The translations under genes were made by a program, and so were the position numbers. Positions 1-64,000 of a stretch of 64,000 nucleotides of DNA are shown piece after piece (the first letter of the stretch is position 1; each line of letters begins with the position of its first letter). Origin of the DNA: Ramlibacter sp. (GTDB lineage Bacteria > Pseudomonadota > Gammaproteobacteria > Burkholderiales > Burkholderiaceae_C); NCBI GenBank assembly GCA_021323335.1, contig JAJTCN010000004.1:1-64000 (forward strand), in the 5' to 3' direction. The notes under the pieces are model-generated. The model made no database searches and was not told the origin of the DNA. It was given only the letters and a program-made list of their open reading frames with translations.

Positions 1-1
1 C

Positions 2-775
2 CCCAACGACACCCGGCTGGGCCCGAAGCAGCGCATGCAGGTCATCACCGGCCCCAACATGGGCGGCAAGTCCACCTACATGCGGCAGGTGGCGCTGATT
101 TGCCTGCTGGCCTCCGTGGGCTCGTTCGTGCCGGCGCAGGCCTGCCGGCTGGGCCCGATGGACGCGATCCACGTGCGCATCGGGGCCGCCGACGACCTGG
201 CCAACGCGCAGTCCACCTTCATGCTGGAGATGACCGAAGCCGCGCAGATCCTGCATGGCGCCACGGCGCAGAGCCTGGTGCTGATGGACGAGATCGGCCG
301 CGGCACCTCCACCTTCGACGGGTTGGCGCTGGCCTCGGGCATCGCCGCGCACCTGCACGACAAGACGCAGGCCTTCACGCTGTTCGCCACCCACTACTTC
401 GAACTGACCGAGTTCCCGGCCAGGCACCACTGCGCGGTGAACGTGCACGTGGGCGCCACCGAGTCGGGCGCGGACATCGTGTTCCTGCACGAGATCCAGC
501 CCGGCCCGGCCAGCCGCAGCTACGGCATCCAGGTGGCGCGCCTGGCCGGCATGCCCACCGGCGTGGTGAACCACGCACGCCACGCGCTGGCCGCGCTGGA
601 GAAACAGCAGGTGGAAAGCCGCGAGCAGGTAGACTTGTTCGCACCGCCCCCGGCCGCCGAAGTCCAGGCGCCCGGCAAGCTGGAAGCGGCGGTTGCCGCG
701 CTGGACCCCGACGCCCTGTCACCGCGCGATGCGCTCGAGGCGCTGTACTCGCTCAAGAAATTAATCCAACCATGA
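2..775 (+). CDS. mutS: DNA mismatch repair ATPase MutS, C-terminal part (5' truncated by window edge)
   Basis: The reading frame is open from base 2 with no start in the window, so this is the 3' end of a longer gene; the ORF-track start at 35 is only an internal Met. MutS recognises mismatches and recruits MutL using ABC-type ATPase domains. Visible are the P-loop GPNMGGKST, the STFMLEMTE signature region, Walker [13 protein letters not shown] and the switch histidine in [11 protein letters not shown]. The last ~30 residues ([17 protein letters not shown]) match the C-terminal multimerisation helix typical of full-length bacterial MutS. Its stop overlaps the next start in ATGA, so the following peptidase gene is probably translationally coupled to it. 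Confidence 0.97.
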
Positions 776-1602
776 CCTACTGCGTCGGCATCAAGCTCAA
801 TGCGGGACTGGTGTTCCTGTCCGACTCGCGCACCAATGCGGGCGTGGACAACATCAGCACCTTCCGGAAGATGATCGTGTACGAGAAGCCGGGCGACCGC
901 TTCATGGTGCTGCTGTCCGCCGGCAACCTGAGCATCTCGCAATCGGTGCGCGAGATCCTGCAGGTGGAACAGCTCAAGGAGCACGACACCGGCGAAGCCG
1001 TCACCATCTGGAACGCCGCCAGCATGTTCGACGCCTGCCGCGTGCTGGGCCAGACGGTGCGCCACGTATACGACCGCGATGCCAAGGCGCTGCAGCACGC
1101 CGGCGTGGAGTTCAACGTCAACCTGATCTTCGGCGGCCAGATCCGCGGCGAGGGCATGCGCCTCTTCCAGGTGTATTCGGCCGGCAACTTCATCGAGGCC
1201 ACCGCCGAGACGCCCTACTTCCAGATCGGCGAATACAAGTACGGCAAGCCGGTGCTGGACCGCGTGCTGACGCCGGAGACCGGGCTGGACGAGGCCGCCA
1301 AATGCGCGCTGGTGTCGATGGACTCCACGATGAAGTCCAATCTCTCGGTCGGGCCGCCGCTCGACCTGGTGGTGTACGAAGCGAACCGGTTCGAGACCGA
1401 CAAGGTCGTCTGCATCGACATGCAGAACCCGTACTACCGGATGCTGCATTCGAGCTGGGGACAGAAGCTGCGCGAGGTGTTCGACAGCCTCGACCACCCC
1501 GTGTGGGACGACGCGCATACCGACACGCCGCTGCTGACGCAGACCTCCGGACGCGTCAAGCCGCTCAAGAAGATCACGCGGCCGGACGAGCGATTGATTT
1601 GA
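772..1602 (+). CDS. Anbu-type proteasome-like peptidase (COG3484)
   Basis: 276 aa. The start [15 protein letters not shown] is chosen because the ATG overlaps the mutS stop (ATGA), and removal of Met exposes Thr as the N-terminal nucleophile expected of Ntn hydrolases. Counting from that Thr, an Asp (FLSDSR) lies at about 17 and a Lys (TFRKM) at about 32, the proteasome T1/D17/K33 layout. COG3484 proteins are the 'ancestral beta subunit' Anbu, which form open ring or helical assemblies; the physiological substrate is not settled. Known Anbu operons usually carry ATP-grasp, alpha-E and transglutaminase-like genes. None is present here and the neighbour is mutS. Length fits the family. Family assignment is firm, function open. 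Confidence 0.88.
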
Positions 1603-1607
1603 AATTC

Positions 1608-1682
1608 CGTCATTCCCGCGCAGGCGGGAATCCAGGGCTCCCTTCCTGAAAGCCCTGGATCCCCGCCTCCGCGGGGATGACG
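1608..1682. repeat. Paired palindromic intergenic repeat (BIME/REP-like), two facing copies
   Basis: Left arm CGTCATTCCCGCG-CAGGCGGGAATCCAGGGCT and right arm AGCCCTGGATCCCCGCC-TCCGCGGGGATGACG face each other across an 11-base spacer. Each arm is also an imperfect hairpin. Single copies of the same unit lie at 15246, 15816 and 16779. This dispersed unit is common in proteobacterial intergenic regions; here it may also act as a terminator after the Anbu gene. The ATG at 1677 lies inside the repeat and is not a gene start. Confidence 0.85.
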
Positions 1683-1691
1683 AGTCCGCCC

Positions 1692-2489
1692 ATGTCGCTC
1701 GTCATCTTCTCCCACGCCAACAGCTTCCCCGCCGGGACCTACAGCGTCCTGTTCCGGCATCTCCGCTCGCGTGGCTTCACGGTGAAGGCCGTCGACCAGT
1801 TCGGGCATGACCTGGACTACCCGGTCACCAACAACTGGCCGCACCTGGTGCAACAACTGCACGACTTCGCCGCGCGCGAGGTGCAGAAGGCGGGCGAGCC
1901 GGCCTGGCTGGTGGGGCACTCGCTCGGCGGCTTCCTCAGCGCGATGTGCGCCGCGCGCCATCCGCAACTCACGCGCGGCGTGCTGCTGCTCGACTCGCCG
2001 CTGCTGGGTGGCTGGAAATCGCCGGCGCTGTGGGCGGCCAAGCGGACGCAACTGGTCGGGTCGATTTCGCCCGGCGCGGTCAGCCGCAAGCGAAAGCACC
2101 GCTGGCCCACCAAGGAGGCGGCGTTCGAGCACTTCCGCCACAAGAAGGCCTTCGCCCGCTGGGACCCGCTGGTGCTGGCCGACTACATCGCCTTCGGCAC
2201 GGTGGAAGAGGACGGCGAGCGCGTGCTTGCTTTCGACCGCGACATCGAGACGGCCATCTACAACACGCTGCCGGACAACCTGGGCGGGCTGCTGCAACGC
2301 ATCCGCTGCCCGGTGGCCTTCATCGGCGGCCTGCAGTCGCAGGAAATCCAGCAGGTGGGACTCGGGCTCACAGTGAAGATCACCCAGGGCCGCATGATGA
2401 TGATGGACGGCAGCCACCTCTTCCCGATGGAGCGCCCGCTCGCCACGGCCGCGGCGATCGAGGCAGCCCTCCTCTCGCTTCCCGGCTGA
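1692..2489 (+). CDS. Alpha/beta hydrolase
   Basis: 265 aa. Start moved from 1677 to 1692 because the upstream ATG sits in the palindromic repeat, and MSLVIFSHANSFPAG begins directly with the first beta strand and oxyanion-hole region of the fold. The nucleophile elbow is GHSLGG at about residue 80 and the catalytic His is probably in MDGSHLFPMERP near the C-terminus. There is no signal peptide, so it is cytoplasmic. Substrate cannot be told from sequence; small carboxylic ester or lactone hydrolases look like this. It stands alone between the repeat and a second, unrelated-looking hydrolase gene. Confidence 0.85.
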   Translation: MSLVIFSHANSFPAGTYSVLFRHLRSRGFTVKAVDQFGHDLDYPVTNNWPHLVQQLHDFAAREVQKAGEPAWLVGHSLGGFLSAMCAARHPQLTRGVLLLDSPLLGGWKSPALWAAKRTQLVGSISPGAVSRKRKHRWPTKEAAFEHFRHKKAFARWDPLVLADYIAFGTVEEDGERVLAFDRDIETAIYNTLPDNLGGLLQRIRCPVAFIGGLQSQEIQQVGLGLTVKITQGRMMMMDGSHLFPMERPLATAAAIEAALLSLPG

Positions 2490-2501
2490 AGAGCTTCCGT
2501 T

Positions 2502-2516
2502 TGCTGCATTGCAGCA
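2502..2516. promoter_or_regulatory. 15-bp perfect palindrome, candidate operator
   Basis: TGCTGCA-T-TGCAGCA lies 68 bases upstream of the next hydrolase start, in a 94-base gap. The TGC...GCA half-sites resemble operators described for the polyhydroxyalkanoate regulator PhaR, but no phasin or PHA gene adjoins, so the regulator is a guess. Confidence 0.3.
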
Positions 2517-2583
2517 TACGTCCTACAGCCCTGCCGTCCCCGGGCGGACAGCGCCAAAACCTGCCGGCCACCACAGTGGGTGG

Positions 2584-3375
2584 ATGCCTACCCCTTCCCT
2601 CGCCTTCCAGGCACCTTCGTTCGCCATGCTGGCCACCGAGCCCCTGCGGGCCATCCTGGACTTCTGCGGCTCTCGCGTCGGGCACCTGCCAACGGTGGAC
2701 GGCGACGGGCACCCGGTGGTGGTCTACCCGGGCCTCGGCGCCGGCGCCCTCACCACGTCCCACCTGCGCTCCCACCTGAAGCAATGCACGTTCACCGTGC
2801 ACGACTGGGGCAAGGGCGTGAACACCGGCCCGGAGGGCGTGTTCGACGACTGGCTGGACATGCTGGCCGAACGCGTGCGCGCGCTGCATGCGCTGCATGG
2901 ACGCAAGGTGAGCCTGGTGGGCTGGAGCCTTGGCGGCGTGTATGCGCGCGAGCTCGCCAAGTTCGCGCCGGGCTCGGTGCGGCAGGTCATCACGCTGGCC
3001 ACGCCGTTCGGCTCGCTGCAGGGCGCCAACCACGCAGGCACCATCTTCAAGATGCTGGGGGGCGACACCTCGCAGCTCACCAGCGAGATGCAGGAGCGGC
3101 TGCGGCTGCGGCCGCCGGTTCCCACCACGTCGGTCTACAGCAAGAGCGACGGCCTGGTCAGCTGGCGCGGCTGCCTGGAAAAACGCGCGCCGCAGGCCGA
3201 GAACATCGAGGTGGACGCCAGCCACCTGGGCATGACGACGCATCCGGAAGTGCTGCGCATCGTGGCCGACCGGCTGGCCCAGCCGGAAGGCGGCTGGCGG
3301 CCCTACCGGCGCCAGCGCGCGGCGATCACGCGTGCCACTGCACCCAGCCGGTCCAGGAAGTCACCAGCACGATGA
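2584..3375 (+). CDS. Alpha/beta hydrolase, lipase-like
   Basis: 263 aa from the ATG at 2584; an earlier in-frame ATG at 2509 would add 25 low-quality residues that overlap the candidate operator, and a later Met at 2626 is also possible. Nucleophile elbow GWSLGG ([16 protein letters not shown]) at about residue 110, preceded by [10 protein letters not shown] as likely oxyanion strand; a late His in [12 protein letters not shown]. Resembles extracellular lipase/acyltransferase-like hydrolases that carry a large cap (residues ~60-100). No clear signal peptide. Its last 50 bases overlap the 3' end of the convergent uppP gene, a compact tail-to-tail arrangement. Confidence 0.8.
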
Positions 3376-4165
3376 TGCCGAAGGCGATGCGGTACCAGGC
3401 GAAGGGCGTGAAGCTGTGGGTGGAGATGTAGCGCAGCAGCCAGCGCACGCACAGCCACGCGCTGAGGAACGAGAACAGCAGCCCGACGCCGAACATCGGC
3501 AGGTCCTCGATACCGAGCTTGTCGCGCTCCTTGATCAGGCTGTACGCGCCCGCGCCGATCAGTGTGGGGATCGCGAGGTAGAAGGAGAAATCGGTGGCGG
3601 CCTTGCGCGACAGCCCCAGCAGCATGCCGCCGATGATGGTGGCGCCGCTGCGGCTGGTGCCGGGCACCAGCGCCAGGCACTGCACCAGCCCCAGCTTGAG
3701 CGCATCGGTCCAGCGCATCTCCTCCACCTCCTGGATGCGCACGTGCGACTGCGTGCGGCGCTCGGCCCAGAGGATCACGAAGCCGCCCAGGATGAAGGTG
3801 GTGGCCACCACGGCGGGGGTGAACAGGTTTTCCTGGATCGCCTTGCCGAACAGCAGGCCGAGCACGACCGCGGGAAAGAAGGCCACCAGCACGTTCAGGG
3901 CGAAGCGCTGGGCCTCGCGCTCGGTCGGCAGCGCGAGCATGGTGCTGCGGATCTTCTGCCAGTACACCAGGATCACGGCCAGGATGGCACCGGTCTGGAT
4001 GGCGATGTCGAACACCTTGGCCTTCTCGCCCTCGAAGCCCAGCAAGGCTCCCGCCAGGATGAGGTGACCGGTGCTGGAGATGGGGAGGAACTCCGTCAGC
4101 CCCTCGACGATGCCCATGATCGCGGCCTTGACCAGCAACACGACGTCCACGCAAGCTCCCTGCAA
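3326..4165 (-). CDS. uppP: Undecaprenyl-diphosphatase UppP (BacA)
   Basis: 279 aa integral membrane enzyme that dephosphorylates undecaprenyl pyrophosphate to recycle the lipid carrier for peptidoglycan and other envelope glycans, giving low-level bacitracin resistance. Both family signatures are present: [14 protein letters not shown] near the N-terminus and [13 protein letters not shown] at about residue 165, together supplying the catalytic Glu, Ser, His and Arg. Eight hydrophobic segments are visible and length is normal. Starts at MQGACVDVV; a start at a later Val/Met is possible. It overlaps the convergent hydrolase by 50 bases. Confidence 0.96.
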
Positions 4166-4308
4166 AAGCGCGGATTATGGGGCTTGGCCCGGTGCGGTGG
4201 CCTAGCTCAGCCATCGGCAGCGTCCGACAAGCCCTGTCGGAAACGGCGATCCGCGCTTGCGCAGGGAACCTACAGGTTGGTTACAGGTTGCCCGCAATCA
4301 TTGCACCC

Positions 4309-4458
4309 ATGAAAATCATCAACCTGCTCCACGTGGTCTGCGCCCAGGCGTTCTACAAATGGGCGATGAAGGAAATCAGCCCGATGCACCCGGACGTGCC
4401 GAAGATCATGATGCGACAGCATCAGCTCAACGAAAAGTACCGCCGCATCTGGGCCTGA
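4309..4458 (+). CDS. Small conserved-looking protein of 49 aa, function unknown
   Basis: MKIINLLHVVCAQAFYKWAMKEISPMHPDVPKIM... is a 49-residue ORF whose last 44 codons lie in an ORF-track entry starting at 4177. The product is rich in Met, His and Lys with an amphipathic N-terminal helix and no signal peptide. A short CDS is supported by the perfect terminator-like hairpin nine bases past its stop and by codon use in line with neighbours. No domain recognised. It is divergently oriented from uppP with a 143-base intergenic space. Confidence 0.6.
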   Translation: MKIINLLHVVCAQAFYKWAMKEISPMHPDVPKIMMRQHQLNEKYRRIWA

Positions 4459-4466
4459 TTCCCACC

Positions 4467-4503
4467 GGCCGGAGCGGCCTCCGCTGAGGACGCCGCTCCG
4501 GCC
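4467..4503 (+). terminator. 12-bp GC-rich hairpin terminator
   Basis: GGCCGGAGCGGC pairs perfectly with GCCGCTCCGGCC around a 13-base loop, followed by GCTTTCCCC. The U-run is poor, but placement right after the 49-aa gene and before the next promoter region makes a terminator likely. Confidence 0.65.
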
Positions 4504-4643
4504 CGCTTTCCCCTTCCCCAACCCCTTCCTTTCGCTCCCGCCTGCCTGCATTTCGCGGCGGCGTGACTGCGTTTCGTCGCATGGCGATGGCCCGGGATGG
4601 CGCCGGACTGCAAAGTCCGCTCCATCGCACCCGGAGACCCGCC

Positions 4644-5195
4644 ATGTTGATCCAGATCCTCACCCAGCACCCCGAATCCATCGGAACCATCCTGCGCAGC
4701 ACCCCCGCCTGGGTGTGGGGCCTGCTTGCCGGCCTGGTGGCCCTGGGCAGCACCCAGCTGCGCGACCGCACGGCCAGCCTCCTGCGCGTCTCGATCATGC
4801 CGGTAGGCATGACCGGGTTCTCGCTGTACGGCACCCTGTCGGCCTTCGGCGGCTCGCCGCTGCTGCCCCAGTTGCTGGCGGCGCTGGCGGCCGCGGCGGC
4901 CCTTGGCTCTGCATCGGTGGCTTTCCGGCCGGTGGATGCGCGCTATGACCCCGCCACCCGCAGCTACGCGCTGCGCGGCAGCGCGGTGCCGCTGCTGCTG
5001 ATCCTGGCGATCTTCCTTGTGAAGTACGCGGTGGGCGTCGAACTGGCGATGGCGCCGCACATGGCGCAGGACGGCCCCTTCGTGCTGACCGTGGCCGCCC
5101 TGTATGGCGCCTTCAGCGGCGTCTTCGTCGGCCGTGCCGCCCGCCTGTGGCGCCTGGCCCTGCGCGCCCCCGTTCCCGCCGCCGCGGCGGCCTGA
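4644..5195 (+). CDS. Multi-pass membrane protein (DUF6622-like)
   Basis: 183 aa. Start at MLIQILTQHPES is chosen over the ORF-track start at 4563 because it follows a GGAGACC ribosome-binding-like stretch and begins the hydrophobic architecture directly. About five membrane segments: TPAWVWGLLAGLVALGS, a short re-entrant-like one (MPVGMTGFSLYG), LLAALAAAAALGSASVAF, LLLILAIFLVKYAV and LTVAALYGAFSGVFVG. The layout and motifs resemble the uncharacterised DUF6622 family of Burkholderiales, remembered without a search. It is followed 23 bases later by the 2TM/LytS/LytR run and may be co-transcribed with it. Confidence 0.75.
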   Translation: MLIQILTQHPESIGTILRSTPAWVWGLLAGLVALGSTQLRDRTASLLRVSIMPVGMTGFSLYGTLSAFGGSPLLPQLLAALAAAAALGSASVAFRPVDARYDPATRSYALRGSAVPLLLILAIFLVKYAVGVELAMAPHMAQDGPFVLTVAALYGAFSGVFVGRAARLWRLALRAPVPAAAAA

Positions 5196-5218
5196 TTCCA
5201 CCCTTGGAGCGACCCACC

Positions 5219-5506
5219 ATGAACTGCTTGCAGGACACCGACCTCGAACGCCTCGCCCGCCGCCGCGCCGGCGCCAAGCTGGGGTGGTACATCCACGCCG
5301 GCGTCTACATCGCCGTCAACCTGGGCCTGGCCACGATTTCCGCCATGTCCGGCCGCCACTGGGCCATCTTCCCGGCCTTCGGTTGGGGCATCGGCCTGCT
5401 GGTGCACGGCATCGTCGTCTTCGTCCTCACCGGCGGCGGCGGCGCGTTCGAAAACCTGGTCGCCCGCGAGCGCCGCCAGCTCGCCGCGCAGAAGGATCCG
5501 TGGTGA
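5219..5506 (+). CDS. 2TM domain protein (first of two paralogues)
   Basis: 95 aa. Start ATG 5219 has a GGAGCGACC ribosome-binding-like stretch. Layout: acidic/basic N-terminal helix (LERLARRRAGAKLGWY), two membrane segments (IHAGVYIAVNLGLATIS and AFGWGIGLLVHGIVVFV) and a basic C-terminal helix, the PF13239 '2TM' pattern. It is clearly paralogous to the gene at 6566: both share RAGAKLGWY and GWG.G....HGI.VF. 2TM domains are often found with LytTR-type signalling genes, as here. Its stop overlaps the GTG start of the next gene (GTGA). Confidence 0.85.
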   Translation: MNCLQDTDLERLARRRAGAKLGWYIHAGVYIAVNLGLATISAMSGRHWAIFPAFGWGIGLLVHGIVVFVLTGGGGAFENLVARERRQLAAQKDPW

Positions 5507-6552
5507 ACGGCGCCCTGCGTTACGGTGCGGTGGTGCTGCTGGCGCTTGCGGCGGCGGCGGCGCCGCTGGCCAGCCGGGCCGGCGTCGGACTGATGCAGTT
5601 GCCCGGCAGCGCCTCCGACGGGCCTGTCACCGTGTTCTATCCCACCGCGTCCGCGGACCGGCCGGTTCTGCGCGGTCCGTTCACGATCCGGGTGGCGGAA
5701 AACGCGACGCCTACCAGGGGCAACGGCCGCCTGGTCGTCATCTCGCATGGCTCCGGCGGCACCGCCTGGGTGCACTCGGACCTGGCCCGCGCGCTCGTGG
5801 AGGCCGGCTTCACGGTGGCCTTTCCCGAGCACCACCGGGACAACGCTCGCGATGCATCGCGGCCCGGCCCGCAAAGCTGGAAGCTGCGGCCGCAGGAGGT
5901 CTCGCGCGCGATCGACACCGTGGCGGCCTGGCCGCAGCTGGCCGGGCTGCTGTCGCTCGACCGCGTCGGCATGTACGGCATGTCCGCCGGCGGCCACACC
6001 GCCCTGTCGCTGGCCGGCGGCCGCTGGTCTCCGGCCGGGATGCGCCGGCATTGCCAGGCCAACATCGCCGAAGACTTCAATGGCTGCGCCGGCCTGGCCA
6101 CGCAACTGCGCGGCGACTTGCTGGACGGCCTGAAGATCCAGGTGACGCTGGGCGTGCAGCGGATCTTCATGACCGACGACACCGCGCAGTCGCACCACGA
6201 GCCGCGCATCGCCGCCGTGGTGGCCGGCGTGCCGTATGCAGCGGACTTCGACATGGCCTCGCTGGCGCAACCCCGCGTGCCGCTGGGGCTGGTGACCGCC
6301 GGCCAGGACAAGTGGCTGGTGCCGCGCTTCCACAGCGACCCGGTGCTGGCCGCCTGCCGACCGCGCTGCGAGCTGCTCGCGCACCTGCCGGAGGCCGGCC
6401 ATGCCGCGCTGCTTTCGCCGCCGCCCCCCGCGCACCTGCTTGGCGGCGTGGCCGCGGACCTGCTGGCGGACCCGCCGGGCTTCGACCGCGCGCAGCTGGC
6501 CGCCGTCGACCAGAAGATCGTGGCCTTCTTCCGCGCGCGGCTGCTCCCCTAG
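5503..6552 (+). CDS. Exported alpha/beta hydrolase (dienelactone/PAF-acetylhydrolase-like)
   Basis: 349 aa from GTG 5503, which overlaps the preceding stop; GTG 5500 is an alternative. A signal peptide (VVLLALAAAAAPLASRAG) directs it to the periplasm. Fold landmarks: VISHGSGGTAW oxyanion strand, nucleophile elbow GMSAGG at about residue 155, and catalytic His in PEAGHAALLSPP. The early FYPTASADRP region recalls platelet-activating-factor acetylhydrolase-like enzymes that act on small esters. It sits between two 2TM paralogues and upstream of a two-component pair, so it may belong to a response the pair controls; that link is inference. Confidence 0.85.
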   Translation: MNGALRYGAVVLLALAAAAAPLASRAGVGLMQLPGSASDGPVTVFYPTASADRPVLRGPFTIRVAENATPTRGNGRLVVISHGSGGTAWVHSDLARALVEAGFTVAFPEHHRDNARDASRPGPQSWKLRPQEVSRAIDTVAAWPQLAGLLSLDRVGMYGMSAGGHTALSLAGGRWSPAGMRRHCQANIAEDFNGCAGLATQLRGDLLDGLKIQVTLGVQRIFMTDDTAQSHHEPRIAAVVAGVPYAADFDMASLAQPRVPLGLVTAGQDKWLVPRFHSDPVLAACRPRCELLAHLPEAGHAALLSPPPPAHLLGGVAADLLADPPGFDRAQLAAVDQKIVAFFRARLLP

Positions 6553-6565
6553 AATGGTCCGCGCC

Positions 6566-6871
6566 ATGGCCTTGCTTTCCGAAGACGACATCGAGCGCAT
6601 CGCGCGCAAGCGCGCCGGCGCCAAGCTGGGGTGGTATCTCCACGCCACCGTCTTCGTGGTGGTCAACCTGGGGATGATCGCCCTGTCCTCATTCGGCTTC
6701 ACGCGGCGCCCCTGGACGATGGCGCCGGTGCTGGGCTGGGGCGCGGGCCTCATCTTGCATGGCATCTCGGTCTTCATCCTGGCCAACGGCAGCCCGCTGC
6801 GCGAACGCCTGCTGCAGCGGGAGCGCGAGCGGCTGCAGCGCGAGCAGCAGGACCGCGCGGGCGGGCCATGA
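6566..6871 (+). CDS. 2TM domain protein (second paralogue)
   Basis: 101 aa. ATG 6566 (MALLSEDDIERIARKR) is preferred to ATG 6554 because it aligns with the start of the paralogue at 5219. Two membrane segments (LHATVFVVVNLGMIALSS, VLGWGAGLILHGISVFIL) separate a charged N-terminal helix from a strongly basic/Gln-rich C-terminal helix (ERERLQREQQ). The stop overlaps the kinase start in ATGA, so translation is probably coupled to the LytS-type kinase. Likely a small membrane partner of that kinase; in other genomes the same domain is fused to such kinases. Confidence 0.85.
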   Translation: MALLSEDDIERIARKRAGAKLGWYLHATVFVVVNLGMIALSSFGFTRRPWTMAPVLGWGAGLILHGISVFILANGSPLRERLLQRERERLQREQQDRAGGP

Positions 6872-7902
6872 AGATCGACTGGATCGGCAAGCTGCAGCAC
6901 CTGCTGCAGACACTGGCGTTCTGCCTGGCCGTCGCCTCGATCCAGTACGCGTTCACGCCTGACAAGTCCTATGCGCCGGGGGTGGTGTATTCCATCCTGA
7001 TCGGCACCATCATCTGGGCGGTGGTGGACCTCGGCCGCCACCTCATGCCGTCGGCCGCCGAAACCGGCTGGCCGAAGGGTCCGGGGAGCGTGCTGCTGGT
7101 GACGGGCGGCATCGTCTCCGGCTACTTCTTCGGCAACAAGCTGGGCGATGCGATCTGCCAGGCCTTCGGCCTGTTCGGCCCGCGCGGCATGGCGCACACC
7201 GAGGCCGACCTGCGCAGCGGCATCCTGGTCACTGTGCTGGCCGGCATCGCCGGCAGTTACTGGTTCTACAGCCGCAGCCGCAGCGGCTACCTGGAGCGGC
7301 AGGTCGGCGAAGTGCAGCGCCACGCCAAGGAAGCGCGGCTGAAGCTGCTGGAAACGCAGCTGGAGCCGCACATGCTGTTCAACACGCTGGCCAACCTGCG
7401 CGCGCTGATCGGCGTGGACGCCGGGCGGGCGCAGCAGATGCTGGACCACATGATCGCGTATCTGCGAGCCACGCTCGATGCCTCGCGCGCCGCCACGCAT
7501 CCGCTGCAGGCGGAGTTCGACCGGCTGCGCGATTACCTGGAACTGATGGCCATTCGCATGGGCCCGCGCCTGGCCTACACGCTGGACCTGCCGCCCGAGC
7601 TCGCGGACCTCCCCGTCCCGGCGCTGCTGCTGCAGCCGCTGGTGGAAAACAGCATCAAGCACGGCCTCGAGCCCAAGGTGCAGGGCGGCCGCATCATGGT
7701 GCGGGCAAGCCGTGACGCGCAGGCCCTGGTGCTGGAAGTGCAGGACACCGGCGTCGGCGGTGCGCAAGGAGCCGAGGGCCAGGGCTTCGGCCTCACGCAG
7801 GTTCGCGAGCGCCTCGCCGCCCTGCATGGCGACCGCGCGCAAATGCAGTTCACGCTGTCGCCCGGGGGCGCCCACACGCGCATCACGCTGCCCATCGGAT
7901 GA
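6868..7902 (+). CDS. LytS/YehU-type sensor histidine kinase
   Basis: 344 aa. Four membrane segments in the first ~145 residues (LAFCLAVASIQYAF, ILIGTIIWAVVDLG, VLLVTGGIVSGYFFG, LVTVLAGIAGSYWFY), a short coiled region (VQRHAKEARLKLLETQ), then the His_kinase domain with phospho-acceptor QLEPHMLFNTLANL and a HATPase domain with PLVENSIKHG (N box) and GVGG (G1 box). No recognisable extracytoplasmic sensor domain, as in other LytS-like kinases. It overlaps both neighbours by ATGA junctions, placing it in a strict operon with the 2TM protein upstream and its LytTR regulator downstream. Confidence 0.93.
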   Translation: MKIDWIGKLQHLLQTLAFCLAVASIQYAFTPDKSYAPGVVYSILIGTIIWAVVDLGRHLMPSAAETGWPKGPGSVLLVTGGIVSGYFFGNKLGDAICQAFGLFGPRGMAHTEADLRSGILVTVLAGIAGSYWFYSRSRSGYLERQVGEVQRHAKEARLKLLETQLEPHMLFNTLANLRALIGVDAGRAQQMLDHMIAYLRATLDASRAATHPLQAEFDRLRDYLELMAIRMGPRLAYTLDLPPELADLPVPALLLQPLVENSIKHGLEPKVQGGRIMVRASRDAQALVLEVQDTGVGGAQGAEGQGFGLTQVRERLAALHGDRAQMQFTLSPGGAHTRITLPIG

Positions 7903-8690
7903 ACGCCACCGCCCTCATCGCCGAAGACGAGCCGCTGCTGGCGCAAGCGCTGCAGGCCGAGCTGGCCCGCGCCTGGCCGGAGCTGCGCATCGTGGAGACG
8001 GTGGGCGACGGCGCCTCGGCCGTGCGCGCCGCGCTGGCGCACCGGCCGGACGTGCTGTTCTTCGACATCCGCATGCCGGGCGAAGGCGGGCTGGACGCGG
8101 CGGCGGAGCTCGCGGACCACTGGCCCGCCGGCACGCCGTTCCCCGCGCTGGTCTTCGTCACCGCATTCGACCAATATGCGCTGCAGGCCTTCGATGCCCA
8201 GGCCGTGGACTACGTGCTCAAGCCAGTGCAGGGCGCGCGGCTGCGCAAGACCGTGGAGAAGGTGAAGGCGGTGCTGGGCCGGCGCGGCCCCGGCGACTTC
8301 GACGCGACGCTGGACCAGCTGCGCCACCTGCTGCGGGCGACGGGGCAACCGGAAGCGGCCCCGCCGCTGCTGAAGGTGATCCAGGCCAGCGTGGGCGCCA
8401 GCGTCCGCATGGTGCCGGTGGAGGAAGTCGTCTACTTCGAGGCCGCGGACAAGTACGTGCGCGTGGTGTTCGGCGAAGGCGAGGTCCTGATTCGCACGCC
8501 GCTGAAGGACCTGCTGCCCCAGCTGGATGGCAAGCTGTTCTGGCAGGTGCATCGCGGCACCGTCGTGCGCTCCACCGCCATCGACAGCCTGCATCGCGAC
8601 GAAGCGGGCAAATTGCACCTGGCCTTGCGCGATCGCAAGGAGAGGCTGCCGGTGAGCCGCCTCTACGCGCACCTGTTCAAGCCGATGTAG
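7899..8690 (+). CDS. LytTR-family response regulator
   Basis: 263 aa. Receiver domain residues ~1-125: acidic pocket AEDEP, phospho-acceptor Asp in FFDIRMPGEGG, and the Lys in YVLKPVQ. A ~45-residue linker leads to a LytTR DNA-binding domain (residues ~165-260; VEEVVYFEAADKYVRV, FWQVHRGTVVR). LytTR regulators bind direct repeats and activate envelope or secreted-factor genes. Translationally coupled (ATGA) to the LytS-type kinase, its certain partner. The gene ends the operon; no terminator follows for about 240 bases. Confidence 0.94.
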   Translation: MNATALIAEDEPLLAQALQAELARAWPELRIVETVGDGASAVRAALAHRPDVLFFDIRMPGEGGLDAAAELADHWPAGTPFPALVFVTAFDQYALQAFDAQAVDYVLKPVQGARLRKTVEKVKAVLGRRGPGDFDATLDQLRHLLRATGQPEAAPPLLKVIQASVGASVRMVPVEEVVYFEAADKYVRVVFGEGEVLIRTPLKDLLPQLDGKLFWQVHRGTVVRSTAIDSLHRDEAGKLHLALRDRKERLPVSRLYAHLFKPM

Positions 8691-8928
8691 CGGTCGGCCG
8701 CGCAACTGTCCGGGTTGGGCTGTCGTCCGGCAACGGCAGTGGGCGCCGTCCTACAGGGCAGAACGCCGGCCACGCGGTTTACTACAAGGCATCGAATTGC
8801 ACGAAAGGCGCGTGTCGTCCCACGAACCGGCAAACGCGTTTCGTCTCCCGGTCACCCCGACTCCTCTGAGTCCCCTCCTCCTCCGGGGTGAGCTGGTCCG
8901 GCCCTCCGTCCCGCGACTGGCATTGTTA
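8691..8928 (+). other. Gene-free stretch, possible small RNA ahead of a strong terminator
   Basis: No convincing coding frame. The stretch contains several potential hairpins, including TCACCCCG pairing with CGGGGTGA near 8849-8893, and leads into the textbook terminator at 8929. It could be a long 3' UTR of the LytR gene or an independent small RNA. I could not match it to 6S, 4.5S, tmRNA or RNase P RNA. Confidence 0.35.
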
Positions 8929-8961
8929 CCCCCAGGTTCCAAGACCTGGGGGTTCTTTTTT
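8929..8961 (+). terminator. Strong Rho-independent terminator
   Basis: CCCCCAGGT pairs perfectly with ACCTGGGGG around the loop TCCAAG, followed by TTCTTTTTTT. It is the best intrinsic terminator in the window, yet the nearest upstream coding gene ends 238 bases earlier, which suggests it terminates an RNA rather than only the LytR mRNA. Confidence 0.92.
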
Positions 8962-9095
8962 TCCCGCCTTGCCAACTAGTGCGCACCGCGGGGACTACTG
9001 CTCGGTAGAAGTGGTCCGACACTTGCAGTTGGGCACAACCGGCATGTAAACCGTTTCAACGGGCTTACTCTGTAAACACTCAGAGGAACAACCCA

Positions 9096-9353
9096 ATGAA
9101 AGACGGAAAACCCATTGACACAGGGGGGCCGGACGACCGGCACCCTGGGACGGGGCCGGGGCGACGAAGCAGTGGGCAGAAAAAGCAGCGCGGCTTCGTC
9201 GCGCGCGCCACGGCCGGCGGGCACAGCGGGCACGGATCAGAAAGCGTCCGGCCGCACCTGCGGGACCAGCTGAAGCTCAAGGCACTGCTGCCCACCCCGT
9301 ACCCGACCTCGGGCGAGCAACACGACTCCGGCAAGGAAGAACGCCACCGCTGA
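9096..9353 (+). CDS. Hypothetical hydrophilic protein of 85 aa
   Basis: MKDGKPIDTGGPDDRHPG... has a plausible ribosome-binding site (AGAGGA, 7 bases upstream) and lies alone between two terminators. The product is very hydrophilic, rich in Gly, Arg, His and Ser, with no domain, membrane segment or signal peptide, so it would be largely disordered. Several antisense frames are also open here, and composition alone does not prove coding. A weak promoter (TTGCAG, 16 bases, TGTAAA) is visible near 9021-9050. Treat as possible. Confidence 0.4.
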   Translation: MKDGKPIDTGGPDDRHPGTGPGRRSSGQKKQRGFVARATAGGHSGHGSESVRPHLRDQLKLKALLPTPYPTSGEQHDSGKEERHR

Positions 9354-9413
9354 GGCGGCCGGCGCAGGAATTACAACGCGGGACGGCGCGACCCACGCAG
9401 TGCTGAAAGGGCC

Positions 9414-9446
9414 CAAAAAGAGGCCCCAGCCTGTGGGCGTGGGGCC
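9414..9446 (-). terminator. Rho-independent terminator on the minus strand
   Basis: Read on the minus strand, GGCCCCA pairs with TGGGGCC around an 11-base loop and is followed by TCTTTTTG. It serves the Tyr/Pro-rich protein gene that ends at 9510. Confidence 0.75.
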
Positions 9447-9509
9447 AATGCTTGGAGAGCCTGAAAATGGTGCTTGGTTCTCGGCGAGCACCGCGCCAGT
9501 TCTTTTGCC

Positions 9510-9836
9510 TTACCAGCCGCGGATGCGCACGCCGATGACGGGCGCGGGGCGCACCCAGACGCGCGGGCGGTACACCACGCGCGGCGGGGCGTAGTACACC
9601 GGGGCCGGAGCGTAGTAGGTCGGCGCGTTGTAGTAGACGGGCGCCGGCGCGTAGGCGACCGGGGGCGCCACGTAGGCGGGCTGGGCGTAATACCCGGGGT
9701 AATACCCGCCGTAGTACCCGCCGATCGGCACGTTGAAGCCGAAGTGGACGGAAGTGCGTGCGTGGGCGACGGAGCCGACGGTGGCGAGTCCCAGCAGCGC
9801 GGCGGCGGCCAGGGTACGAGAGAGCGTCAGTTTCAT
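9510..9836 (-). CDS. Secreted Tyr/Pro/Ala-rich low-complexity protein
   Basis: 108 aa from MKLTLSRTL; the ORF-track start 14 codons upstream lacks a signal sequence. A signal peptide (LAAAALLGLATVGSVAHA) is followed by GYYGGYYPGYYAQP and several PAPVYY / APPRVVY blocks. Such YP-rich exported proteins are common and uncharacterised in Burkholderiales and are presumed surface or periplasmic. Ends with basic RPAPVIGVRIRGW. It is transcribed divergently from glnS across about 190 bases and has its own terminator. Confidence 0.8.
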   Translation of the reverse strand: MKLTLSRTLAAAALLGLATVGSVAHARTSVHFGFNVPIGGYYGGYYPGYYAQPAYVAPPVAYAPAPVYYNAPTYYAPAPVYYAPPRVVYRPRVWVRPAPVIGVRIRGW

Positions 9837-10027
9837 GATGTGTGGTCCTGCTTGTACTGCGAAGGGCGAAGGCCCCACTGCCTTGATTTAACGTTTCCGC
9901 CCCGGCACCGGCTATGGCTGCTTGGTCAAAACCGTTGCGGAAAGTAACGCGTTTACCGAAGGCCGCCGAAAACCGCCACTTCGTCACGGGAAGGGCGCTC
10001 GACAAGGCATGACAGAATCGTCGGGAT

Positions 10028-11821
<1,794 letters not shown>

Positions 11822-11829
11822 CGGCTGTG

Positions 11830-11897
11830 GTAGGGCGGGTTCGCGACAGCGACCCCGCCAGCATCGTTGTCGGGGTCGCTTCGCGAACCCGACCTAC
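11830..11897. repeat. Long imperfect palindrome after glnS
   Basis: GTAGGGCGGGTTCGCG... pairs with ...CGCGAACCCGACCTAC over about 28 bp with one mismatch and one bulged base, leaving a 13-base loop. A half copy of the same unit (CGGGTTCGCGCAGCGACCCC) lies at 63932, and a related larger palindrome lies at 50081. It is probably a dispersed repeat that also acts as a terminator. Confidence 0.85.
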
Positions 11898-11996
11898 CTG
11901 GTGCCCGCGTCCGATCGCTGCGCGGTATCAAGTTGAGTCGAAACTCACGAGAATTGGGGTCAGATTCCAATTTCCCGTCTTGAACGTTCTGCCGTT

Positions 11997-12869
11997 CTAG
12001 GCCTTGCGCGTTCCACGGCACTTCGGGAAACCGGAACAGCCCCAGAAGTCGGAGCCGGCCGAGGCGCCCTGACGTGCGGTTCTACGCACCATCGCTCCGT
12101 CGCAGATCGGACACTGCGGCGTCGCCAGCTTCGGCTCTGCTCTTGCAGTTGCGACCGGGGGACGGGATACCGCATGGGAAGCGTCCTTACCGGCAGCCAG
12201 CGACACCTTGGCCCGCTGGATCAATCCCAGCAGGTGGCTCCCCTCCACCAGCTTCACGTTGAGGCCACTCGCGAACTCCTTTGCATCGGCAGTGAACGAT
12301 CCGGAAGTCACCACGAAACCGCCGGCCGCCCCACGGACGGCCATCACGCCGTAGAGATCGCGGACCACGTCCACGGAAACCTTGAACGCCTTCCATTGCT
12401 TGCACTGGACGAGAAAGGTTTCCGTCCCCTTGCGCAATACAAGGTCGACGCCGCCATCCGGCCCGGCGCCCCCCGACTCACTCACTGTGTAGCCCTGCAT
12501 GCGAAAGGCCTCGCCGACCAGCATCTCGAACTCCTGCCAGCTCATCCCGTTCAGGGCATCAGCGGCAGGGGAGTGAGTCACCGCCTTGACGAGATCCGTT
12601 CGCTTGCGGCGGTTGATCCACGAGATCAATGCCGCAACAGCGCAGAGCGCGGGAAAGGCGTACTGCAGGACGAGCCCCAGTGCAGGGATCATGATGCTGA
12701 AGACAGGAATGCTGACCTTCCCTTGCACGACCCCAGTGACGGGCCGGATCGCCGCCAACTGATAGAACACCAGCCAGCCGGCGAACCCGAGTGCCAGTGC
12801 GCCCCACCACGGCAACTTCGCCACCAGTTGCACCACTGCATCGGCGGCGCTTGTCTTCCTGCGACCCAT
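11997..12869 (-). CDS. Membrane-anchored Mrr-type restriction endonuclease-fold protein with C4 zinc finger
   Basis: 290 aa. N-terminal MGRRKTSAADAVVQLV, two membrane segments (ALALGFAGWLVFYQLAA and FSIMIPALGLVLQYAFPALCAVAALIS), a PD-(D/E)XK nuclease domain at ~110-225 (WQEFEMLVGEAF, GGVDLVL, FLVQCKQW, the last being the QxK variant typical of Mrr_cat), and a C-terminal CPICDGAMVRR...FWGCSGFPKC topoisomerase-type zinc finger. Mrr-fold proteins cleave (often modified) DNA; membrane-bound versions are widespread and their role is unknown. No methyltransferase adjoins. Base composition looks slightly below the window average. A 14-codon relic with the same N-terminus lies 2.3 kb away at 15155. 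Confidence 0.85.
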   Translation of the reverse strand: MGRRKTSAADAVVQLVAKLPWWGALALGFAGWLVFYQLAAIRPVTGVVQGKVSIPVFSIMIPALGLVLQYAFPALCAVAALISWINRRKRTDLVKAVTHSPAADALNGMSWQEFEMLVGEAFRMQGYTVSESGGAGPDGGVDLVLRKGTETFLVQCKQWKAFKVSVDVVRDLYGVMAVRGAAGGFVVTSGSFTADAKEFASGLNVKLVEGSHLLGLIQRAKVSLAAGKDASHAVSRPPVATARAEPKLATPQCPICDGAMVRRTARQGASAGSDFWGCSGFPKCRGTRKA

Positions 12870-13113
12870 CTTCTTCTCCCCCTGCGGTAGCAGATGCTAG
12901 ACGGGCACAGGCTGAAACCGGCTCGTCTGAACGGACGACGATGCGCTGGACCAACAGTTGCATCTCGCTCTCCGGCGACGTCGGGTGAAGACCACGCTGA
13001 GTCGAATCGCCCGTACACGCACGTACGTCGAAGACCGGCTTCTGTCGCGCGGGAGAGCGCCAACATCGGTTCGGTAGCGGCCTCGTGCCGCGACCAACCC
13101 ACAGGAGCCACAC

Positions 13114-13530
13114 ATGCAAGCAGATCAATGGAAGCAGAGCATCCAGCGCATCGAGGAATGCGCCGACGAGGCCAAGCGCCAGGTGCAGCAGGGGTCCGTG
13201 CCCGACGACGTTCGCCAGAACGTCCTGTCGCTCCACGACCAGGCCAAGCAGGCGCAGCAGCAGATCGAGAGAAGCAGCCAGCAGCAGCAGGGCGGCCAGG
13301 GCCAGCGGCAGTCGGGACAGCAGCAGGGGCAAGGGCAGCAGCTCCAGGGCCAGCAGGACCAGGGTCAGGACCAGCTGCGCCAGGCCGTGATGCAGATGGA
13401 GCAGTGCGGTGACCGCGCCATGCAGGCTTGCCGCAAGGCCGGCTCCGGCATCGACCCGCAGACGCAGCAGTCGATCCAGCGCCTGCACGACGAGGTCTCG
13501 AGCCTGAAGAAACAGATCCAGATGGGTTGA
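13114..13530 (+). CDS. Gln/Gly-rich protein with duplicated helical ends
   Basis: 138 aa; good ribosome-binding site (CACAGGAGCC). Two similar helical segments (QSIQRIEECADEAKRQV... at 9-55 and QAVMQMEQCGDRAMQACRK... at 90-135) both continue into an LHDQ/LHDE helix and flank a Gln/Gly linker (QQQGQGQQLQGQQ). Each half keeps a Cys in the E(E/Q)C(A/G)D context. No signal peptide or membrane segment. The Cys-bearing helices faintly recall four-helix Cys-rich metal-binding proteins but too few Cys are present to claim that. Function unknown. It lies between the nuclease and the SGNH-like gene. Confidence 0.75.
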   Translation: MQADQWKQSIQRIEECADEAKRQVQQGSVPDDVRQNVLSLHDQAKQAQQQIERSSQQQQGGQGQRQSGQQQGQGQQLQGQQDQGQDQLRQAVMQMEQCGDRAMQACRKAGSGIDPQTQQSIQRLHDEVSSLKKQIQMG

Positions 13531-13651
13531 TGCCCCAGTGCGCGGTGGCCGGGCCACCGCGCATGCCCAGCGGCCGCCGCTCCTCCATTCGCGCTGGACC
13601 GGGGCCGCAACGCGCGCCTACACTGCCCCTCCCTTGCGGAAGGAGGCTCCC

Positions 13652-14530
13652 ATGGCGTCGCGCGTCATCTACAGCCACGAGTACATGGAGGAGGTCGAGA
13701 ACGGCACCCTCGTGCCGGAGAACTTCGATTACTTCTTCCTCTGCGAGGGCGACTCGTGGATGGACCGCAGTTCCCCGGTGCACATGTCGCTGCCCTTCGC
13801 GCTGGCCAGGATCTTCAAGGGCGGCGCGCGCGGGGACGACGCCTTGTTCATCAACCTCTCGCGCTTCGGTCACACGCTGCGGCACATCGCGGACTGCCTG
13901 AACGACGACCTGCACCAGTGGCTGAACACCCAGGACATGGGCTTCACCTTCGACGCCCTCCTCTTCAGCGCCGCGGGCAATGACTTCATCGATGCGGCGC
14001 TCGACCCGCCGCCCGGCCAGGGCATCCTGAAGGATGTGCGCACCGCTCCGGCGCCGACGTCCGAGAACGATTGCATCGATGTCCAGGCGGTAGCGACGCT
14101 GGTGATCGACTTCCTGGATCCCAACTTCGACAAGCTCTATCGCGCGGTGCGCGACAGCCGCCAGCGCGCGGACCTGCCGATCTTCCTGAACGGCTACAAC
14201 CAACCCGTCGCGCGCAATGCCCCCGCCTTCCCGGGCTCGGGACCCTGGCTGTCCAGGGCCTACATCCAGAACGGCATTCCGACGTCACTCTGGGAGGACG
14301 TGACCCGCCGCATCTTCATCGACGTGGAGGCCGCGGTCACGGGTTGGACCAAGGTGGACGGCCGCGACAACCTGTTCGTCGTGCCCACCAGCGCCGTGGA
14401 CCTGGAACCGGCCGATCCGCAGAGCACCGGCAGCAGCGGCGACTGGCAGAACGAGATCCACCCCAACACCGGCGGGTGGAACAAGCTGGCGAAGGTGTGG
14501 CTGCAGGAGATCCGGAAGGTCGTGCCGTAG
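13652..14530 (+). CDS. SGNH/GDSL-like hydrolase
   Basis: 292 aa; start ATG 13652 follows a strong AAGGAGG. Block I FLCEGDSWMD supplies the candidate Ser nucleophile, GNDF (SAAGNDFIDAAL) corresponds to block III Asn, and NEIHPNTGGW supplies the catalytic His near the C-terminus, the order expected of SGNH hydrolases. No signal peptide, so the enzyme appears cytoplasmic, which is less usual for esterases of this fold. Substrate unknown. Monocistronic; the convergent HEPN-like gene ends 10 bases downstream. Confidence 0.75.
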   Translation: MASRVIYSHEYMEEVENGTLVPENFDYFFLCEGDSWMDRSSPVHMSLPFALARIFKGGARGDDALFINLSRFGHTLRHIADCLNDDLHQWLNTQDMGFTFDALLFSAAGNDFIDAALDPPPGQGILKDVRTAPAPTSENDCIDVQAVATLVIDFLDPNFDKLYRAVRDSRQRADLPIFLNGYNQPVARNAPAFPGSGPWLSRAYIQNGIPTSLWEDVTRRIFIDVEAAVTGWTKVDGRDNLFVVPTSAVDLEPADPQSTGSSGDWQNEIHPNTGGWNKLAKVWLQEIRKVVP

Positions 14531-14540
14531 CGAGACGGCG

Positions 14541-15158
14541 CTATGGGGGTCCGGACTCCGACCCATCATCCGTACGGAAAGCCTCCGAGAGCGCACGTTT
14601 GAAGTCGGCGCCGCGTAGCAGCGCGGCGACCTCCAAGCGGATTCTCTGGAAGGCTTCGCTCTCCACCCGCAAGAGCTGGAGCTCGCCCAGGCTTTCCTGA
14701 TGCTCGTCCTCAAGACGTTGCAGCAATGAACGACTGCTTTCGATGGAGTCTCTTGACCACACGTCATGAATCCCATGAACCAGTTTGTTCCGGCGCTTGA
14801 CGATAATGCTCAGCCTTTTCTTCCTGGCAGCGGCGTCAGCCGGCTCGCGGTCGAAGGAGAAACTGAACGAGAAGTGCGGCTCCCGACCTTCCGGAATGTC
14901 GTCCATATCCTTGATGGCCGGCTTCGTCAAAATCTTGTCGGCGAAATGACCCGCGAGACTTCCCAAACCCGCGTTCTTCAAGCGCTTCGCCCGCTTCTTC
15001 TGCAGTGTCGCGAGTTGCGACGCTGGCCCCGAGAGCTCGGAGGGAATGACCATGCTTCGAAGCATGCTCTCCATCTCCTGCAACACCATGAGGTTGCGTC
15101 CAATGGCGTGGAAGATTGCGGCGGTTAACTGCGCCAGTTCGTTGCCTTCAGCAGTCAT
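14541..15158 (-). CDS. HEPN-like protein, GC-poor gene, possible RNase toxin
   Basis: 205 aa, all-helical, not matched to a named family by eye. The motif RRNKLVHG at ~130 is a canonical HEPN signature (R-polar-x3-H, Rx4H), flanked by long helices; HEPN proteins are mostly RNases in toxin-antitoxin, abortive infection and CRISPR systems. Start chosen at ATG 15158, which overlaps (ATGA) the stop of a 14-codon upstream frame that begins like an Mrr-type nuclease. Counted by eye, GC in the middle of the gene is about 50%, against about 70% around it, a sign of transfer. A short FSFSFSF stretch lies mid-protein. The gene is real; the HEPN call is moderately supported. Confidence 0.65.
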   Translation of the reverse strand: MTAEGNELAQLTAAIFHAIGRNLMVLQEMESMLRSMVIPSELSGPASQLATLQKKRAKRLKNAGLGSLAGHFADKILTKPAIKDMDDIPEGREPHFSFSFSFDREPADAAARKKRLSIIVKRRNKLVHGIHDVWSRDSIESSRSLLQRLEDEHQESLGELQLLRVESEAFQRIRLEVAALLRGADFKRALSEAFRTDDGSESGPP

Positions 15159-15199
15159 TTCACGAGGTCCTCGGCGGGACTTGTCCTTCTTCGACCCAT
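15155..15199 (-). pseudogene. 14-codon relic/leader identical in style to the Mrr-type nuclease N-terminus
   Basis: MGRRRTSPAEDLVK followed by TGA. The first codons closely match MGRRKTSAADAVVQ of the nuclease at 12869 in protein and in DNA, and a GGAGG-type ribosome-binding site precedes its ATG. Its TGA overlaps the ATG of the HEPN-like gene. It is either the stub of a decayed nuclease gene or a leader now used for translational coupling. Confidence 0.6.
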
Positions 15200-15245
15200 T
15201 GCTCTTCCTCCGCCTTGATGGTGAGGGCAGTGAAGAGAAAGTGGA

Positions 15246-15278
15246 AGCCCTGGATTCCCGCCTTCGCGGGAATGACGG
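15246..15278. repeat. Palindromic intergenic repeat, single copy
   Basis: AGCCCTGGATTCCCGCCTTCGCGGGAATGACGG, same unit as at 1608, 15816 and 16779. It lies in the 282-base gap between the HEPN-like gene region and the eRF1-like gene. Confidence 0.85.
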
Positions 15279-15440
15279 AGGCTGGTGGATTCTTCGTGGG
15301 GTGCGCCCCACAGTGCGCATCGGGGTGAGACGTCCGCGGGCATGACGAAGACAGCGGCTCCCGGGTGCTTGACGCACGTCAAGCACCCGGGCCCCGCGGG
15401 GCCCCAAGATAGACCGGTCACAACCCGCACAGAAGACTTC

Positions 15441-15815
15441 ATGAGCACCTATCACGCCGTCGCCTGGATGGACCACACCGAAGCGCACGTCCTCCAGTTC
15501 GATCGCGAACACGTCGAAGCGCAGAAGGTGCGAGCCCGCAGCCACCACAAGCACCAGGGCCGCGACACCCACGACGCCAACTACTTCCCCGCGATCTACG
15601 GCGCACTGCAAGGCAACCAGGAGGTCCTGCTGGCCGGTCCCGGCCTGGCCCGCGAGGAGTTCGCCACCTGGGTGAAGAAGCAGCATCCCGATGCGGCCGT
15701 GCGCTTCGTTGATTCCGTGCCGTCCGACCACCCCACGGACGCGCAACTGGTCGCCCTGGCGCGCAAGTACTTCCTGAAGTTCGACCAGATGGCTGGCGAT
15801 CCGGCGCAGAAGTAA
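15441..15815 (+). CDS. Small eRF1-domain-like protein ('translational machinery protein')
   Basis: 124 aa; MSTYHAVAWMDHTEAHVLQFDREH is the start of a family that databases label 'translational machinery protein', resembling domain 1-2 of archaeal/eukaryotic release factor and Pelota (bacterial aRF1-like, baeRF). Pattern seen: alternating beta/alpha with ALQGNQEVLLAGPGLAREEF, FVDSVPSDHPTDAQLVALARKYF. A HHKHQGRDTHD stretch is His-rich. Role unknown; some relatives may act at stalled ribosomes. Single gene, with the palindromic repeat starting immediately after its stop codon. Confidence 0.7.
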   Translation: MSTYHAVAWMDHTEAHVLQFDREHVEAQKVRARSHHKHQGRDTHDANYFPAIYGALQGNQEVLLAGPGLAREEFATWVKKQHPDAAVRFVDSVPSDHPTDAQLVALARKYFLKFDQMAGDPAQK

Positions 15816-15848
15816 AGCCCCGGATTCCCGCCGTCGCGGGAATGACGG
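15816..15848. repeat. Palindromic intergenic repeat, single copy
   Basis: AGCCCCGGATTCCCGCCGTCGCGGGAATGACGG, directly abutting the preceding stop codon. Same family as 1608, 15246 and 16779. Confidence 0.85.
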
Positions 15849-15908
15849 ATACAGAACCGCCGAGCTCAGGCAAGATGCACCCTTGTCGTCGTCCCCACGG
15901 AGCACAAG

Positions 15909-16217
15909 ATGGTCTTGCTGGAATTCGCGATGGCGCCCACGGGCGAAGGTGAGAGCCTCAGCCGCCAGGTGGCCCGCATCCTGGACATCGTCGACCGCAG
16001 CGGCGTGAGCTACCAGCTCACCGCGATGGGCACCATCCTCGAAGGCGACTGGGACGAGGTGATGGGCGTGGTCAGCGAATGCTTCCGCGCGCTGCAGTTG
16101 GACTGCAAGCGCATCAGCCTGAACCTGAAGATGGACTACCGCGCCGGCACCGAGCCGCGCCTGCGCAGCAAGGTCGACGCGGTCGAAGGGCACGTGGGCA
16201 GGAAGCTGAGGACTTGA
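15909..16217 (+). CDS. MTH1187-family thiamine-binding protein
   Basis: 102 aa; matches the small YkoF/MTH1187 fold (PF01910), a ferredoxin-like tetramer that binds thiamine or related pyrimidines. Family features visible: LLEFAMAPTGEGESLSRQVARI, GVSYQLTAMGTILEG, the KRISLNLKMDYRAG strand and a terminal RLRSKV helix. Cytoplasmic. Likely a thiamine-salvage or buffering protein; no thiamine genes lie next to it. The downstream gene starts six bases after its stop, so the two are probably co-transcribed. Confidence 0.85.
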   Translation: MVLLEFAMAPTGEGESLSRQVARILDIVDRSGVSYQLTAMGTILEGDWDEVMGVVSECFRALQLDCKRISLNLKMDYRAGTEPRLRSKVDAVEGHVGRKLRT

Positions 16218-16223
16218 GGCCGC

Positions 16224-16742
16224 GTGGCACTCTTCACCGCAACCCCCGCCCGCCGCCAGGCGGTGATGATCGTCCTGCTGTCGCTGGCGACCGCCGGCGC
16301 TGTGATCCGCGCGCTCGCACCCAACCCCTCCACGCTGCGTGACATCGGCACGCTGCTGCTGGTGCTGTGGCTGCCGGCCGTGGGCAACCTCGTCGCCTGG
16401 TTCATCAAGCGGATCCCGCGGAAGGCCCCGCCGGCGACCGAGTTCGCCAGCGATGCCGCCTTCGCGCCGCAGTTGCGGGTGAGGCTGGAGCGGACGGAGC
16501 TCGCGGCCTCGATGTCACCCGGCGCATCGGCGTTCGTCGTGCTGGTGGGCCGGCGCGGCTTCGTCGCGCGGCTCGGCGCGCCGATCGGACGGGTGTTGGC
16601 GGTGCCGGGAGAGCAGGAGGCGATGCTGGAACTGCTGCATCCGGCAGGAGCGCTGCCGCGGCTCGGAGCGGGGACGCAGTTCCACTTGCTGGTGGGGACG
16701 CAGGCGGTGGCGAAAGGGCGGGTGGTGGGGCTGGCCAGCTGA
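16224..16742 (+). CDS. Membrane-anchored hypothetical protein
   Basis: 172 aa. Two N-terminal membrane segments (AVMIVLLSLATAGAVIRAL and IGTLLLVLWLPAVGNLVAWF) followed by a ~100-residue soluble C-terminal domain of beta character (AFVVLVGRRGFVARLGAPIGRVLAVPGE, LVGTQAVAKGRVVGLAS). No family recognised. The six-base gap after the thiamine-binding protein gene suggests an operon. ATG follows GGCCGC; an alternative GTG within the first codons (GTGGCACTC) is possible and would add one residue. Ends at a bidirectional terminator shared with the convergent aminotransferase gene. Confidence 0.7.
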   Translation: MALFTATPARRQAVMIVLLSLATAGAVIRALAPNPSTLRDIGTLLLVLWLPAVGNLVAWFIKRIPRKAPPATEFASDAAFAPQLRVRLERTELAASMSPGASAFVVLVGRRGFVARLGAPIGRVLAVPGEQEAMLELLHPAGALPRLGAGTQFHLLVGTQAVAKGRVVGLAS

Positions 16743-16749
16743 AAAAGAC

Positions 16750-16771
16750 AAAGCGGCCGGGTGGCCGCTTT
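16750..16771. terminator. Bidirectional hairpin terminator between convergent genes
   Basis: AAAGCGGCC pairs perfectly with GGCCGCTTT around GGGT. On the minus strand it is followed by GTCTTTTTC, so it mainly serves the aminotransferase gene at 16815; on the plus strand the U-run is short. Confidence 0.8.
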
Positions 16772-16778
16772 GCTGGGG

Positions 16779-16810
16779 AGCCCTGGGTCCCCGCCTTCGC
16801 GGGGATGACG
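16779..16810. repeat. Palindromic intergenic repeat, single copy
   Basis: AGCCCTGGGTCCCCGCCTTCGCGGGGATGACG, same unit as 1608, 15246 and 15816; packed between the terminator and the aminotransferase stop codon. Confidence 0.85.
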
Positions 16811-16814
16811 AGGA

Positions 16815-17966
16815 CTACGCCGCCTTCTTCTGCGCCACCACGCCGATGCGGTCCAGCGCATCGGCGAGCAACTTCACCGTGCGGTCCACGTGGTGCCACT
16901 TGTCCAGGCCGAACAGGCCGAGGCGGAAGGTCTTGAAGTCGGGGCCTTCGTCGCATTGCAGCGGCACGCCGGCCGCGGTCTGCAGGCCTTCGGCCAGGAA
17001 TTTCTTGCTGGACTGGATCTCCGGGTCGGTGGTGTAGCTCACCACCACGCCGGGCGCCTTGTAGCCGTCGGCCGCCACGCTGGCGAAGCCGCGGCTTTCG
17101 AACAGCGCGCGCACCTTGCGGCCCAGGTCCTCCTGCTCCGCCTTCACCTTGGCGAAACCGTAGGCCTGCGTCTCCTTCATGGTGGCGCGCAGGCGCGTCA
17201 GCGCATCGGTGGGCATCGTGGCGTGGTACATGTGCGCGCCGCCCTCGTACGACTCCATGATCTGCAGCCACTTCTTCAGGTCCATCGCGAAGCTGGTGCT
17301 GGTGGTGCCGTCGATGGCCTTGCGGGCGCGCTCGCTCAGGCAGACCATCGCGCAGCAGGGCGAGCTGCTCCATCCCTTTTGCGGCGCGGAGATCAGCACG
17401 TCGATGCCGCAGGCCTTCATGTCGACCCACATCGCCCCCGAGGCGATGCAGTCCAGCACGAACAGGCCGCCGTGCTCGTGCACCGCATCCGCCACGGCGC
17501 GCATGTAGTCGTCCGGCAGGATCATGCCGCTGGCGGTTTCCACGTGCGGGGCGAACACCACCGCCGGCTTCTTCTCGCGGATCGTGGCGGTCACTTCGGC
17601 GATCGGCGCCGGCGCATAGGGCGCGGTCGGTCCGCTGCCCTGCTTGCGCGCTTTCAGCACGGTGGACGACGCGGGGATGCTGCCCATCTCGAAGATCTGC
17701 GTCCAGCGATAGCTGAACCAGCCGTTGCGCAGCACCAGCACGTCCTTGCCGCTGGCGAACTGCCGCGCGACGGATTCCATGCCGAAGGTCCCGCTGCCGG
17801 GCACCAGCGCCGTGGAGTGCGCCTTGTAGACGTCCTTGAGGATGGACGAGATGTCCGTCATCACGCCCTGGAAGCTGCGCGACATGTGGTTCAACGCGCG
17901 GTCCGTGTACACCACGGAGAATTCGAGCAGGCCGTCGGGGTCGACGTTGGGCAGCAGTCCGGGCAT
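16815..17966 (-). CDS. Class V PLP-dependent aminotransferase (alanine-glyoxylate / serine-pyruvate type)
   Basis: 383 aa. Fold-type I class V enzyme: PGSGTFGMESVARQF cofactor-phosphate region near residue 57, VLDCIASGAMWVDM with the PLP ring Asp, and the Schiff-base Lys in SAPQKGWSSSP at about residue 200. The late RLGLFGLDKWHHVDRT with its Arg binds the substrate carboxylate. Relatives are annotated alanine-glyoxylate or 2-aminoethylphosphonate aminotransferases; without phosphonate genes nearby the first is more likely. Cytoplasmic, monocistronic, terminated by the hairpin at 16750. Confidence 0.9.
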   Translation of the reverse strand: MPGLLPNVDPDGLLEFSVVYTDRALNHMSRSFQGVMTDISSILKDVYKAHSTALVPGSGTFGMESVARQFASGKDVLVLRNGWFSYRWTQIFEMGSIPASSTVLKARKQGSGPTAPYAPAPIAEVTATIREKKPAVVFAPHVETASGMILPDDYMRAVADAVHEHGGLFVLDCIASGAMWVDMKACGIDVLISAPQKGWSSSPCCAMVCLSERARKAIDGTTSTSFAMDLKKWLQIMESYEGGAHMYHATMPTDALTRLRATMKETQAYGFAKVKAEQEDLGRKVRALFESRGFASVAADGYKAPGVVVSYTTDPEIQSSKKFLAEGLQTAAGVPLQCDEGPDFKTFRLGLFGLDKWHHVDRTVKLLADALDRIGVVAQKKAA

Positions 17967-18086
17967 GGCTTCTTGTCTCTCGCTAAGTCCAAAACAGGCA
18001 GCTTAGCACCCGGGGCTGACACCCCCGTGGCGAGGGGTTGGCGCCACTGCTACAGTGCGGCCATTCCGGAAACAGAGGAGCTTCCC

Positions 18087-18233
18087 ATGCCCAAGGGCGA
18101 ACAACGCAACAACAAGATGGCCAAGAAGCCGAAGAAGGACACCTCCCTGCCCAAGGAAGGCACGTCCGACCGGCCCATGCCCCCGATGACCACGGTGCTG
18201 CCCAAGGGCAAGCTGAAGAACAAGGCGCCCTGA
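18087..18233 (+). CDS. Small basic protein of 48 aa
   Basis: MPKGEQRNNKMAKKPKKDTSLPKE... ; very good ribosome-binding site (AGAGGAG). Rich in Lys and Pro, no hydrophobic core, so disordered and possibly nucleic-acid binding. Similar short Lys/Pro proteins starting MPKGEQR/K occur in many Burkholderiales genomes (recollection, not searched). Too short for the ORF track on its own; it sits at the end of a long shadow frame. Convergent with the VOC gene, 12 bases apart. Confidence 0.7.
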   Translation: MPKGEQRNNKMAKKPKKDTSLPKEGTSDRPMPPMTTVLPKGKLKNKAP

Positions 18234-18245
18234 GGGACCGCGCCT

Positions 18246-18671
18246 TCAGGCGGCCTGCGGGCCGCCGCTCACCATCCACGGCGTGCCGAAGCGGTCGGTG
18301 AGCATGCCGAAGCTGTCGGCCCAGAAGGTCTTCTGCATCGGCATCGTGACCTTGCCGCCCTGGCGCAGGGCCTCGAACACCTTGCCAGCCTCGGCCGCCG
18401 ACTCGTAGCAGAGGGACAAGGCAAAGCCCGCCATCGGCTTCGGCCCTTCGCCCATGCCGGGCGGCACGTCCGACGCCATCAGCCGGCGGCCGCCGACCAG
18501 CACGCTGGCGTGCATCACCAGGTCCTTGGCACCGGTGGGGCAATGCGCCGGGTCGGGGGACTCGCCATAGGTCATCACGGTTTCAAGCTTGCCGCCCAGC
18601 GTCTTTTCGTAGAAGCGCATGGCTTCGGCGCAGTTGCCGTCGAAGAAGAGGTAGCTGTCGAGAACGGGCAT
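18246..18671 (-). CDS. VOC-family protein, PhnB-like
   Basis: 141 aa from MPVLDSYLFFDGNC; the longer ORF-track frame is not coding. PhnB/DUF1428-type glyoxalase-fold dimer: YLFFDGNCAEAMRFYEKTLGG, MHASVLVGG, PMQKTFWADSFGMLTDRFGTPWMV are the family hallmarks. These proteins keep the fold but usually lack the full metal-binding set of glyoxalase I, and their role is unknown. Good GGAG ribosome-binding site. Follows the DUF4124-like gene on the same strand with a 77-base gap. Confidence 0.9.
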   Translation of the reverse strand: MPVLDSYLFFDGNCAEAMRFYEKTLGGKLETVMTYGESPDPAHCPTGAKDLVMHASVLVGGRRLMASDVPPGMGEGPKPMAGFALSLCYESAAEAGKVFEALRQGGKVTMPMQKTFWADSFGMLTDRFGTPWMVSGGPQAA

Positions 18672-18748
18672 GGTGATCTCCTGGAGTGGGCGGGGCGGAA
18701 CCGCCCGCCCCCATCTCCACGACGATCCATCCCGGCCGGAATCGACCT

Positions 18749-19129
18749 TCAGCAGCCGATTTCGCGATACCGCTTCTTGTTGTGCACCAGCGGCATCTCG
18801 TCCTGCAGGGTGGCGCCGCTGCCCAGCGCCTTCAGCTGGGCCTGCTGGTCGCGCATCGACACGTCCAGGGCGCGGCACTCCTGCTTTTGCTCGGCGGACA
18901 GCACGGCCCGGCGCGCCAGGGTGGCGCGGTCCTGCGGCGGGGCCACCGACTTGTCCGTCTTGCGGCGGCCAGCCGGGCCCACTTCCTGTCCGCCCGGGCA
19001 CGGCTTTTCCGTGTAGGTGACGCCGGAGCGGGTGACGCACTTGTAGGCCGGCCCCGCGCCCGCGGGCCCGCAGGCCAGCGCCATCAGCGCCAGGCCGGCA
19101 ACCAGGCATCGCGGAATCCATCGCACCAT
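18749..19129 (-). CDS. Exported DUF4124-like protein
   Basis: 126 aa. Signal peptide (CLVAGLALMALACGPAGA) with a Cys that could act as a lipobox only weakly (ALAC). The mature N-terminus YKCVTRSGVTYTEKPCPGGQ is the DUF4124 pattern: a small beta domain with two Cys likely disulphide-bonded. The C-terminal helix contains two further Cys (QECRALDV and the terminal GC). Periplasmic, function unknown. Upstream 134 bases to the sensor-kinase gene contain no gene. Confidence 0.8.
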   Translation of the reverse strand: MVRWIPRCLVAGLALMALACGPAGAGPAYKCVTRSGVTYTEKPCPGGQEVGPAGRRKTDKSVAPPQDRATLARRAVLSAEQKQECRALDVSMRDQQAQLKALGSGATLQDEMPLVHNKKRYREIGC

Positions 19130-19263
19130 GCATCCTCCTGTGGCAACGCTTCCGATGCTAGGAGCACAGCCCGCGAGGGCACCACTACAAGACGTTTCCG
19201 CGATGCGCGCAGCCCACAGGCCGACCGCTCGTGCGGCCGTGGCGGCCGCTCGTCACCCCGTCT

Positions 19264-21702
19264 TCAGGCTGGCGGCAGCGTGAAGAAGAAGGTCGCGCCC
19301 TCGCCCGGCCCGGACCGCGCCCACACGCGCCCGCCCTGGCGCGAGATGGCACGGGCCACCGTGGCCAGGCCGATGCCGGTGCCGGGGAATTCGTCCTCGC
19401 CGTGCAGGCGCTGGAAGGTGCCGAACAGCCGGTCCACGTAGTTCATGTCGAAGCCCGCGCCGTTGTCGCGCACGAAGTACTCGCCGCGCCCGGCCGAAGC
19501 ACCGACGACGATGGACGCATCGGCCTTGCCGGAGGTGAACTTCCAGGCATTGCCGATCAGGTTTTCCAGCACCGAGCGCATCAGCCGCACGTCCGCGGTG
19601 ACGGCCAGTCCGGGCTGGACCTGCCACTCCACGTGCCGATGCGCTTGCTCGGCCTGCAGGCGCGACAGGATCTCCGTGGCCATCTCGCTCAGGTTCACGG
19701 TGGCGCGGATGATCTCCAGCTCGGAGACGTGCGCCAGCGCCAGCAGCCCCTCGATCAATTGCGCCATCGTGTCCGCGTTGGCCAGGATGCGCTCCAGGTA
19801 GTGCTGCGCGCGGCTGTCCGGCGCGGCCGGCAGCTCCTGCTGCAGCAGCCGCGCGAACGAGCCCACGCGTTGCAGGGGCGACTGCAGGTCGTGGGAGACC
19901 GAATACGAAAAAGCTTCGAGCTGCGTGTTGGCCAGCCGCAGCGCCGCCTCGTTGGCGCTCAGCTGCGCGGTGCGTTCGGCGATGCGCTCCTCCAGGCTGG
20001 CGTTGAGGCGGCGGATCTCCTCCATCATCAGCATGCGCAGCGTGATGTCCTGCTGCGCCCCCTGGATGGCCACCACGCGGCCGGCCGCGTCGCGGATCGG
20101 CTCGCCCACGGAGCGCACCCACACCCGGCGCCCGGCGGCGGTCACCATCTCCAGCTCCATATCGAACGACTCGCCGTGCTCGACGCAGCGCGCCATCAAC
20201 TCGGTGGCGGCCGCCACCGACTGCGGAACGATCATGCCGAACAGTTGCTGCAGGGTCGGCTCGGCGTCGGGCGGCAGGTCCAGCACCGCGCACACTTCTT
20301 CCGACAGCGCCACGCGCTGGGTCTGCAGGTCGGCGCGCCAGTTGCCCATGCGGGTGAGGCGGCTCGCGATGCCCAGCTGCTCGGCCTGCCTGGCCAGGGT
20401 TTCCTGCGCCTGCTTCAGCGTGTCGATGTCCGTGGCGGTGCCGAACCAGGACGACGGCCGGCCATGCTGGTTGGGCACCGGCACCGCGCGCAGGAGTTGC
20501 CAGCGATAGCTGCCGTCGGCGTAGCGCAGGCGAAACTCAACCTGGACCTCGTGGCCGTCCTTGAGCATCTGCGCCTGCCGTTCGCCCACGACGGGAAGGT
20601 CGTCGGGATGCACCGCATGCCGCCAGCCGGAGCCCAGGGCCTGCTCGCGCGGAAAGCCGGTGACCTCGGTCCAGCGCTGGTTGACGAACTCCAGCCGGCC
20701 CTGCTGGTCGGAGGTGAAGACGATCTGCGGCATCGCCTGCGCGAGCTGCCAGAAGCGCTGCTGGGTCTCGTGGCTGCGCCGCGCGTGCCGGCGCAACTGC
20801 AGCGTGAGCACGAGCGCGGCGATCACGGCCACGGCCCACACCAGCGCCGTCAGCAGCACGAAGTTGCGCCACGGCCCCAGCAGCTCGTCGTAGCCCCTGC
20901 TCACCGCCACCAGCAGGTCGGGAAAGCCCTGCAAGCGGCGGTACGCCACCACGCGCCGCACGCCGTCCACCGTGCTCTCGCGCGTGAAATTGCCCTCCGG
21001 CGCGCGCGGCAGGTACTCGCGGAACAGCGCGAGCTGCGAGAAGTCCTGCCCCATCGCGGCCTCGTTGCCCGGACTGCGCACCATCAGCCGGCCATCGCGG
21101 CGGTACAGCACCACGGCGCCGGTGGCGCCCAGGTCGATGCCGCGCCAGACCTGCTCGAAGTAGCGCGGGTCCACCGCCGCCACCAGCAGCTCGCGGACCG
21201 CGCCACCCTCGCGCACCGCCCGCACCAGCGGCAGCTGCCATTGGCCGTCCGCGTCGCGCTGCACCGTGCCGACATGCAGGTCGAGCGGCGTGGAGGCGCT
21301 CCAGGCCCCGGGTGACGGCAGGCCCGCGGCCATGCGGCCGACATGCTGCGGCCGGGATGCCACCAGCACGCGGCCCTGGACATCCGTCACCCACAGGTCC
21401 CGGATGAAGGGGGCATGGCGCGATTCTTCGCGCAGGATGGCGGCGCCGGCCGCGGCATCCAGCGCGCCCGCGCGCCGTGACGCCTCCAGCCGCGCCGCGG
21501 CCAGTCGCAGCGCCTGGTCGCCGGACTGCAGGGTGCGGGCCGTCTGGTCGGCGATCACCAGCGACAGCGAATCGGTCAGCTCCTCGCCGCTGCGCAAGGT
21601 GGTTTCCCGCATGGACAGCACGGCGTACGCCAGCAGCGCACCCGTGAGCAGGGCGGTTCCCAACACCGCCGACGCGTCCCTCAATCTCCTCATGGGGCCC
21701 AT
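19264..21702 (-). CDS. Membrane sensor histidine kinase: Cache, two PAS domains, HisKA, HATPase
   Basis: 812 aa from MGPMRRL (MRRL three codons later equally possible; the ORF-track extension to 21771 covers upstream sequence). First membrane segment ~10-30, periplasmic double-Cache-like sensor ~35-275 (LWVTDVQGRVLVAS, GATGAVVLYRRDGRLM), second membrane segment (VLLTALVWAVAVIAALVL), PAS at ~305-420 (MPQIVFTSDQQGRLEFVNQRW, with PAC), second PAS ~435-560, a coiled coil (LNASLEERIAERTAQL), HisKA phospho-acceptor YSVSHDLQSPLQR, and HATPase (NLIGNAWKFTSGK, GAGFDM, GTGIGLA). No response regulator adjoins, so it is an orphan or works with a distant partner. Confidence 0.93.
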   Translation of the reverse strand: MGPMRRLRDASAVLGTALLTGALLAYAVLSMRETTLRSGEELTDSLSLVIADQTARTLQSGDQALRLAAARLEASRRAGALDAAAGAAILREESRHAPFIRDLWVTDVQGRVLVASRPQHVGRMAAGLPSPGAWSASTPLDLHVGTVQRDADGQWQLPLVRAVREGGAVRELLVAAVDPRYFEQVWRGIDLGATGAVVLYRRDGRLMVRSPGNEAAMGQDFSQLALFREYLPRAPEGNFTRESTVDGVRRVVAYRRLQGFPDLLVAVSRGYDELLGPWRNFVLLTALVWAVAVIAALVLTLQLRRHARRSHETQQRFWQLAQAMPQIVFTSDQQGRLEFVNQRWTEVTGFPREQALGSGWRHAVHPDDLPVVGERQAQMLKDGHEVQVEFRLRYADGSYRWQLLRAVPVPNQHGRPSSWFGTATDIDTLKQAQETLARQAEQLGIASRLTRMGNWRADLQTQRVALSEEVCAVLDLPPDAEPTLQQLFGMIVPQSVAAATELMARCVEHGESFDMELEMVTAAGRRVWVRSVGEPIRDAAGRVVAIQGAQQDITLRMLMMEEIRRLNASLEERIAERTAQLSANEAALRLANTQLEAFSYSVSHDLQSPLQRVGSFARLLQQELPAAPDSRAQHYLERILANADTMAQLIEGLLALAHVSELEIIRATVNLSEMATEILSRLQAEQAHRHVEWQVQPGLAVTADVRLMRSVLENLIGNAWKFTSGKADASIVVGASAGRGEYFVRDNGAGFDMNYVDRLFGTFQRLHGEDEFPGTGIGLATVARAISRQGGRVWARSGPGEGATFFFTLPPA

Positions 21703-21807
21703 TGTGCGCAGGAACGCATGTCCGGCAAGCACACGGGCTGTCCGCTGACACCCCCGCCGCGAGCGGCCCATCCAAACTCGACGGGTTCATTCCGAGGAGA
21801 ACCAACC

Positions 21808-22026
21808 ATGTCCCAGCAAGCCCTGATCCGCGGCGAGGTGTGCTTCCGCGCCGGCGATGGCGTGCTCGTGCCCATCCCCGACGGCCCGGTGTCGATCGAC
21901 CTCGCGGACGACAGCGTCACCCTGGGCTGGGAAGACGAACCGGGCAACGCGATGTCCGCCGCCCTCACGCGCGACGAATTCGATCGCTACGTGAAGGAAG
22001 GCAAGATCCGCATCCAGGGCCAGTAG
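21808..22026 (+). CDS. Small conserved-looking protein of 72 aa
   Basis: MSQQALIRGEVCFRAGDGVLVPIPDGP... ; strong ribosome-binding site (CCGAGGAGAACC). Predicted small beta-rich domain with a terminal helix (LTRDEFDRYVKEGKIRI). Cytoplasmic, acidic. Function unknown. Only six bases separate it from the downstream membrane protein, so they are likely co-expressed. Divergent from the sensor kinase. Confidence 0.75.
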   Translation: MSQQALIRGEVCFRAGDGVLVPIPDGPVSIDLADDSVTLGWEDEPGNAMSAALTRDEFDRYVKEGKIRIQGQ

Positions 22027-22031
22027 GTCCC

Positions 22032-22706
22032 ATGGCCTCCCGCCTCGCCGTCGAAACCATCCTGCTGGCGCTGGCCTGGGCGGCCGTGCTCGCGGTGCGC
22101 CCGTGGCGGCTGCTGCGCCCCCATGACGGCCAGGTGCCGCTGGCCACTCCCCTGCTCGCCAGCCTGGTGGTCGTGCCCTGGCTTTGGTCGTGGCCCGGCC
22201 TGACGGCGCTGTCGCTGCCGCTGCACTGGTCGGCCGCGCCGCTGGTGGTGCTGATGCTCGGCTGGCCGCTCGCCATCCCCGTGCTGACCTTTGCCGGCCT
22301 GAGCACCATGGTGAGCAATGGCGCGTCGCTGGCCGAAGCGATGACGCTGACCGTCTGGTCCGGCGTTCTGCCCGCCACGCTGGTGCTGGTGCTGGGCCAC
22401 GGCGTGCGCAAGGCGTTCGGCCATCACCCGGTGGCCTACATGGTGGGCCGCGCGTTCTTCGTGCCGATGCTCGCGCTGGCTTCCTGCGGGCTGGCGGCGG
22501 CCCTGATGAGCCACGGCCTGGTGGGCGCCACCGGCGGCCTGCAGCGGGTCGCGGTCGCCCTGCTGGCCATGGGCGAGGCGTCCTGGACCTGCGCCATCGT
22601 CAGCCTGATGGTGGCCTACCGTCCGCAGTGGCTGGCCACCTGGTCCGACGAGGCCTACCTCGGCAGGCCGGTGCGCGCCAAGTCGGCGGCAAGACCCCGC
22701 CGCTGA
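22032..22706 (+). CDS. CbiM-like integral membrane protein (ECF-type permease superfamily, tentative)
   Basis: 224 aa with six or seven hydrophobic segments. LTFAGLSTMVSNGASLAEAMTLTVWSG, LPATLVLVLGHGVRKAF and HPVAYMVGRAFFVPMLALASCG follow the order of CbiM/CbiM-like substrate-binding subunits of cobalt/nickel ECF transporters, but the N-terminal His ligand motif (MHIxE) expected of true CbiM is absent. No ATPase or CbiQ partner is present nearby, so metal transport is doubtful. ATG follows GGTCCC; probably coupled to the 72-aa gene upstream. Confidence 0.6.
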   Translation: MASRLAVETILLALAWAAVLAVRPWRLLRPHDGQVPLATPLLASLVVVPWLWSWPGLTALSLPLHWSAAPLVVLMLGWPLAIPVLTFAGLSTMVSNGASLAEAMTLTVWSGVLPATLVLVLGHGVRKAFGHHPVAYMVGRAFFVPMLALASCGLAAALMSHGLVGATGGLQRVAVALLAMGEASWTCAIVSLMVAYRPQWLATWSDEAYLGRPVRAKSAARPRR

Positions 22707-22764
22707 GCCACGATTTGCGCGTTTAACGCGCTGCGCGGGCGTGGCCCGTGTTAACTTCCGCGCC

Positions 22765-23139
22765 ATGTCGTTCCGGTCCTCTTCCGTAGCCGTGGCTGCA
22801 CTCGCGCTGGCCGCTTCCCTTCCGCTGGCCGCGCATGCCGGCGGCATGCCGATGAAGCTCAGCGGCCTGTGGTGCGGCGTCGGGCTGCTGCACGAGTTCC
22901 GGCTCGAGATGGCCCAGCAGTTCGACCAGCTCGAGGCGAGGCTGGTGCGCAAGCATCGCGTCCGCCAGATCACCGGCCGGATCGACGGCAGCCGGGTCGT
23001 CACCGATCCGCAGCGCAACCACACGCTCGAATTGCAGGCGCTGGGCAACGAGCTGCGTGTCACCTCGGGCACCGGCCCGCTGGCCCTGCTGAAGGGCCAG
23101 GCTTTCACGCGCGCCACCGCCGACAGCTGCTCGCGTTGA
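22765..23139 (+). CDS. Small exported hypothetical protein
   Basis: 124 aa from MSFRSSSVAV; the GTG at 22741 would add eight residues without benefit. Signal peptide VAVAALALAASLPLAAHAGG. The mature part (LSGLWCGVGLLHEFRLEMAQQFDQLEARLVR, RQITGRIDGSRVVTD) looks like a short beta-barrel or lipocalin-like domain. Function unknown. The next gene starts on its stop codon (TTGA), implying coupled expression. Confidence 0.7.
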   Translation: MSFRSSSVAVAALALAASLPLAAHAGGMPMKLSGLWCGVGLLHEFRLEMAQQFDQLEARLVRKHRVRQITGRIDGSRVVTDPQRNHTLELQALGNELRVTSGTGPLALLKGQAFTRATADSCSR

Positions 23140-24050
23140 GCGCCCTCCCCTGGCTCTGGGTCCCCATCGTCCTCTGGGCGGCCCTGGCCCAGACCGCGCG
23201 CAATGCGGCGCAGCGGTCGCTGGTGGCGCAGGCCGGCACGCTCGGCGCCACCCTGTCGCGTTTCCTCTATGGCATCCCGTTCGCCGCGGCGTGGGTGGCG
23301 CTGCTGCACGCCATGCCCGGGACGGCTTCGGCGGTCCCCGCGTTCCAGCCCTCGTATTTCGGCTGGCTGGTGCTCGGCGCGCTGGGCCAGCTGGGCGCCA
23401 CGGCCTTCCTGCTCGCGGCCATGAAGGAGCGCAACTTCGTCGTCGGCGTGGCGTATTCCAAGACCGATGCGCTGCAGGTCGCGCTGTTCGGCGCGGTGTT
23501 CCTGCGGGAGTTGCCGGGTCCGCTGACGCTGCTGGCCATCGCGCTCGCCACCACCGGCGTGGTGCTGTTGTCGCTGCCGCAGAAGACGCCGGTGGACGGC
23601 AGTGCCTGGACCGGGCGCGCCGCGTGGTTCGGGCTGGCCTCGGGCGCCGGCTTCGCGCTGTCGGCGGTGGGGTACCGGGGCGCGGCCCTGCAGATCCCCG
23701 ACAGCTCGCCCTGGCTCGCGGGCGCCTGGGGCGTGCTGCTGGCGCAGACGCTCCAGACCGTGCTGCTCGGCGGCTGGCTCGCCTGGCGCGCCCGCCCCGC
23801 GCTGAAGGCGACGGTGACGGCCTGGCGGATCTCGGCCGTTGCCGGCGGGGCAGGCGCGCTCGCCTCCATCGGCTGGTTCACCGCCTTCGCCCTCACGACG
23901 GCCGCCAACGTGCGAACGCTGGGCATGGTGGAGGTGGTGTTCAGCTACCTGGTGTCGCGGCGCTTGATGCGCGAAAAACTGGTGCGGATGGAGCAAGCCG
24001 GGCTGGCGCTGGTGCTCGTGGGCCTGATCGTGCTGGGACTGCAGCTGTAG
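23136..24050 (+). CDS. EamA/DMT-family transporter
   Basis: 304 aa with ten hydrophobic segments in two EamA repeats (first half to ~TTGVVLLSLPQ, second beginning AAWFGLASGAGFALSAVG). Start inferred at TTG 23136 overlapping the previous stop, since there is no ATG before the first membrane segment (LWVPIVLWAALAQ); the ORF-track start at 22869 lies inside the upstream gene. The late EVVFSYLVSRRLMREKL is the usual end-of-ninth-helix EamA motif. Likely exports a metabolite or amino acid; substrate unknown. Confidence 0.8.
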   Translation: MSALPWLWVPIVLWAALAQTARNAAQRSLVAQAGTLGATLSRFLYGIPFAAAWVALLHAMPGTASAVPAFQPSYFGWLVLGALGQLGATAFLLAAMKERNFVVGVAYSKTDALQVALFGAVFLRELPGPLTLLAIALATTGVVLLSLPQKTPVDGSAWTGRAAWFGLASGAGFALSAVGYRGAALQIPDSSPWLAGAWGVLLAQTLQTVLLGGWLAWRARPALKATVTAWRISAVAGGAGALASIGWFTAFALTTAANVRTLGMVEVVFSYLVSRRLMREKLVRMEQAGLALVLVGLIVLGLQL

Positions 24051-24071
24051 CCGTGCGACGAGAATGGGGGG

Positions 24072-25463
24072 ATGACCGCCACCGACCGCAGCTTCGCCAG
24101 CCTTCGCCTTTCCGCCCCCATGCTGCAGAACCTGCAGCGGCTGGAGTACCTCGAGATGACGCCGGTGCAGGCCGCCAGCCTGCCGCTGGCATTGGCCGGC
24201 CGCGACGTGATCGCGCAGGCCAAGACCGGCAGCGGCAAGACCGCCGCCTTCGCGCTGGCGCTGCTGGCGCGCCTGGACGCCCGCCGCTTCGACGTGCAGG
24301 CGCTGGTGCTGTGCCCCACCCGTGAACTCGCCGACCAGGTGACGCTGGAGATCCGGCGGCTGGCGCGCGCCGAGGAAAACGTCAAGGTGCTGACGCTGTC
24401 CGGCGGCGTGCCGCTGCGCGGCCAGCTCGCCTCGCTCGAGAACGGCGCGCACGTGGTGGTGGGCACGCCCGGCCGGGTGCTGGACCACCTCGGCCGCGGC
24501 ACGCTGGTGCTGGACTCGCTCAACACGCTGGTGCTCGACGAGGCGGACCGCATGCTGGACATGGGCTTCCTGGACGACATGGTCCAGGTGGCGAGCCGCT
24601 GCCCGAAGGACCGGCAGACCCTGCTGTTCTCCGCGACCTACCCCGAAGGCATCGCGAAGCTGGCCGCGCAGTTCATGCGCGATCCGCAGACCGTGAAGGT
24701 GGAGGCGCAGCACGCCAGCACCGTGATCGAGCAGCGCTGGTACCAGGTGAAGGAAAGCGAGCGCCTGCCCACCGTGCTGCGCCTGCTGGACCACTTCCGT
24801 CCCGCCAGCAGCATCGCCTTCTGCAACACCCGGGCGCGCTGCGCGGCGCTGGCCACCTTGCTGCAGGCGCAGGGCATCAGCGCGCTCGCCCTGCACGGGG
24901 ACCTGGAGCAGCGCGACCGCGACCAGGTGCTGGTGCGCTTCGCCAACCGCAGCTGCTCGGTGCTGGTGGCCACCGACGTCGCCGCGCGCGGGCTGGACAT
25001 CGCCGGGCTCGCGGCGGTGATCAGCGTCGACATCCCGTCGGACGCGGAAGTGCACGTGCACCGCATCGGGCGCACCGGCCGCGCCGGCGAGCCGGGACTG
25101 GCATTGAACCTGGCCAGCCTCGACGAGATGGGCGCGGTCGGCCGCATCGAATTGCTGCAGGGCGCCGCTTCGGAGTGGACGCCGCTCGACACCTTGACGC
25201 CCTCCGGCCAGGGGCCGCTGGTGCCGCCGATGTCCACGGTGCACATCCAGGGCGGCCGCAAGGAGAAGATCCGCGCCGGCGACGTGCTCGGCGCGCTGAC
25301 CGCGGACCTCGGCTACAGCCGGGACCAGGTCGGCAAGATCGACGTCAACGAATTCGCCACCTATGTCGCCATCGAACGCTCGGTGGCGGCCCGGGCGGCG
25401 GAGCGCCTGAACGGCGGCCGCATCAAGGGCAAGACGGTGAAGGCCCGCCTGCTGGACGACTGA
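24072..25463 (+). CDS. dbpA: ATP-dependent RNA helicase DbpA
   Basis: 463 aa DEAD-box helicase acting in 50S ribosome assembly via 23S rRNA helix 92. Motifs: Q motif with TPVQAASLP, I AKTGSGKT, Ia PTRELADQ, II VLDEADRMLDMGF, III SAT, IV-VI TDVAARGLDI and HRIGRTGRAG. The last ~75 residues (KIRAGDVLGALTADLGYSRDQVGKIDV) form the DbpA RNA-recognition domain, which separates it from other DEAD-box proteins. Normal length. Stands alone 21 bases after the EamA gene. Confidence 0.96.
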   Translation: MTATDRSFASLRLSAPMLQNLQRLEYLEMTPVQAASLPLALAGRDVIAQAKTGSGKTAAFALALLARLDARRFDVQALVLCPTRELADQVTLEIRRLARAEENVKVLTLSGGVPLRGQLASLENGAHVVVGTPGRVLDHLGRGTLVLDSLNTLVLDEADRMLDMGFLDDMVQVASRCPKDRQTLLFSATYPEGIAKLAAQFMRDPQTVKVEAQHASTVIEQRWYQVKESERLPTVLRLLDHFRPASSIAFCNTRARCAALATLLQAQGISALALHGDLEQRDRDQVLVRFANRSCSVLVATDVAARGLDIAGLAAVISVDIPSDAEVHVHRIGRTGRAGEPGLALNLASLDEMGAVGRIELLQGAASEWTPLDTLTPSGQGPLVPPMSTVHIQGGRKEKIRAGDVLGALTADLGYSRDQVGKIDVNEFATYVAIERSVAARAAERLNGGRIKGKTVKARLLDD

Positions 25464-25545
25464 ACGTCGCGTGCACGGGAACAGTGCACGCGGGTCGATG
25501 CGTGACTTGCTTGCGCAGGCAGCGGGGTTCCTACACGCAATCAGC

Positions 25546-25929
25546 ATGGACACGCACGGCGCTTGGGGCTACAAGGGTTGCACCATCCACGGCATCCCCC
25601 GCATGAGGTCGGACATGACTTTCGGCAACCTGCTGTACCGCTACTTCTTCTTCAGCTGGCTGTTCAAGGACGTGAACCGCGGCAACGTGTTCGAGCGTTC
25701 CGCGGCGCTGCGCCACAACCGCGACATGGCCCGCTGGCTGCCCACGTACATGCGGCGGTGGCTGTGGTGCGGCCTGCTCTTCTACCTGCTCGGCGGCATC
25801 GCCGAATGGGCGCTCGACGCACCGGGCGTCTCCGTGCTGTTCTACGTTCCCAGCGCGCTCAGCGTGCCGGTCAACGCCGTCATCGGGGCGGCGTGGCTGG
25901 GCCTCAAGGTGCTGCCGGCGCAGTTCTGA
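25546..25929 (+). CDS. Small membrane protein, function unknown
   Basis: 127 aa from MDTHGAWGYKG; ATG 25603 (MRSDMTFGN) or 25615 (MTFGNLL) are alternatives and may be better because the first ~20 residues look atypical. The body is NLLYRYFFFSWLFKDVNRGNVFERSAALRHNRDMARWLPTYMRRW then two membrane segments (LWCGLLFYLLGGIAEWAL, LSVPVNAVIGAAWLGLKVL). Basic, Tyr/Trp/Phe-rich cytoplasmic N-terminus. No family recognised. It lies just upstream of the SOS box of the repair cassette. Confidence 0.65.
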   Translation: MDTHGAWGYKGCTIHGIPRMRSDMTFGNLLYRYFFFSWLFKDVNRGNVFERSAALRHNRDMARWLPTYMRRWLWCGLLFYLLGGIAEWALDAPGVSVLFYVPSALSVPVNAVIGAAWLGLKVLPAQF

Positions 25930-25991
25930 TGCGGTAAGAATTGGCATAGGCGCCATCCGGCGCGGCGCCCCGGGCCTGGCGCCCAGGAGAC

Positions 25992-26011
25992 TACTGTACG
26001 ATCATCCAGTG
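25992..26011 (+). promoter_or_regulatory. LexA (SOS) box
   Basis: TACTG-N10-CAGTG, one base from the consensus TACTG-N10-CAGTA and a perfect CTG-N10-CAG core. It overlaps the GTG start (26009-26011) of the radical SAM gene. In this position a bound repressor would block elongation or initiation. Strong match; regulation itself is inferred. Confidence 0.75.
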
Positions 26012-27280
26012 GATCTCAACGCCAAGCTCGCCATCCTCGCCGACGCCGCCAAGTACGACGCCTCCTGCGCGTCGAGCGGCGGCACCCGGCGCGACTCCGT
26101 GCAGGGCCGCGGCGTCGGCTCCAACGAAGGCGTGGGCATCTGCCACAGCTACGCGCCGGACGGCCGCTGCATCTCGCTGCTCAAGATCCTCCTGACCAAC
26201 TACTGCCAGTACGACTGCCTGTACTGCGTCAACCGCGTCAGCAGCAACGTGCCGCGCGCGCGCTTCGCCATCGACGAGGTGGTGCGGCTGACGCTGGACT
26301 TCTACCGCCGCAACTGCATCGAGGGCCTGTTCCTCTCCAGCGGCATCATCCGCAGCCCCGACTACACGATGGAGCAGGTGGTGGAGGTGGCGCGGCGGCT
26401 GCGCGAGGAACACGACTTCCGCGGCTACATCCACCTGAAGACGATCCCCGATGCGGCGCCGGAACTGCTGCAGCGCGCCGGCCGCTACGCCGATCGCCTG
26501 TCGATCAACATCGAGCTGCCCACCGAAGGCAGCCTGCTCTCGCTGGCCCCGGAGAAGGACGTCTCGGCCATCAAGCGCTCGATGGCGCGCCTGCGGGTGC
26601 ACATCGACGACGCGAAGGCCGAGGCGCGCGACCACCAGCGCGTGGACGTGGTCTCCCTGCCGAACGCCCGGCCCGCGCGCGCCAAGGCGAAGTCTTTCGC
26701 GGCAGCCGGCCAGAGCACGCAGATGATCGTCGGCGCGGACGCCACCGACGACGCCACCATCCTCGCCACCAGCGCGCAGCTGTACGGCGCCTATCGCCTC
26801 AAGCGCGTGTACTACTCCGCGTTCAGCCCGATCCCCGACGCCTCGTCCTCCCTGCCGCTGCAGGCGCCGCCGCTGGTGCGCGAGCACCGGCTGTACCAGG
26901 CCGACTGGCTGATGCGCTTCTACGGCTTCGCGGCCGACGAGATCGCCTCGCCGCGCAGCGGCGGCATGCTGCGCCTGGAGGTCGACCCGAAGCTGGCCTG
27001 GGCCCTCGCCCACCCGGAAAAGTTTCCCGTCGACCTGGACCGGGCGCCGCGCGAACTGCTGCTGCGCGTGCCCGGGCTCGGGGTCAAGGCCGTCGACCGC
27101 CTGCTGCTCGCGCGGCGCGTGCGCCGCCTGCGAAGCGAAGATCTGAAACGGCTGCACGTGCCGGTGCAGAAGGTGCTGCCCTTCGTGGTGGTGACGGGCC
27201 ATCGGCCGGCGAAGGGCCCGGACGCGGCGCAGATGCTCGCCACCGCCAAACCCGCCCCGCTGCAGGCCGCATTGTTCTGA
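26009..27280 (+). CDS. Putative DNA modification/repair radical SAM protein (COG4277)
   Basis: 423 aa, GTG start; conserved beginning MDLNAKLAILADAAKYDASCASSG supports it. The radical-SAM cluster motif is CQYDCLYC (CxxxCxxC) at about residue 65, followed by a TIM-barrel (LFLSSGIIRS, YIHLKTIPDA) and a C-terminal helix-hairpin-helix (LLLRVPGLGVKAVDRLLLARR) suited to DNA binding. Relatives are annotated as putative DNA repair proteins because they pair with UdgX/TIGR03915 proteins, exactly as here. No Shine-Dalgarno at normal spacing; a GGAGA lies ~19 bases upstream. A LexA box covers its start. Substrate and chemistry unknown. Confidence 0.92.
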   Translation: MDLNAKLAILADAAKYDASCASSGGTRRDSVQGRGVGSNEGVGICHSYAPDGRCISLLKILLTNYCQYDCLYCVNRVSSNVPRARFAIDEVVRLTLDFYRRNCIEGLFLSSGIIRSPDYTMEQVVEVARRLREEHDFRGYIHLKTIPDAAPELLQRAGRYADRLSINIELPTEGSLLSLAPEKDVSAIKRSMARLRVHIDDAKAEARDHQRVDVVSLPNARPARAKAKSFAAAGQSTQMIVGADATDDATILATSAQLYGAYRLKRVYYSAFSPIPDASSSLPLQAPPLVREHRLYQADWLMRFYGFAADEIASPRSGGMLRLEVDPKLAWALAHPEKFPVDLDRAPRELLLRVPGLGVKAVDRLLLARRVRRLRSEDLKRLHVPVQKVLPFVVVTGHRPAKGPDAAQMLATAKPAPLQAALF

Positions 27281-27281
27281 C

Positions 27282-28697
27282 ATGCTGGTGCGCCTGGCCA
27301 ACGAGACGGACCTCGCCGGTTTCCGCCGCGAAGCGCGGGCCCTGCTGGCGCGCCGCGTGCCGCCGGACGAGGTTCACTGGTCTGCGGGCCCCTACCATGA
27401 CGACCTGTTCGCCGGCGCGCCTTCGCCTGGTGGCGAACCGCCGCCGGACGGCGGGGTCGCCGTCCCGCCCGCGTTCCTGGAGCTGTGCCACACCGTGGTG
27501 CTGCACAGCGAGCCCCAGCGCTTCGCGCTGCTGTATCGCCTGCTCTGGCGGCTGGCACACGAGCCCGCGCTGCGGCACGACCCGCTGGACGCGGACATGC
27601 TGCACGCGCGCGACATGGCCAAGGCCGTGCAGCGCGACATCCACAAGATGCATGCCTTCGTGCGGTTCCGGCAGGTGCAGGACGGCGAGGACGCGCTCGA
27701 CCCGCTGCACGTGGCCTGGTTCGAGCCGGACCACTACATCGTCGAAGCGAACGCGCCGTGGTTCCGCCGGCGCTTCGCCAACATGCGCTGGGCCATCCTG
27801 ACGCCGCAGCGCTGCGTGGAATGGGACCGCAGGGAACTGCATTTCCGCGCCGGCGCGCTGCGCAGCGACGCGCCGCCGCCGGACGCCGGCGAGCAGCTGT
27901 GGCTCACCTACTACCAGCACATCTTCAACCCGGCGCGATTGAAGCTGAAGATGATGCAAAAGGAAATGCCGCGCAAGTACTGGCGCAACCTGCCGGAGGC
28001 GCAGCTGATCGCGCCGCTGGCGGCGCAGGCGCAGGAGCGAAGCGGCGTGATGATCGAGCAGCCGCCCACCACGCCCTCGCGGCGCATCCCGCGCTTCCCG
28101 GAGCGCCCGCCCGCCATCGGCCATCCCGATGCGCTCGCCGAACTGAACGCCCGCATGCAGCGCTGCCGCGATTGCCCGATCGGCGCCGGCGCGACGCAAG
28201 CCGTCTGCGGCGAAGGCCCCCTGAAGCCGGCGCTGATGTTCGTGGGCGAGCAGCCCGGCGACCAGGAGGACCTGCGCGGCCGCCCCTTCGTGGGGCCCGC
28301 GGGCCAGTTGTTCGACCGCGCGCTGGCGCAGGCGGGCGTGGCCCGCGAATCCGTCTACGTCACCAACGCGGTACGCCACTTCAAGTTCGAGCCGCGCGGC
28401 AAGCGCCGCATCCACAAGACCCCGTCGCAGGAGGAAGCGCTGGCGTGCCGCCGCTGGCTCGACGACGAGATCGCCATCGTGCAGCCGCGCGCGCTGGTGG
28501 CGCTCGGTGCGACCGCGGCCCGCTCGCTGCTGGGGCGCGCGGTGGCCGTGCTGTCGGAACGCGGGGAATGGTTCGACCGCGCCGACGGCGTGCGCGTGCT
28601 GGTGACGGTGCATCCGTCCTCGGTGCTGCGCATGGACGAAGCACAGCAGCCCCGGGCATTCGACGCTTTCGTGGGTGACCTGCGCAAGCTGCCGTAG
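27282..28697 (+). CDS. udgX: UdgX-family uracil-DNA binding protein fused to a TIGR03915 (DUF4130) domain
   Basis: 471 aa. Residues ~1-255 form the TIGR03915 domain (FRREARALLARRVPPDEVHW, HDPLDADMLHARDMAKAVQRDIHKMHAFVRF) and ~285-470 a family-4-like UDG domain (FVGEQPGDQEDLRGRPFVGPAG, TNAVRHFKFEPRGKRRIHKTP, VTVHPSSVLR). The insertion KRRIH is diagnostic of UdgX, whose His covalently links to uracil-DNA. Cys in RCRDCPIG and in CGEG/ACRRW suit the expected 4Fe-4S site. One base follows the upstream stop, so it shares the SOS-controlled transcript. It would trap or process uracil in DNA. Confidence 0.95.
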   Translation: MLVRLANETDLAGFRREARALLARRVPPDEVHWSAGPYHDDLFAGAPSPGGEPPPDGGVAVPPAFLELCHTVVLHSEPQRFALLYRLLWRLAHEPALRHDPLDADMLHARDMAKAVQRDIHKMHAFVRFRQVQDGEDALDPLHVAWFEPDHYIVEANAPWFRRRFANMRWAILTPQRCVEWDRRELHFRAGALRSDAPPPDAGEQLWLTYYQHIFNPARLKLKMMQKEMPRKYWRNLPEAQLIAPLAAQAQERSGVMIEQPPTTPSRRIPRFPERPPAIGHPDALAELNARMQRCRDCPIGAGATQAVCGEGPLKPALMFVGEQPGDQEDLRGRPFVGPAGQLFDRALAQAGVARESVYVTNAVRHFKFEPRGKRRIHKTPSQEEALACRRWLDDEIAIVQPRALVALGATAARSLLGRAVAVLSERGEWFDRADGVRVLVTVHPSSVLRMDEAQQPRAFDAFVGDLRKLP

Positions 28698-28815
28698 GCC
28701 TGCTTCCCGCTGGGGCACATCTGGTCACGCAGCTTTGCACGAATGCGGCCGGGCCTTGCTTGCACAGACATGATGGCGCCGCAAGATGCTTCCATCGACT
28801 CAAGGAGCACCCACC

Positions 28816-29400
28816 ATGAAAACCACGACCATCCTTTGCACCGCCATCGCGGCGACGATGGGCCTGGGCAGCCTGGCCCAGGCACAGGACACGCGGCAGG
28901 AGCGGCGTGAAGCACGGCAGGAAGCCCGCCAGGAAGCCCGACAGGAAGCGCGGCAGGACGCGCGCCAGGACCGCCGCCAGGAAGCACGCCAGGACCAGCG
29001 CCGTGACCGCCTCGAAACGCGCCGCGTGCCGAACTACGTCAACACGCCGCTGGCCAACGTCCGCGACCCGGAGCCGCACCAGCAGCGGTACTACAACAAC
29101 CACGCACCCCAGCGGCACTACTACAACAACCATGACGCGCCGCAGCGGCACTACAACCACGCGCCCCAGCGCTACTACAACAACCACGCGCCGCAGTACT
29201 ACGGAAACGCGGGGCCGCGCTTCTACCGCGGCGGCTACCTGCCGTATTCGTACCGCCAGCCCAGCTACCACGTCAACTGGCGCGCCTACCCCAGCCGGCT
29301 GTACGCGCCCCCGTACGGCTACCAGTGGGTGCACGTCGGCGACGAATTCCTGCTGATCGCGCTGGCCTCCGGCCTCATCGCCACCACGCTGGCGATGTAA
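28816..29400 (+). CDS. Exported RcnB-like protein with charged and Tyr/Asn repeats
   Basis: 194 aa; AAGGAG site and ATG 28816. Signal peptide TTILCTAIAATMGLGSLAQA. Then tandem (R/Q)EARQ repeats (residues ~27-60), then four QRHYYNNH / QRYYNNHAP repeats (~90-135), and a C-terminal RcnB-type domain (YRGGYLPYSYRQPSYHVNWRAY, YGYQWVHVGDEFLLIAL). RcnB family members are periplasmic and involved in nickel/cobalt homeostasis in E. coli; the repeats here make the function uncertain. The stop codon is directly followed by the convergent SDR stop codon. Confidence 0.85.
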   Translation: MKTTTILCTAIAATMGLGSLAQAQDTRQERREARQEARQEARQEARQDARQDRRQEARQDQRRDRLETRRVPNYVNTPLANVRDPEPHQQRYYNNHAPQRHYYNNHDAPQRHYNHAPQRYYNNHAPQYYGNAGPRFYRGGYLPYSYRQPSYHVNWRAYPSRLYAPPYGYQWVHVGDEFLLIALASGLIATTLAM

Positions 29401-30309
29401 CTAGCGGCGGGCGCCGCGGGCGAGCCGCATCTCGTTGTCTCCCTGCCCGGCGCCGCTGCCGGGGACCGTCTCGCCGGAGCGGTCCCGCACGGCGTCCATG
29501 TGTGCCTGCAGGGCCTCGGGCACCTGCGGCCCGCTGCCCAGGTGCACCCCTTGGGTCAGGGTGACGTGGGCGGCTTCGAAGCTGCCCGCGCCCGCGCACA
29601 ACGTCGTGCGCGTCGGCGCATCCTCGCCGGCCAGCACCAGCATCGCGGGCACCACGGCCTCGGGGCCGAAGGCCTCCAGCATGTCGGGCGGGAACAGCGC
29701 CTCGGTCATGCGCGTCGCGGCCGTGGGCGCCAGGCAGTTGACGCGGATGTCGTGCTTCATGCCCTCGATCGCCAGCGTCTGCATCAGCCCCACCAGCGCC
29801 ATCTTGGCCGCCCCGTAGTTCGCCTGCCCGAAGTTGCCGTACAGGCCGGAGGAGGAGGTCGTCAGCACCACCCGCCCGTACTTCTGCTGCGTCATCACCG
29901 GCCACAACGCCTTGCAGCAATGCACGGCGCCCATGAGGTGAACCTCCAGCACCAGCCGGAAGTCGGCCAGGTCCATCTTGGCGAAGCTCTTGTCGCGCAG
30001 GATGCCGGCGTTGCTCACCAGCACGTCGACGCGGCCCCACGTGTCCATCGCCTGCTGCACCATCGCCTGCACCGCGGCGAAGTCCGTGACGGACGCGCCG
30101 TTGGCGGCGGCCTCGCCGCCGGCCGCGCGGATCTCGTCCACCACGCGCTGCGCCGCCGTCGCCGAGCCGCCCGAGCCGTCGACCCCGGCACCGAGGTCGT
30201 TCACCAGCACCTTGGCGCCACGCGCCGCCAGCGCCAGCGCGTGCTGGCGGCCCAATCCACCGCCCGCGCCCGTGACGATGGCCACGCGGCCGCTGAAATC
30301 CAGGGACAT
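29401..30309 (-). CDS. SDR-family oxidoreductase (3-hydroxyacyl-CoA dehydrogenase-like)
   Basis: 302 aa. Rossmann motif VTGAGGGLGRQHALALA, NAG in VLVSNAGILRDKSF, catalytic Ser in TTSSSGLYGNFGQ and YxxxK in NYGAAKMALVG. The VNDLGAGVDGSGG stretch and long C-terminus resemble the D-3-hydroxyacyl-CoA dehydrogenase half of multifunctional beta-oxidation enzymes, hence NAD(P)-dependent fatty-acid or related hydroxyacyl oxidation. Cytoplasmic. Single gene, convergent with the RcnB-like gene and divergent from the 216-aa hypothetical. Confidence 0.9.
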   Translation of the reverse strand: MSLDFSGRVAIVTGAGGGLGRQHALALAARGAKVLVNDLGAGVDGSGGSATAAQRVVDEIRAAGGEAAANGASVTDFAAVQAMVQQAMDTWGRVDVLVSNAGILRDKSFAKMDLADFRLVLEVHLMGAVHCCKALWPVMTQQKYGRVVLTTSSSGLYGNFGQANYGAAKMALVGLMQTLAIEGMKHDIRVNCLAPTAATRMTEALFPPDMLEAFGPEAVVPAMLVLAGEDAPTRTTLCAGAGSFEAAHVTLTQGVHLGSGPQVPEALQAHMDAVRDRSGETVPGSGAGQGDNEMRLARGARR

Positions 30310-30462
30310 GCCTGCTCTCCCAAGCTGTTTTCGAAGGAGCGGCGACTGTAGCGCAACACTTTCCTACCGGCTTTCGGGCTTTTTTCAGGAAATCACACCT
30401 GCCACGGTCGAGCGAGGCAGAATTGATCAGCTGGAAAGGCCGCCGAGGCGGGGAGAACGACC

Positions 30463-31113
30463 ATGGGCATCCTGGATCTGCTGATCGGGAAGAAGGACGC
30501 CGGCGGCGCCAAAGGGCGCCGTCCGGTCGCTGCCGCCAGCACCCAGTTCGCCCCGTCCCAGTCGACGCAGGCCGCGAACTCGCCGCACCAGGTGCGCAAG
30601 GACGTGCTCAAGATGGTGATGCGCGAACTCCTCATGCGCAACGGCATCCCGAACGCCTGGCTCAGCGCCGACCTGCTGCGCACCACCAACTCGAAGCGCG
30701 AACAAGGCATCCATGTCCGCTTCCTGATGCGCCATTTCGAGCCGCGGCTGATGCAGTACGGCCCGGCGCTGGAGCAGGAGTTCACCCAGCGGCTGCTGCT
30801 GCTGGATCCGCTCGCAGCCGACTGGCTCATGGGGTTCTCCTGGCAATTCACGCTCGACGACACCAGCAAGTGCCCGCCGCTACCGAACGCCCAGTCCTGG
30901 ACGGCGCCGCAGCCGGAGCCGGCGGCGCAGCCCGCCGCGGCTGCGCCGGAGGACCACTCGGGCGACGTGATCGCCGGCCCCGTCTTCATCCCCCGGCCGG
31001 CGGACGAAGTGCGCTCCGACCTGGAGCGCCTGCTGGCCTTGCGCGACGAGGACATGAAGCGCCACGGCAAGGCCGGTGACCACTTCGCACCCACCCGGCC
31101 TGCCAAGCTCTGA
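30463..31113 (+). CDS. Hypothetical cytoplasmic protein of 216 aa overlapping a hybrid kinase gene
   Basis: MGILDLLIGKKDAGGAKGRR... ; AAGGACC/GAACGACC upstream of the ATG. A central globular domain (VRKDVLKMVMRELLMRNGIPNAWLSADLLRTTNSKREQGIHVRFLMRHFEPRLMQYGPALEQEF) is followed by a Pro/Ala-rich linker and a C-terminal helix (PADEVRSDLERLLALRDED). No family recognised. Its final 38 bases overlap the GTG start of the hybrid kinase, implying coupled translation and a possible shared pathway. Confidence 0.8.
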   Translation: MGILDLLIGKKDAGGAKGRRPVAAASTQFAPSQSTQAANSPHQVRKDVLKMVMRELLMRNGIPNAWLSADLLRTTNSKREQGIHVRFLMRHFEPRLMQYGPALEQEFTQRLLLLDPLAADWLMGFSWQFTLDDTSKCPPLPNAQSWTAPQPEPAAQPAAAAPEDHSGDVIAGPVFIPRPADEVRSDLERLLALRDEDMKRHGKAGDHFAPTRPAKL

Positions 31114-34100
31114 GCCTGGGCAGCGCCGCCTGCGGGCGGCCTGGCGTGCCTGCCAAGGCGGGTTCCTCGCCCTGGCCTGCTGCTTTTCCGCAGCCGCGCT
31201 CGCGCAGGCCCCGGTCGCGGTGGACGGCGTGCTCGACCTCTCCCGGCCCGGCGCCACCAGCCGCCTGCACTCCCTGCGCGGGGAGTGGATCTTCGACTGG
31301 CAGGCCTTCACCAACCCCACGTTCGACCAGGTGCCGTCGACGGCGGTGGCTCCCGTGCCCTCCGAGTGGAACGCCATCACGGCCGACGGCAAGGCGCCGG
31401 GCCCCGACGGCCATGCCAGCTACACCCTGCTGGTGAAGTGCCCCGCGGGCGAGCAGCTCGCGTTGTCGGTCCCGGCGCAGCGCACGGCGATGCGCCTGTT
31501 CGTCAACGGCCGGCTGGTCGCCGCGCAGGGCCTTCCGGGCGCCACCCCGGAGACGGCGCGACCGGCGATCGGCCGCCGCGCCGTGCTGACCGAACCCTTC
31601 GCCTGTCCGCTGCGCATCACCGCCCACCTCTCCAACTACTCGCACCGCTCCGGCGGCTTCATCCGCACCCCGGTCGCCGGCCCGATCGACGAGCTCGCGC
31701 CGCGCCACCAGCAGCGGCTGGCGCTCGACACCATCCTGCTGGGCGCGTACCTGGTGCTCAGCATCTCCGGCTTCATCTTCTTCCTGGCGCGCCGCAAGGA
31801 GCGCGTGCCGCTGTACTTCGGCCTGCTGGCCACCGCCCTGACCGTCTACACCGACATGAACGGCGACCGCCTGCTGCTGCAGCTGGGCGGGCCGGACACC
31901 GGCTGGGAAACCTTCCTGCGCATCGAGTACTTCTCGTGGTTCGCCTCGATGGCGCTGTTCGTGATCGTGGTGGAACAGCTCTTCCCCCGCACGTTGCGGC
32001 CGGGGGGCGTGCGCCTGTTCACGGCCGCGTGCGCGCTGGCCATGGTGGTGGTCGCCCTGACGCCGGGCCGCATCTACAGCCACCTGGTCTGGTACGGCCA
32101 GGGCGTGGGCGTGGCCATCGGGGCCTACGTCACCGTGGCGATCGCGCGGGCCGCGCGGCAAGGCCGCAAGGACGCCGGCGTGATCCTGGTGGGCATGGCC
32201 TTCCTGGGGCTGGCGCTGGCCGTCAACGTGCTGCAGTCGTTCGACGCCGACCGCACCCAGAGCAGCATCACCGCCTTCAGCCTGCTGGCGTTCATGCTCT
32301 CGCCCGCCATGGTGCTGCTGCGCCGGCTGGCGCGCGCCCTCAACACCGAGGAGCAGCGCAGCGCCGAACAGCGCGAGAAGGTGGACCTGCTGGTGCGCGC
32401 CACGCAGGCCGGCATCCTGGACTGGGACTACACGCGCAACCTCGCCCGCTACTCCGCCCGGCTGCTCGAGATCATGGGCTACCCGCAGGAGACCGACACG
32501 GCGAACTGGGGACCGATCTTCGAGCGCATCCATCCCGCCGACCGCGACGCGGTGCGCGACGCCTACATGAACCAGCTGCGGGACCGCTCGGTGCGCTCGG
32601 GCGAGATGCGGCACGACCCGATGGAGTACCGCCTGCTGCGGCGCGACGGCGGCGTGGTCTGGGTGCACGCGGAGGCGATCAGCCTGCGCGACCGCGACGG
32701 CCGCGTGCTGCGCTACATCTGCTCCTACCTCGACATCACCGACCACCGGGCGCTGGCGGAGGGGCTGCAGCGCCAGAACGCGGCACTGGCCGAGAACGCG
32801 CGCCTGCGCGAGGACGTGGAGCGCATGTCGCGCCACGACCTGAAGACGCCGCTGAACAGCATCATCGGCGTGGCGCGGCTGCTGCGCGAGGACGCCACGA
32901 TGCAGCCGGAGCACGGCGAGCTGCTGGCCATCGCCGAGCGCGCGGGCTATCGCATGCTGGAGATGGTCAACCTGTCGCTGGACCTCGCGCGCATGGAGAT
33001 GGGCACCTACGCGTTCCGGCCGCAGGCGGTGAACCTGGTGGACGTGCTCCGGCGCGTGCTGCTGGACCTGAAGGGCCAGGCCGAAGCCGGCCGGGTGCAG
33101 TTGCGCATGGAGCCGGAGTTCACGCAGCCGGTGTACGCGCGGGCGGAAGAGCTGCTCTGCTATTCGCTGCTCGCCAACGTGGTGAAGAATGCCATCGAGG
33201 CCACGCCCGCCGGCGGCGTGGTGCGCGTCACGCTGGAGCCGGGCGAGCGCATGCGCGTGCGCGTGCGCAACCCCGGCGCCGTGGACCCCGAGGTGGCGCC
33301 GCGCTTTTTCGACAAGTACGCCACCGCGGGCAAGAGCGGCGGCATCGGCCTGGGCACCTACTCGGCGCGGCTGATGGCGCGCGTGCAGGACGGCGACCTG
33401 GAAATGACGACCGGCGAGGCGACGACGGTGCTCACGCTCACCCTGCGCGCGCTCGGCAGCGAGCAGCTGCCGCCGCCCGCGGCCGCCCATGCGCCGGCCT
33501 CGGCGGCGGGTGCGGCGCCGCAGGTGGCCGCGCTGGCGCCGCGCCGGGTGCTGGTGGTGGACGACGACGAATACAACATCGTGCTGCTCCTGCGCTACCT
33601 GCCGTCCCCGCCGTTCACCGTCGAGACGGCCGCGCACGGGCAGGCCGCCGTGGAGGCCGTGGCCCGCCAGTGGCCCGACATTGTCGTCATGGACATGGAG
33701 ATGCCCGGCATGAACGGGCTGGAGGCGGTGGCGCGGATCCGCCAGCGCGAGCAGGCGGAAGGCCGGCAGCCCTGCGTGATCGTGATGATGTCGTCCAACG
33801 ACGACGCCTTCTCCATCCGGCGCGGGCTCGCCGCCGGCAGCAACCGCTTCCTGACCAAGCCGTTCACGCGCGAGACCTTGCTGGCCACCTTCCAGGAGCT
33901 GGACGCGGGCGGCGGCCTGGTGCCGACGCAGGTGCCGCTGGACCTGCAGGCGCCGCCGAGTGCCCCGCCGGCCGAACCCGCGGCCGCGGCGAAGGTGCGG
34001 GTGGACGCGCAGCTCCTGCGCGAGATCCCGGCTTTCCTGGAGTCGCGCCGGCGGATGGTGGAGGTGATGGCGGATGCGCTGGCCGAAGGCGACCGCAAGC

Positions 34101-34273
34101 AGCTGCATGCGGTGGCGCATCGCGCCGCGGGCGGGCTGGCCTTGTTCGGGTTCCACTGGGCGGCCTGGCAAAGCCGCCGGATCTCGGCGCGGGCCGCGGA
34201 GGGCGACGCGCCCTCGCTGTGGGAGGAGATCGAGCGCCTGCGGCAGCACCTCCATTCCGTGGAGGTGACATGA
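31076..34273 (+). CDS. Hybrid sensor histidine kinase: 7TMR-DISM-like sensor, PAS, HisKA, HATPase, receiver, Hpt
   Basis: 1065 aa, GTG start overlapping the upstream gene by 38 bases. Signal-like segment (FLALACCFSAAALAQ), then a jelly-roll type periplasmic domain (~45-215, LRGEWIFDWQAF), seven membrane segments (~220-415), a PAS/PAC domain (~440-555), HisKA with MSRHDLKTPLNSIIG, HATPase (NVVKNAIEATPAGG, GGIGLGTYSARL), receiver (VLVVDDDEYN, phospho-Asp in VVMDMEMPGMNG, KPF) and a terminal Hpt-like module (LHAVAHRAAGGLALFGF). A complete phosphorelay in one chain with no DNA-binding output in sight. Domain order is clear; ligand unknown. Confidence 0.92.
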   Translation: MTTSHPPGLPSSEPGQRRLRAAWRACQGGFLALACCFSAAALAQAPVAVDGVLDLSRPGATSRLHSLRGEWIFDWQAFTNPTFDQVPSTAVAPVPSEWNAITADGKAPGPDGHASYTLLVKCPAGEQLALSVPAQRTAMRLFVNGRLVAAQGLPGATPETARPAIGRRAVLTEPFACPLRITAHLSNYSHRSGGFIRTPVAGPIDELAPRHQQRLALDTILLGAYLVLSISGFIFFLARRKERVPLYFGLLATALTVYTDMNGDRLLLQLGGPDTGWETFLRIEYFSWFASMALFVIVVEQLFPRTLRPGGVRLFTAACALAMVVVALTPGRIYSHLVWYGQGVGVAIGAYVTVAIARAARQGRKDAGVILVGMAFLGLALAVNVLQSFDADRTQSSITAFSLLAFMLSPAMVLLRRLARALNTEEQRSAEQREKVDLLVRATQAGILDWDYTRNLARYSARLLEIMGYPQETDTANWGPIFERIHPADRDAVRDAYMNQLRDRSVRSGEMRHDPMEYRLLRRDGGVVWVHAEAISLRDRDGRVLRYICSYLDITDHRALAEGLQRQNAALAENARLREDVERMSRHDLKTPLNSIIGVARLLREDATMQPEHGELLAIAERAGYRMLEMVNLSLDLARMEMGTYAFRPQAVNLVDVLRRVLLDLKGQAEAGRVQLRMEPEFTQPVYARAEELLCYSLLANVVKNAIEATPAGGVVRVTLEPGERMRVRVRNPGAVDPEVAPRFFDKYATAGKSGGIGLGTYSARLMARVQDGDLEMTTGEATTVLTLTLRALGSEQLPPPAAAHAPASAAGAAPQVAALAPRRVLVVDDDEYNIVLLLRYLPSPPFTVETAAHGQAAVEAVARQWPDIVVMDMEMPGMNGLEAVARIRQREQAEGRQPCVIVMMSSNDDAFSIRRGLAAGSNRFLTKPFTRETLLATFQELDAGGGLVPTQVPLDLQAPPSAPPAEPAAAAKVRVDAQLLREIPAFLESRRRMVEVMADALAEGDRKQLHAVAHRAAGGLALFGFHWAAWQSRRISARAAEGDAPSLWEEIERLRQHLHSVEVT

Positions 34274-34285
34274 GCCGAATGGCCG

Positions 34286-34558
34286 TCAGCGGCGGCGGTG
34301 TTGCGGGGGCGGCATCCCCGAGGCGTTGCGATTGGGCAGGTGGCGGAACATGATGCGGCCCTTGGTCAGGTCGTAGGGCGACAGCTCCAGGCTCACCAGG
34401 TCGCCGGCGATGATGCGGATGTGGTTCTTGCGCATCTTGCCGCCGGTGTACGCGACCAGTTCATGGCCGTTGTCCAGGATCACGCGGTAGCGCGAGTCCG
34501 GCAGGATTTCGGCCACGCGGCCGTTCATTTCGATCAGTTCTTCCTTGGCCAAAGGCAC
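34286..34558 (-). CDS. infA: Translation initiation factor IF-1, extra-operonic, C-terminally extended
   Basis: 90 aa OB-fold protein that binds the 30S A site. [46 protein letters not shown] and [14 protein letters not shown] are near-consensus for betaproteobacterial IF-1. It has an 18-residue extension ([15 protein letters not shown]) beyond the usual ~72 residues and lies outside the ribosomal-protein operon, so it is probably the second infA copy seen in many Burkholderiales. Convergent with the hybrid kinase, 12 bases apart. Confidence 0.93.
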
Positions 34559-34642
34559 TCCTTGCTGGGGACAGTTGCCGGTGGCAGGGGCGACTGTCAG
34601 GTCACCCGAATTGTAAGCTTTTGGCGGCGCCGGCGCTCATCC

Positions 34643-36196
34643 TTAGACGGTGGCCAGCGCGGGCGCGATCGCCGCCTTGCCCCGGCCCAGCCGCTCCGGC
34701 GAGATGTACTGCTGCCGGTATTGCTCGAAGGGCATGGTGTCGGCCGCCTCGACGGCGGCCTGGTCGGCGAGCGACTGGCGGGCGATCCCTTCCAGGCGGG
34801 CGTGGAGGCCGCCGGCATACGGCAGCTTGAGCAGCTTGGACTTGGCCTGCTCCGACTGCGACAAGGTGAATGCCGCGAAGCTGTTGCGGTGGTCCCGCGC
34901 CATGGCCGCCAGCACGCGCGCCGACGGCAGCATGTCCGGGTTCTGCAGCAGGGCCTCGGCCGAGCGCAGCGCGTCCCCGTAGTCGGAGGTGTCGTGCACC
35001 GAATCGAGCATCGCGGCGATGGGGGCGCACTGCGCGACGATCTCGGCGCCCCAGTCGGCCAGCCTCGCTTCGCCGCCGTCGCGCTCGAGCACCAGGCCCG
35101 GCTCGCGGCCGAAGGCGGCCGTGCGGTGCTGGTTGCGACCGAGCGCAGCGATCTCCTGCGGCGTGTCCTCCGGGCTGCCGGACAGGAGGCAGTGCAGCAG
35201 GAACACGTCGAGGAAGCGGATGGTCTGGGCCTTGATGCCGATCGGCACGAACGGGTCCAGGTCCAGCAGGCGCACCTCGACGTACTCGACGCCGCGCTCG
35301 CGCAGCGCGTGCAGCGGCCGCTCGCCGGGGCGGATCACGCGCTTGGGCCGGATGGTGCCGTAGAACTCGTTCTCGATCTGCAGCAGGCTGGTGGCGAGCT
35401 GGTTGTATTCGCCGCCCGGGTTGACGATGCCGATGGCCTCGTAGGCCGGGTACGGTTTCGTCAAGGCTTCGTGCAGCGACGCGGCATAGCCTTCGAGGCC
35501 GTTGTAGCTGACGGCCAGGCTGGACTGCGCGGCGCTCTGGTAGCCCAGCCGGCCCATGCGCAGGGAGGTGCCGTGCGGCATGTAGACCGTGCCCTGCGTC
35601 AGCGTCTGCAGCTCGTGCTGGCGCGCGCTGACGAAGCTCGAAGTTGCCGCCGGCGACGCGCCGAACAGGTACAGCAGCAGGAAGGCATGGCGGCGGAAGT
35701 TGCGGATCAGCGCGAAGTACTCGGCGTCGCTCACGCCCGGCAGCGACCAGTTGTAGTGGATGCCGGAGATGGTCTGCATGCGCCGGCCGTAGCGGTGCGC
35801 CAGTCCCATGCGGTACACGCTCTTGGCGCGGCTGACGTTCGAGCTGCCGTAGCGGCCGATGGGGATGGTTTCGTCCGTCGGCAGCACGCAGGGCATGCTG
35901 CTCACCCACATCAGCTCGTCGCCGAGCGCGCGGTACGTGAACTGGTGGACCTGGGTCAGCTCCTCCAGGCACTGCTCCACGCTGCCGTGCACGCCGGTGA
36001 TCAGCTCGAGCTGCGACTCGCTGTAGTCGGTGGTGATGTTCGGGTGCGTCAGCGCCGAGCCGAGGGCGGCCGGGTGCGGCGTGAGGGCCAGGGCGCCGGC
36101 CGGAGTGGCCCGCAGGCTCTCCTTTTCGATGCCGCGCCGGATGCCCTGCAGGCGCGCGGGCGCCAGCGTCTTCAAGGCCTGTTGCAGGATGCTCAT
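34643..36196 (-). CDS. gshA: Glutamate-cysteine ligase, type 1
   Basis: 517 aa, first step of glutathione synthesis (ATP + Glu + Cys). Proteobacterial GshA type 1 features: GIEKESLR near the start, ITTDYSESQLELIT substrate-binding segment, QTISGIHYNWSLP, YVEVRLLDLDPF, and LRNPDM-like LQNPDMLPSARVL. Length matches the E. coli enzyme. Cytoplasmic. The upstream GGATCTG before MSILQQAL gives a modest ribosome-binding site. Follows a GC-rich palindrome-containing region and is not linked to gshB in this window. Confidence 0.95.
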   Translation of the reverse strand: MSILQQALKTLAPARLQGIRRGIEKESLRATPAGALALTPHPAALGSALTHPNITTDYSESQLELITGVHGSVEQCLEELTQVHQFTYRALGDELMWVSSMPCVLPTDETIPIGRYGSSNVSRAKSVYRMGLAHRYGRRMQTISGIHYNWSLPGVSDAEYFALIRNFRRHAFLLLYLFGASPAATSSFVSARQHELQTLTQGTVYMPHGTSLRMGRLGYQSAAQSSLAVSYNGLEGYAASLHEALTKPYPAYEAIGIVNPGGEYNQLATSLLQIENEFYGTIRPKRVIRPGERPLHALRERGVEYVEVRLLDLDPFVPIGIKAQTIRFLDVFLLHCLLSGSPEDTPQEIAALGRNQHRTAAFGREPGLVLERDGGEARLADWGAEIVAQCAPIAAMLDSVHDTSDYGDALRSAEALLQNPDMLPSARVLAAMARDHRNSFAAFTLSQSEQAKSKLLKLPYAGGLHARLEGIARQSLADQAAVEAADTMPFEQYRQQYISPERLGRGKAAIAPALATV

Positions 36197-36304
36197 GGAT
36201 CTGTTTGTCTCGGCCGTTCGTCGCGTGCGAAGTTAACACCTTTGCGCAAAACCTGCTCGCCCCAGGGGCTGCAGACCGCATGCGCTTGTGTTAGGGGCAC
36301 GCCC

Positions 36305-36340
36305 CTAGCCGCGCGGCCGACTTTAGGTCGCGCGGCCTAG
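36305..36340. repeat. GC-rich palindrome in the gshA-36380 divergent gap
   Basis: CTAG-CCGCGCGGCC pairs with GGTCGCGCGGCCTAG (one bulge, one mismatch) and is preceded by AGGGGC/GCCCCT. It lies 40 bases upstream of the phasin-like gene, in the 183-base gap that holds no gene; it may be a regulatory or repeat element. Confidence 0.45.
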
Positions 36341-36379
36341 GCCCCGTGGGGAGAATGGACCCAACTTCTGGAGAACCGC

Positions 36380-36712
36380 ATGGACAAGCAAGCCCTGAGC
36401 AGCACCGCCCGGCAATGGATCGCCGGCTTCGACAGCAACGCGCACCGCGCCATCGACGCCTGGCGCGACGGCGGCGAGCGCCTGGGTGGCCTGGCGCGCG
36501 AGCGCTGGGACAGCGCCTTCGCGCAGGCCCGCCCCAAGCTGTCCGCGGAAACGCGCCGCAATGCGAGCCATGCGCGCGACGTGTTCGCGGGCCTGTATGC
36601 CAAGGGCGTCGTGCTGTCGGCCAGCGGCGCGCAAGCGGCCGTCGAAACGCTGGTGGAGGCCGCGCGCGCGGCGGTGGACCGCGCCGGCGCCAGCCCGCGC
36701 CCCGGCCACTGA
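36380..36712 (+). CDS. Helical phasin-like hypothetical protein
   Basis: 110 aa. MDKQALSSTARQWIAGFDSNAHRAID..., wholly helical, Ala/Arg-rich, with no signal or membrane segment. ARDVFAGLYAKGVVLSASGAQAAVETLVEAARAAVDRAG has the amphipathic Ala-rich character of phasin-type or apolipoprotein-like proteins, but no diagnostic motif. Ribosome-binding site CTGGAG. The SRPBCC gene follows 54 bases later on the same strand. Function unknown. Confidence 0.65.
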   Translation: MDKQALSSTARQWIAGFDSNAHRAIDAWRDGGERLGGLARERWDSAFAQARPKLSAETRRNASHARDVFAGLYAKGVVLSASGAQAAVETLVEAARAAVDRAGASPRPGH

Positions 36713-36766
36713 GGCGCACCGGCGCGGGTGGCAGAATGGCCGCCCGACGACGACGAGGAGAGCCGC

Positions 36767-37240
36767 ATGACGGTCAGCGTGCATATCGACCTGGGCTACG
36801 AGTTCGAGGTCAAGGCGAAGTTCGACGAGGTCTTCGCGGTTCTCTCGGACGTCCCGCGCTCGGTTTCGCATTTCCCCAAGGTGGACAAGCTGACCGACCT
36901 GGGCGGCGGGGTCTACCAGTGGGAGATGCAGAAGGTGGGCACCGCGCAGGTGAACATCCAGACCGTCTACGCCAGCAAGTATGCCGTCGACAAGGCGAAG
37001 GGCAGCATCAAGTGGACGCCGGTCAAGGGCGTCGGCAACGCGCTGGTCGGCGGCAGCTGGAAGGTCACCGACCACAAGGGCAAGTCGACGCTGCTGGTGC
37101 TGAAGATCGACGGCACCGTCGACGTGCCGATGCCCGGCCTGATGAAGATGGTCGTCGAGCCGATCGTCGCCTCGGAGTTCGAGAAGCTGGTCGAGAAGTA
37201 CATCGCCAACCTGATCAAGACCTTCGGCGGCGAAGTCTGA
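36767..37240 (+). CDS. SRPBCC-family protein
   Basis: 157 aa from MTVSVHIDLGYEFEV with a strong GAGGAG site; the ORF-track start at 36728 adds 13 acidic residues of upstream sequence. START/SRPBCC ligand-binding fold: DEVFAVLSDVPRSVSHFPKVDKLTDLGGGVYQWEM, SIKWTPVKGVGNALVGGSWKV and the long C-terminal helix MKMVVEPIVASEFEKLVEKYIANLI. Binds a hydrophobic ligand in general; the ligand here is unknown. Followed by a large inverted repeat. Confidence 0.85.
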   Translation: MTVSVHIDLGYEFEVKAKFDEVFAVLSDVPRSVSHFPKVDKLTDLGGGVYQWEMQKVGTAQVNIQTVYASKYAVDKAKGSIKWTPVKGVGNALVGGSWKVTDHKGKSTLLVLKIDGTVDVPMPGLMKMVVEPIVASEFEKLVEKYIANLIKTFGGEV

Positions 37241-37255
37241 ATACCGGGAGCGGAC

Positions 37256-37362
37256 AACCGGACGCAGAAGGCGCGGAAGTTACGCAGAAGACGCAGAAGA
37301 ATCCTTCAAGGTTTTTTCTGCGTCTTCTGCGTGCGCAGCTTCTGCGACTTCTGCGTCCGGTT
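37256..37362. repeat. Large inverted repeat built of CGCAGAAG units
   Basis: AACCGGACGCAGAAG... at the left pairs with ...CTTCTGCGTCCGGTT at the right, with several tandem degenerate units (CGCAGAAG / CTTCTGCG) in each ~45-base arm and a TTTTTT run in the loop. It separates two convergent genes and may be a bidirectional terminator as well as a mobile or recombinogenic repeat. Confidence 0.85.
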
Positions 37363-37369
37363 ATTGGGT

Positions 37370-37972
37370 TTAGCCCTTGCTGGACGAAACCTCGCGGAAC
37401 TGCACGTCCTCGATCTCCTTTTCCAGCGTGCGGGCGCCTTCGTCCAGCACTTCGTCGGCTTCGCCCGGCAGCTGTCCTTCGGGCGACAGCTTGTCGACCA
37501 TCTCCGGCATGATCTCGGCGAAGGCCTGCGCCACCTGCTCCTCCGGCACGCCCAGGCGCTGGGCCATCGCGCTCAGTTCCTCGTGGCCGACCACCTGCTC
37601 CACCGCCTTCTCGTCGACTTCGTCGTTGGCGCCGGTGGCGACCCAGGACTTCGCCTGGCGGTCGAATCCCTTCTGCCTGAACTTCTCCAGCACCGCGCCC
37701 ATGCCGCCGTTGCGCTGCACCCAGCGCATTGCCAGCGGCAGCAGCATCATCAACAGCGCGGTCTGGTTGCCGCCTACGCCCCGCCGTGCCGGCAGCCCCA
37801 TCGGCCCGCGGCCGCCGCGCATCATGCCGCCCAGCACGCTGCCCAGCGCGATGCCGCCGAGGCCGCCGCCCAGGCCGCCCATGCCTCCGCCGAGTGCGCC
37901 GCCGCGCCGCCGCATCATCGCCTGGCCGAAGAGACCGCCGAGCACCTGCCCCAGCAATGGATTCCTGTTCAT
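37370..37972 (-). CDS. YidB-family (DUF937) protein
   Basis: 200 aa. Gly/Met/Arg-rich N-terminus (MNRNPLLGQVLGGLFGQAMMRRRGG, GGGMGGLGGGLGGIALGSVLGG), then the YidB/DUF937 helical bundle (LLMMLLPLAMRWVQRNGGMGAVLEKFRQKG, AKSWVATGANDEVDEKAVEQVVG, ELSAMAQRLGVPEEQVAQAFAEIMPEMVDKLSPEGQLP). These proteins are uncharacterised and cytoplasmic. The sequence SWV(A/S)TGxNxxI/V is the family hallmark. Good AAAGGGAG upstream of the start. Confidence 0.9.
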   Translation of the reverse strand: MNRNPLLGQVLGGLFGQAMMRRRGGALGGGMGGLGGGLGGIALGSVLGGMMRGGRGPMGLPARRGVGGNQTALLMMLLPLAMRWVQRNGGMGAVLEKFRQKGFDRQAKSWVATGANDEVDEKAVEQVVGHEELSAMAQRLGVPEEQVAQAFAEIMPEMVDKLSPEGQLPGEADEVLDEGARTLEKEIEDVQFREVSSSKG

Positions 37973-38052
37973 CGAAAGCTCCCTTTTTCGGATGCTTTCA
38001 GCCTAGCGGATGCACGCGCCTCGTGTGTAGGCGCGGAGGCTGTGCAATGCCC

Positions 38053-38718
38053 TCAGGAGGCGGACAGCACGCGCACCAGCCAGTCGTTCAGCTCGGCGAT
38101 TTCGAGCGGCGACACCGAATGACCCATCAGGTACTCGTGCCATTCCACCGCGTAGCCCAGCGCCAGCAGCGCATCGCGCGACGCCTCGCCGCGCTCCAGC
38201 GCGACGACCTCGTCGTGGGTGCCATGCGCCAGGAAGATCGGCGTGGACTGGTTGGCGGCGCTGCGTTCGGCCGCCGTCCGCTCCGCCAGCGGCAGGTAGC
38301 CGGAGAGCCCGGCGATGCCGGCCAGGCGCTCGCCATGCCGCACCCCGGTGAGCAGCGACATGGCGCAGCCTTGCGAAAAGCCGGCCAGCACGATCCGTCC
38401 GGAAGGCATGCCGCGATCGCGCTCGCGCTGCAGCAGCGCCTGCACCATCGCCATCGAACGGCGCAGGCCCGGCTCGTCCTGCGGCGCGTCGGCCTCGAAG
38501 CCGACGATGTCGTACCAGGCCCGCATGCGCATGCCGGCATTGATGGTCACCGGCAGCACCGGCGCGTGCGGGAAGATGAACCGCACCGGCCCGACCGCGT
38601 CGAGGTCGAGTTCCTGCGCCACCGGGACGAAATCGTTCCCGTCGGCCCCCAGCCCATGGAGGATGATGATGGTGGCGACGGGGTCGTCGCCGGATTCCGC
38701 TTCGATGATTTCCAGCAT
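38053..38718 (-). CDS. Carboxylesterase/phospholipase-type alpha/beta hydrolase
   Basis: 221 aa from MLEIIEAESGDDPVATIIILHGLGADG (the 557-aa ORF-track frame is an artefact). Family of small serine esterases (predicted esterase, EstB-like): oxyanion HGLGADGND, FIFPHAPVLPVTINAGMRMRAWYDI, nucleophile GFSQGC, Asp in HGTHDEVV, His in GHSVSPLEI. Cytoplasmic, cleaves short acyl esters or lysophospholipids in relatives. GGAGCAAG ribosome-binding stretch. Single gene. Confidence 0.93.
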   Translation of the reverse strand: MLEIIEAESGDDPVATIIILHGLGADGNDFVPVAQELDLDAVGPVRFIFPHAPVLPVTINAGMRMRAWYDIVGFEADAPQDEPGLRRSMAMVQALLQRERDRGMPSGRIVLAGFSQGCAMSLLTGVRHGERLAGIAGLSGYLPLAERTAAERSAANQSTPIFLAHGTHDEVVALERGEASRDALLALGYAVEWHEYLMGHSVSPLEIAELNDWLVRVLSAS

Positions 38719-38845
38719 GCTTGCTCCTTGACCGAAGCATAAACGCGCGGCGCAAGCGGTGTCCGACAAGGCAATGCACCGCGTCCCACTTGCCACCCAG
38801 CACGGCCGTGCGCAGCATGGAGGCTGACCCGAAAGGAAACCGAAG

Positions 38846-39235
38846 ATGATGAAAGTGCAAGTCAACACCAGCAATGACATCGAGAACAAGGATGCGCTGG
38901 AACGCTGGGCCACCGAGTACGTCAACGACCACCTCGGCCGCTTTGAGCAGGACATCACCAGCGTCGAAGTGCAGATGAGCGACGAGAACCATTCCGGCAA
39001 GGGCGGCGCCGGCGACAAGCGCTGCATGATGGAAGCGCGGGTGGCCGGCCGGGCGCCGATCGCCGTGACCAACTTCGCGGCGGACCAGAACGTGGCCTTC
39101 CGCGGCGCCGCGGACAAGCTGACCCACGCTCTGGAGCACGCCTTCGGCAAGAAGGACCGCCGCGAGCATCGCGAACGCGACACCATCCGCCGCGACCCCG
39201 AGGTGCTGGACGAGGTGGTGCCGCCGCAGTCCTGA
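38846..39235 (+). CDS. HPF/RaiA-family ribosome-associated protein
   Basis: 129 aa. MMKVQVNTSNDIENKDALERWATEYVNDHLGRFEQDITSVEVQMSDEN and KRCMMEARVAGRAPIAVTNFAADQNVAFRGAADKLTHALEHAFGKKDRRE follow the beta-alpha-beta3-alpha sigma-54-modulation/YfiA fold, with a basic C-terminal tail. Such proteins bind the 30S subunit in stationary phase or stress. It is more divergent than the canonical HPF next to rpoN, so probably an additional stress paralogue. AAAGGAAACC ribosome-binding site. Not linked to rpoN. Confidence 0.85.
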   Translation: MMKVQVNTSNDIENKDALERWATEYVNDHLGRFEQDITSVEVQMSDENHSGKGGAGDKRCMMEARVAGRAPIAVTNFAADQNVAFRGAADKLTHALEHAFGKKDRREHRERDTIRRDPEVLDEVVPPQS

Positions 39236-39409
39236 CGACACGGCGGGATTTGCTCCGCGTTTGCCGTGTGCGACACCTGCTGAAACACTTGTACCAACGT
39301 GTTTCTCCTTGGTGAAGCGCCACACCGCAGCCTCTGCGCGCGTGCGTAAATGGCGCTCCGCGTCGAGGCGTTCCGTCCGACACGGCAAACGAAACAAGGA
39401 GCGAATTCC

Positions 39410-39769
39410 ATGAACTTCTCTTTCAAGAAAACGACCTGCCGCGCGCTGGTCGTCTCGGTTCTCGCGTTGTCCTTCCAGTCGGCGAACGCCGGCCTGATCG
39501 GCGCCGAGCAGGCCGCGGGCGCCGCCATGAGCGCGGAGCGCGCCCTGGTGCTGGGCTCGCTGGACCGGGCGGAAGTGGTCGCGCAACTGCAGCTGGCAGG
39601 GGTCGACCCGATGGCCGCGCGCGAGCGCGTCAAGACGATGTCGGAAGCGGAAGTGCAGACCCTGGCGCAGGACATCCAGGCCGCTCCCGCCGGTGCCGCG
39701 AGCGGCTGGGCCATCGTCGCGGTCATCCTGATCGCGGCGCTGATCTGGTACTACGCGATCCGCAAATAA
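39410..39769 (+). CDS. PA2779-family exported/membrane protein
   Basis: 119 aa. Signal peptide (RALVVSVLALSFQSANA), a helical mature region (LIGAEQAAGAAMSAERALVLGSLDRAEVVAQLQLAGVDPMAARERV KTMSEAEVQTLAQDI) and one C-terminal membrane segment (SGWAIVAVILIAALIWYYAI). AAGGAG site. It pairs with the PA2778-type peptidase starting seven bases after its stop; the pairing is conserved in Pseudomonas and Burkholderiales. Role unknown; likely a membrane partner of the peptidase. Confidence 0.85.
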   Translation: MNFSFKKTTCRALVVSVLALSFQSANAGLIGAEQAAGAAMSAERALVLGSLDRAEVVAQLQLAGVDPMAARERVKTMSEAEVQTLAQDIQAAPAGAASGWAIVAVILIAALIWYYAIRK

Positions 39770-39775
39770 GGCCGG

Positions 39776-40756
39776 ATGCAGGCACGTCAGGCAAGCGTCC
39801 TGCACTGGGCACGGCGACTCACCCTGTGGGCCGCCGTGCTCCTGCTCGTTCCGGGCTGCACCACGCTGATCCCGCAGACGGTCGACCTGCGCACCCAGTG
39901 GCCGGCGGAAGTCGCCCGGCAGGTGGAACTGACCCAGGTTCCCTTCTATCCCCAGGATGAATACCAGTGCGGCCCCGCCGCATTGGCGACGGCCATGAAC
40001 ACCAGTGGGGCGCGCGTGACGCCCGAGTCGCTGGTCCCCGAGGTGTGGCTGCCCTCCAGGAAAGGCAGCCTCCAGCTCGAGATGCTGGCGACGCCGCGCC
40101 GCCACGGCCTGGTGAGCTATCGTCTGGCGCCGAAGTACGCCGACATGCTGCGCGAAATCGCGGCGGGCCATCCGGTGCTGGTGCTGCAGGACGTCGGCAT
40201 GCTCCTGCCCCAGTGGCACTACGCCGTGGTCAACGGCTTCGATTACGAGTCCGGCACGCTGTTCCTGCGCTCCGGCCTGGAGCGGCGGCAGGAGATGCCC
40301 TTCAGCTTCTTCGAGCGCACCTGGCGGCCGGGCGGCTACTGGGCGATGGTGGTGACGCCGCCGGACCGCATCCCGGTCACGGCGACCGAGGAACGCTGGC
40401 TCGAGGCGCTGCTCGGCCTGGCGCGCGGCGGCAATGCGGAGGCGACGGTGCGCGGCTACCGGGCCGCCCTCGCGCGCTGGCCGGACAGCCTGCCCGCCGC
40501 GGTGGGACTGGCGAACCACCTGCACGCCAGGGGTTCGCTGGCCGACGCCGCCAGCGTGCTGCGGACCGCGCTGCAGAAGAATCCGCAGTCGGTGATCCTG
40601 ATGAACAATCTGGCGCAGACGCTGTCCGACCAGGGCCGGCACCGCGAGGCGCTGGCGCTGATCGAGCGCCTGGACGACGGCCAGAGCCCCTTCGCCTCCG
40701 AGATCCGCGCCACGCGGCAGCTGATCGAGGAGCGGCTGCGCAGCAATCCCGGTTGA
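39776..40756 (+). CDS. PA2778-family C39-like cysteine peptidase lipoprotein with TPR repeats
   Basis: 326 aa. Lipoprotein-type signal (WAAVLLLVPGC|TT). Papain-fold C39-like domain ~45-210: catalytic Cys in YQCGPAALATAM, His in HYAVVNGFD, Asn/Asp in the following strand (SGTLFLRSG). TPR-like helices fill ~220-320 (ALLGLARGGNAEATVRGYRAALARWPDSLPAAVGL, NNLAQTLSDQGRHREALALI). Probably anchored at the outer membrane and acting on a secreted peptide or protein. Seven-base gap from the PA2779 gene, so co-expressed. Confidence 0.88.
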   Translation: MQARQASVLHWARRLTLWAAVLLLVPGCTTLIPQTVDLRTQWPAEVARQVELTQVPFYPQDEYQCGPAALATAMNTSGARVTPESLVPEVWLPSRKGSLQLEMLATPRRHGLVSYRLAPKYADMLREIAAGHPVLVLQDVGMLLPQWHYAVVNGFDYESGTLFLRSGLERRQEMPFSFFERTWRPGGYWAMVVTPPDRIPVTATEERWLEALLGLARGGNAEATVRGYRAALARWPDSLPAAVGLANHLHARGSLADAASVLRTALQKNPQSVILMNNLAQTLSDQGRHREALALIERLDDGQSPFASEIRATRQLIEERLRSNPG

Positions 40757-40759
40757 GCG

Positions 40760-41809
40760 TTACCCCAGCGCGCGCGCGACGCGGCTGACGAAGCCCGGCG
40801 AGCGCGCCGGGTCCAGCCAGCGCACCACCACCACGGCCTGCTGCGCGGGGTCCATCCACACATAGTGGCCGCCCGCGCCGACCATGAACCAGCTGTCGTG
40901 CGGGGCATCGGCGAACATCGCGCCGCCCCGGTTCAGCCACACCAGCCAGCCGTAGAACGGCGCGATCGCGCAGGGCTGCTGCATGCGCGCGACCCAGTCG
41001 CGCGGCACGATCTGGCGGCCGCCATGGGCCCCTCCATCCAGCAGCAACTGGCCGACCCGGGCCTGGTCGCGCGCGCTGATGCTGACGCCGGCGCCCCAGT
41101 GCGTGCCACCCGGCACGGATTGCATGCGCTGCCCGCCGATGTCCACCCAGGCATCGTCGTAGCCGACCCAGCGGAAATCCGCGCCGCCGCCGAGCGGCGC
41201 CAGCACTTCCTCGCGGAACACCTCCGGCAGCGGCCGGCCGAACAGGTGCAGCAGCGCCAGCGACAACTGGTTGATGCGCACGTCGTTGTATTCCCAGTAC
41301 GTGCCCGGCGGCTGCAGCACGCGCGCCTCGCCCTTGCGGCCCTGCGGCGGCTTGGGATCGTGCGAGACGCGGCGGTTGTGCTCCACCTGGTCGGGCATCC
41401 CCAGGCAGGTGCCCTGCCACTCGCTGGTCTGCTCCAGCATGTGGGCCCAAGTGATCTCGCGGTTGTGCGCGTCGTCGAAGCCGATGCCGGGCAGCACCTC
41501 GTGGATGCGCTGCTGCGGCTGCAGCAGCCCGCGCCCCTGCGCGATGCCGGCCAGCAGGGCCAGGAAGGTCTTGGCCACGCTGTACGTCAAGTCCGCGCGG
41601 TCCGGCTCGCCCCAGGTCGCCACCTCCTCGCCGCGCACGCGGATGACGCCGGACACGCCCCCGCGCGCGTGCACCGGCCCGCGCAGCCGGTTGAAGGGCG
41701 GCGGGTCTTCGTGATGGACGCCCCAGCGCGCGGGGTCCGCCTGCGGGTCGCGGGGCCAGCCGACCTCGTGGGCCTGGGCATAGGCAATGGCTTCGGTGAA
41801 ATCAGTCAT
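40760..41809 (-). CDS. Serine hydrolase, class C beta-lactamase fold
   Basis: 349 aa from MTDFTEAIAYAQ (ATG 41821 four codons upstream is the alternative). Penicillin-binding-protein-like esterase fold: SxxK in YSVAKTFLALLAG, YxN-like region in YWEYNDVRINQLSL, and C-terminal HYVWMDPAQQAVVVV strand with HxG-type GGHY. No signal peptide, so a cytoplasmic esterase or amidase such as the EstB class rather than a cell-wall enzyme. Ends four bases from the convergent PA2778 gene. Confidence 0.88.
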   Translation of the reverse strand: MTDFTEAIAYAQAHEVGWPRDPQADPARWGVHHEDPPPFNRLRGPVHARGGVSGVIRVRGEEVATWGEPDRADLTYSVAKTFLALLAGIAQGRGLLQPQQRIHEVLPGIGFDDAHNREITWAHMLEQTSEWQGTCLGMPDQVEHNRRVSHDPKPPQGRKGEARVLQPPGTYWEYNDVRINQLSLALLHLFGRPLPEVFREEVLAPLGGGADFRWVGYDDAWVDIGGQRMQSVPGGTHWGAGVSISARDQARVGQLLLDGGAHGGRQIVPRDWVARMQQPCAIAPFYGWLVWLNRGGAMFADAPHDSWFMVGAGGHYVWMDPAQQAVVVVRWLDPARSPGFVSRVARALG

Positions 41810-41838
41810 GGCCGGCAGCATAAGGTACGCTGTCCGGC

Positions 41839-42708
41839 ATGGAGTTGAATTCCGTCTACAACGAGGGGCCGGCCGCTCCCTCCGCCACCGTGGTCCTGCT
41901 GCGCGACGCGCCGGACGACCTGGAAGTCTTCCTGGTACGGCGGCATGGACAGTCCGAGGTGCTTGGCGGCGCCTACGTCTTTCCGGGCGGGAAGGTCGAT
42001 GCCGAGGACGCGGAATGGGCCGAGCGCCTCGACACCTCGCCGCAGGAACTGCATGCGCGCCTGGGCGAGCCGGAGTTGTCGCCGCAGCAGGCGGCTGGCC
42101 TCTACGTCACGGCGATCCGCGAGCTGTTCGAAGAGACCGGCGTGCTGCTCGCCGACGTCACACCGCAGCAGGCCGCCGCCACCTGGGCGGCGCTGCGCGA
42201 CGGCCCCGGTTTCGACGAACTGCTGGCGCCGACCGGCCTGCGGCTGCTGGCCGGCGCGCTGCATCCGTGGTCCCGCTGGATCACGCCGGTCCTCAGCAGC
42301 GTGACGCGCAAGCGGTTCGACACCCGGTTCTTCGTCGCCACCGTGCCCGCCGTGCAGGTGCCCGGGCACGACTCCCACGAGGCCACGGCCAGCGGCTGGC
42401 TGCCGGCGCGCGATGCGCTGCGCCGCTACTGGGACGGCGAGATCGAACTGGCGCCGCCGCAGATCATGAGCCTCACGCACCTGGCCCGGCACCGCAGCAC
42501 CGCCAGCGTGCTGCAGGCGGCGCGCTCGGGGCCGCCTCCGTGCATCCGCCCCGAACCGCGCGACGTCGACGGCGCGCGCGTGCTGTGCTACCCGGGCGAT
42601 CCCTGGCACTCGCAGCGGGACCAGGCGCTGCCCGGGCCCACGCGGCTGACCTGGCGCAACCGGCGCTTCGAGCCGGACGCCGGCCTGGCCATCCTGCTGG
42701 GCGACTGA
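41839..42708 (+). CDS. Nudix hydrolase (NUDT19/RP2-like)
   Basis: 289 aa. The Nudix box is split by an insertion: GGAYVFPGGKVDAED ... AIRELFEETGVLLAD, the long insertion (WAERLDTSPQELHARLGEPELSPQQAAGLY) being typical of NUDT19/coenzyme-A-hydrolysing relatives. The REx2EEtG metal site is intact. Residues 200-289 form an additional helical/beta tail (WLPARDALRRYWDG, LAPPQIMSLTHLARH). Probably cleaves CoA or a nucleotide-sugar; assignment to substrate is inference. Divergent from the serine hydrolase with a 29-base gap. Confidence 0.88.
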   Translation: MELNSVYNEGPAAPSATVVLLRDAPDDLEVFLVRRHGQSEVLGGAYVFPGGKVDAEDAEWAERLDTSPQELHARLGEPELSPQQAAGLYVTAIRELFEETGVLLADVTPQQAAATWAALRDGPGFDELLAPTGLRLLAGALHPWSRWITPVLSSVTRKRFDTRFFVATVPAVQVPGHDSHEATASGWLPARDALRRYWDGEIELAPPQIMSLTHLARHRSTASVLQAARSGPPPCIRPEPRDVDGARVLCYPGDPWHSQRDQALPGPTRLTWRNRRFEPDAGLAILLGD

Positions 42709-43076
42709 TCCTCGCGGAATGGCCGCCCTGCGCCGCTCCCACAGGCCGCGCTGACGCGAGCCTACAGGCGCTCGCGGGCAGCGCCTGCGCTGCCCCACCG
42801 CCCCCCGCATTCCAATCACACAAAGCCAGCCGGACTCCGCGCTACAAAGACAGGTATCGGACTCTTCGCTTCCGCAGGCGAACAGCGAGAACATTGCCCA
42901 GTGGGCCGGCCGGCTTTTCCCCGCGGAGCCCGATGCGCGGGCTTCCGCCGCACCGGCAACGGCGAGATGGCGGCTCCCACGCGGCGCTGCGCGGTTCACC
43001 TACAGGACCCCTCCCCACGGCGGACCTACCCTAGAGGCAAGTCAAGACATCACAACAAACGCCAGGGAGAACCCCG
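42709..43076. other. Gene-free stretch of 368 bases
   Basis: No convincing coding frame, RNA or repeat recognised. GC drops somewhat around 42810-42880 (CACACAAAGCC, CTACAAAGACAGGTATC). The last part (CTACCCTAGAGGCAAGTC...CAACAAACGCCAGGGAGA) looks like a promoter-leader for the 46-aa protein gene. Confidence 0.6.
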
Positions 43077-43217
43077 ATGAGTCCGCTGATGATGCGCTTC
43101 TTCACATTGGTCGGCATCGCCCTGATGGCCGCCAGCATGCAGGCCAGGGTTCGCGCAGACACCCTCACCACGCCGGATACCGTGCAAGTGCGGTCCGCCG
43201 ACTCGCGCTCCACCTGA
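43077..43217 (+). CDS. Tiny exported protein of 46 aa
   Basis: MSPLMMRFFTLVGIALMAASMQARVRADTLTT... ; too short for the ORF track. AGGGAGA ribosome-binding site seven bases upstream. N-terminal signal-type segment (FFTLVGIALMAASMQA) followed by a 25-residue Thr/Asp/Ser-rich mature tail. The next gene starts eight bases after its stop. Function unknown; coding supported by the ribosome-binding site and linkage. Confidence 0.55.
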   Translation: MSPLMMRFFTLVGIALMAASMQARVRADTLTTPDTVQVRSADSRST

Positions 43218-43225
43218 GGAATCCC

Positions 43226-43735
43226 GTGCCGCACCCGCCCTTTCCCCAGCCATTCATCCGGTCCCCGCACCAGCGCGGCCACCGTCGCAGCAAGGCCGCG
43301 ACCGCGTGGTCCCTGCTCTTCACCGCTGTGCTCCTCGGAGGTGTGTTCGCATCGGACCTGCCGCAGGCCGCCGCGCCGAAGAGCGTGTCACCGCAAGTCG
43401 TGCAGGAGGTGGTGCAGCAGCAGCTCAAGGCCCTGGCCGTCGAGGACGCCGCCAGCGCCTTCGCGCTCGCCGACCCCGGCATGCGCACGCAGTTCGGCAA
43501 CGCGGAGGCCTTCCTCGACACCGTGCGGGAGAAATACCCGATGCTGCTGCGGCCGGCCAGCGTGCTGTACCTCAAGCCCGAGACCGACGGCACCATCGCG
43601 ATGCAGAAGGTGCGCGTCACCGACGACAACGGCGCCGCCTGGTCGCTCACCTACCTGCTGAACCGGCAGCAGGACAACCAGTGGCGCATCAGCGGCTGCG
43701 TGGTCACGGCCGAAGGCCAGCGCATCCTGGCCTGA
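43226..43735 (+). CDS. DUF4864-domain exported protein
   Basis: 169 aa, GTG start (43226); there is no later Met before the membrane segment, so the GTG stands. A positively charged leader of ~25 residues (PHQRGHRRSKAATAW) precedes a signal/anchor (SLLFTAVLLGGVFASDL), then the DUF4864 NTF2-like domain (VVQEVVQQQLKALAVEDAASAFALADPGMRTQFGNAEAFLDTVREKYP, YLLNRQQDNQWRISGCVV). Periplasmic or secreted. Probably co-transcribed with the 46-aa protein; ends at a bidirectional terminator. Confidence 0.85.
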   Translation: MPHPPFPQPFIRSPHQRGHRRSKAATAWSLLFTAVLLGGVFASDLPQAAAPKSVSPQVVQEVVQQQLKALAVEDAASAFALADPGMRTQFGNAEAFLDTVREKYPMLLRPASVLYLKPETDGTIAMQKVRVTDDNGAAWSLTYLLNRQQDNQWRISGCVVTAEGQRILA

Positions 43736-43751
43736 CCGATCCTCCAATGAA

Positions 43752-43779
43752 AAAAGCGCGGCATCGGCCGCGCTTTTTC
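43752..43779. terminator. Bidirectional Rho-independent terminator
   Basis: AAAAAGCGCGGC pairs perfectly with GCCGCGCTTTTT around ATCG, with A- and T-runs on the two sides. It serves the DUF4864 gene on the plus strand and the Ser/Thr-rich gene on the minus strand. Confidence 0.93.
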
Positions 43780-43793
43780 ATGGTCGGCGCGAT

Positions 43794-44165
43794 TCAGTTG
43801 CGGTCGGCCTTGGCGGTACGCATCGTGGCGCTGGAGCCGGAGCTGGAACCCGAGCTGGAGGTGTCCGCGGCCATGGAGCCGGAGGAGCCGCTGGTGCTCG
43901 GCGTGCTCGAGGCGGTGGAGCCCGAGCTCATCGTGCCGGAAGAGCCGGCGGTGGACGCCGCGCCGCTGCCGGTGGTCGAGCCTTGCGCAGCCGACCCGGT
44001 GGCGCTGCCGCCCGGCGTGCCGGTCGTGCCCATCGGCGTGTTCTGCGTGCTGGTCTGGCCCTTGCCCACCGCGGGGTTGCTGGCCGGCGTCGGGGGCGTG
44101 CCCTGCGCGAACGCCAGGCTGAAGGTGGCCGCGGTGACGGCGGCGATGACGATCTTGAGCGACAT
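43794..44165 (-). CDS. Exported Ser/Thr/Gly/Ala-rich low-complexity protein
   Basis: 123 aa from MSLKIVIAAVTAATFSLAFAQG (the 254-aa ORF-track frame runs into upstream sequence). After the signal peptide the chain is almost entirely Ser, Thr, Gly and Ala (GSATGSAAQGSTTGSGAAS, MAADTSSSGSSSGSSATM), hence disordered, with a short basic end (RTAKADRN). Such proteins occur widely in Comamonadaceae and are unnamed. AAGGAG-type site. Terminated by the hairpin at 43752. Confidence 0.8.
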   Translation of the reverse strand: MSLKIVIAAVTAATFSLAFAQGTPPTPASNPAVGKGQTSTQNTPMGTTGTPGGSATGSAAQGSTTGSGAASTAGSSGTMSSGSTASSTPSTSGSSGSMAADTSSSGSSSGSSATMRTAKADRN

Positions 44166-44308
44166 GGTTGGAACTCCTTGGTCTGCTTGATTTGGATCTA
44201 CCCGGCAAAATCTGCCGGAAAACCAAGGGTAGGCTTCCTCCGCTGAGGCGTCGTCGGCTCCGGACGCCGCACGATGTCGGAGATCCCTTGCGTCCCGCGC
44301 AGGGGCGG

Positions 44309-44956
44309 TCAGTTGGCCGCGAGCTCGTGGAACACCTTGCGCAGCGGGCTCGCTTCGGGCAGCACGTACACGACGCTCGGCGACCTGCCCAGCACCTGTT
44401 CGACCACCTGCAGGTAGAAGGCGACCGGCACCACCACGCAGCCCCAGGACACGCGCTTGTCGTGCGCGAGGTCGGTGCCCAGACGGTCGGCGCGCGCCTT
44501 GAACGCGAAGCCCGGGCGCAGGCGATGGATCGCGAAGGCGCTCTCGTAGTCCACCCACACCACATGCTCGCCCTTGTCGTTGAGGCCGGGAGCGGCCTCG
44601 AAGCGGCCGGCGGGCGTGGTGCGTTCCTCGGGGGGGACATGGCCCGTCTGCGCGCGCTCGCCGACACCGGGCACCGTGTGGTCGCCCGGTGCGCTGCCAA
44701 GCAGCACCGGGGACTCGCCCGCCAGCTGGCCGGCGGCGTCGAAGACATAGATGCGGGCGGCCTGCTTGTCGACCACCGCGAAGGGCCGGCCACCGGCATC
44801 GCCGCTGTCACGCACCCACTCGAGCACGCTGCCGGCCGCCCGCGTGACGGCGGGCATCTTCCAGGTATCGGGTGCCGCAAGCGCCGCCAGCGGCGTCGCG
44901 GCCATCCAGGCGGTACATACGGCTGCATTGCGCAGCCACCGGCCGAAATCCAGCAT
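44309..44956 (-). CDS. L,D-transpeptidase (YkuD-type), copy 1
   Basis: 215 aa with a signal peptide (AVCTAWMAATPLAALAA). YkuD/ErfK fold: VDKQAARIYVFDAAG strand, TTPAGRFEA, catalytic motif split as AIHRLRPG (His) and SWGCVVVP (Cys). It makes 3-3 peptidoglycan cross-links or attaches proteins to the wall in the periplasm. Clearly related to the next gene at 45055: LLGS/AxxGDxxxPGxG, PEE(R/K)TTPAGRF and the active site are shared. This copy reads SWGCVVVP where copy 2 reads SFGCINLP. 98 bases separate the two genes on the same strand. Confidence 0.9.
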   Translation of the reverse strand: MLDFGRWLRNAAVCTAWMAATPLAALAAPDTWKMPAVTRAAGSVLEWVRDSGDAGGRPFAVVDKQAARIYVFDAAGQLAGESPVLLGSAPGDHTVPGVGERAQTGHVPPEERTTPAGRFEAAPGLNDKGEHVVWVDYESAFAIHRLRPGFAFKARADRLGTDLAHDKRVSWGCVVVPVAFYLQVVEQVLGRSPSVVYVLPEASPLRKVFHELAAN

Positions 44957-45054
44957 CGGAGCCCCCTCTGATGCCGAGCCATCTTGGCTCGACAGGAGGC
45001 CATGCTAGCAAGCGCGACAGTGCGCGCGCAAGGCTTGTAAAGGTAACAGCCGCG

Positions 45055-45930
45055 CTACCGCGCGTTCAACGAGACCTTCTGCACGGCGTCGGGGCGGGCG
45101 GGGCCGTTCACGGCTTGCAGTGCGCCCTTCTTCCAGGCGGCCACCTGGGCGGCATCCCTCACGTCGAAGGAGCCGAACACCTGCTGCGGCGTCTTGACGT
45201 CCGGCAGCACGTAGACGATGGCGCCGTGCTTCTGCACCGTGGGGCTCAGCGCTTCTTCGTAGAAGGTGACGGGCAGGTTGATGCAGCCGAAGGAAATGCG
45301 GTTGTCCTCGACCACCCGGGACGCGAGCCGTTCCAGGCGACGCTCCGCCGCCACCGTCGGACGGATCCGGTGCATCGACACCGCGGCGTCGTAGTCGACC
45401 CACACGATGTCCTCGTTGTTGGTGTTGCGCCCGGGCTCGGCGACGAAGCGGCCGGCCGGCGTGGTCTTTTCCTCCGGCAGCACCTGGCTGAGGGGCTTGT
45501 CGCCGATGCCGGGGAAGGAATCGTCGCCGAGCGCCGCACCCAGCAGGGCCGGCGCGCTTTCCTTGAGCTTGCCGTCAGGGGCGAACACGTAGACGCGGGC
45601 GTCCTTCTTGTCCACCACCACGAAGGCGCGCTTGCCGTGGTTGCTGGTGAAGACGGCCCAGTCCGCCACATGGCGGGCATCGGCCGATGGCCGCTCGCCG
45701 GCGAAGTCGGCGAAGCGCAGGGTGGGCGCGACCGGCGCGTCGACCCGTGCCTTGGGTGCCGTGGCTGCCGGCGCGCTGGCGACCGGCGCCTGCTGCGGCG
45801 CCTTGGCCGCCTGGTGCATGCGCAGCGGGACGATGAGGACGAGCAGCACGGCCCCGACCAGCAATCCCTTCTTCAGGAAATCGGTGAACTCGGAGTCGTT
45901 CCGCTCCCGGTCGGCGCGAGGCTCTTTCAT
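45055..45930 (-). CDS. L,D-transpeptidase (YkuD-type), copy 2, membrane-anchored
   Basis: 291 aa. Instead of a cleaved signal it has a charged cytoplasmic N-terminus (RERNDSEFTDFLKKG), one membrane anchor (LLVGAVLLVLIVPLRM) and an Ala/Pro-rich spacer to residue ~75. Catalytic YkuD motifs SMHRIRPT and ISFGCINLP; the usual HG/R follow-up is intact. Likely cross-links peptidoglycan. Paralogue of the 44309 gene, upstream on the same strand. The 52-aa acidic gene precedes it by 17 bases. Confidence 0.9.
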   Translation of the reverse strand: MKEPRADRERNDSEFTDFLKKGLLVGAVLLVLIVPLRMHQAAKAPQQAPVASAPAATAPKARVDAPVAPTLRFADFAGERPSADARHVADWAVFTSNHGKRAFVVVDKKDARVYVFAPDGKLKESAPALLGAALGDDSFPGIGDKPLSQVLPEEKTTPAGRFVAEPGRNTNNEDIVWVDYDAAVSMHRIRPTVAAERRLERLASRVVEDNRISFGCINLPVTFYEEALSPTVQKHGAIVYVLPDVKTPQQVFGSFDVRDAAQVAAWKKGALQAVNGPARPDAVQKVSLNAR

Positions 45931-45947
45931 GCCGCTGCGTCAGGGGC

Positions 45948-46106
45948 TCACTCGACGGACGATGCGCGGGCGACTTGCTGCCACTGCTCGATCTGCAGCG
46001 ACGGGTCGGCGCATTCGCAGCCGAGGGCGTAGTCGAAATCGTCGGACGGGGCGAGGTCCATCATCACCGGCGTGGCGGCGGACTGCGCGGGCTGCATTTC
46101 GGTCAT
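45948..46106 (-). CDS. Small acidic protein of 52 aa
   Basis: Start at MTEMQPAQSAATPVMM (46106) rather than the ORF-track MGLH, because AGGGAG lies seven bases upstream of this ATG. Sequence rich in acidic residues with a Cys pair (ALGCECADPSLQIEQW). No signal peptide. Only 17 bases from the L,D-transpeptidase 2 gene, so possibly the first gene of that operon. Function unknown. Confidence 0.6.
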   Translation of the reverse strand: MTEMQPAQSAATPVMMDLAPSDDFDYALGCECADPSLQIEQWQQVARASSVE

Positions 46107-46217
46107 GTGGATCTCCCTCTGATGAAGACCCATTGTTGGCCGCGGCCGCGCTGCCGTTTATCCGCAGAGCGCGCATTGCCGCGTAGGCCGCAGCCTACGC
46201 ATGAGTTCGGATGAGCT

Positions 46218-47135
46218 TCAGGCCGGCAGCGCGGACTTGCCGCGCATCTTGCGGAAGGCTGCGTAGACGGCCACGAGCAGGGCGCCCGCGACGATGCCCA
46301 CGACCGCATCGATCAGCATTCCTGCCGGCACACCCCAGGAGCCGGCGCGCTCGACCAGCCCTGCCGCGAAATGGTGGATCGGCGGCAGGCCGTGCTCCAG
46401 GATGCTGCCGCCGACGAGGAACATCGCCGCGGTGCCGGCGACGGACAGGAATTTCATCAGCCAGGGGGCCGTCCGCAGGATGCCCCGGCCGATGGCTTGC
46501 GCCGCACTCCCCGCCCGGCGGGTGAGGTGCAGGCCCAGGTCGTCCAGTTTCACGATGCCGGCCACCAGGCCGTACACCCCCACCGTCATGATCAGCGCGA
46601 TGCCCACGAGAACGGCCAGGCGGGTGACGAAGTCCTGGCCGGTCAAGGTGCCGAGCGAGATGACGATGATCTCGGCGGAGAGGATGAAGTCGGTGCGGAT
46701 GGCGCCCTTGATCTTCTCCTTCTCGAAGGCGACCATGTCCACCTTCTCGTCGGCGGCGGCCTTGAGCAGCTCGCGGTGGTGGGCTTCGTCCTCGTGACGG
46801 GAATGCAGCAGCTTGTGCGCCAGCTTCTCGGCCCCCTCGAAGCAGAGGAAGGCGCCGCCGATCATCAGCAGGGGCGTGACCGCCCACGGCGCGACGGCGC
46901 TGATCGCCAGTGCGGCCGGCACCAGGATCGCCTTGTTGATCATGGAACCCTTGGCCACCTTCCAGACGACCGGCAGCTCGCGGTCGGCCAGCACGCCGCT
47001 GACCTGCTGGGCATTCAGCGCGAGGTCGTCGCCGAGGACGCCGGCGGTCTTCTTGGCAGCGACCTTGGTGAGGATGGAAACGTCGTCGAGCAGCGACGCG
47101 ATGTCGTCGAGGAGGGCGAGAAGGCTGGTGGCCAT
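46218..47135 (-). CDS. DUF808-family (YedI-like) membrane protein
   Basis: 305 aa. N-terminus MATSLLALLDDIASLLDDVSILTKVAAKKTAGVLGDDLALNA is the hallmark of DUF808. Several membrane segments (ILVPAALAISAVAPWAVTPLLMIGG, FILSAEIIVISLGTLTG, LAVLVGIALIMTVGVYGLVAG, FLSVAGTAAMFLVGGSIL, AGMLIDAVVGIVAGALLVAV). Function unknown; inner membrane. Normal length. Single gene, 73 bases from the small basic gene upstream on the same strand. Confidence 0.93.
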   Translation of the reverse strand: MATSLLALLDDIASLLDDVSILTKVAAKKTAGVLGDDLALNAQQVSGVLADRELPVVWKVAKGSMINKAILVPAALAISAVAPWAVTPLLMIGGAFLCFEGAEKLAHKLLHSRHEDEAHHRELLKAAADEKVDMVAFEKEKIKGAIRTDFILSAEIIVISLGTLTGQDFVTRLAVLVGIALIMTVGVYGLVAGIVKLDDLGLHLTRRAGSAAQAIGRGILRTAPWLMKFLSVAGTAAMFLVGGSILEHGLPPIHHFAAGLVERAGSWGVPAGMLIDAVVGIVAGALLVAVYAAFRKMRGKSALPA

Positions 47136-47207
47136 GGCGGTTCGTTGTCCTTGTTCGGCTCATTATCATCAGCCGAGGACGAAAAGGGGGCCGCCGCCCC
47201 CGCCGGC

Positions 47208-47396
47208 TCAATAGTTGCCGGTGCGGTACGGACTGCGCGGCACGTACTTGTGCTCGCCGTCCGGAATCGGCTCGGCCTGGGGGTCGGGCTTGTGCTGGAC
47301 CGCGTTGGTCCCTTCCTGCCCGCTCGGCGGGCGCCGCCGGGCGCGCGGTGTTTCGGTCTCCGGCTTCGGCTTGCTGGAACGTCGGAACAGGTTCAT
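47208..47396 (-). CDS. Small Pro/Arg-rich hypothetical protein of 62 aa
   Basis: MNLFRRSSKPKPETETPRARRRPPSGQEG... ending HKYVPRSPYRTGNY. Wholly hydrophilic and disordered, with no domain. The gene precedes DUF808 on the same strand. Weak ribosome-binding site. The opening MNLFRR(S/K)... is frequent among tiny Burkholderiales proteins of unknown role. Reported as probable only. Confidence 0.5.
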   Translation of the reverse strand: MNLFRRSSKPKPETETPRARRRPPSGQEGTNAVQHKPDPQAEPIPDGEHKYVPRSPYRTGNY

Positions 47397-47510
47397 GCAA
47401 GCACATTAGGTGGGGCCCCGCGGCGCGCCTGTAGGACGCCAACCCTGCCCGCGTCCGCCGCATGCCGACTCCGCGGGTTGTCGCTGCCAACAATGGCATA
47501 GTCGCGGGCG

Positions 47511-48293
47511 ATGCCCCGCCTGCTCCTCGTCTTCCTTGTCTGCTGGGCCGCCACGGGCGCGCCGGCCGCGCCGCCGTCCTTCCAGGACTCCATGGCGCAG
47601 CGCACGCTCGCCTGCACCAGCTGCCACGGCAAGGAAGGCCGCGCCGGGCCGGACGGCTACTACCCCCGCATCGCGGGCAAGCCGGCCGGTTACCTGTACA
47701 ACCAGCTGCTGAATTTCCGCGACGGGCGCCGGCACTACGGACTGATGGCGGGCCTGGTGGACACGCTGTCCGACGACTACCTGTACGAGATCGCGCTGCA
47801 TTTCGCCAGCCTGGACGCGCCCTACCCCGCGCCGCAGCCCGCGGCGGCGCCGCCGGAAGTGCTGCAGCGAGGCCGCGATCTCGCCATGCGCGGCGACGCG
47901 GAGCGCCGGCTCCCCGCGTGCGCGAGCTGCCACGGCCAGGCGCTCACCGGTGTCCAGCCGATCACGCCCGGCCTGCTCGGGCTGCCGCGCGACTACCTGA
48001 ACGCGCAGCTCGGCGCCTGGCGCACGGGCCAGCGCCGCGCCGTCGCGCCCGACTGCATGGCGGAGATCGCGCGGCGGCTGTCCCCCGACGACCTGTCCGC
48101 GGTGACCGCCTGGCTGGCGTCGCAAGCGCTGCCCCGCAACACCCGGCCGGCAGCCGCCGTGCTGCCCGCCACCGCGCAGCCGGCGACTACCCGCCGCAAG
48201 GGCCGCAAGGCCGCGCCCGTGGCGGCGGCGCCGGAGCCGCCGCCGATGCGCTGCGGATCGGCGCCGCTTCCGGTGGCCGGGACCGCGCGATGA
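47511..48293 (+). CDS. Di-haem class I cytochrome c (c4-like)
   Basis: 260 aa. Signal peptide (LLLVFLVCWAATGAPAA), two CXXCH haem sites (CTSCH ~residue 36, CASCH ~136) in two similar halves, each with the distal Met region (YNQLLNFRDGRRHYGLM; LGAWRTGQRR). The last ~45 residues are Ala/Pro-rich linker. Periplasmic electron carrier. It overlaps the tri-haem cytochrome start in ATGA, so they are made together and probably act together in electron transfer. Confidence 0.92.
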   Translation: MPRLLLVFLVCWAATGAPAAPPSFQDSMAQRTLACTSCHGKEGRAGPDGYYPRIAGKPAGYLYNQLLNFRDGRRHYGLMAGLVDTLSDDYLYEIALHFASLDAPYPAPQPAAAPPEVLQRGRDLAMRGDAERRLPACASCHGQALTGVQPITPGLLGLPRDYLNAQLGAWRTGQRRAVAPDCMAEIARRLSPDDLSAVTAWLASQALPRNTRPAAAVLPATAQPATTRRKGRKAAPVAAAPEPPPMRCGSAPLPVAGTAR

Positions 48294-49567
48294 AACGCGC
48301 GCTGCTCCTCCTCGCCGCACTGGCCGCAGGCCTTCTGCTGCTGATCTGGATGTTCAATTTCTGGGGCGGCCAGCGGATCCACGAGACCGCGCCCACCACG
48401 CCGCCTGCGCGCGACCAGGTGGCGCGCGGTGCGTACCTCGCCCGCGCCGGCAATTGCATGCTGTGCCACACCGAGCGCGGCGCCGCAGCCTACGCCGGCG
48501 GCCGCCCGATGGAGACTCCGTTCGGCACCGTGTATTCGAGCAACCTGACGCCGGACGCGGAAACCGGGATCGGGCGCTGGTCCGCCGCCCACTTTCGCCG
48601 CGCGCTGCACGAAGGCCGCTCGCGCGACGGCCGCCTGCTGTATCCCGCGTTCCCCTACACCCACACCACGCGCGTGACCGGCGCGGATGCCGACGCGCTG
48701 TTCGACTACCTGCGCAGCCTGCCGCCGGTGCACAAGCCGAACCTGCAGCACCGGCTGCGCTGGCCGTACAGCACGCAGGCGGCGCTGGCGGTGTGGCGGG
48801 TGCTCTACTTCCGGCCCGAGACCTTCGTCGAGGACCCCACGCGCGGGCGCGAATGGAACCGCGGCGCGTACCTGGTGCAGGGGCTCGGGCACTGCGGCGC
48901 CTGCCACACCGCGCGCAACGCGCTGGGCGGCCTGCGCGACACGATGGACCTGTCGGGCGGGCTGATCCCGATGCAGAACTGGTATGCGCCCTCGCTGACC
49001 TCGGCCAGCGAGGCGAGCGTCGTCGATTGGCCGCTCGAGGACATCCAGAAGCTGCTGGCGACCGGCACGTCGCCGCGGGGGACGGTGCAGGGCCCGATGG
49101 CCGAAGTCGTGCAGCACAGCACGCAGTTCCTCGAACCCGGCGACATCCGCGCGATGGCCGTCTACCTGAAGGGCCTGGCGCCGACGCCCGCGGACTCCAA
49201 CCCGCTCGAAGTGCCGCGCGCCGGCGGGGCAGTGCTGGAAAGCGGCGGCAAGCTGTACGAGCAGCACTGCGCCGCCTGCCACGGCGAGAAGGGCGAAGGG
49301 GTGCGCGGCGCCTATCCGCCGCTGGCCGGCAACCGCGCGGTGACCATGCCGGTGACCGCGAACCTGGTGCAGGTCGTGCTGCACGGCGGCTTCCCGCCGG
49401 CCACCCGCGGCAACCCGCGGCCCTATGGCATGCCGCCCTTCGCGACGACGCTGTCGGACGCGGACGTGGCCGCGGTCCTGACCTACACGCGTTCGTCGTG
49501 GGGCAACAGGGCGGCGCCGGTCAGCGAGCTGGCCGTCTCGCAGCAGCGCTCCAGCCTGCGCGATTGA
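48290..49567 (+). CDS. Tri-haem cytochrome c, membrane-anchored, dehydrogenase-subunit type
   Basis: 425 aa. N-terminal membrane anchor (ALLLLAALAAGLLLLIWMFNF), then three cytochrome c domains with CMLCH, CGACH and CAACH. LTPDAETGIGRWSAAHFRRALHEGRSRDG and YPAFPYTHTTRVTGADADALFDYLRSLP are conserved in the cytochrome subunits of membrane alcohol, aldehyde and gluconate dehydrogenases. No dehydrogenase large subunit is encoded nearby, so its donor is unknown; the di-haem protein upstream is its evident partner. Confidence 0.93.
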   Translation: MKRALLLLAALAAGLLLLIWMFNFWGGQRIHETAPTTPPARDQVARGAYLARAGNCMLCHTERGAAAYAGGRPMETPFGTVYSSNLTPDAETGIGRWSAAHFRRALHEGRSRDGRLLYPAFPYTHTTRVTGADADALFDYLRSLPPVHKPNLQHRLRWPYSTQAALAVWRVLYFRPETFVEDPTRGREWNRGAYLVQGLGHCGACHTARNALGGLRDTMDLSGGLIPMQNWYAPSLTSASEASVVDWPLEDIQKLLATGTSPRGTVQGPMAEVVQHSTQFLEPGDIRAMAVYLKGLAPTPADSNPLEVPRAGGAVLESGGKLYEQHCAACHGEKGEGVRGAYPPLAGNRAVTMPVTANLVQVVLHGGFPPATRGNPRPYGMPPFATTLSDADVAAVLTYTRSSWGNRAAPVSELAVSQQRSSLRD

Positions 49568-49581
49568 GGAGGCTGCCGGCC

Positions 49582-50058
49582 ATGTCGCTGCGACGCGTAC
49601 GCCTTCCCGCGGAACTGCCCGGGCAGCTCTGGCTGGGGCCGATGCCCGGTCGCTTCAACACCTGGCCGGTGTTCGAGACGCAGGCGCAGCATGCCGGCCT
49701 GTCGCTGGTCGTGTGCCTGACGCCGCGCGCCGAACTGGCCGAGCTGTCGCCCGACTATCACGCGGCGGTCGTCGCCGGCCGCCTGGATTTCCGCTGGCTG
49801 CACCTGCCGATGCGCAACTTCGGCGTGCCGGAGGACCCCGCCGGCTTCCGGCGCGAAGTCAAGGAGATCGCCGGCGCGATCCAGCGCGGCGACACGGTGC
49901 TGCTGCATTGCGCGGCGGGCATGGGCCGCACCGGCACGACCGCCGCGTGCGTGCTCAAGTCGCTGGGGCTGGAAGCGCAGGAGTCGCTGCAGCGCGTGCG
50001 CGAGGCCGGGTCGAATCCGCAGAACGCGGAGCAGTCGGGGCTGGTCGACTGGTTCTAG
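49582..50058 (+). CDS. Protein-tyrosine/dual-specificity phosphatase
   Basis: 158 aa from MSLRRVRLPAEL (the long shadow frame from 48454 is not coding); GAGGAGG ribosome-binding site. Cys-based phosphatase signature LHCAAGMGRTGTT (CX5R) at ~115, general-acid region HLPMRNFGVPED with its Asp. The small size and LWLGPMPGRF start suit cyclin-dependent-kinase-inhibitor-3-like or dual-specificity phosphatases. Cytoplasmic; substrate unknown. Fourteen bases from the cytochrome gene, so possibly in the same transcript. Confidence 0.9.
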   Translation: MSLRRVRLPAELPGQLWLGPMPGRFNTWPVFETQAQHAGLSLVVCLTPRAELAELSPDYHAAVVAGRLDFRWLHLPMRNFGVPEDPAGFRREVKEIAGAIQRGDTVLLHCAAGMGRTGTTAACVLKSLGLEAQESLQRVREAGSNPQNAEQSGLVDWF

Positions 50059-50080
50059 GCCGGGATCGTCGCGCTCTGAA

Positions 50081-50164
50081 TGTAGGCTGGCGGTGACGAC
50101 AGGAACCCCAGCTTCGAGCGCGTCACCGGCCGCTGGGGTTCGCTGCGCTCACCGCCAGCCTACA
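50081..50164. repeat. Large palindromic repeat
   Basis: TGTAGGCTGGCGGTGA pairs with TCACCGCCAGCCTACA, enclosing a second arm pair GGAACCCCAGC / GCTGGGGTTCG. It recalls the glnS-downstream palindrome (GTAGG...CCTAC ends, AACCC / GGGTT inner arms). It separates the convergent phosphatase and orphan atpE genes and may terminate both. Confidence 0.85.
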
Positions 50165-50196
50165 AGACCAGCCAGCATTGGAAACAGCGCCAGTCT

Positions 50197-50972
<776 letters not shown>

Positions 50973-50986
50973 CGCCGCGGCCGCGG

Positions 50987-52630
50987 TCAGTCGCCGTCGC
51001 TGCCCGAAGTGGCGGCCTGCGCATCGCCGCCGCCTCCGCCGGAGGGCTTGCGGCGGCGCCGGCGCCGCTTGCGCGGGGCTTCGCCCGTCGCGGCGCCTTC
51101 GCCCTCGCCCTCGCCCTCGGCGCCGGTCTGCGGGGCTTCGTCGCCGGGCGCGGATGCGCGCGCCGGCTTCCTGGCAGCCGCCGGCGCGGGCGCCGGCTGG
51201 CGCGGTGCGTCGCGCGTGCCTTCCTCGTCGGCGCCGGGCTTGGGCACGCGCTTGACCTTGCGCTGCTGCTTCTGCTGCTCGTCGCGCAGCGCCGCCACCA
51301 GGTCCTCGCGCACGATGTCGCTCGCCTGGCTGAAGTCCTGCCACCAGTCGGCCAGCACGTCGTCGACCTCGCCGATGTCGGCGCGCAGGCGCATGAAGTC
51401 GAAAGCCGCGCGAAAGCGCGGCTGCTCCACCAGGCTGAAAGGCGTGTGGCCGGTGCGCTTCTCGAAGCGCGGCTGCATCATCCAGATCTCGCGCATGTCG
51501 GCACCCAGCTTGCCGCGGCCGGAGATGTCGCCGATGCGCGACTCGAACACCTCGTCGATCGCTTCCTGCAGCGCGGGGAAGGGGTGCTGCCTGCGGTCCA
51601 GGCGGGCCTGCCAGCCGTCGCGCACCTCGGCCCACAGCACGCACGCCAGCAGGAAGCTGGGCGCCACGGGCTTGTTCTCGCCGACGCGGCGATCGGTGTC
51701 CTGCAACGCGGCGCGCACGAAAGGCTGGTCGGCGCGCTCGACGATCAGGTCCAGCAGCGGATAGATGCCGCGCGCCAGGCCCTGGGCCTTGAGCTGCTCG
51801 ATGGTGGCGATCGAATGCCCCGTCTGCAACAGCTTGAGCATCTCGTCGAACAGGCGGCTTTGCGGCACCTCCTGCAGCAGCGGCAGGCTCGGGATGATGG
51901 GCGCCTTGGTCTTGGGCTCGATCTTGAAGCCCAGCCCCGCGAGCTTGGCGGCGAAACGCACCGCGCGGATGATGCGCACCGGGTCCTCGCGATAGCGCGC
52001 GGTGGGGTCGCCGATCATGCGCAGCAGCTTCTTCTTGGCATCGGCGATGCCGCCGTGGTAGTCCACCACGACGCGCCGCTCGGGGTCGTAGTACATCGCG
52101 TTGATGGTGAAGTCGCGGCGCGCCGCGTCCTCTTCCTGCGGGCCCCAGACGTTGTCGCGCAGCACCCGCCCCGAAGAATCGACGGCGTGCTTCATGCCGG
52201 CCAGCTCGCTCTTGCTGGTGCGCTCGTTGCCGGTCACGGCTTCGGCATCCGCGCTGTCGAGATAGGCGCGGAAGGTGGAGACCTCGATCACCTCGTGCTC
52301 GCGGCCGCGGCCGAACACGACGTGCACGATGCGGAAGCGCCGGCCGATGATGAAGGCGCGGCGGAACAGCGACTTCACCTGCTCGGGCGTCGCGGTGGTC
52401 GCGACGTCGAAGTCCTTGGGCCGCAGGCCCAGGAGCAGGTCGCGCACCGCGCCGCCCACGATGTACGCCTCGTGCCCGCCCTCCTTGAGGGTGCGCACCA
52501 CGCTCAGCGCGCGCTCGTCCACCAGGGTGGGATCGATGCCGTGGACTTCAGGCCCGACTTCCTGGCGCTTGCCGAATTTCGGCTTGCGGCCGGTGCTGCC
52601 GAGCAGCCTGTCGATGAATTTCTTGATCAT
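50987..52630 (-). CDS. pcnB: Poly(A) polymerase PcnB
   Basis: 547 aa class II nucleotidyltransferase adding 3' poly(A) tails that mark RNA for decay. Signature IVGGAVRDLLLG with DFDVATTATPEQ (DxD metal site), RRDFTINAMYYDP and the neck/body RIIRAVRFAAKLAGLGF. The last ~110 residues are a charged Lys/Arg/Gly tail (KQQRKVKRVPKPG, RKRRRRRRKPSGG) common in this family and likely RNA-binding. Operon with folK downstream and, 19 bases upstream, the HAD phosphatase. Confidence 0.95.
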   Translation of the reverse strand: MIKKFIDRLLGSTGRKPKFGKRQEVGPEVHGIDPTLVDERALSVVRTLKEGGHEAYIVGGAVRDLLLGLRPKDFDVATTATPEQVKSLFRRAFIIGRRFRIVHVVFGRGREHEVIEVSTFRAYLDSADAEAVTGNERTSKSELAGMKHAVDSSGRVLRDNVWGPQEEDAARRDFTINAMYYDPERRVVVDYHGGIADAKKKLLRMIGDPTARYREDPVRIIRAVRFAAKLAGLGFKIEPKTKAPIIPSLPLLQEVPQSRLFDEMLKLLQTGHSIATIEQLKAQGLARGIYPLLDLIVERADQPFVRAALQDTDRRVGENKPVAPSFLLACVLWAEVRDGWQARLDRRQHPFPALQEAIDEVFESRIGDISGRGKLGADMREIWMMQPRFEKRTGHTPFSLVEQPRFRAAFDFMRLRADIGEVDDVLADWWQDFSQASDIVREDLVAALRDEQQKQQRKVKRVPKPGADEEGTRDAPRQPAPAPAAARKPARASAPGDEAPQTGAEGEGEGEGAATGEAPRKRRRRRRKPSGGGGGDAQAATSGSDGD

Positions 52631-52649
52631 GGGAAGGAAAACAGGGGGC

Positions 52650-53336
52650 TCAGGCCCTCTCGAAGAGGTCGAGTATGCGCCAGCCCCGCTCCAGGGCCAG
52701 GGTGCGCAGTTTCGGGTCGGGATTGGTCGCGACGGGGTGGTTCACGCGCTCCAGCAGCGGCAGGTCGTTCATCGAGTCCGAGTAGAAGGTGGTTTCGACA
52801 TCGAGCCAGTCCTGGCCGCGCCGTTGCAGCCACTGGGCCACCCGGACCACCTTGCCGTCGCGCATGGAGGGCACGCCGGCGATCTCGCCGGTGATCCAGC
52901 CCGAGGCGTCGCGCTCCAGCTCGACCGCGATCAGCTCCGGCACGCCGAAGGCCGCGGCGATGGGACGCGTGACGAGCTCGTTGGTCGCCGTCACGATGGC
53001 CACCGTGTCGCCCTGCTGCTGGTGCCGGCGCACCAGCTCCACGGCCTGGGGCCGCAGCGCCGGCGTGATGAAGTCGCGCATGAAGCGCTCGTGCGCCGCC
53101 ACGTAGGCATCGTGGCCGCGCGTGCGCACGGCCTCCACCGCGAAGCGCACGTAATCGTGCACGTCCAGCGTGCCGGCGATGTAGTGGGCGTAGAACTCGT
53201 CGTTGCGGCGCTTGAACTCGACCCGGTCGGTCCAGCCGATGCGCTGCGTGAACTCGCCCCACGAGTAGTCCGAATCGATCGGCAGCAGCGTGTGGTCGAG
53301 GTCGAAAAGGGTCACGCGTTGCTTCTGTGCGCTCAC
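52650..53336 (-). CDS. HAD-IB family phosphatase (SerB/histidinol-phosphatase-like)
   Basis: 228 aa, GTG start overlapping the hda stop (GTGA). HAD motif I DLDHTLLPIDSDYSW (DxDxT), motif II T/S in VTATNE, motif III/IV Lys and Asp in DGKVVR and SDSMNDLPLLE. Subfamily IB members hydrolyse phosphoserine, phosphoethanolamine or histidinol phosphate; the surrounding genes do not decide. Conserved in this hda-HAD-pcnB-folK order in Comamonadaceae. Cytoplasmic. Confidence 0.88.
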   Translation of the reverse strand: MSAQKQRVTLFDLDHTLLPIDSDYSWGEFTQRIGWTDRVEFKRRNDEFYAHYIAGTLDVHDYVRFAVEAVRTRGHDAYVAAHERFMRDFITPALRPQAVELVRRHQQQGDTVAIVTATNELVTRPIAAAFGVPELIAVELERDASGWITGEIAGVPSMRDGKVVRVAQWLQRRGQDWLDVETTFYSDSMNDLPLLERVNHPVATNPDPKLRTLALERGWRILDLFERA

Positions 53337-54007
53337 TCGTTCTCCAGCATGGACTTGATGAGGGGGATGGTGATGGCCCGCTGCGCCTGGAGCGCGTACG
53401 CGTCCAGGTGCTCCAGCAGCTGCATCAGGCTGCCGAGGTCGCGCGAGAAGCGGTGCAGGATGAAGTCCATCACCTCGTCGCTCAGGAACACGCCCCGCGC
53501 ATCCGCTTCCTGCCGCAGCACCGCGCGCCGCTCGGTCTCGCTGAGCACGTGCAGTTCGAACACGTGGCCCCAGCCCAGGCGCGTGCGCAGGTCCTCGCGC
53601 AGCTTCAGGTCGGCCGGCGGCAGCGCCCCGGCGGCCAGCACGCCGCGCTGCAGCGCCTGCGCCTGCACGAACCAGGAGAAGGCGGCGTGCTGCTGCACCG
53701 CCGAATAGAGGTGCACGTCGTCCATCAGGACGACCGCCCAGTCCTCGTCGAAGCCGGGCGGCTCCGCCAGCGACGGGTCGAGCCAGCCCACGAGCGCGCC
53801 CTGCTCGCGCAGCGCCGCCTGCACCGCCTGCAGCAGGTGCGTCTTGCCGCTGCCGGCCGCGCCCCAGAGGTAGGTGGGCACCGGCGAGCGCGTCGGGCTG
53901 CCGGCCCACAGCTGCAGGTGCTTCCACGCGGCTTCGTTGGGCCCGGCCATGAAGCTGGCCAGGCTGGGACCCCGGGCCAGGCCGATGTCGAGCGTGAGTT
54001 GCTTCAT
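53333..54007 (-). CDS. hda: DnaA regulatory inactivator Hda
   Basis: 224 aa from MKQLTLDIGL; this start exposes the QLTLDIG motif that binds the beta sliding clamp (MVRM three codons upstream is optional). AAA+ module related to DnaA without DNA-binding domain: WGAAGSGKTHLL (Walker A), VVLMDDVHLY (Walker B), sensor RLGWGHVFEL and Arg finger region FSRDLGSLM. Stimulates hydrolysis of ATP bound to DnaA after replication initiation. Overlaps the HAD gene downstream and lies 12 bases after the permease gene. Confidence 0.95.
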   Translation of the reverse strand: MKQLTLDIGLARGPSLASFMAGPNEAAWKHLQLWAGSPTRSPVPTYLWGAAGSGKTHLLQAVQAALREQGALVGWLDPSLAEPPGFDEDWAVVLMDDVHLYSAVQQHAAFSWFVQAQALQRGVLAAGALPPADLKLREDLRTRLGWGHVFELHVLSETERRAVLRQEADARGVFLSDEVMDFILHRFSRDLGSLMQLLEHLDAYALQAQRAITIPLIKSMLENE

Positions 54008-54019
54008 CCGCACCATGCG

Positions 54020-55090
54020 CTAGCCCTGGTAAAGCCGGCTGGACAGGTAGCCGCTGCGGATGCGGCGGATCGCCACCAGCAGCAGCGCGCTGGCCGGCAG
54101 CGCGATCAGCACGCCCACGAATCCGAACAGCTGGCCGAACGCCAGCAGCGCGAAGATCACCGCCAGCGGGTGCAGGCCGATGCGCTCGCCCACCAGGCGC
54201 GGCGTCAGGTAGAAGCCCTCGAAGACCTGCCCGAGGCCGTAGACCGAACCCACCATCACCAGCGCCTTGACCGAGGCGAACTCCAGCACGCCGGCGACGA
54301 TGGCCAGCACCAGGCCGATGCCGAAGCCCACGTAGGGCACGAACATGGCCAGGCCGGTGAACACGCCGATCGGCACCGCCAGGTCCAGCCCGAACAGCGC
54401 CAGCCCGGTGCTGTAGAAGACGGCCATCGTGACCATCACCAGCAACTGGCCGCGCAGGTACTGCCCCAGCACTTGGTCCGCCTCGTGGGTGAAGGAATCC
54501 ACGCCCGGCCGCACCCGCGGCGGCACCAGCTCCAGCGCCCGGGCGACCACCTGCTTCCAGTCCAGCAGCAGGTAGAACAGCGCCACGGGGATCAGCACCG
54601 TGTAGCCGACCACGGTGAGCAGCACGCTGCCGCCGAGCTTGAGGGACGACCAGAGCGAGCCGAAGCTGTCGCCCCAGTTGGCATTCAGGTACCCCACCAG
54701 CAGTTCGCGCAGGCTGGCCAGGTCCAGCGCGATGTGGATGCCGAACTGCGCCAGCCAGGGTGACAGCGTGCCGTGCAGCTTGTCCAGCAGCATGGGCAGC
54801 TGCTCGCGGATCAGCGGGATCTCCTTGAGCAGCACCGGGATGATCAGCAGGACCAGGCACAACACCGCCAGCAGGAAGAGCAGCTGGACGATCACCACCG
54901 CCAGCACGCGCGGCATGCGGCCGCCCCAGACGTCGTCCAGCCGGTCGACGAGGGGCGTGAGCGCATACGCCAGCACCGCAGCCACGATGAAGGGCGTCAG
55001 CACGGGCCCCAGCGCGCGCAGGGCGAGCAGGGCGAGCACCGCGATCGCCAGCCAGGCCGCGGCCTGCTTCTGCGTGGGGGTGAATTGCAT
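54020..55090 (-). CDS. AI-2E family transporter (PerM/TqsA-type)
   Basis: 356 aa from MQFTPTQKQAAAW. Eight hydrophobic segments with the large extramembrane insertion (KEIPLIREQLPMLLDKLHGTLSPWLAQF) of AI-2E_transport. Family motif near GLAMFVPYVGFGIG(P)LVLAIVAG and FYLTPRLVGERIGLHPLAVI is present. Relatives export autoinducer-2 or sodium/protons; the function here is not determined. First gene of the hda transcript, divergent from purM (94 bases). Confidence 0.9.
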   Translation of the reverse strand: MQFTPTQKQAAAWLAIAVLALLALRALGPVLTPFIVAAVLAYALTPLVDRLDDVWGGRMPRVLAVVIVQLLFLLAVLCLVLLIIPVLLKEIPLIREQLPMLLDKLHGTLSPWLAQFGIHIALDLASLRELLVGYLNANWGDSFGSLWSSLKLGGSVLLTVVGYTVLIPVALFYLLLDWKQVVARALELVPPRVRPGVDSFTHEADQVLGQYLRGQLLVMVTMAVFYSTGLALFGLDLAVPIGVFTGLAMFVPYVGFGIGLVLAIVAGVLEFASVKALVMVGSVYGLGQVFEGFYLTPRLVGERIGLHPLAVIFALLAFGQLFGFVGVLIALPASALLLVAIRRIRSGYLSSRLYQG

Positions 55091-55184
55091 TCCGGGGAGT
55101 GAACCGGCTGGATGACGGGCCGGCAAGTAAAATCGAATGCAAATTCTATCGGCCGGCGCCTCCTCCCCGGTCCACCCCACCCCC

Positions 55185-56222
55185 ATGAACCCCTCCCCCC
55201 TCTCGTACAAGGACGCCGGCGTCGACATCGATGCCGGCGACGCACTGGTCGAACGGATCAAGCCGCTGGCGAAAAAGACCATGCGCGAGGGCGTGCTGGC
55301 GGGCATCGGCGGGTTCGGCGCCCTGTTCGAGGTGCCCAAGCGCTACAAGGAGCCGGTGCTGGTGAGCGGCACCGACGGCGTCGGCACCAAGCTGAAACTC
55401 GCCTTCGAGTGGGGCATGCACGACACCGTCGGCATCGACCTGGTGGCCATGAGCGTGAACGACGTGCTGGTGCAGGGCGCCGAGCCCCTGTTCTTCCTGG
55501 ATTACTTCGCCTGCGGCAAGCTGGACGTGGACACCGCGGCGGCCGTCGTGGGCGGCATCGCCCGCGGCTGCGAGCTGGCGGGCTGCGCCCTGATCGGCGG
55601 CGAGACGGCGGAAATGCCGGGGATGTACCCGTCCGGCGAGTACGACCTGGCCGGCTTCGCCGTCGGCGCCGTCGAGAAGTCGAAGATCCTGGCCGGGCAG
55701 GACGTCCGGGACGGCGACATCGTGCTGGGCCTGGCCTCCAGCGGCGTGCATTCCAACGGCTTTTCGCTGGTGCGCAAGTGCATCGAGCGGGCCGGTGCGT
55801 CGCAGCTGCCCGCCTCGCTGGACGGCAAGCCGTTCCGCCAGGCCGTGATGGAGCCCACGCGCATCTACGTGAAGCCGGTGCTCGCCGCGCTGGCCGCGCA
55901 CCCGGGCATCAAGGCCCTGGCCCACATCACCGGCGGCGGCCTGCTGGAGAACATCCCGCGGGTGCTGCCCGACGGCCTAGCCGCGCACCTGAAGGCCGGC
56001 AGCTGGCCGCGCACCGAGCTGTTCGCCTGGCTGCAGGCCACCGCGGCGATCGACGATCACGAGATGAACCGCACCTTCAACAACGGCATCGGCATGGTGG
56101 TGGTGGTCGCGCCGGCCGAAGCGGCCGCGGTGGCCGCGGCGCTGCGCCAGCAGGGCGAGCAGGTGCACGAGATCGGCCGCATCGGCCCGCGCGCCGGCGG
56201 CGCGCCGGTGACGGTCGCCTGA
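55185..56222 (+). CDS. purM: Phosphoribosylformylglycinamidine cyclo-ligase
   Basis: 345 aa AIR synthetase, fifth step of de novo purine synthesis. Conserved [89 protein letters not shown] and [14 protein letters not shown] 55185 ([12 protein letters not shown]) is preferred to 55137 since family members start just before SYKDAG. Divergent from the permease/hda genes, an arrangement common in Comamonadaceae. Confidence 0.97.
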
Positions 56223-56233
56223 CGCCAGCGCGG

Positions 56234-57421
56234 ATGCAGGCCGCCCCGCCCCGCCGCCTGCCCGCGGGCATCTGGGTCCTGGGCTTCGTCAGCCTGCTGA
56301 TGGACGTCTCCTCGGAGATGATCCACAGCCTGCTGCCGGTCTTCCTGGTCACCGGCCTGGGCGCGAGCATGCTGACCGTCGGCCTGCTCGAGGGCGCGGC
56401 GGAGGCCACCGCCCTGGTCGTCAAGGTCTTTTCCGGCGCGTGGAGCGACTGGCTCGGCCGGCGCAAGCCGCTGGCGGTGCTGGGTTATGGCCTCGGCGCC
56501 GCTTCCAAGCCGCTGTTCGCGCTGGCCGACGCCGTCGGCGTGGTGGTGGCCGCGCGCCTGGCCGACCGCGTCGGCAAGGGCATGCGCGGTGCGCCGCGTG
56601 ACGCGCTGGTGGCGGACCTGGCGCACCCCGACCAGCGCGGCGCCGCCTACGGGTTGCGCCAGTCGCTGGACACCGTCGGCGCCTTCCTCGGCCCGCTCGT
56701 GGCCATCGGGCTGATGCTGCTGTGGGCCAACGATTTCCGGGCCATCTTCTGGGTGGCGGTGGTCCCCGCCGTGCTGTCGGTGCTGCTGCTGGTGGTGGGG
56801 GTGCGCGAACCGGAACGCCCGGCCAGCGCCGTGCGCGTCAACCCGATCCGGCGCGAGAACCTGCGGCAGCTGACGCGCGCCTACTGGTGGGTGGTGGGGA
56901 TCGGGGCGCTGTTCACGCTGGCGCGCTTCAGCGAGGCGTTCCTGGTGCTGCGGGCGCAGCAAGGCGGCCTGGCCATCGCCTGGGCGCCGCTGGTGCTGAT
57001 CGCGATGAACGTCGTGTACTCCGCCCTCGCCTACCCGTTCGGCAAGCTGGCCGACCGCATGTCCCACCGCAGGCTGCTGGCCATCGGCCTGGCGGTGCTG
57101 ATCGCCGCGGACCTGGCGCTGGCCGCGGCCGACACCGGGCTGCTGCTGTGGGCCGGCATCGGCCTGTGGGGCGTGCACATGGCGCTCACCCAGGGCCTGC
57201 TCGCCACCATGGTGGCGGCCACCGCACCGCCCGCCCTGCGCGGCACCGCCTTCGGCATGTTCAACCTGGCCAGCGGCCTGGCGCTGCTCGTGGCCAGCGG
57301 CCTGGCCGGCCTGCTCTGGGACCGCCTGGGCGGCGCCAGCACTTTCATCGCGGGGGCGGCCCTCAGCGCACTGGCACTGGCGGCGCTGGCATGGAAGGCG
57401 CCGGCGGCGGACGGCGGCTAA
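56234..57421 (+). CDS. Major facilitator superfamily transporter
   Basis: 395 aa, twelve membrane segments. LMDVSSEMIHSLLPVFLVTGLGAS and SGAWSDWLGRRKPLAVLGYGL (motif A in GAWSDWLGRRKP) with RLADRVGKGMRGAPRDALVADL are distinctive of a subgroup seen in Burkholderiales, sometimes called YajR-like. Substrate unknown. It starts 11 bases after purM and may be transcribed with it; no functional link is obvious. Confidence 0.92.
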   Translation: MQAAPPRRLPAGIWVLGFVSLLMDVSSEMIHSLLPVFLVTGLGASMLTVGLLEGAAEATALVVKVFSGAWSDWLGRRKPLAVLGYGLGAASKPLFALADAVGVVVAARLADRVGKGMRGAPRDALVADLAHPDQRGAAYGLRQSLDTVGAFLGPLVAIGLMLLWANDFRAIFWVAVVPAVLSVLLLVVGVREPERPASAVRVNPIRRENLRQLTRAYWWVVGIGALFTLARFSEAFLVLRAQQGGLAIAWAPLVLIAMNVVYSALAYPFGKLADRMSHRRLLAIGLAVLIAADLALAAADTGLLLWAGIGLWGVHMALTQGLLATMVAATAPPALRGTAFGMFNLASGLALLVASGLAGLLWDRLGGASTFIAGAALSALALAALAWKAPAADGG

Positions 57422-57540
57422 CGGGCGACAGGCGGCCGGGGCCGTTGCGCCGCTACAAAAGCCGGAGCGCCCCGGTGTGCGACGGGCTGGACTTGCGGCA
57501 TGTCCTGACCGAAACTGGACCTTCACCCCGAGGAGCAGAC

Positions 57541-58284
57541 ATGCCGGTCGTCGCGGTCGTCAACCGCAAGGGAGGGAGCGGGAAGAGCACCTTCGCAGCC
57601 CACGTGGCCGCCTGGTGCGCGCGCGAACGCCTGGCCGTGATGCTGGGCGACATCGACCGCCAGCAGTCCAGCCGCGGCTGGCTGCGCCGCCGCGACCCTG
57701 GCCTGCCCGCCATCGCCCCCTGGACCATCGACCAGAAGAACGTGCTGCGGGTGCCCACCGGCATCACGCACGTCGTGCTGGACACGCCCGGGGGCCTGCA
57801 CGGCTTCGAACTCGCGCGCATCGTGATGTTCGCCGATGCCATCGTCATCCCCGTCTGCCCGTCGATGTTCGACCGCGAATCGGCGGCCGCCTGCATCGCC
57901 GAGCTCATGACGCTGCCGCGCGTGGCCAAGGGCCAGTGCCGCGTCGCCACGGTGGGCATGCGGGTGGACGGCCGCACCAACGCCGCCGACATGCTGCGCG
58001 CCTGGTCCGGCGAGCAGAAGGTGGAGATGGTGGGCATGCTGCGCGAGACCCAGCTGTACGTGCGCAGCCTCGAAGGCGGCCTGACCCTGTTCGACCTGCC
58101 GGAGGACAAGGCGGCGACGGACCTGGCGCAGTGGGCGCCGATCCTGGACTGGCTGCGGCCGGTGCTCAAGCCGCTGCCCGCCGCCGAGGCGCGCACGCGC
58201 GAAAGCGTGCTGGCGTCGGTGAACCGCGGCTCGGTGCTGCGGGGGGCGCGCCCGCTCAATCCGCTGGTGCGGACGGCTGCCTAG
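57541..58284 (+). CDS. Orphan ParA-family ATPase
   Basis: 247 aa from MPVVAVVNRKGGSGKST (deviant Walker A KGGxGKS/T). Also DIDRQQSSRGWLRRR (motif A') and VVLDTPGGLHGFELARIVMFADAIVIPV (Walker B region). No ParB, parS or CbiA-like partner nearby and no plasmid features, so it is probably one of the chromosomal orphan ParA/MinD-like proteins that position cellular cargo. A GAGGAGC site precedes the ATG. It follows a 119-base gap after the MFS gene. Confidence 0.88.
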   Translation: MPVVAVVNRKGGSGKSTFAAHVAAWCARERLAVMLGDIDRQQSSRGWLRRRDPGLPAIAPWTIDQKNVLRVPTGITHVVLDTPGGLHGFELARIVMFADAIVIPVCPSMFDRESAAACIAELMTLPRVAKGQCRVATVGMRVDGRTNAADMLRAWSGEQKVEMVGMLRETQLYVRSLEGGLTLFDLPEDKAATDLAQWAPILDWLRPVLKPLPAAEARTRESVLASVNRGSVLRGARPLNPLVRTAA

Positions 58285-58299
58285 GCAGCAGGATCCCGG

Positions 58300-59151
58300 C
58301 TACTGCTTGGCGCGGCGCAGGTCGGCCACGCGGTCGGCGATGGCGTCGATGTCCAGCGCGTCCTGCGCGTGCACCAGGTAGGTTTCCAGGTCTTCGACGG
58401 CACGCTGGGAATGGCCCTGCTCCGCATGGGCGAGCCCGCGGTCCCGGTATTCGGCCCAGGCGTCCGGCAGCAGGATCAGCAGCCGGTTCTGCACCGCGAT
58501 CACCCGCTGCCAGTCTTCCTGGGCGCGGTGGATCTCCTTGAGGTTGCGCAGCATGCGCGCGACGATGTCGCGCGGCGGCGCCGCCTGCAGGTACAGGCCC
58601 AGCGGCACCTCGAATTCATCCACCAGCCCGCTGCGCCGCTTGTACGGCTCCAGCCGCTCCGAGAGTTCTTCGCGCGACAGCGACTGGCCGGTGAAGGGGT
58701 CGATGACGACCTGGCCCTTGGGCAGGTTGACTTTGACCATGAAGTGGCCCGGGAAGCAGACACCGCGCGCATGCAGCCCGATGCCCTGGGCCAGCTCGAT
58801 CCACAGGACCGCCAGCGAGATCTGGATGCCGCGGCGGGTGCGCAGCACCACGTTCAGGTAGCTGTTGTCCGGGTCGCCGTAGTCGTTGACGTTGCCGCCG
58901 AAGCTGAGGTCGCGGAAGAAGAACTGGTTGAGCGTGCGCAGGCGCTGCAGCGGCGCGGCGTCCCCGGGGATGCGGCGCTTCAGTCGCGCCAGCAGCTGGT
59001 CCACGTCGCCCAGCACCACCTGCAGGTCGAGGTCGGGGTATTCGTCCTGCGCCACGCTGGCGGCGGCTTCGAGCAGCGGGAACTGTTCGTCGCCCTGCAC
59101 CAGCACCCGGAAATATTCCAGCGGCGTGGGGGCAGTGAATTGCAGCGACAT
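58300..59151 (-). CDS. SirB1-family protein (transglutaminase-like plus TPR)
   Basis: 283 aa. Transglut_core2 domain ~30-190 (LNQFFFRDLSFGGNVNDYGDPDNSYLNVVLRTRRGIQISLAVLWIELAQGIGLHARGVCFPGHFMVKV, with Cys and His of the papain-like core) and C-terminal helical repeats (VIAVQNRLLILLPDAWAEYRDRGLAHAEQGHSQRAVEDLETYL). Function unknown; often linked to prfA/hemK in gammaproteobacteria, not here. MurJ lies 66 bases upstream on the same strand. Confidence 0.92.
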   Translation of the reverse strand: MSLQFTAPTPLEYFRVLVQGDEQFPLLEAAASVAQDEYPDLDLQVVLGDVDQLLARLKRRIPGDAAPLQRLRTLNQFFFRDLSFGGNVNDYGDPDNSYLNVVLRTRRGIQISLAVLWIELAQGIGLHARGVCFPGHFMVKVNLPKGQVVIDPFTGQSLSREELSERLEPYKRRSGLVDEFEVPLGLYLQAAPPRDIVARMLRNLKEIHRAQEDWQRVIAVQNRLLILLPDAWAEYRDRGLAHAEQGHSQRAVEDLETYLVHAQDALDIDAIADRVADLRRAKQ

Positions 59152-59217
59152 GGGGTCGTTGTAATGGACGGGCCAGGAGGCGTCAAGCCACCGTGGCTCG
59201 TTCGCGTCGCCGGCGGA

Positions 59218-60783
59218 TCATCGCGTGACAAACTGACGCAGCTTCACGCCCGTGAGCGCAAGCGAAGTGAAGTAAATCGCAGCCGATGCGGCCAGCATGC
59301 CGGCCATCGCGCCGGCCCGCACCCACGCCTGCGCGCGCCACTGCATCCACGGGAACGCCTGGTTCGCCCACAGCAGGAAGGCGCCGAGCACGATGGTCGC
59401 GGCGATGACCTGCAGGAAGAACACGCCCCATCCCGGGCGCGGGCGGTAGCGGCCGCGCCGCAGCAGGATCGCCAGCAGGACGCCCGCGTTCACGAGCGCG
59501 CCGATGCCGATGGACAGCGCCAGCCCCGCATGCCGCAGGGAGGGCACCAGCGCGATGTTGCACAGCTGGGTGACCGCCAGCGCCGCCAGCGCGATCTTCA
59601 TCGGGGTCTTCATGTCATGGCTGGCGTAGAAGCCGGGCGCCAGCACCTTGATGGCGACGATCCCCAGCAGCCCGGTGCCATAGCCGGCGAGCGCGATGGC
59701 GACCTGCCTCACGTCCGCATCGGTGAACGCACCATAGTGGAACAGCGTGGCCACCAGCGGCACCCCGAACAGCAGCAAGGCGATGGAACTCGGCACCGCC
59801 AGCAGGACCACCAGCCGCAGGCCCCAGTCCAGCATGCCGGAGTAGCGCTCGTCGTCCTGGCTGGCGCGCGCGGCCGCCAGCTGGGGCATGAGCACCACGC
59901 CCAGCGCGACCCCCAGCAGTGCCGTGGGAAATTCCATCAGCCGGTCGGCGTTGCTGAGCCAGCTGACGCTGCCGGATGCGAGGTACGACGCGATCTGCGT
60001 GTTGATCAGCAGCGAGATCTGGGCCCCGCTCACCCCCAGCAGCGCCGGCAGCATCAGGCCCAGGATCTTGCGGGTGGCGGGGTCGTTCCAGGACTCGCGC
60101 AGGCCGGACCAGGCGAGCCCGAACCGCGGCCACATGCCGATGCGGCGCAAGGCAGGCACCTGGATGGCCAGTTGCAGGACGCCGCCCAGCATCACCCCGA
60201 TGCACTGCGAGTAGATCGGCTCGATGCCGTACCGCTGGAACCAGGGCGCCACCAGCACGATGGATGCGATCAGCATCACGTTCAGCAGCACCGGGGATGC
60301 CGCGGGAACCGCGAATTTTTTCCAGGTATTCAGGATCCCGCCCGCTAGCGCGACCAGCGACATGAAGCCGATGTAGGGAAACATGTAGCGCGTCATGATC
60401 ACCGCCGCGTCGTAGGCCGCGGGATCCTTGCGCAGGCCGCTGGCCAGGGCCCAGACCAGCAAGGGCGCCCCCACCACGCCGGCGATGCACAGCAGCACCA
60501 GCGTCCACAGCAGCACCGTGGCCACGTGGTCCACCAGCCGCCTGGCGCCTTCGTCACCCCCCTCGGTGCGGGTGGCGGCGAGCACCGGCACGAAGGCCTG
60601 GCTGAACGCACCTTCCCCGAAGATCCGGCGGAACATGTTGGGAATGCGGAAGGCCACGTAGAAAGCGTCCGTCAGGGCGCTGACACCGAAGAAGGCGGCG
60701 AACAGGACGTCGCGGGCGAGGCCGGTGATGCGGGACGCGAGGGTCAGGACCGAGACGGTCGAGGCGGCTTTGAACAGGCTCAC
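59218..60783 (-). CDS. murJ: Lipid II flippase MurJ
   Basis: 521 aa MVF/MATE-related polytopic protein (about 14 membrane segments) that flips lipid II across the inner membrane for peptidoglycan synthesis. N-terminus MSLFKAASTVSVLTLASRITGLARDVLFA and AFRIPNMFRRIFGEGAFSQAFVPV are diagnostic, including the essential Arg/Asp charges. TM7 region LGVSGAQISLLINTQIASYLASGSVSWLSNADRLMEFP is intact. Head-to-head with rpsT, whose promoter overlaps the murJ 5' end. Confidence 0.97.
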   Translation of the reverse strand: MSLFKAASTVSVLTLASRITGLARDVLFAAFFGVSALTDAFYVAFRIPNMFRRIFGEGAFSQAFVPVLAATRTEGGDEGARRLVDHVATVLLWTLVLLCIAGVVGAPLLVWALASGLRKDPAAYDAAVIMTRYMFPYIGFMSLVALAGGILNTWKKFAVPAASPVLLNVMLIASIVLVAPWFQRYGIEPIYSQCIGVMLGGVLQLAIQVPALRRIGMWPRFGLAWSGLRESWNDPATRKILGLMLPALLGVSGAQISLLINTQIASYLASGSVSWLSNADRLMEFPTALLGVALGVVLMPQLAAARASQDDERYSGMLDWGLRLVVLLAVPSSIALLLFGVPLVATLFHYGAFTDADVRQVAIALAGYGTGLLGIVAIKVLAPGFYASHDMKTPMKIALAALAVTQLCNIALVPSLRHAGLALSIGIGALVNAGVLLAILLRRGRYRPRPGWGVFFLQVIAATIVLGAFLLWANQAFPWMQWRAQAWVRAGAMAGMLAASAAIYFTSLALTGVKLRQFVTR

Positions 60784-60799
60784 GCGGGCGGGCTATAAT
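60770..60799 (+). promoter_or_regulatory. Sigma-70 promoter of rpsT
   Basis: TTGAAC and TATAAT separated by 18 bases; the -10 is a perfect consensus. Expected transcript start near 60806, giving a leader of about 38 bases with AAGGAA before the rpsT ATG. The -35 lies inside the first codons of divergent murJ. Confidence 0.8.
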
Positions 60800-60843
60800 G
60801 GTGGGCTTTGCTGGCATCATCCTCAGACACCTAAGGAACACAC

Positions 60844-61152
60844 ATGGCCTCTGCCAAACCCAAGAAAAAGAACCCGCGCCTCGCGTCGGGCCGCAAGCGC
60901 GCCCGCCAGGACGTGAAGCTGAACGCAGCCAACACCTCGCTGCGCTCCAAGTACCGCACCGCGGTGAAGAACGTCGAGAAGGCCGTCGCCGCCGGTGACA
61001 AGGCCAAGGCGACCGAACTCTTCGCCAAGGCCCAGTCGATCGTGGACACGGTCGCCGACAAGGGCATCTTCCACAAGAACAAGGCGTCGCGCGACAAGAG
61101 CCGCCTGTCCGCCAAGGTGAAGGGCCTCCAGGCCCCCGCCGCAACCGCCTGA
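60844..61152 (+). CDS. rpsT: 30S ribosomal protein S20
   Basis: 102 aa, Lys/Ala-rich helical primary 16S-binding protein of the small subunit. [48 protein letters not shown] is near-identical in style to betaproteobacterial S20; the C-terminal LQAPAATA tail is a common extension in this group. Strong promoter and terminator mark a single-gene transcript. AAGGAAC ribosome-binding site. Confidence 0.98.
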
Positions 61153-61223
61153 TCACCCATCAGGTCAGCCCGTGAGGCGCAAGCTTCACGCCGTTTGAAC
61201 CGGGTGCGCTGCCAGCAAAAGTG

Positions 61224-61248
61224 AAAAACCGCCTTCGGGCGGTTTTTT
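61224..61248. terminator. Rho-independent terminator, rpsT
   Basis: AAAAACCGCC pairs with GGCGGTTTTT around TTCG, with a T-run after it. The minus-strand side likewise has AAAA... giving a T-run for the convergent DUF3579 gene, so it can serve both. Confidence 0.95.
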
Positions 61249-61258
61249 CATGGGCCGG

Positions 61259-61561
61259 CTACTTCTCGAACTTCCCCTCGCTGACCTTCAGCTCGTTGTC
61301 GCGGGCGAAGTTGATCACGAAGTCCCAGGCCATCGGCTCGTGGTCGCGCAGCGCGCGATGGACGATCACGCACTTGACCCCGTCGATGACGGTGGGGATG
61401 CACCAGGGCGAATAGCTCAGGTGGCTGCCCGGCTGGGCGCCGCCGGGGCGGAACGAGCTCATCACGCCCGCCAGCCGCTCCGCCCAGTCGCTGGGACGGA
61501 AGGTGCGCCCGTCCCGGGTGATGCCCTGGATGAACACTTCGCTGGGGTTGCTGGGGACCAT
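61259..61561 (-). CDS. DUF3579-family protein
   Basis: 100 aa from MVPSNPSEVFIQGITRDGRTFRPSDWAERLAGVMSSF (the ORF-track start at 61606 adds residues without homology in style). Conserved GITRDGRxFRPSDWAERL, LxYSPWCxPxxIDGVKCV and FVINFARDNEL are the DUF3579 hallmarks, a betaproteobacterial family always found near argF/rpsT. Cytoplasmic, function unknown. Convergent with rpsT and divergent from argD. Confidence 0.93.
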   Translation of the reverse strand: MVPSNPSEVFIQGITRDGRTFRPSDWAERLAGVMSSFRPGGAQPGSHLSYSPWCIPTVIDGVKCVIVHRALRDHEPMAWDFVINFARDNELKVSEGKFEK

Positions 61562-61616
61562 GGGTGGCGGGTCTCGGCGCGGGGCAGCGTGGTTGCTGCA
61601 GCGCACAAGTATTCTA

Positions 61617-61628
61617 TCTTATATAAGA
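61617..61628. promoter_or_regulatory. Perfect palindrome TCTTATATAAGA, candidate operator or promoter element
   Basis: A 12-bp AT-only-centre palindrome between the divergent DUF3579 and argD genes, inside an AT-rich island (ATTCTATCTTATATAAGAGTT) unusual for this genome. On the minus strand TATAAGATAGAAT could supply a -10. A GntR-type regulator is conceivable; ArgR boxes look different. Confidence 0.4.
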
Positions 61629-61798
61629 GTTGAGCTCGGTGGACGCCCCGGCCGGCCGGCGGCCGCCGGCTTGCGGGACGCATCGCAGTGATGCGGAATT
61701 CTCAAACAACGCAGGCAAGGCGTGTGCCTACAATCGTGCTCCAGCGGCTCACTCTTTCGTTGAGCCGATTTCATTTGTGAAGCACGGAGAAGCGCGCA

Positions 61799-62992
61799 AT
61801 GGCACAGATCGAGGCGTCCTCGCCCCACACCATGAACACCTACGGCCGGCTGCCCATCGCGCTGGACCGTGGCGAAGGCGTGTACGTGTGGGACGTGAAC
61901 GGCAAGCGCTATCTCGACGCCTTGGCCGGCATCGCCGTCAACACGCTCGGCCACAACCACCCCAAGCTGGTGCCCGCGCTGCAGGAACAGGTCGCCAAGA
62001 TCATCCACAGCTGCAACTACTACCACGTGCCCAACCAGGAAAAGCTGGCGGCCAAGCTGGTGGAGCTGTCGGGCATGACGAACGTGTTCTTCGGCTCGAC
62101 CGGCCTGGAAGCCAACGAGGCGGCGATCAAGCTGGCGCGCAAGTTCGGCCACGACCGCGGCATCGACCGGCCCGAGATCGTGGTTTACGAGAAGGCCTTC
62201 CACGGCCGCAGCATCGCCACGCTGTCGGCCACCGGCAACGAGAAGGTGCAGCAGGGCTTCGGGCCGCTGGTGGAGGGCTTCATCCGCGTGCCGATGAACG
62301 ACGTGGACGCGCTGCGCCGCGCCACCGACGGCAACCGCAACGTCGTCGCCGTGTTCTTCGAGACGATCCAGGGCGAAGGCGGCATCAACCAGATGCGCAT
62401 CGACTACCTGCAGAAGGTGCGCGAGATGTGCGACCAGCGCAACTGGCTGCTGATGATCGACGAGGTGCAATGCGGCATGGGCCGCACCGGCAAGTGGTTC
62501 GCGCACCAGTGGGCCGGCATCGTGCCGGACGTGATGCCGCTGGCCAAGGGCCTGGGCTCCGGCGTGCCGATCGCCGCGGTGGTGGCCGGCCCGCGCGCGG
62601 CGGACATCTTCCAGCCCGGCAACCACGGCACCACCTTCGGCGGCAACCCGCTGGCCATGCGGGCCGGCGTGGAAACGATCCGCATCATGGAAGAAGACGG
62701 CCTGCTGGAGAACGCCTCGCGCGTGGGCGCGCACCTGAAAGGCGCGCTCGCCCGGGAACTCGGCGGGCTGAAGGGCGTGGTGGAAGTGCGCGGCCAGGGC
62801 CTGATGATCGGCGTGGAGCTGGCGCGTCCCTGCGGCGTGCTGACGCAGCGCGCGGCGGAGGCCGGCCTGTTGATCAGCGTGACGGCCGACACCGTGGTCC
62901 GGCTGCTGCCCGCGCTGATCATGACCGAGGCGCAGGCCGACGAGGTGGTGGGCATCCTGGCGCCGCTGGTGAAGTCTTTCCTGGCGGAGTGA
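61799..62992 (+). CDS. argD: Acetylornithine aminotransferase (class III)
   Basis: 397 aa PLP enzyme of arginine biosynthesis converting N-acetylglutamate-5-semialdehyde to acetylornithine; many members also use succinyldiaminopimelate. SATGNEKVQQGFGPLVEGF, substrate region FFGSTGLEANEAAIKLARK, PLP Asp in LLMIDEVQCGMGRTGK, Schiff-base Lys in MPLAKGLGSG, and HGTTFGGNPLAMRAG. GGAGAAG site. Operon with argF, six bases downstream. Confidence 0.95.
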   Translation: MAQIEASSPHTMNTYGRLPIALDRGEGVYVWDVNGKRYLDALAGIAVNTLGHNHPKLVPALQEQVAKIIHSCNYYHVPNQEKLAAKLVELSGMTNVFFGSTGLEANEAAIKLARKFGHDRGIDRPEIVVYEKAFHGRSIATLSATGNEKVQQGFGPLVEGFIRVPMNDVDALRRATDGNRNVVAVFFETIQGEGGINQMRIDYLQKVREMCDQRNWLLMIDEVQCGMGRTGKWFAHQWAGIVPDVMPLAKGLGSGVPIAAVVAGPRAADIFQPGNHGTTFGGNPLAMRAGVETIRIMEEDGLLENASRVGAHLKGALARELGGLKGVVEVRGQGLMIGVELARPCGVLTQRAAEAGLLISVTADTVVRLLPALIMTEAQADEVVGILAPLVKSFLAE

Positions 62993-62997
62993 GCGCC

Positions 62998-63918
62998 ATG
63001 GGGCTGCGCCATTTCCTCCAGTTCAGCGACCTGACGACCGAGGAGCACGAGTGGATCTTCCAGCGTGCGGCGGTGATCAAGCGCAAGTTCAAAAACTACG
63101 AGAAGTACCACCCGCTGGCCGACCGCACGCTGGCAATGATCTTCGAGAAGGCCTCCACCCGCACGCGGGTGAGCTTCGAGGCGGGCATGTACCAGCTGGG
63201 CGGCTCGGTGGTGCACCTCACCACCGGGGACAGCCAGCTCGGCCGCGCCGAGCCCATCGAGGACAGCGCCAAGGTCATCAGCCGGATGGTGGACCTGGTG
63301 ATGATCCGCACTTTCGGGCAGGACAAGATCGAGCGCTTCGCCGAGCACTCGCGGGTGCCGGTGATCAACGGCCTGACCAACGAATTCCATCCGTGCCAGA
63401 TCTTGGCGGACATCTTCACCTACATCGAGCACCGCGGCTCGATCCGGGGCCGCGTCGTCGCCTGGGTCGGTGACGGCAACAACATGGCCAACACCTGGCT
63501 GCAGGCGGCGGAGCTGCTCGGCTTCACCGTGCACGTGAGCACGCCCACCGGCTACGAGGTGGACCAGGCCATCGCCGGCATCCGCAGCAGCGAGAGCTAC
63601 AAGGTCTTCAAGGACCCGATGGAGGCCTGCCGCGGCGCCGACCTGGTGACCACGGACGTCTGGACCAGCATGGGTTTCGAAGCGGAGAACGAAGAGCGCC
63701 GCAAGGCCTTCGCCGACTGGTGCGTCGACGCCGACATGATGCGCGTGGCGAAGCCGGATGCCTTGTTCATGCACTGCCTGCCCGCGCATCGCGGCGAGGA
63801 AGTGGAAGCCGACGTCATCGACGGCCCGCAGTCCGTGGTGTGGGACGAGGCGGAAAACCGCATGCACGTGCAGAAGGCGCTGATGGAGTTCCTGCTGCTG
63901 GGGAAGGTGACGGGGTAG
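62998..63918 (+). CDS. argF: Ornithine carbamoyltransferase
   Basis: 306 aa. Carbamoyl-phosphate motif EKASTRTRVSFE, ornithine/second substrate loops GTNEFHPCQILADI-like LTNEFHPCQILADIFT, and the C-terminal HCLPAHRGEEV loop. Forms citrulline from ornithine in arginine synthesis. MGLRHFLQFSDLTTEEHEW start is supported by the six-base spacing from argD. Full length; a half-copy of the palindromic repeat follows. Confidence 0.97.
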   Translation: MGLRHFLQFSDLTTEEHEWIFQRAAVIKRKFKNYEKYHPLADRTLAMIFEKASTRTRVSFEAGMYQLGGSVVHLTTGDSQLGRAEPIEDSAKVISRMVDLVMIRTFGQDKIERFAEHSRVPVINGLTNEFHPCQILADIFTYIEHRGSIRGRVVAWVGDGNNMANTWLQAAELLGFTVHVSTPTGYEVDQAIAGIRSSESYKVFKDPMEACRGADLVTTDVWTSMGFEAENEERRKAFADWCVDADMMRVAKPDALFMHCLPAHRGEEVEADVIDGPQSVVWDEAENRMHVQKALMEFLLLGKVTG

Positions 63919-63931
63919 CCTGATTGGATGC

Positions 63932-63955
63932 CGGGTTCGCGCAGCGACCCCGCCA
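63932..63955. repeat. Half copy of the glnS-downstream palindrome
   Basis: CGGGTTCGCG-CAGCGACCCCGCCA matches the left arm at 11836-11861 except for one missing base. The other arm is not seen before the window ends; it may lie outside, or the copy may be decayed. Confidence 0.6.
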
Positions 63956-64000
63956 CTCTTCCCCTAATTGGCGGGCGCCGCCGCCCCGAACCGCCCGCCG

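Follow-up and report, generated by a model that had tools for sequence, protein, structure and literature searches.

According to the catalogue PMC3710099, HEPN domains are recognised by an Rx4-6H motif, a polar residue (N, D or H) after the arginine and an acidic Ex3[KR] motif, and the HEPN RNases are proposed to act by 2'-OH attack. That source also describes the restriction-associated RNases PrrC and RloC, which carry the Rx4H signature, and terms DUF3644 a HEPN domain; by term search, OST-HTH is named there in the reference list only. The OST-HTH (LOTUS) domain was analysed in PMC2848206, where nearly every bacterial form is paired with DUF88 and no conserved gene neighbourhoods are given. 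In the open-licence papers searched, we found nothing further on HEPN combined with LOTUS or with restriction.

The gene considered here, P0001, is located in the window, that is, the 64,000 nucleotides of Ramlibacter sp. contig JAJTCN010000004.1 that were analysed. Among its closest counterparts are the proteobacterial HEPN/OST-HTH proteins (for example, WP_230971724 of Nitrogeniibacter aestuarii and L110 of Ramlibacter paludis). Their HEPN-like half aligns with P0001 over 150–200 residues and shares with it the invariant RNxLxH motif and the ExxxK/R position, but P0001 has no LOTUS domain, the identity is just 20–31%, and GRN stands for GRC in the first helix. With PrrC and RloC, P0001 shares the Rx4H signature, and its relatives occur within hsd operons like prrC. 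Unlike them, P0001 has no NTPase domain, no adjoining hsd genes, and no significant fold or Pfam match. The best sub-threshold family matches, HEPN_RiboL-PSP (PF18735), DUF3644 (PF12358) and HepT-like (PF01934), are aligned at the same motif, although the P0001 family stays below the gathering score and no MNT antitoxin gene adjoins P0001. The combinations of OST-HTH with the LK-nuclease/DUF88 domain (PMC2848206) resemble the relatives described below in that an RNA-binding OST-HTH is joined to a predicted RNase; however, the nuclease half of the latter is HEPN-like, not DUF88. Finally, P0002-like Mrr nucleases (PF04471), featuring an N-terminal membrane segment and a zinc ribbon, have a counterpart in the short leader ORF preceding P0001, which keeps the start M(A/G)RR(K/R)xxSxAED(L/V), whereas the rest of the nuclease is gone.

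Structure of the locus and the leader ORF

The locus comprises the following features.

14541..15158, minus strand: HEPN-like gene P0001, 205 aa, by sequence a LOTUS-less member of the HEPN/OST-HTH family and a predicted metal-independent RNase
15155..15199, minus strand: leader ORF MGRRRTSPAEDLVK, 14 codons, very probably a relic of an Mrr-type nuclease gene start
15207..15211, minus strand: GGAGG, the leader's ribosome-binding site, 7 bases 5' of its ATG
15169..15172, minus strand: GAGG within the leader (A-E-D codons), 10 bases 5' of the HEPN ATG
15252..15274, minus strand: REP-like palindrome immediately 5' of the leader
11997..12869, minus strand: intact Mrr-type nuclease P0002 with Mrr_cat and a Top1-type zinc ribbon, N-terminus MGRRKTSAADAVVQLVAKLPWW
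13652..14530, plus strand: SGNH-like gene, named from its N-terminal motif, without a Pfam match; delimits the variable slot on the left

Both ORFs, the GGAGG site, the ATGA formed by the overlap of the leader stop and the HEPN start, the RRNKLVHG motif and an Mrr gene about 2.3 kb away are present as the first-pass annotation had it; the P0002 gene, with the start MGRRKTSAADAVVQ, begins 2,330 bp from the HEPN locus. The GAGG within the leader is a possible ribosome-binding site for the HEPN gene, built from relic sequence. The neighbours of P0001 are the leader, the SGNH-like gene, which is convergent with the HEPN ORF and has its stop 10 bases from the end of the latter, a 124-aa gene without a Pfam match, and a thiamine-binding-protein gene. 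No partner gene adjoins P0001, and an MNT nucleotidyltransferase gene is absent among these neighbours.

The HEPN-like ORF is GC-poor, as suggested earlier, at 58.6% (about 55% in its lowest 200 bp) rather than the estimated value of about 50%, against 69.5% for the 64-kb window. Its GC3 of 0.728 is the third lowest among 56 window ORFs (median 0.918), and that of the P0002 gene is also low, 0.777. The ORF lies in a variable slot (window 13652–16217) extending from the SGNH-like gene to the thiamine-binding-protein gene. In the same slot of another genome of the genus (G047), a patatin gene replaces the HEPN gene, the leader and the 124-aa gene. A second genome, G017, was considered as an exact empty site and proved unusable, since the gene order there is rearranged. 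REP-like palindromes (CATTCCCGCGAAGGCGGGAATCC) were seen at window positions 1611–1679, 15252–15274, 15822–15844 and 16785–16807; the count in the window is five, versus none expected, and near-identical copies occur in G017 and G047, both of the same genus.

Within the genus, Mrr genes begin with the common sequence M(A/G)RR(K/R)xxSxAED(L/V)..LVA.LPWW, and the leader matches it over its 14 codons. A profile of the Mrr N-terminus, constructed from 12 starts, was run on 39,118 six-frame stretches (the window and the loci collected for comparison, about 1.2 Mb). Genuine Mrr genes scored at E = 1e-7 or better; the leader was the top match other than Mrr genes, with E = 0.0016, and the next one had E = 0.51, which bears out the reported match of the leader to the Mrr N-terminus. 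When the Mrr start was written as a degenerate DNA pattern, it occurred in four of 60 genomes of the genus: two of the places were true Mrr genes, one was the leader, and one was a frame unrelated to Mrr. In about 200 genomes of the family it occurred at 12 other places, all of them unrelated frames with no Mrr start. By these sequence comparisons, the leader very probably descends from the start of an Mrr-family gene and is a true relic of it.

Two more specific readings gained no support. The 42 bases of leader DNA are identical to the Mrr start of the window at 31 positions and to that of G003, from the same genus, at 30; since these are nearly equal, the donor cannot be named, and capture from the Mrr gene 2.3 kb away is not favoured over capture from other Mrr genes. 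A sequencing frameshift in a full-length nuclease gene was considered and is rejected as unlikely. The leader contains no Mrr catalytic domain, and beyond its codon 14 nothing significant of Mrr is seen nearby in any frame, which argues for a relic consisting of the start only. A weak Mrr-like segment on the opposite strand, 0.1–0.5 kb beyond the leader, was returned by one of six queries (E 0.006) and is taken as chance.

HEPN assignment of P0001

All three HEPN hallmarks are found in P0001: the Rx4H motif (R123-N124-K-L-V-H128, within RRNKLVHG), the polar N124 following the arginine, and E30-x3-R34 upstream. Alignments of 16 and 64 sequences show no variation at R123, N124, L126 and H128 and very little at E30 and K/R34; R-N-x-L-x-H is found in 79 of 80 loci. 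On P0001 every Pfam model falls short of its cut-off, the best being HEPN_RiboL-PSP with 12.1 bits against 28.4, and no HEPN family for it was matched in NCBIfam or PADLOC. Among 64 members the two commonest Pfam matches, all sub-threshold, are DUF3644 (in 42) and HEPN_RiboL-PSP (in 23), while HepT-like is fourth (in 5), and these three models align on the same residues of the P0001 family. Further, 12 HEPN-type family sequences outscore 240 control ORFs against the family profile (p = 1e-6), most of them in the same register.

A HEPN core is expected to have four helices, with the motif closing the third. The AlphaFold model of P0001 (pLDDT 91, pTM 0.85) is all-helical save for short strands. 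The RNKLVH motif lies within the last third of helix 106–133, which is followed by a 44-residue helix, and E30 is situated in the first long helix; in PMC3710099 the acidic residue is assigned to helix 2. Foldseek with this model yields nothing significant in the PDB or among the BFVD viral models, and a sequence search of solved structures with the HEPN half produced chance matches only. As the hallmarks, the weak Pfam matches and the profile test agree, and Foldseek gives no significant match, the HEPN membership of P0001 has good support from sequence, and the fold leaves it undecided. The initial HEPN reading thus stands on the side of sequence, with the three motifs and more than 60 relatives behind it, and is not confirmed by the fold comparison.

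HEPN/LOTUS relatives and their neighbourhoods

Whole-genome searches turned up distant relatives of P0001 in 19 genomes (24–32% identity, best E 6e-16), and 161 related places were found in GTDB genomes. No close orthologue was found among 85,462 GTDB species genomes, nor in phage records or viral contigs, and in the loci examined no relative, stand-alone or fused, carries the leader.

Most relatives are about 285 aa long and have a C-terminal OST-HTH/LOTUS domain. The PF12872 (OST-HTH) model matches seven of the eight relatives scanned, six of them at or above the cut-off; P0001 ends before this domain. In the model of L110 (pLDDT 93.5), the LOTUS half matches the bacterial LOTUS structures 2kpm and 2kzv and human TDRD7, and the HEPN half gives no significant Foldseek match. 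None of the PADLOC and NCBIfam models covers the three fused members tested. The LOTUS-less minority consists of P0001, L189, L022 and L005; L189 adjoins two phage-type integrase genes, and L022, on a Planktothrix plasmid, adjoins one integrase gene.

Several gene arrangements recur among the 80 loci. In about 15 of them the order is hsdM-hsdS-HEPN/LOTUS-hsdR, followed by a gene of a YgjP-like peptidase. Loci with the HEPN-like/LOTUS gene between hsdS and hsdR and the peptidase gene after them fall in the range L078–L102 (for instance, L079:4635-6831, L097 and L102), and this gene is a candidate restriction-linked RNase. In about ten loci (L099, L114, L116, L117, L121, L123–L125, L136, L139), the HEPN-like/LOTUS gene and the gene of an M78 (ImmA/IrrE-like) peptidase overlap, again by 4 bases each time. 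Six of these loci encode an XRE-type regulator further upstream, eight have a recombinase or DUF2924 gene on the downstream side, and the arrangement resembles a regulated module carried by an integrative element. In six of the 80 loci the gene lies in an element with topoisomerase III.

Some individual loci differ from these types. In Pseudoxanthomonas spadix (L145:5648-6888) the HEPN-like/LOTUS gene has a 4-base overlap with a ParE-type toxin gene. In L096:5932-8187 it is followed by an apparently decayed hsdR start and then by an intact Mrr gene; this looks like a second case of a HEPN-like gene with Mrr neighbours, in a disturbed restriction locus. A family-profile match downstream of an intact Mrr gene in G044 (L050) was set aside: it has a C-terminal LOTUS domain and no HEPN, its first half being NYN-like.

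Origin and possible function

We consider it fairly probable that P0001 is a horizontally acquired HEPN-type RNase of defence or mobile-element origin that reuses the initiation region of an Mrr gene now lost. Most likely, the gene would have come in on a segment derived from a defence locus or an element, either together with an Mrr gene or in its place, and all that was left of mrr would be the ribosome-binding site and the first 13 or 14 codons. As the ATGA overlap joins the HEPN start to the Mrr fossil, the Mrr initiation region may now serve the HEPN gene, the two ORFs being presumably coupled in translation. No sigma-70-type promoter was recognised, which we count against this explanation, together with the Pfam scores below cut-off, the lack of a significant Foldseek match, the position of E30 and the absence of an adjoining partner. 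The leader may simply preserve a common arrangement, since the upstream partner of the relatives (hsdS, M78 peptidase) is usually very close to the HEPN gene or overlaps it.

The product is most likely a metal-independent RNase with the active site formed by R123, N124 and H128 (Rx4H) together with E30, probably in a dimer. The predicted mechanism of RNA cleavage is 2'-OH attack, with H128 and R123 at the active site. Members of the family usually add a C-terminal RNA-binding OST-HTH/LOTUS domain and adjoin type I restriction genes; P0001 would be a stand-alone form, probably an RNA-cutting effector backing up restriction systems or policing mobile elements. Since its distant relatives often reside in restriction systems or mobile elements, P0001 itself is probably a small component of anti-phage or mobile-element machinery, now orphaned. 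The "defence or toxin unit" of the first-pass annotation is an extrapolation from these relatives to a gene that has no adjoining partner, and to a leader that no relative has.

Another origin of the same arrangement, possible if not very likely, is a former mrr-HEPN operon with an ATGA overlap, in which one in-frame deletion fused the first 13 mrr codons to the last codon or codons and the stop. The original coupling would then have been kept, because the deletion spared both the start and the stop of mrr. The similarity to Mrr indeed reaches the last leader codons before the stop, and the HEPN genes of the family are normally directly behind a partner, be it hsdS (within 10 bases), the M78 peptidase or the ParE-like toxin gene (both at –4); L096, with a full Mrr gene next to the HEPN/LOTUS gene in the scar of hsdR, fits as well. 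However, no genome searched has an intact mrr directly 5' of such a HEPN gene, and most intact Mrr genes in the genus have the ending ...GTR and TGA, with no HEPN gene after them. The evidence does not tell this deletion from a capture of the Mrr start. Somewhat less likely is that the leader is a functional regulatory uORF whose coupling allows a toxic RNase to be made only upon translation of the leader. The good ribosome-binding site and the ATGA overlap agree with that, and the second GAGG would be masked or unmasked by translation of the leader; but since no relative carries such a leader, there is no sign of selection keeping it. We regard as equally unlikely that the Mrr stub and the HEPN ORF are decaying cargo, functionless remnants of a mobile or defence island. 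P0001 lacks both the LOTUS domain and a partner, no close relative retains the gene, and a REP element lies directly 5' of the leader. Yet the HEPN ORF is intact and its catalytic signature complete, and the missing LOTUS domain is not simply a matter of decay, as LOTUS-less forms recur in other bacteria (L189, L022, L005).

The two remaining alternatives question the assignments themselves. That P0001 belongs to some other helical family, with RNxLVH playing a structural role and no RNase activity, would agree with the lack of a significant fold match and with the sub-threshold Pfam scores throughout. We find it doubtful in view of three separate HEPN hallmarks and of the DUF3644, RiboL-PSP and HepT models converging on the same residues. 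As the leader has just 14 codons, its likeness to Mrr could also be a coincidence, or the trace of a frameshift in a full-length nuclease gene. This is very improbable given the gap between the leader and the next-best profile match (E = 0.0016 and 0.51), the lack of significant further Mrr similarity near the leader, and the ORF behind the leader having homologues of its own, unrelated to Mrr.

Returning to the preferred explanation, reuse of a lost Mrr start by an acquired HEPN gene, a broader and rather speculative proposal can be formulated. P0001 may have branched off from a family of HEPN/LOTUS RNases that has yet to be described and that would form a second line built into type I restriction systems and integrative elements. 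The locus would then record how a DNA-cutting (Mrr) gene gave way to an RNA-cutting one, with the Mrr start region kept as the coupled initiation site of the newcomer.

The P0001 locus is real and mildly unusual, and the HEPN/LOTUS group within type I restriction operons is the most interesting by-product of its analysis. If the proposed history is true, it provides a concrete route of defence-gene turnover, in which the newcomer retains just the translation start of the gene it replaced. The widespread predicted RNases composed of HEPN-like and LOTUS halves and encoded between hsdS and hsdR would be candidates, open to testing, for an RNA-cutting activity linked to restriction and comparable with that of PrrC.
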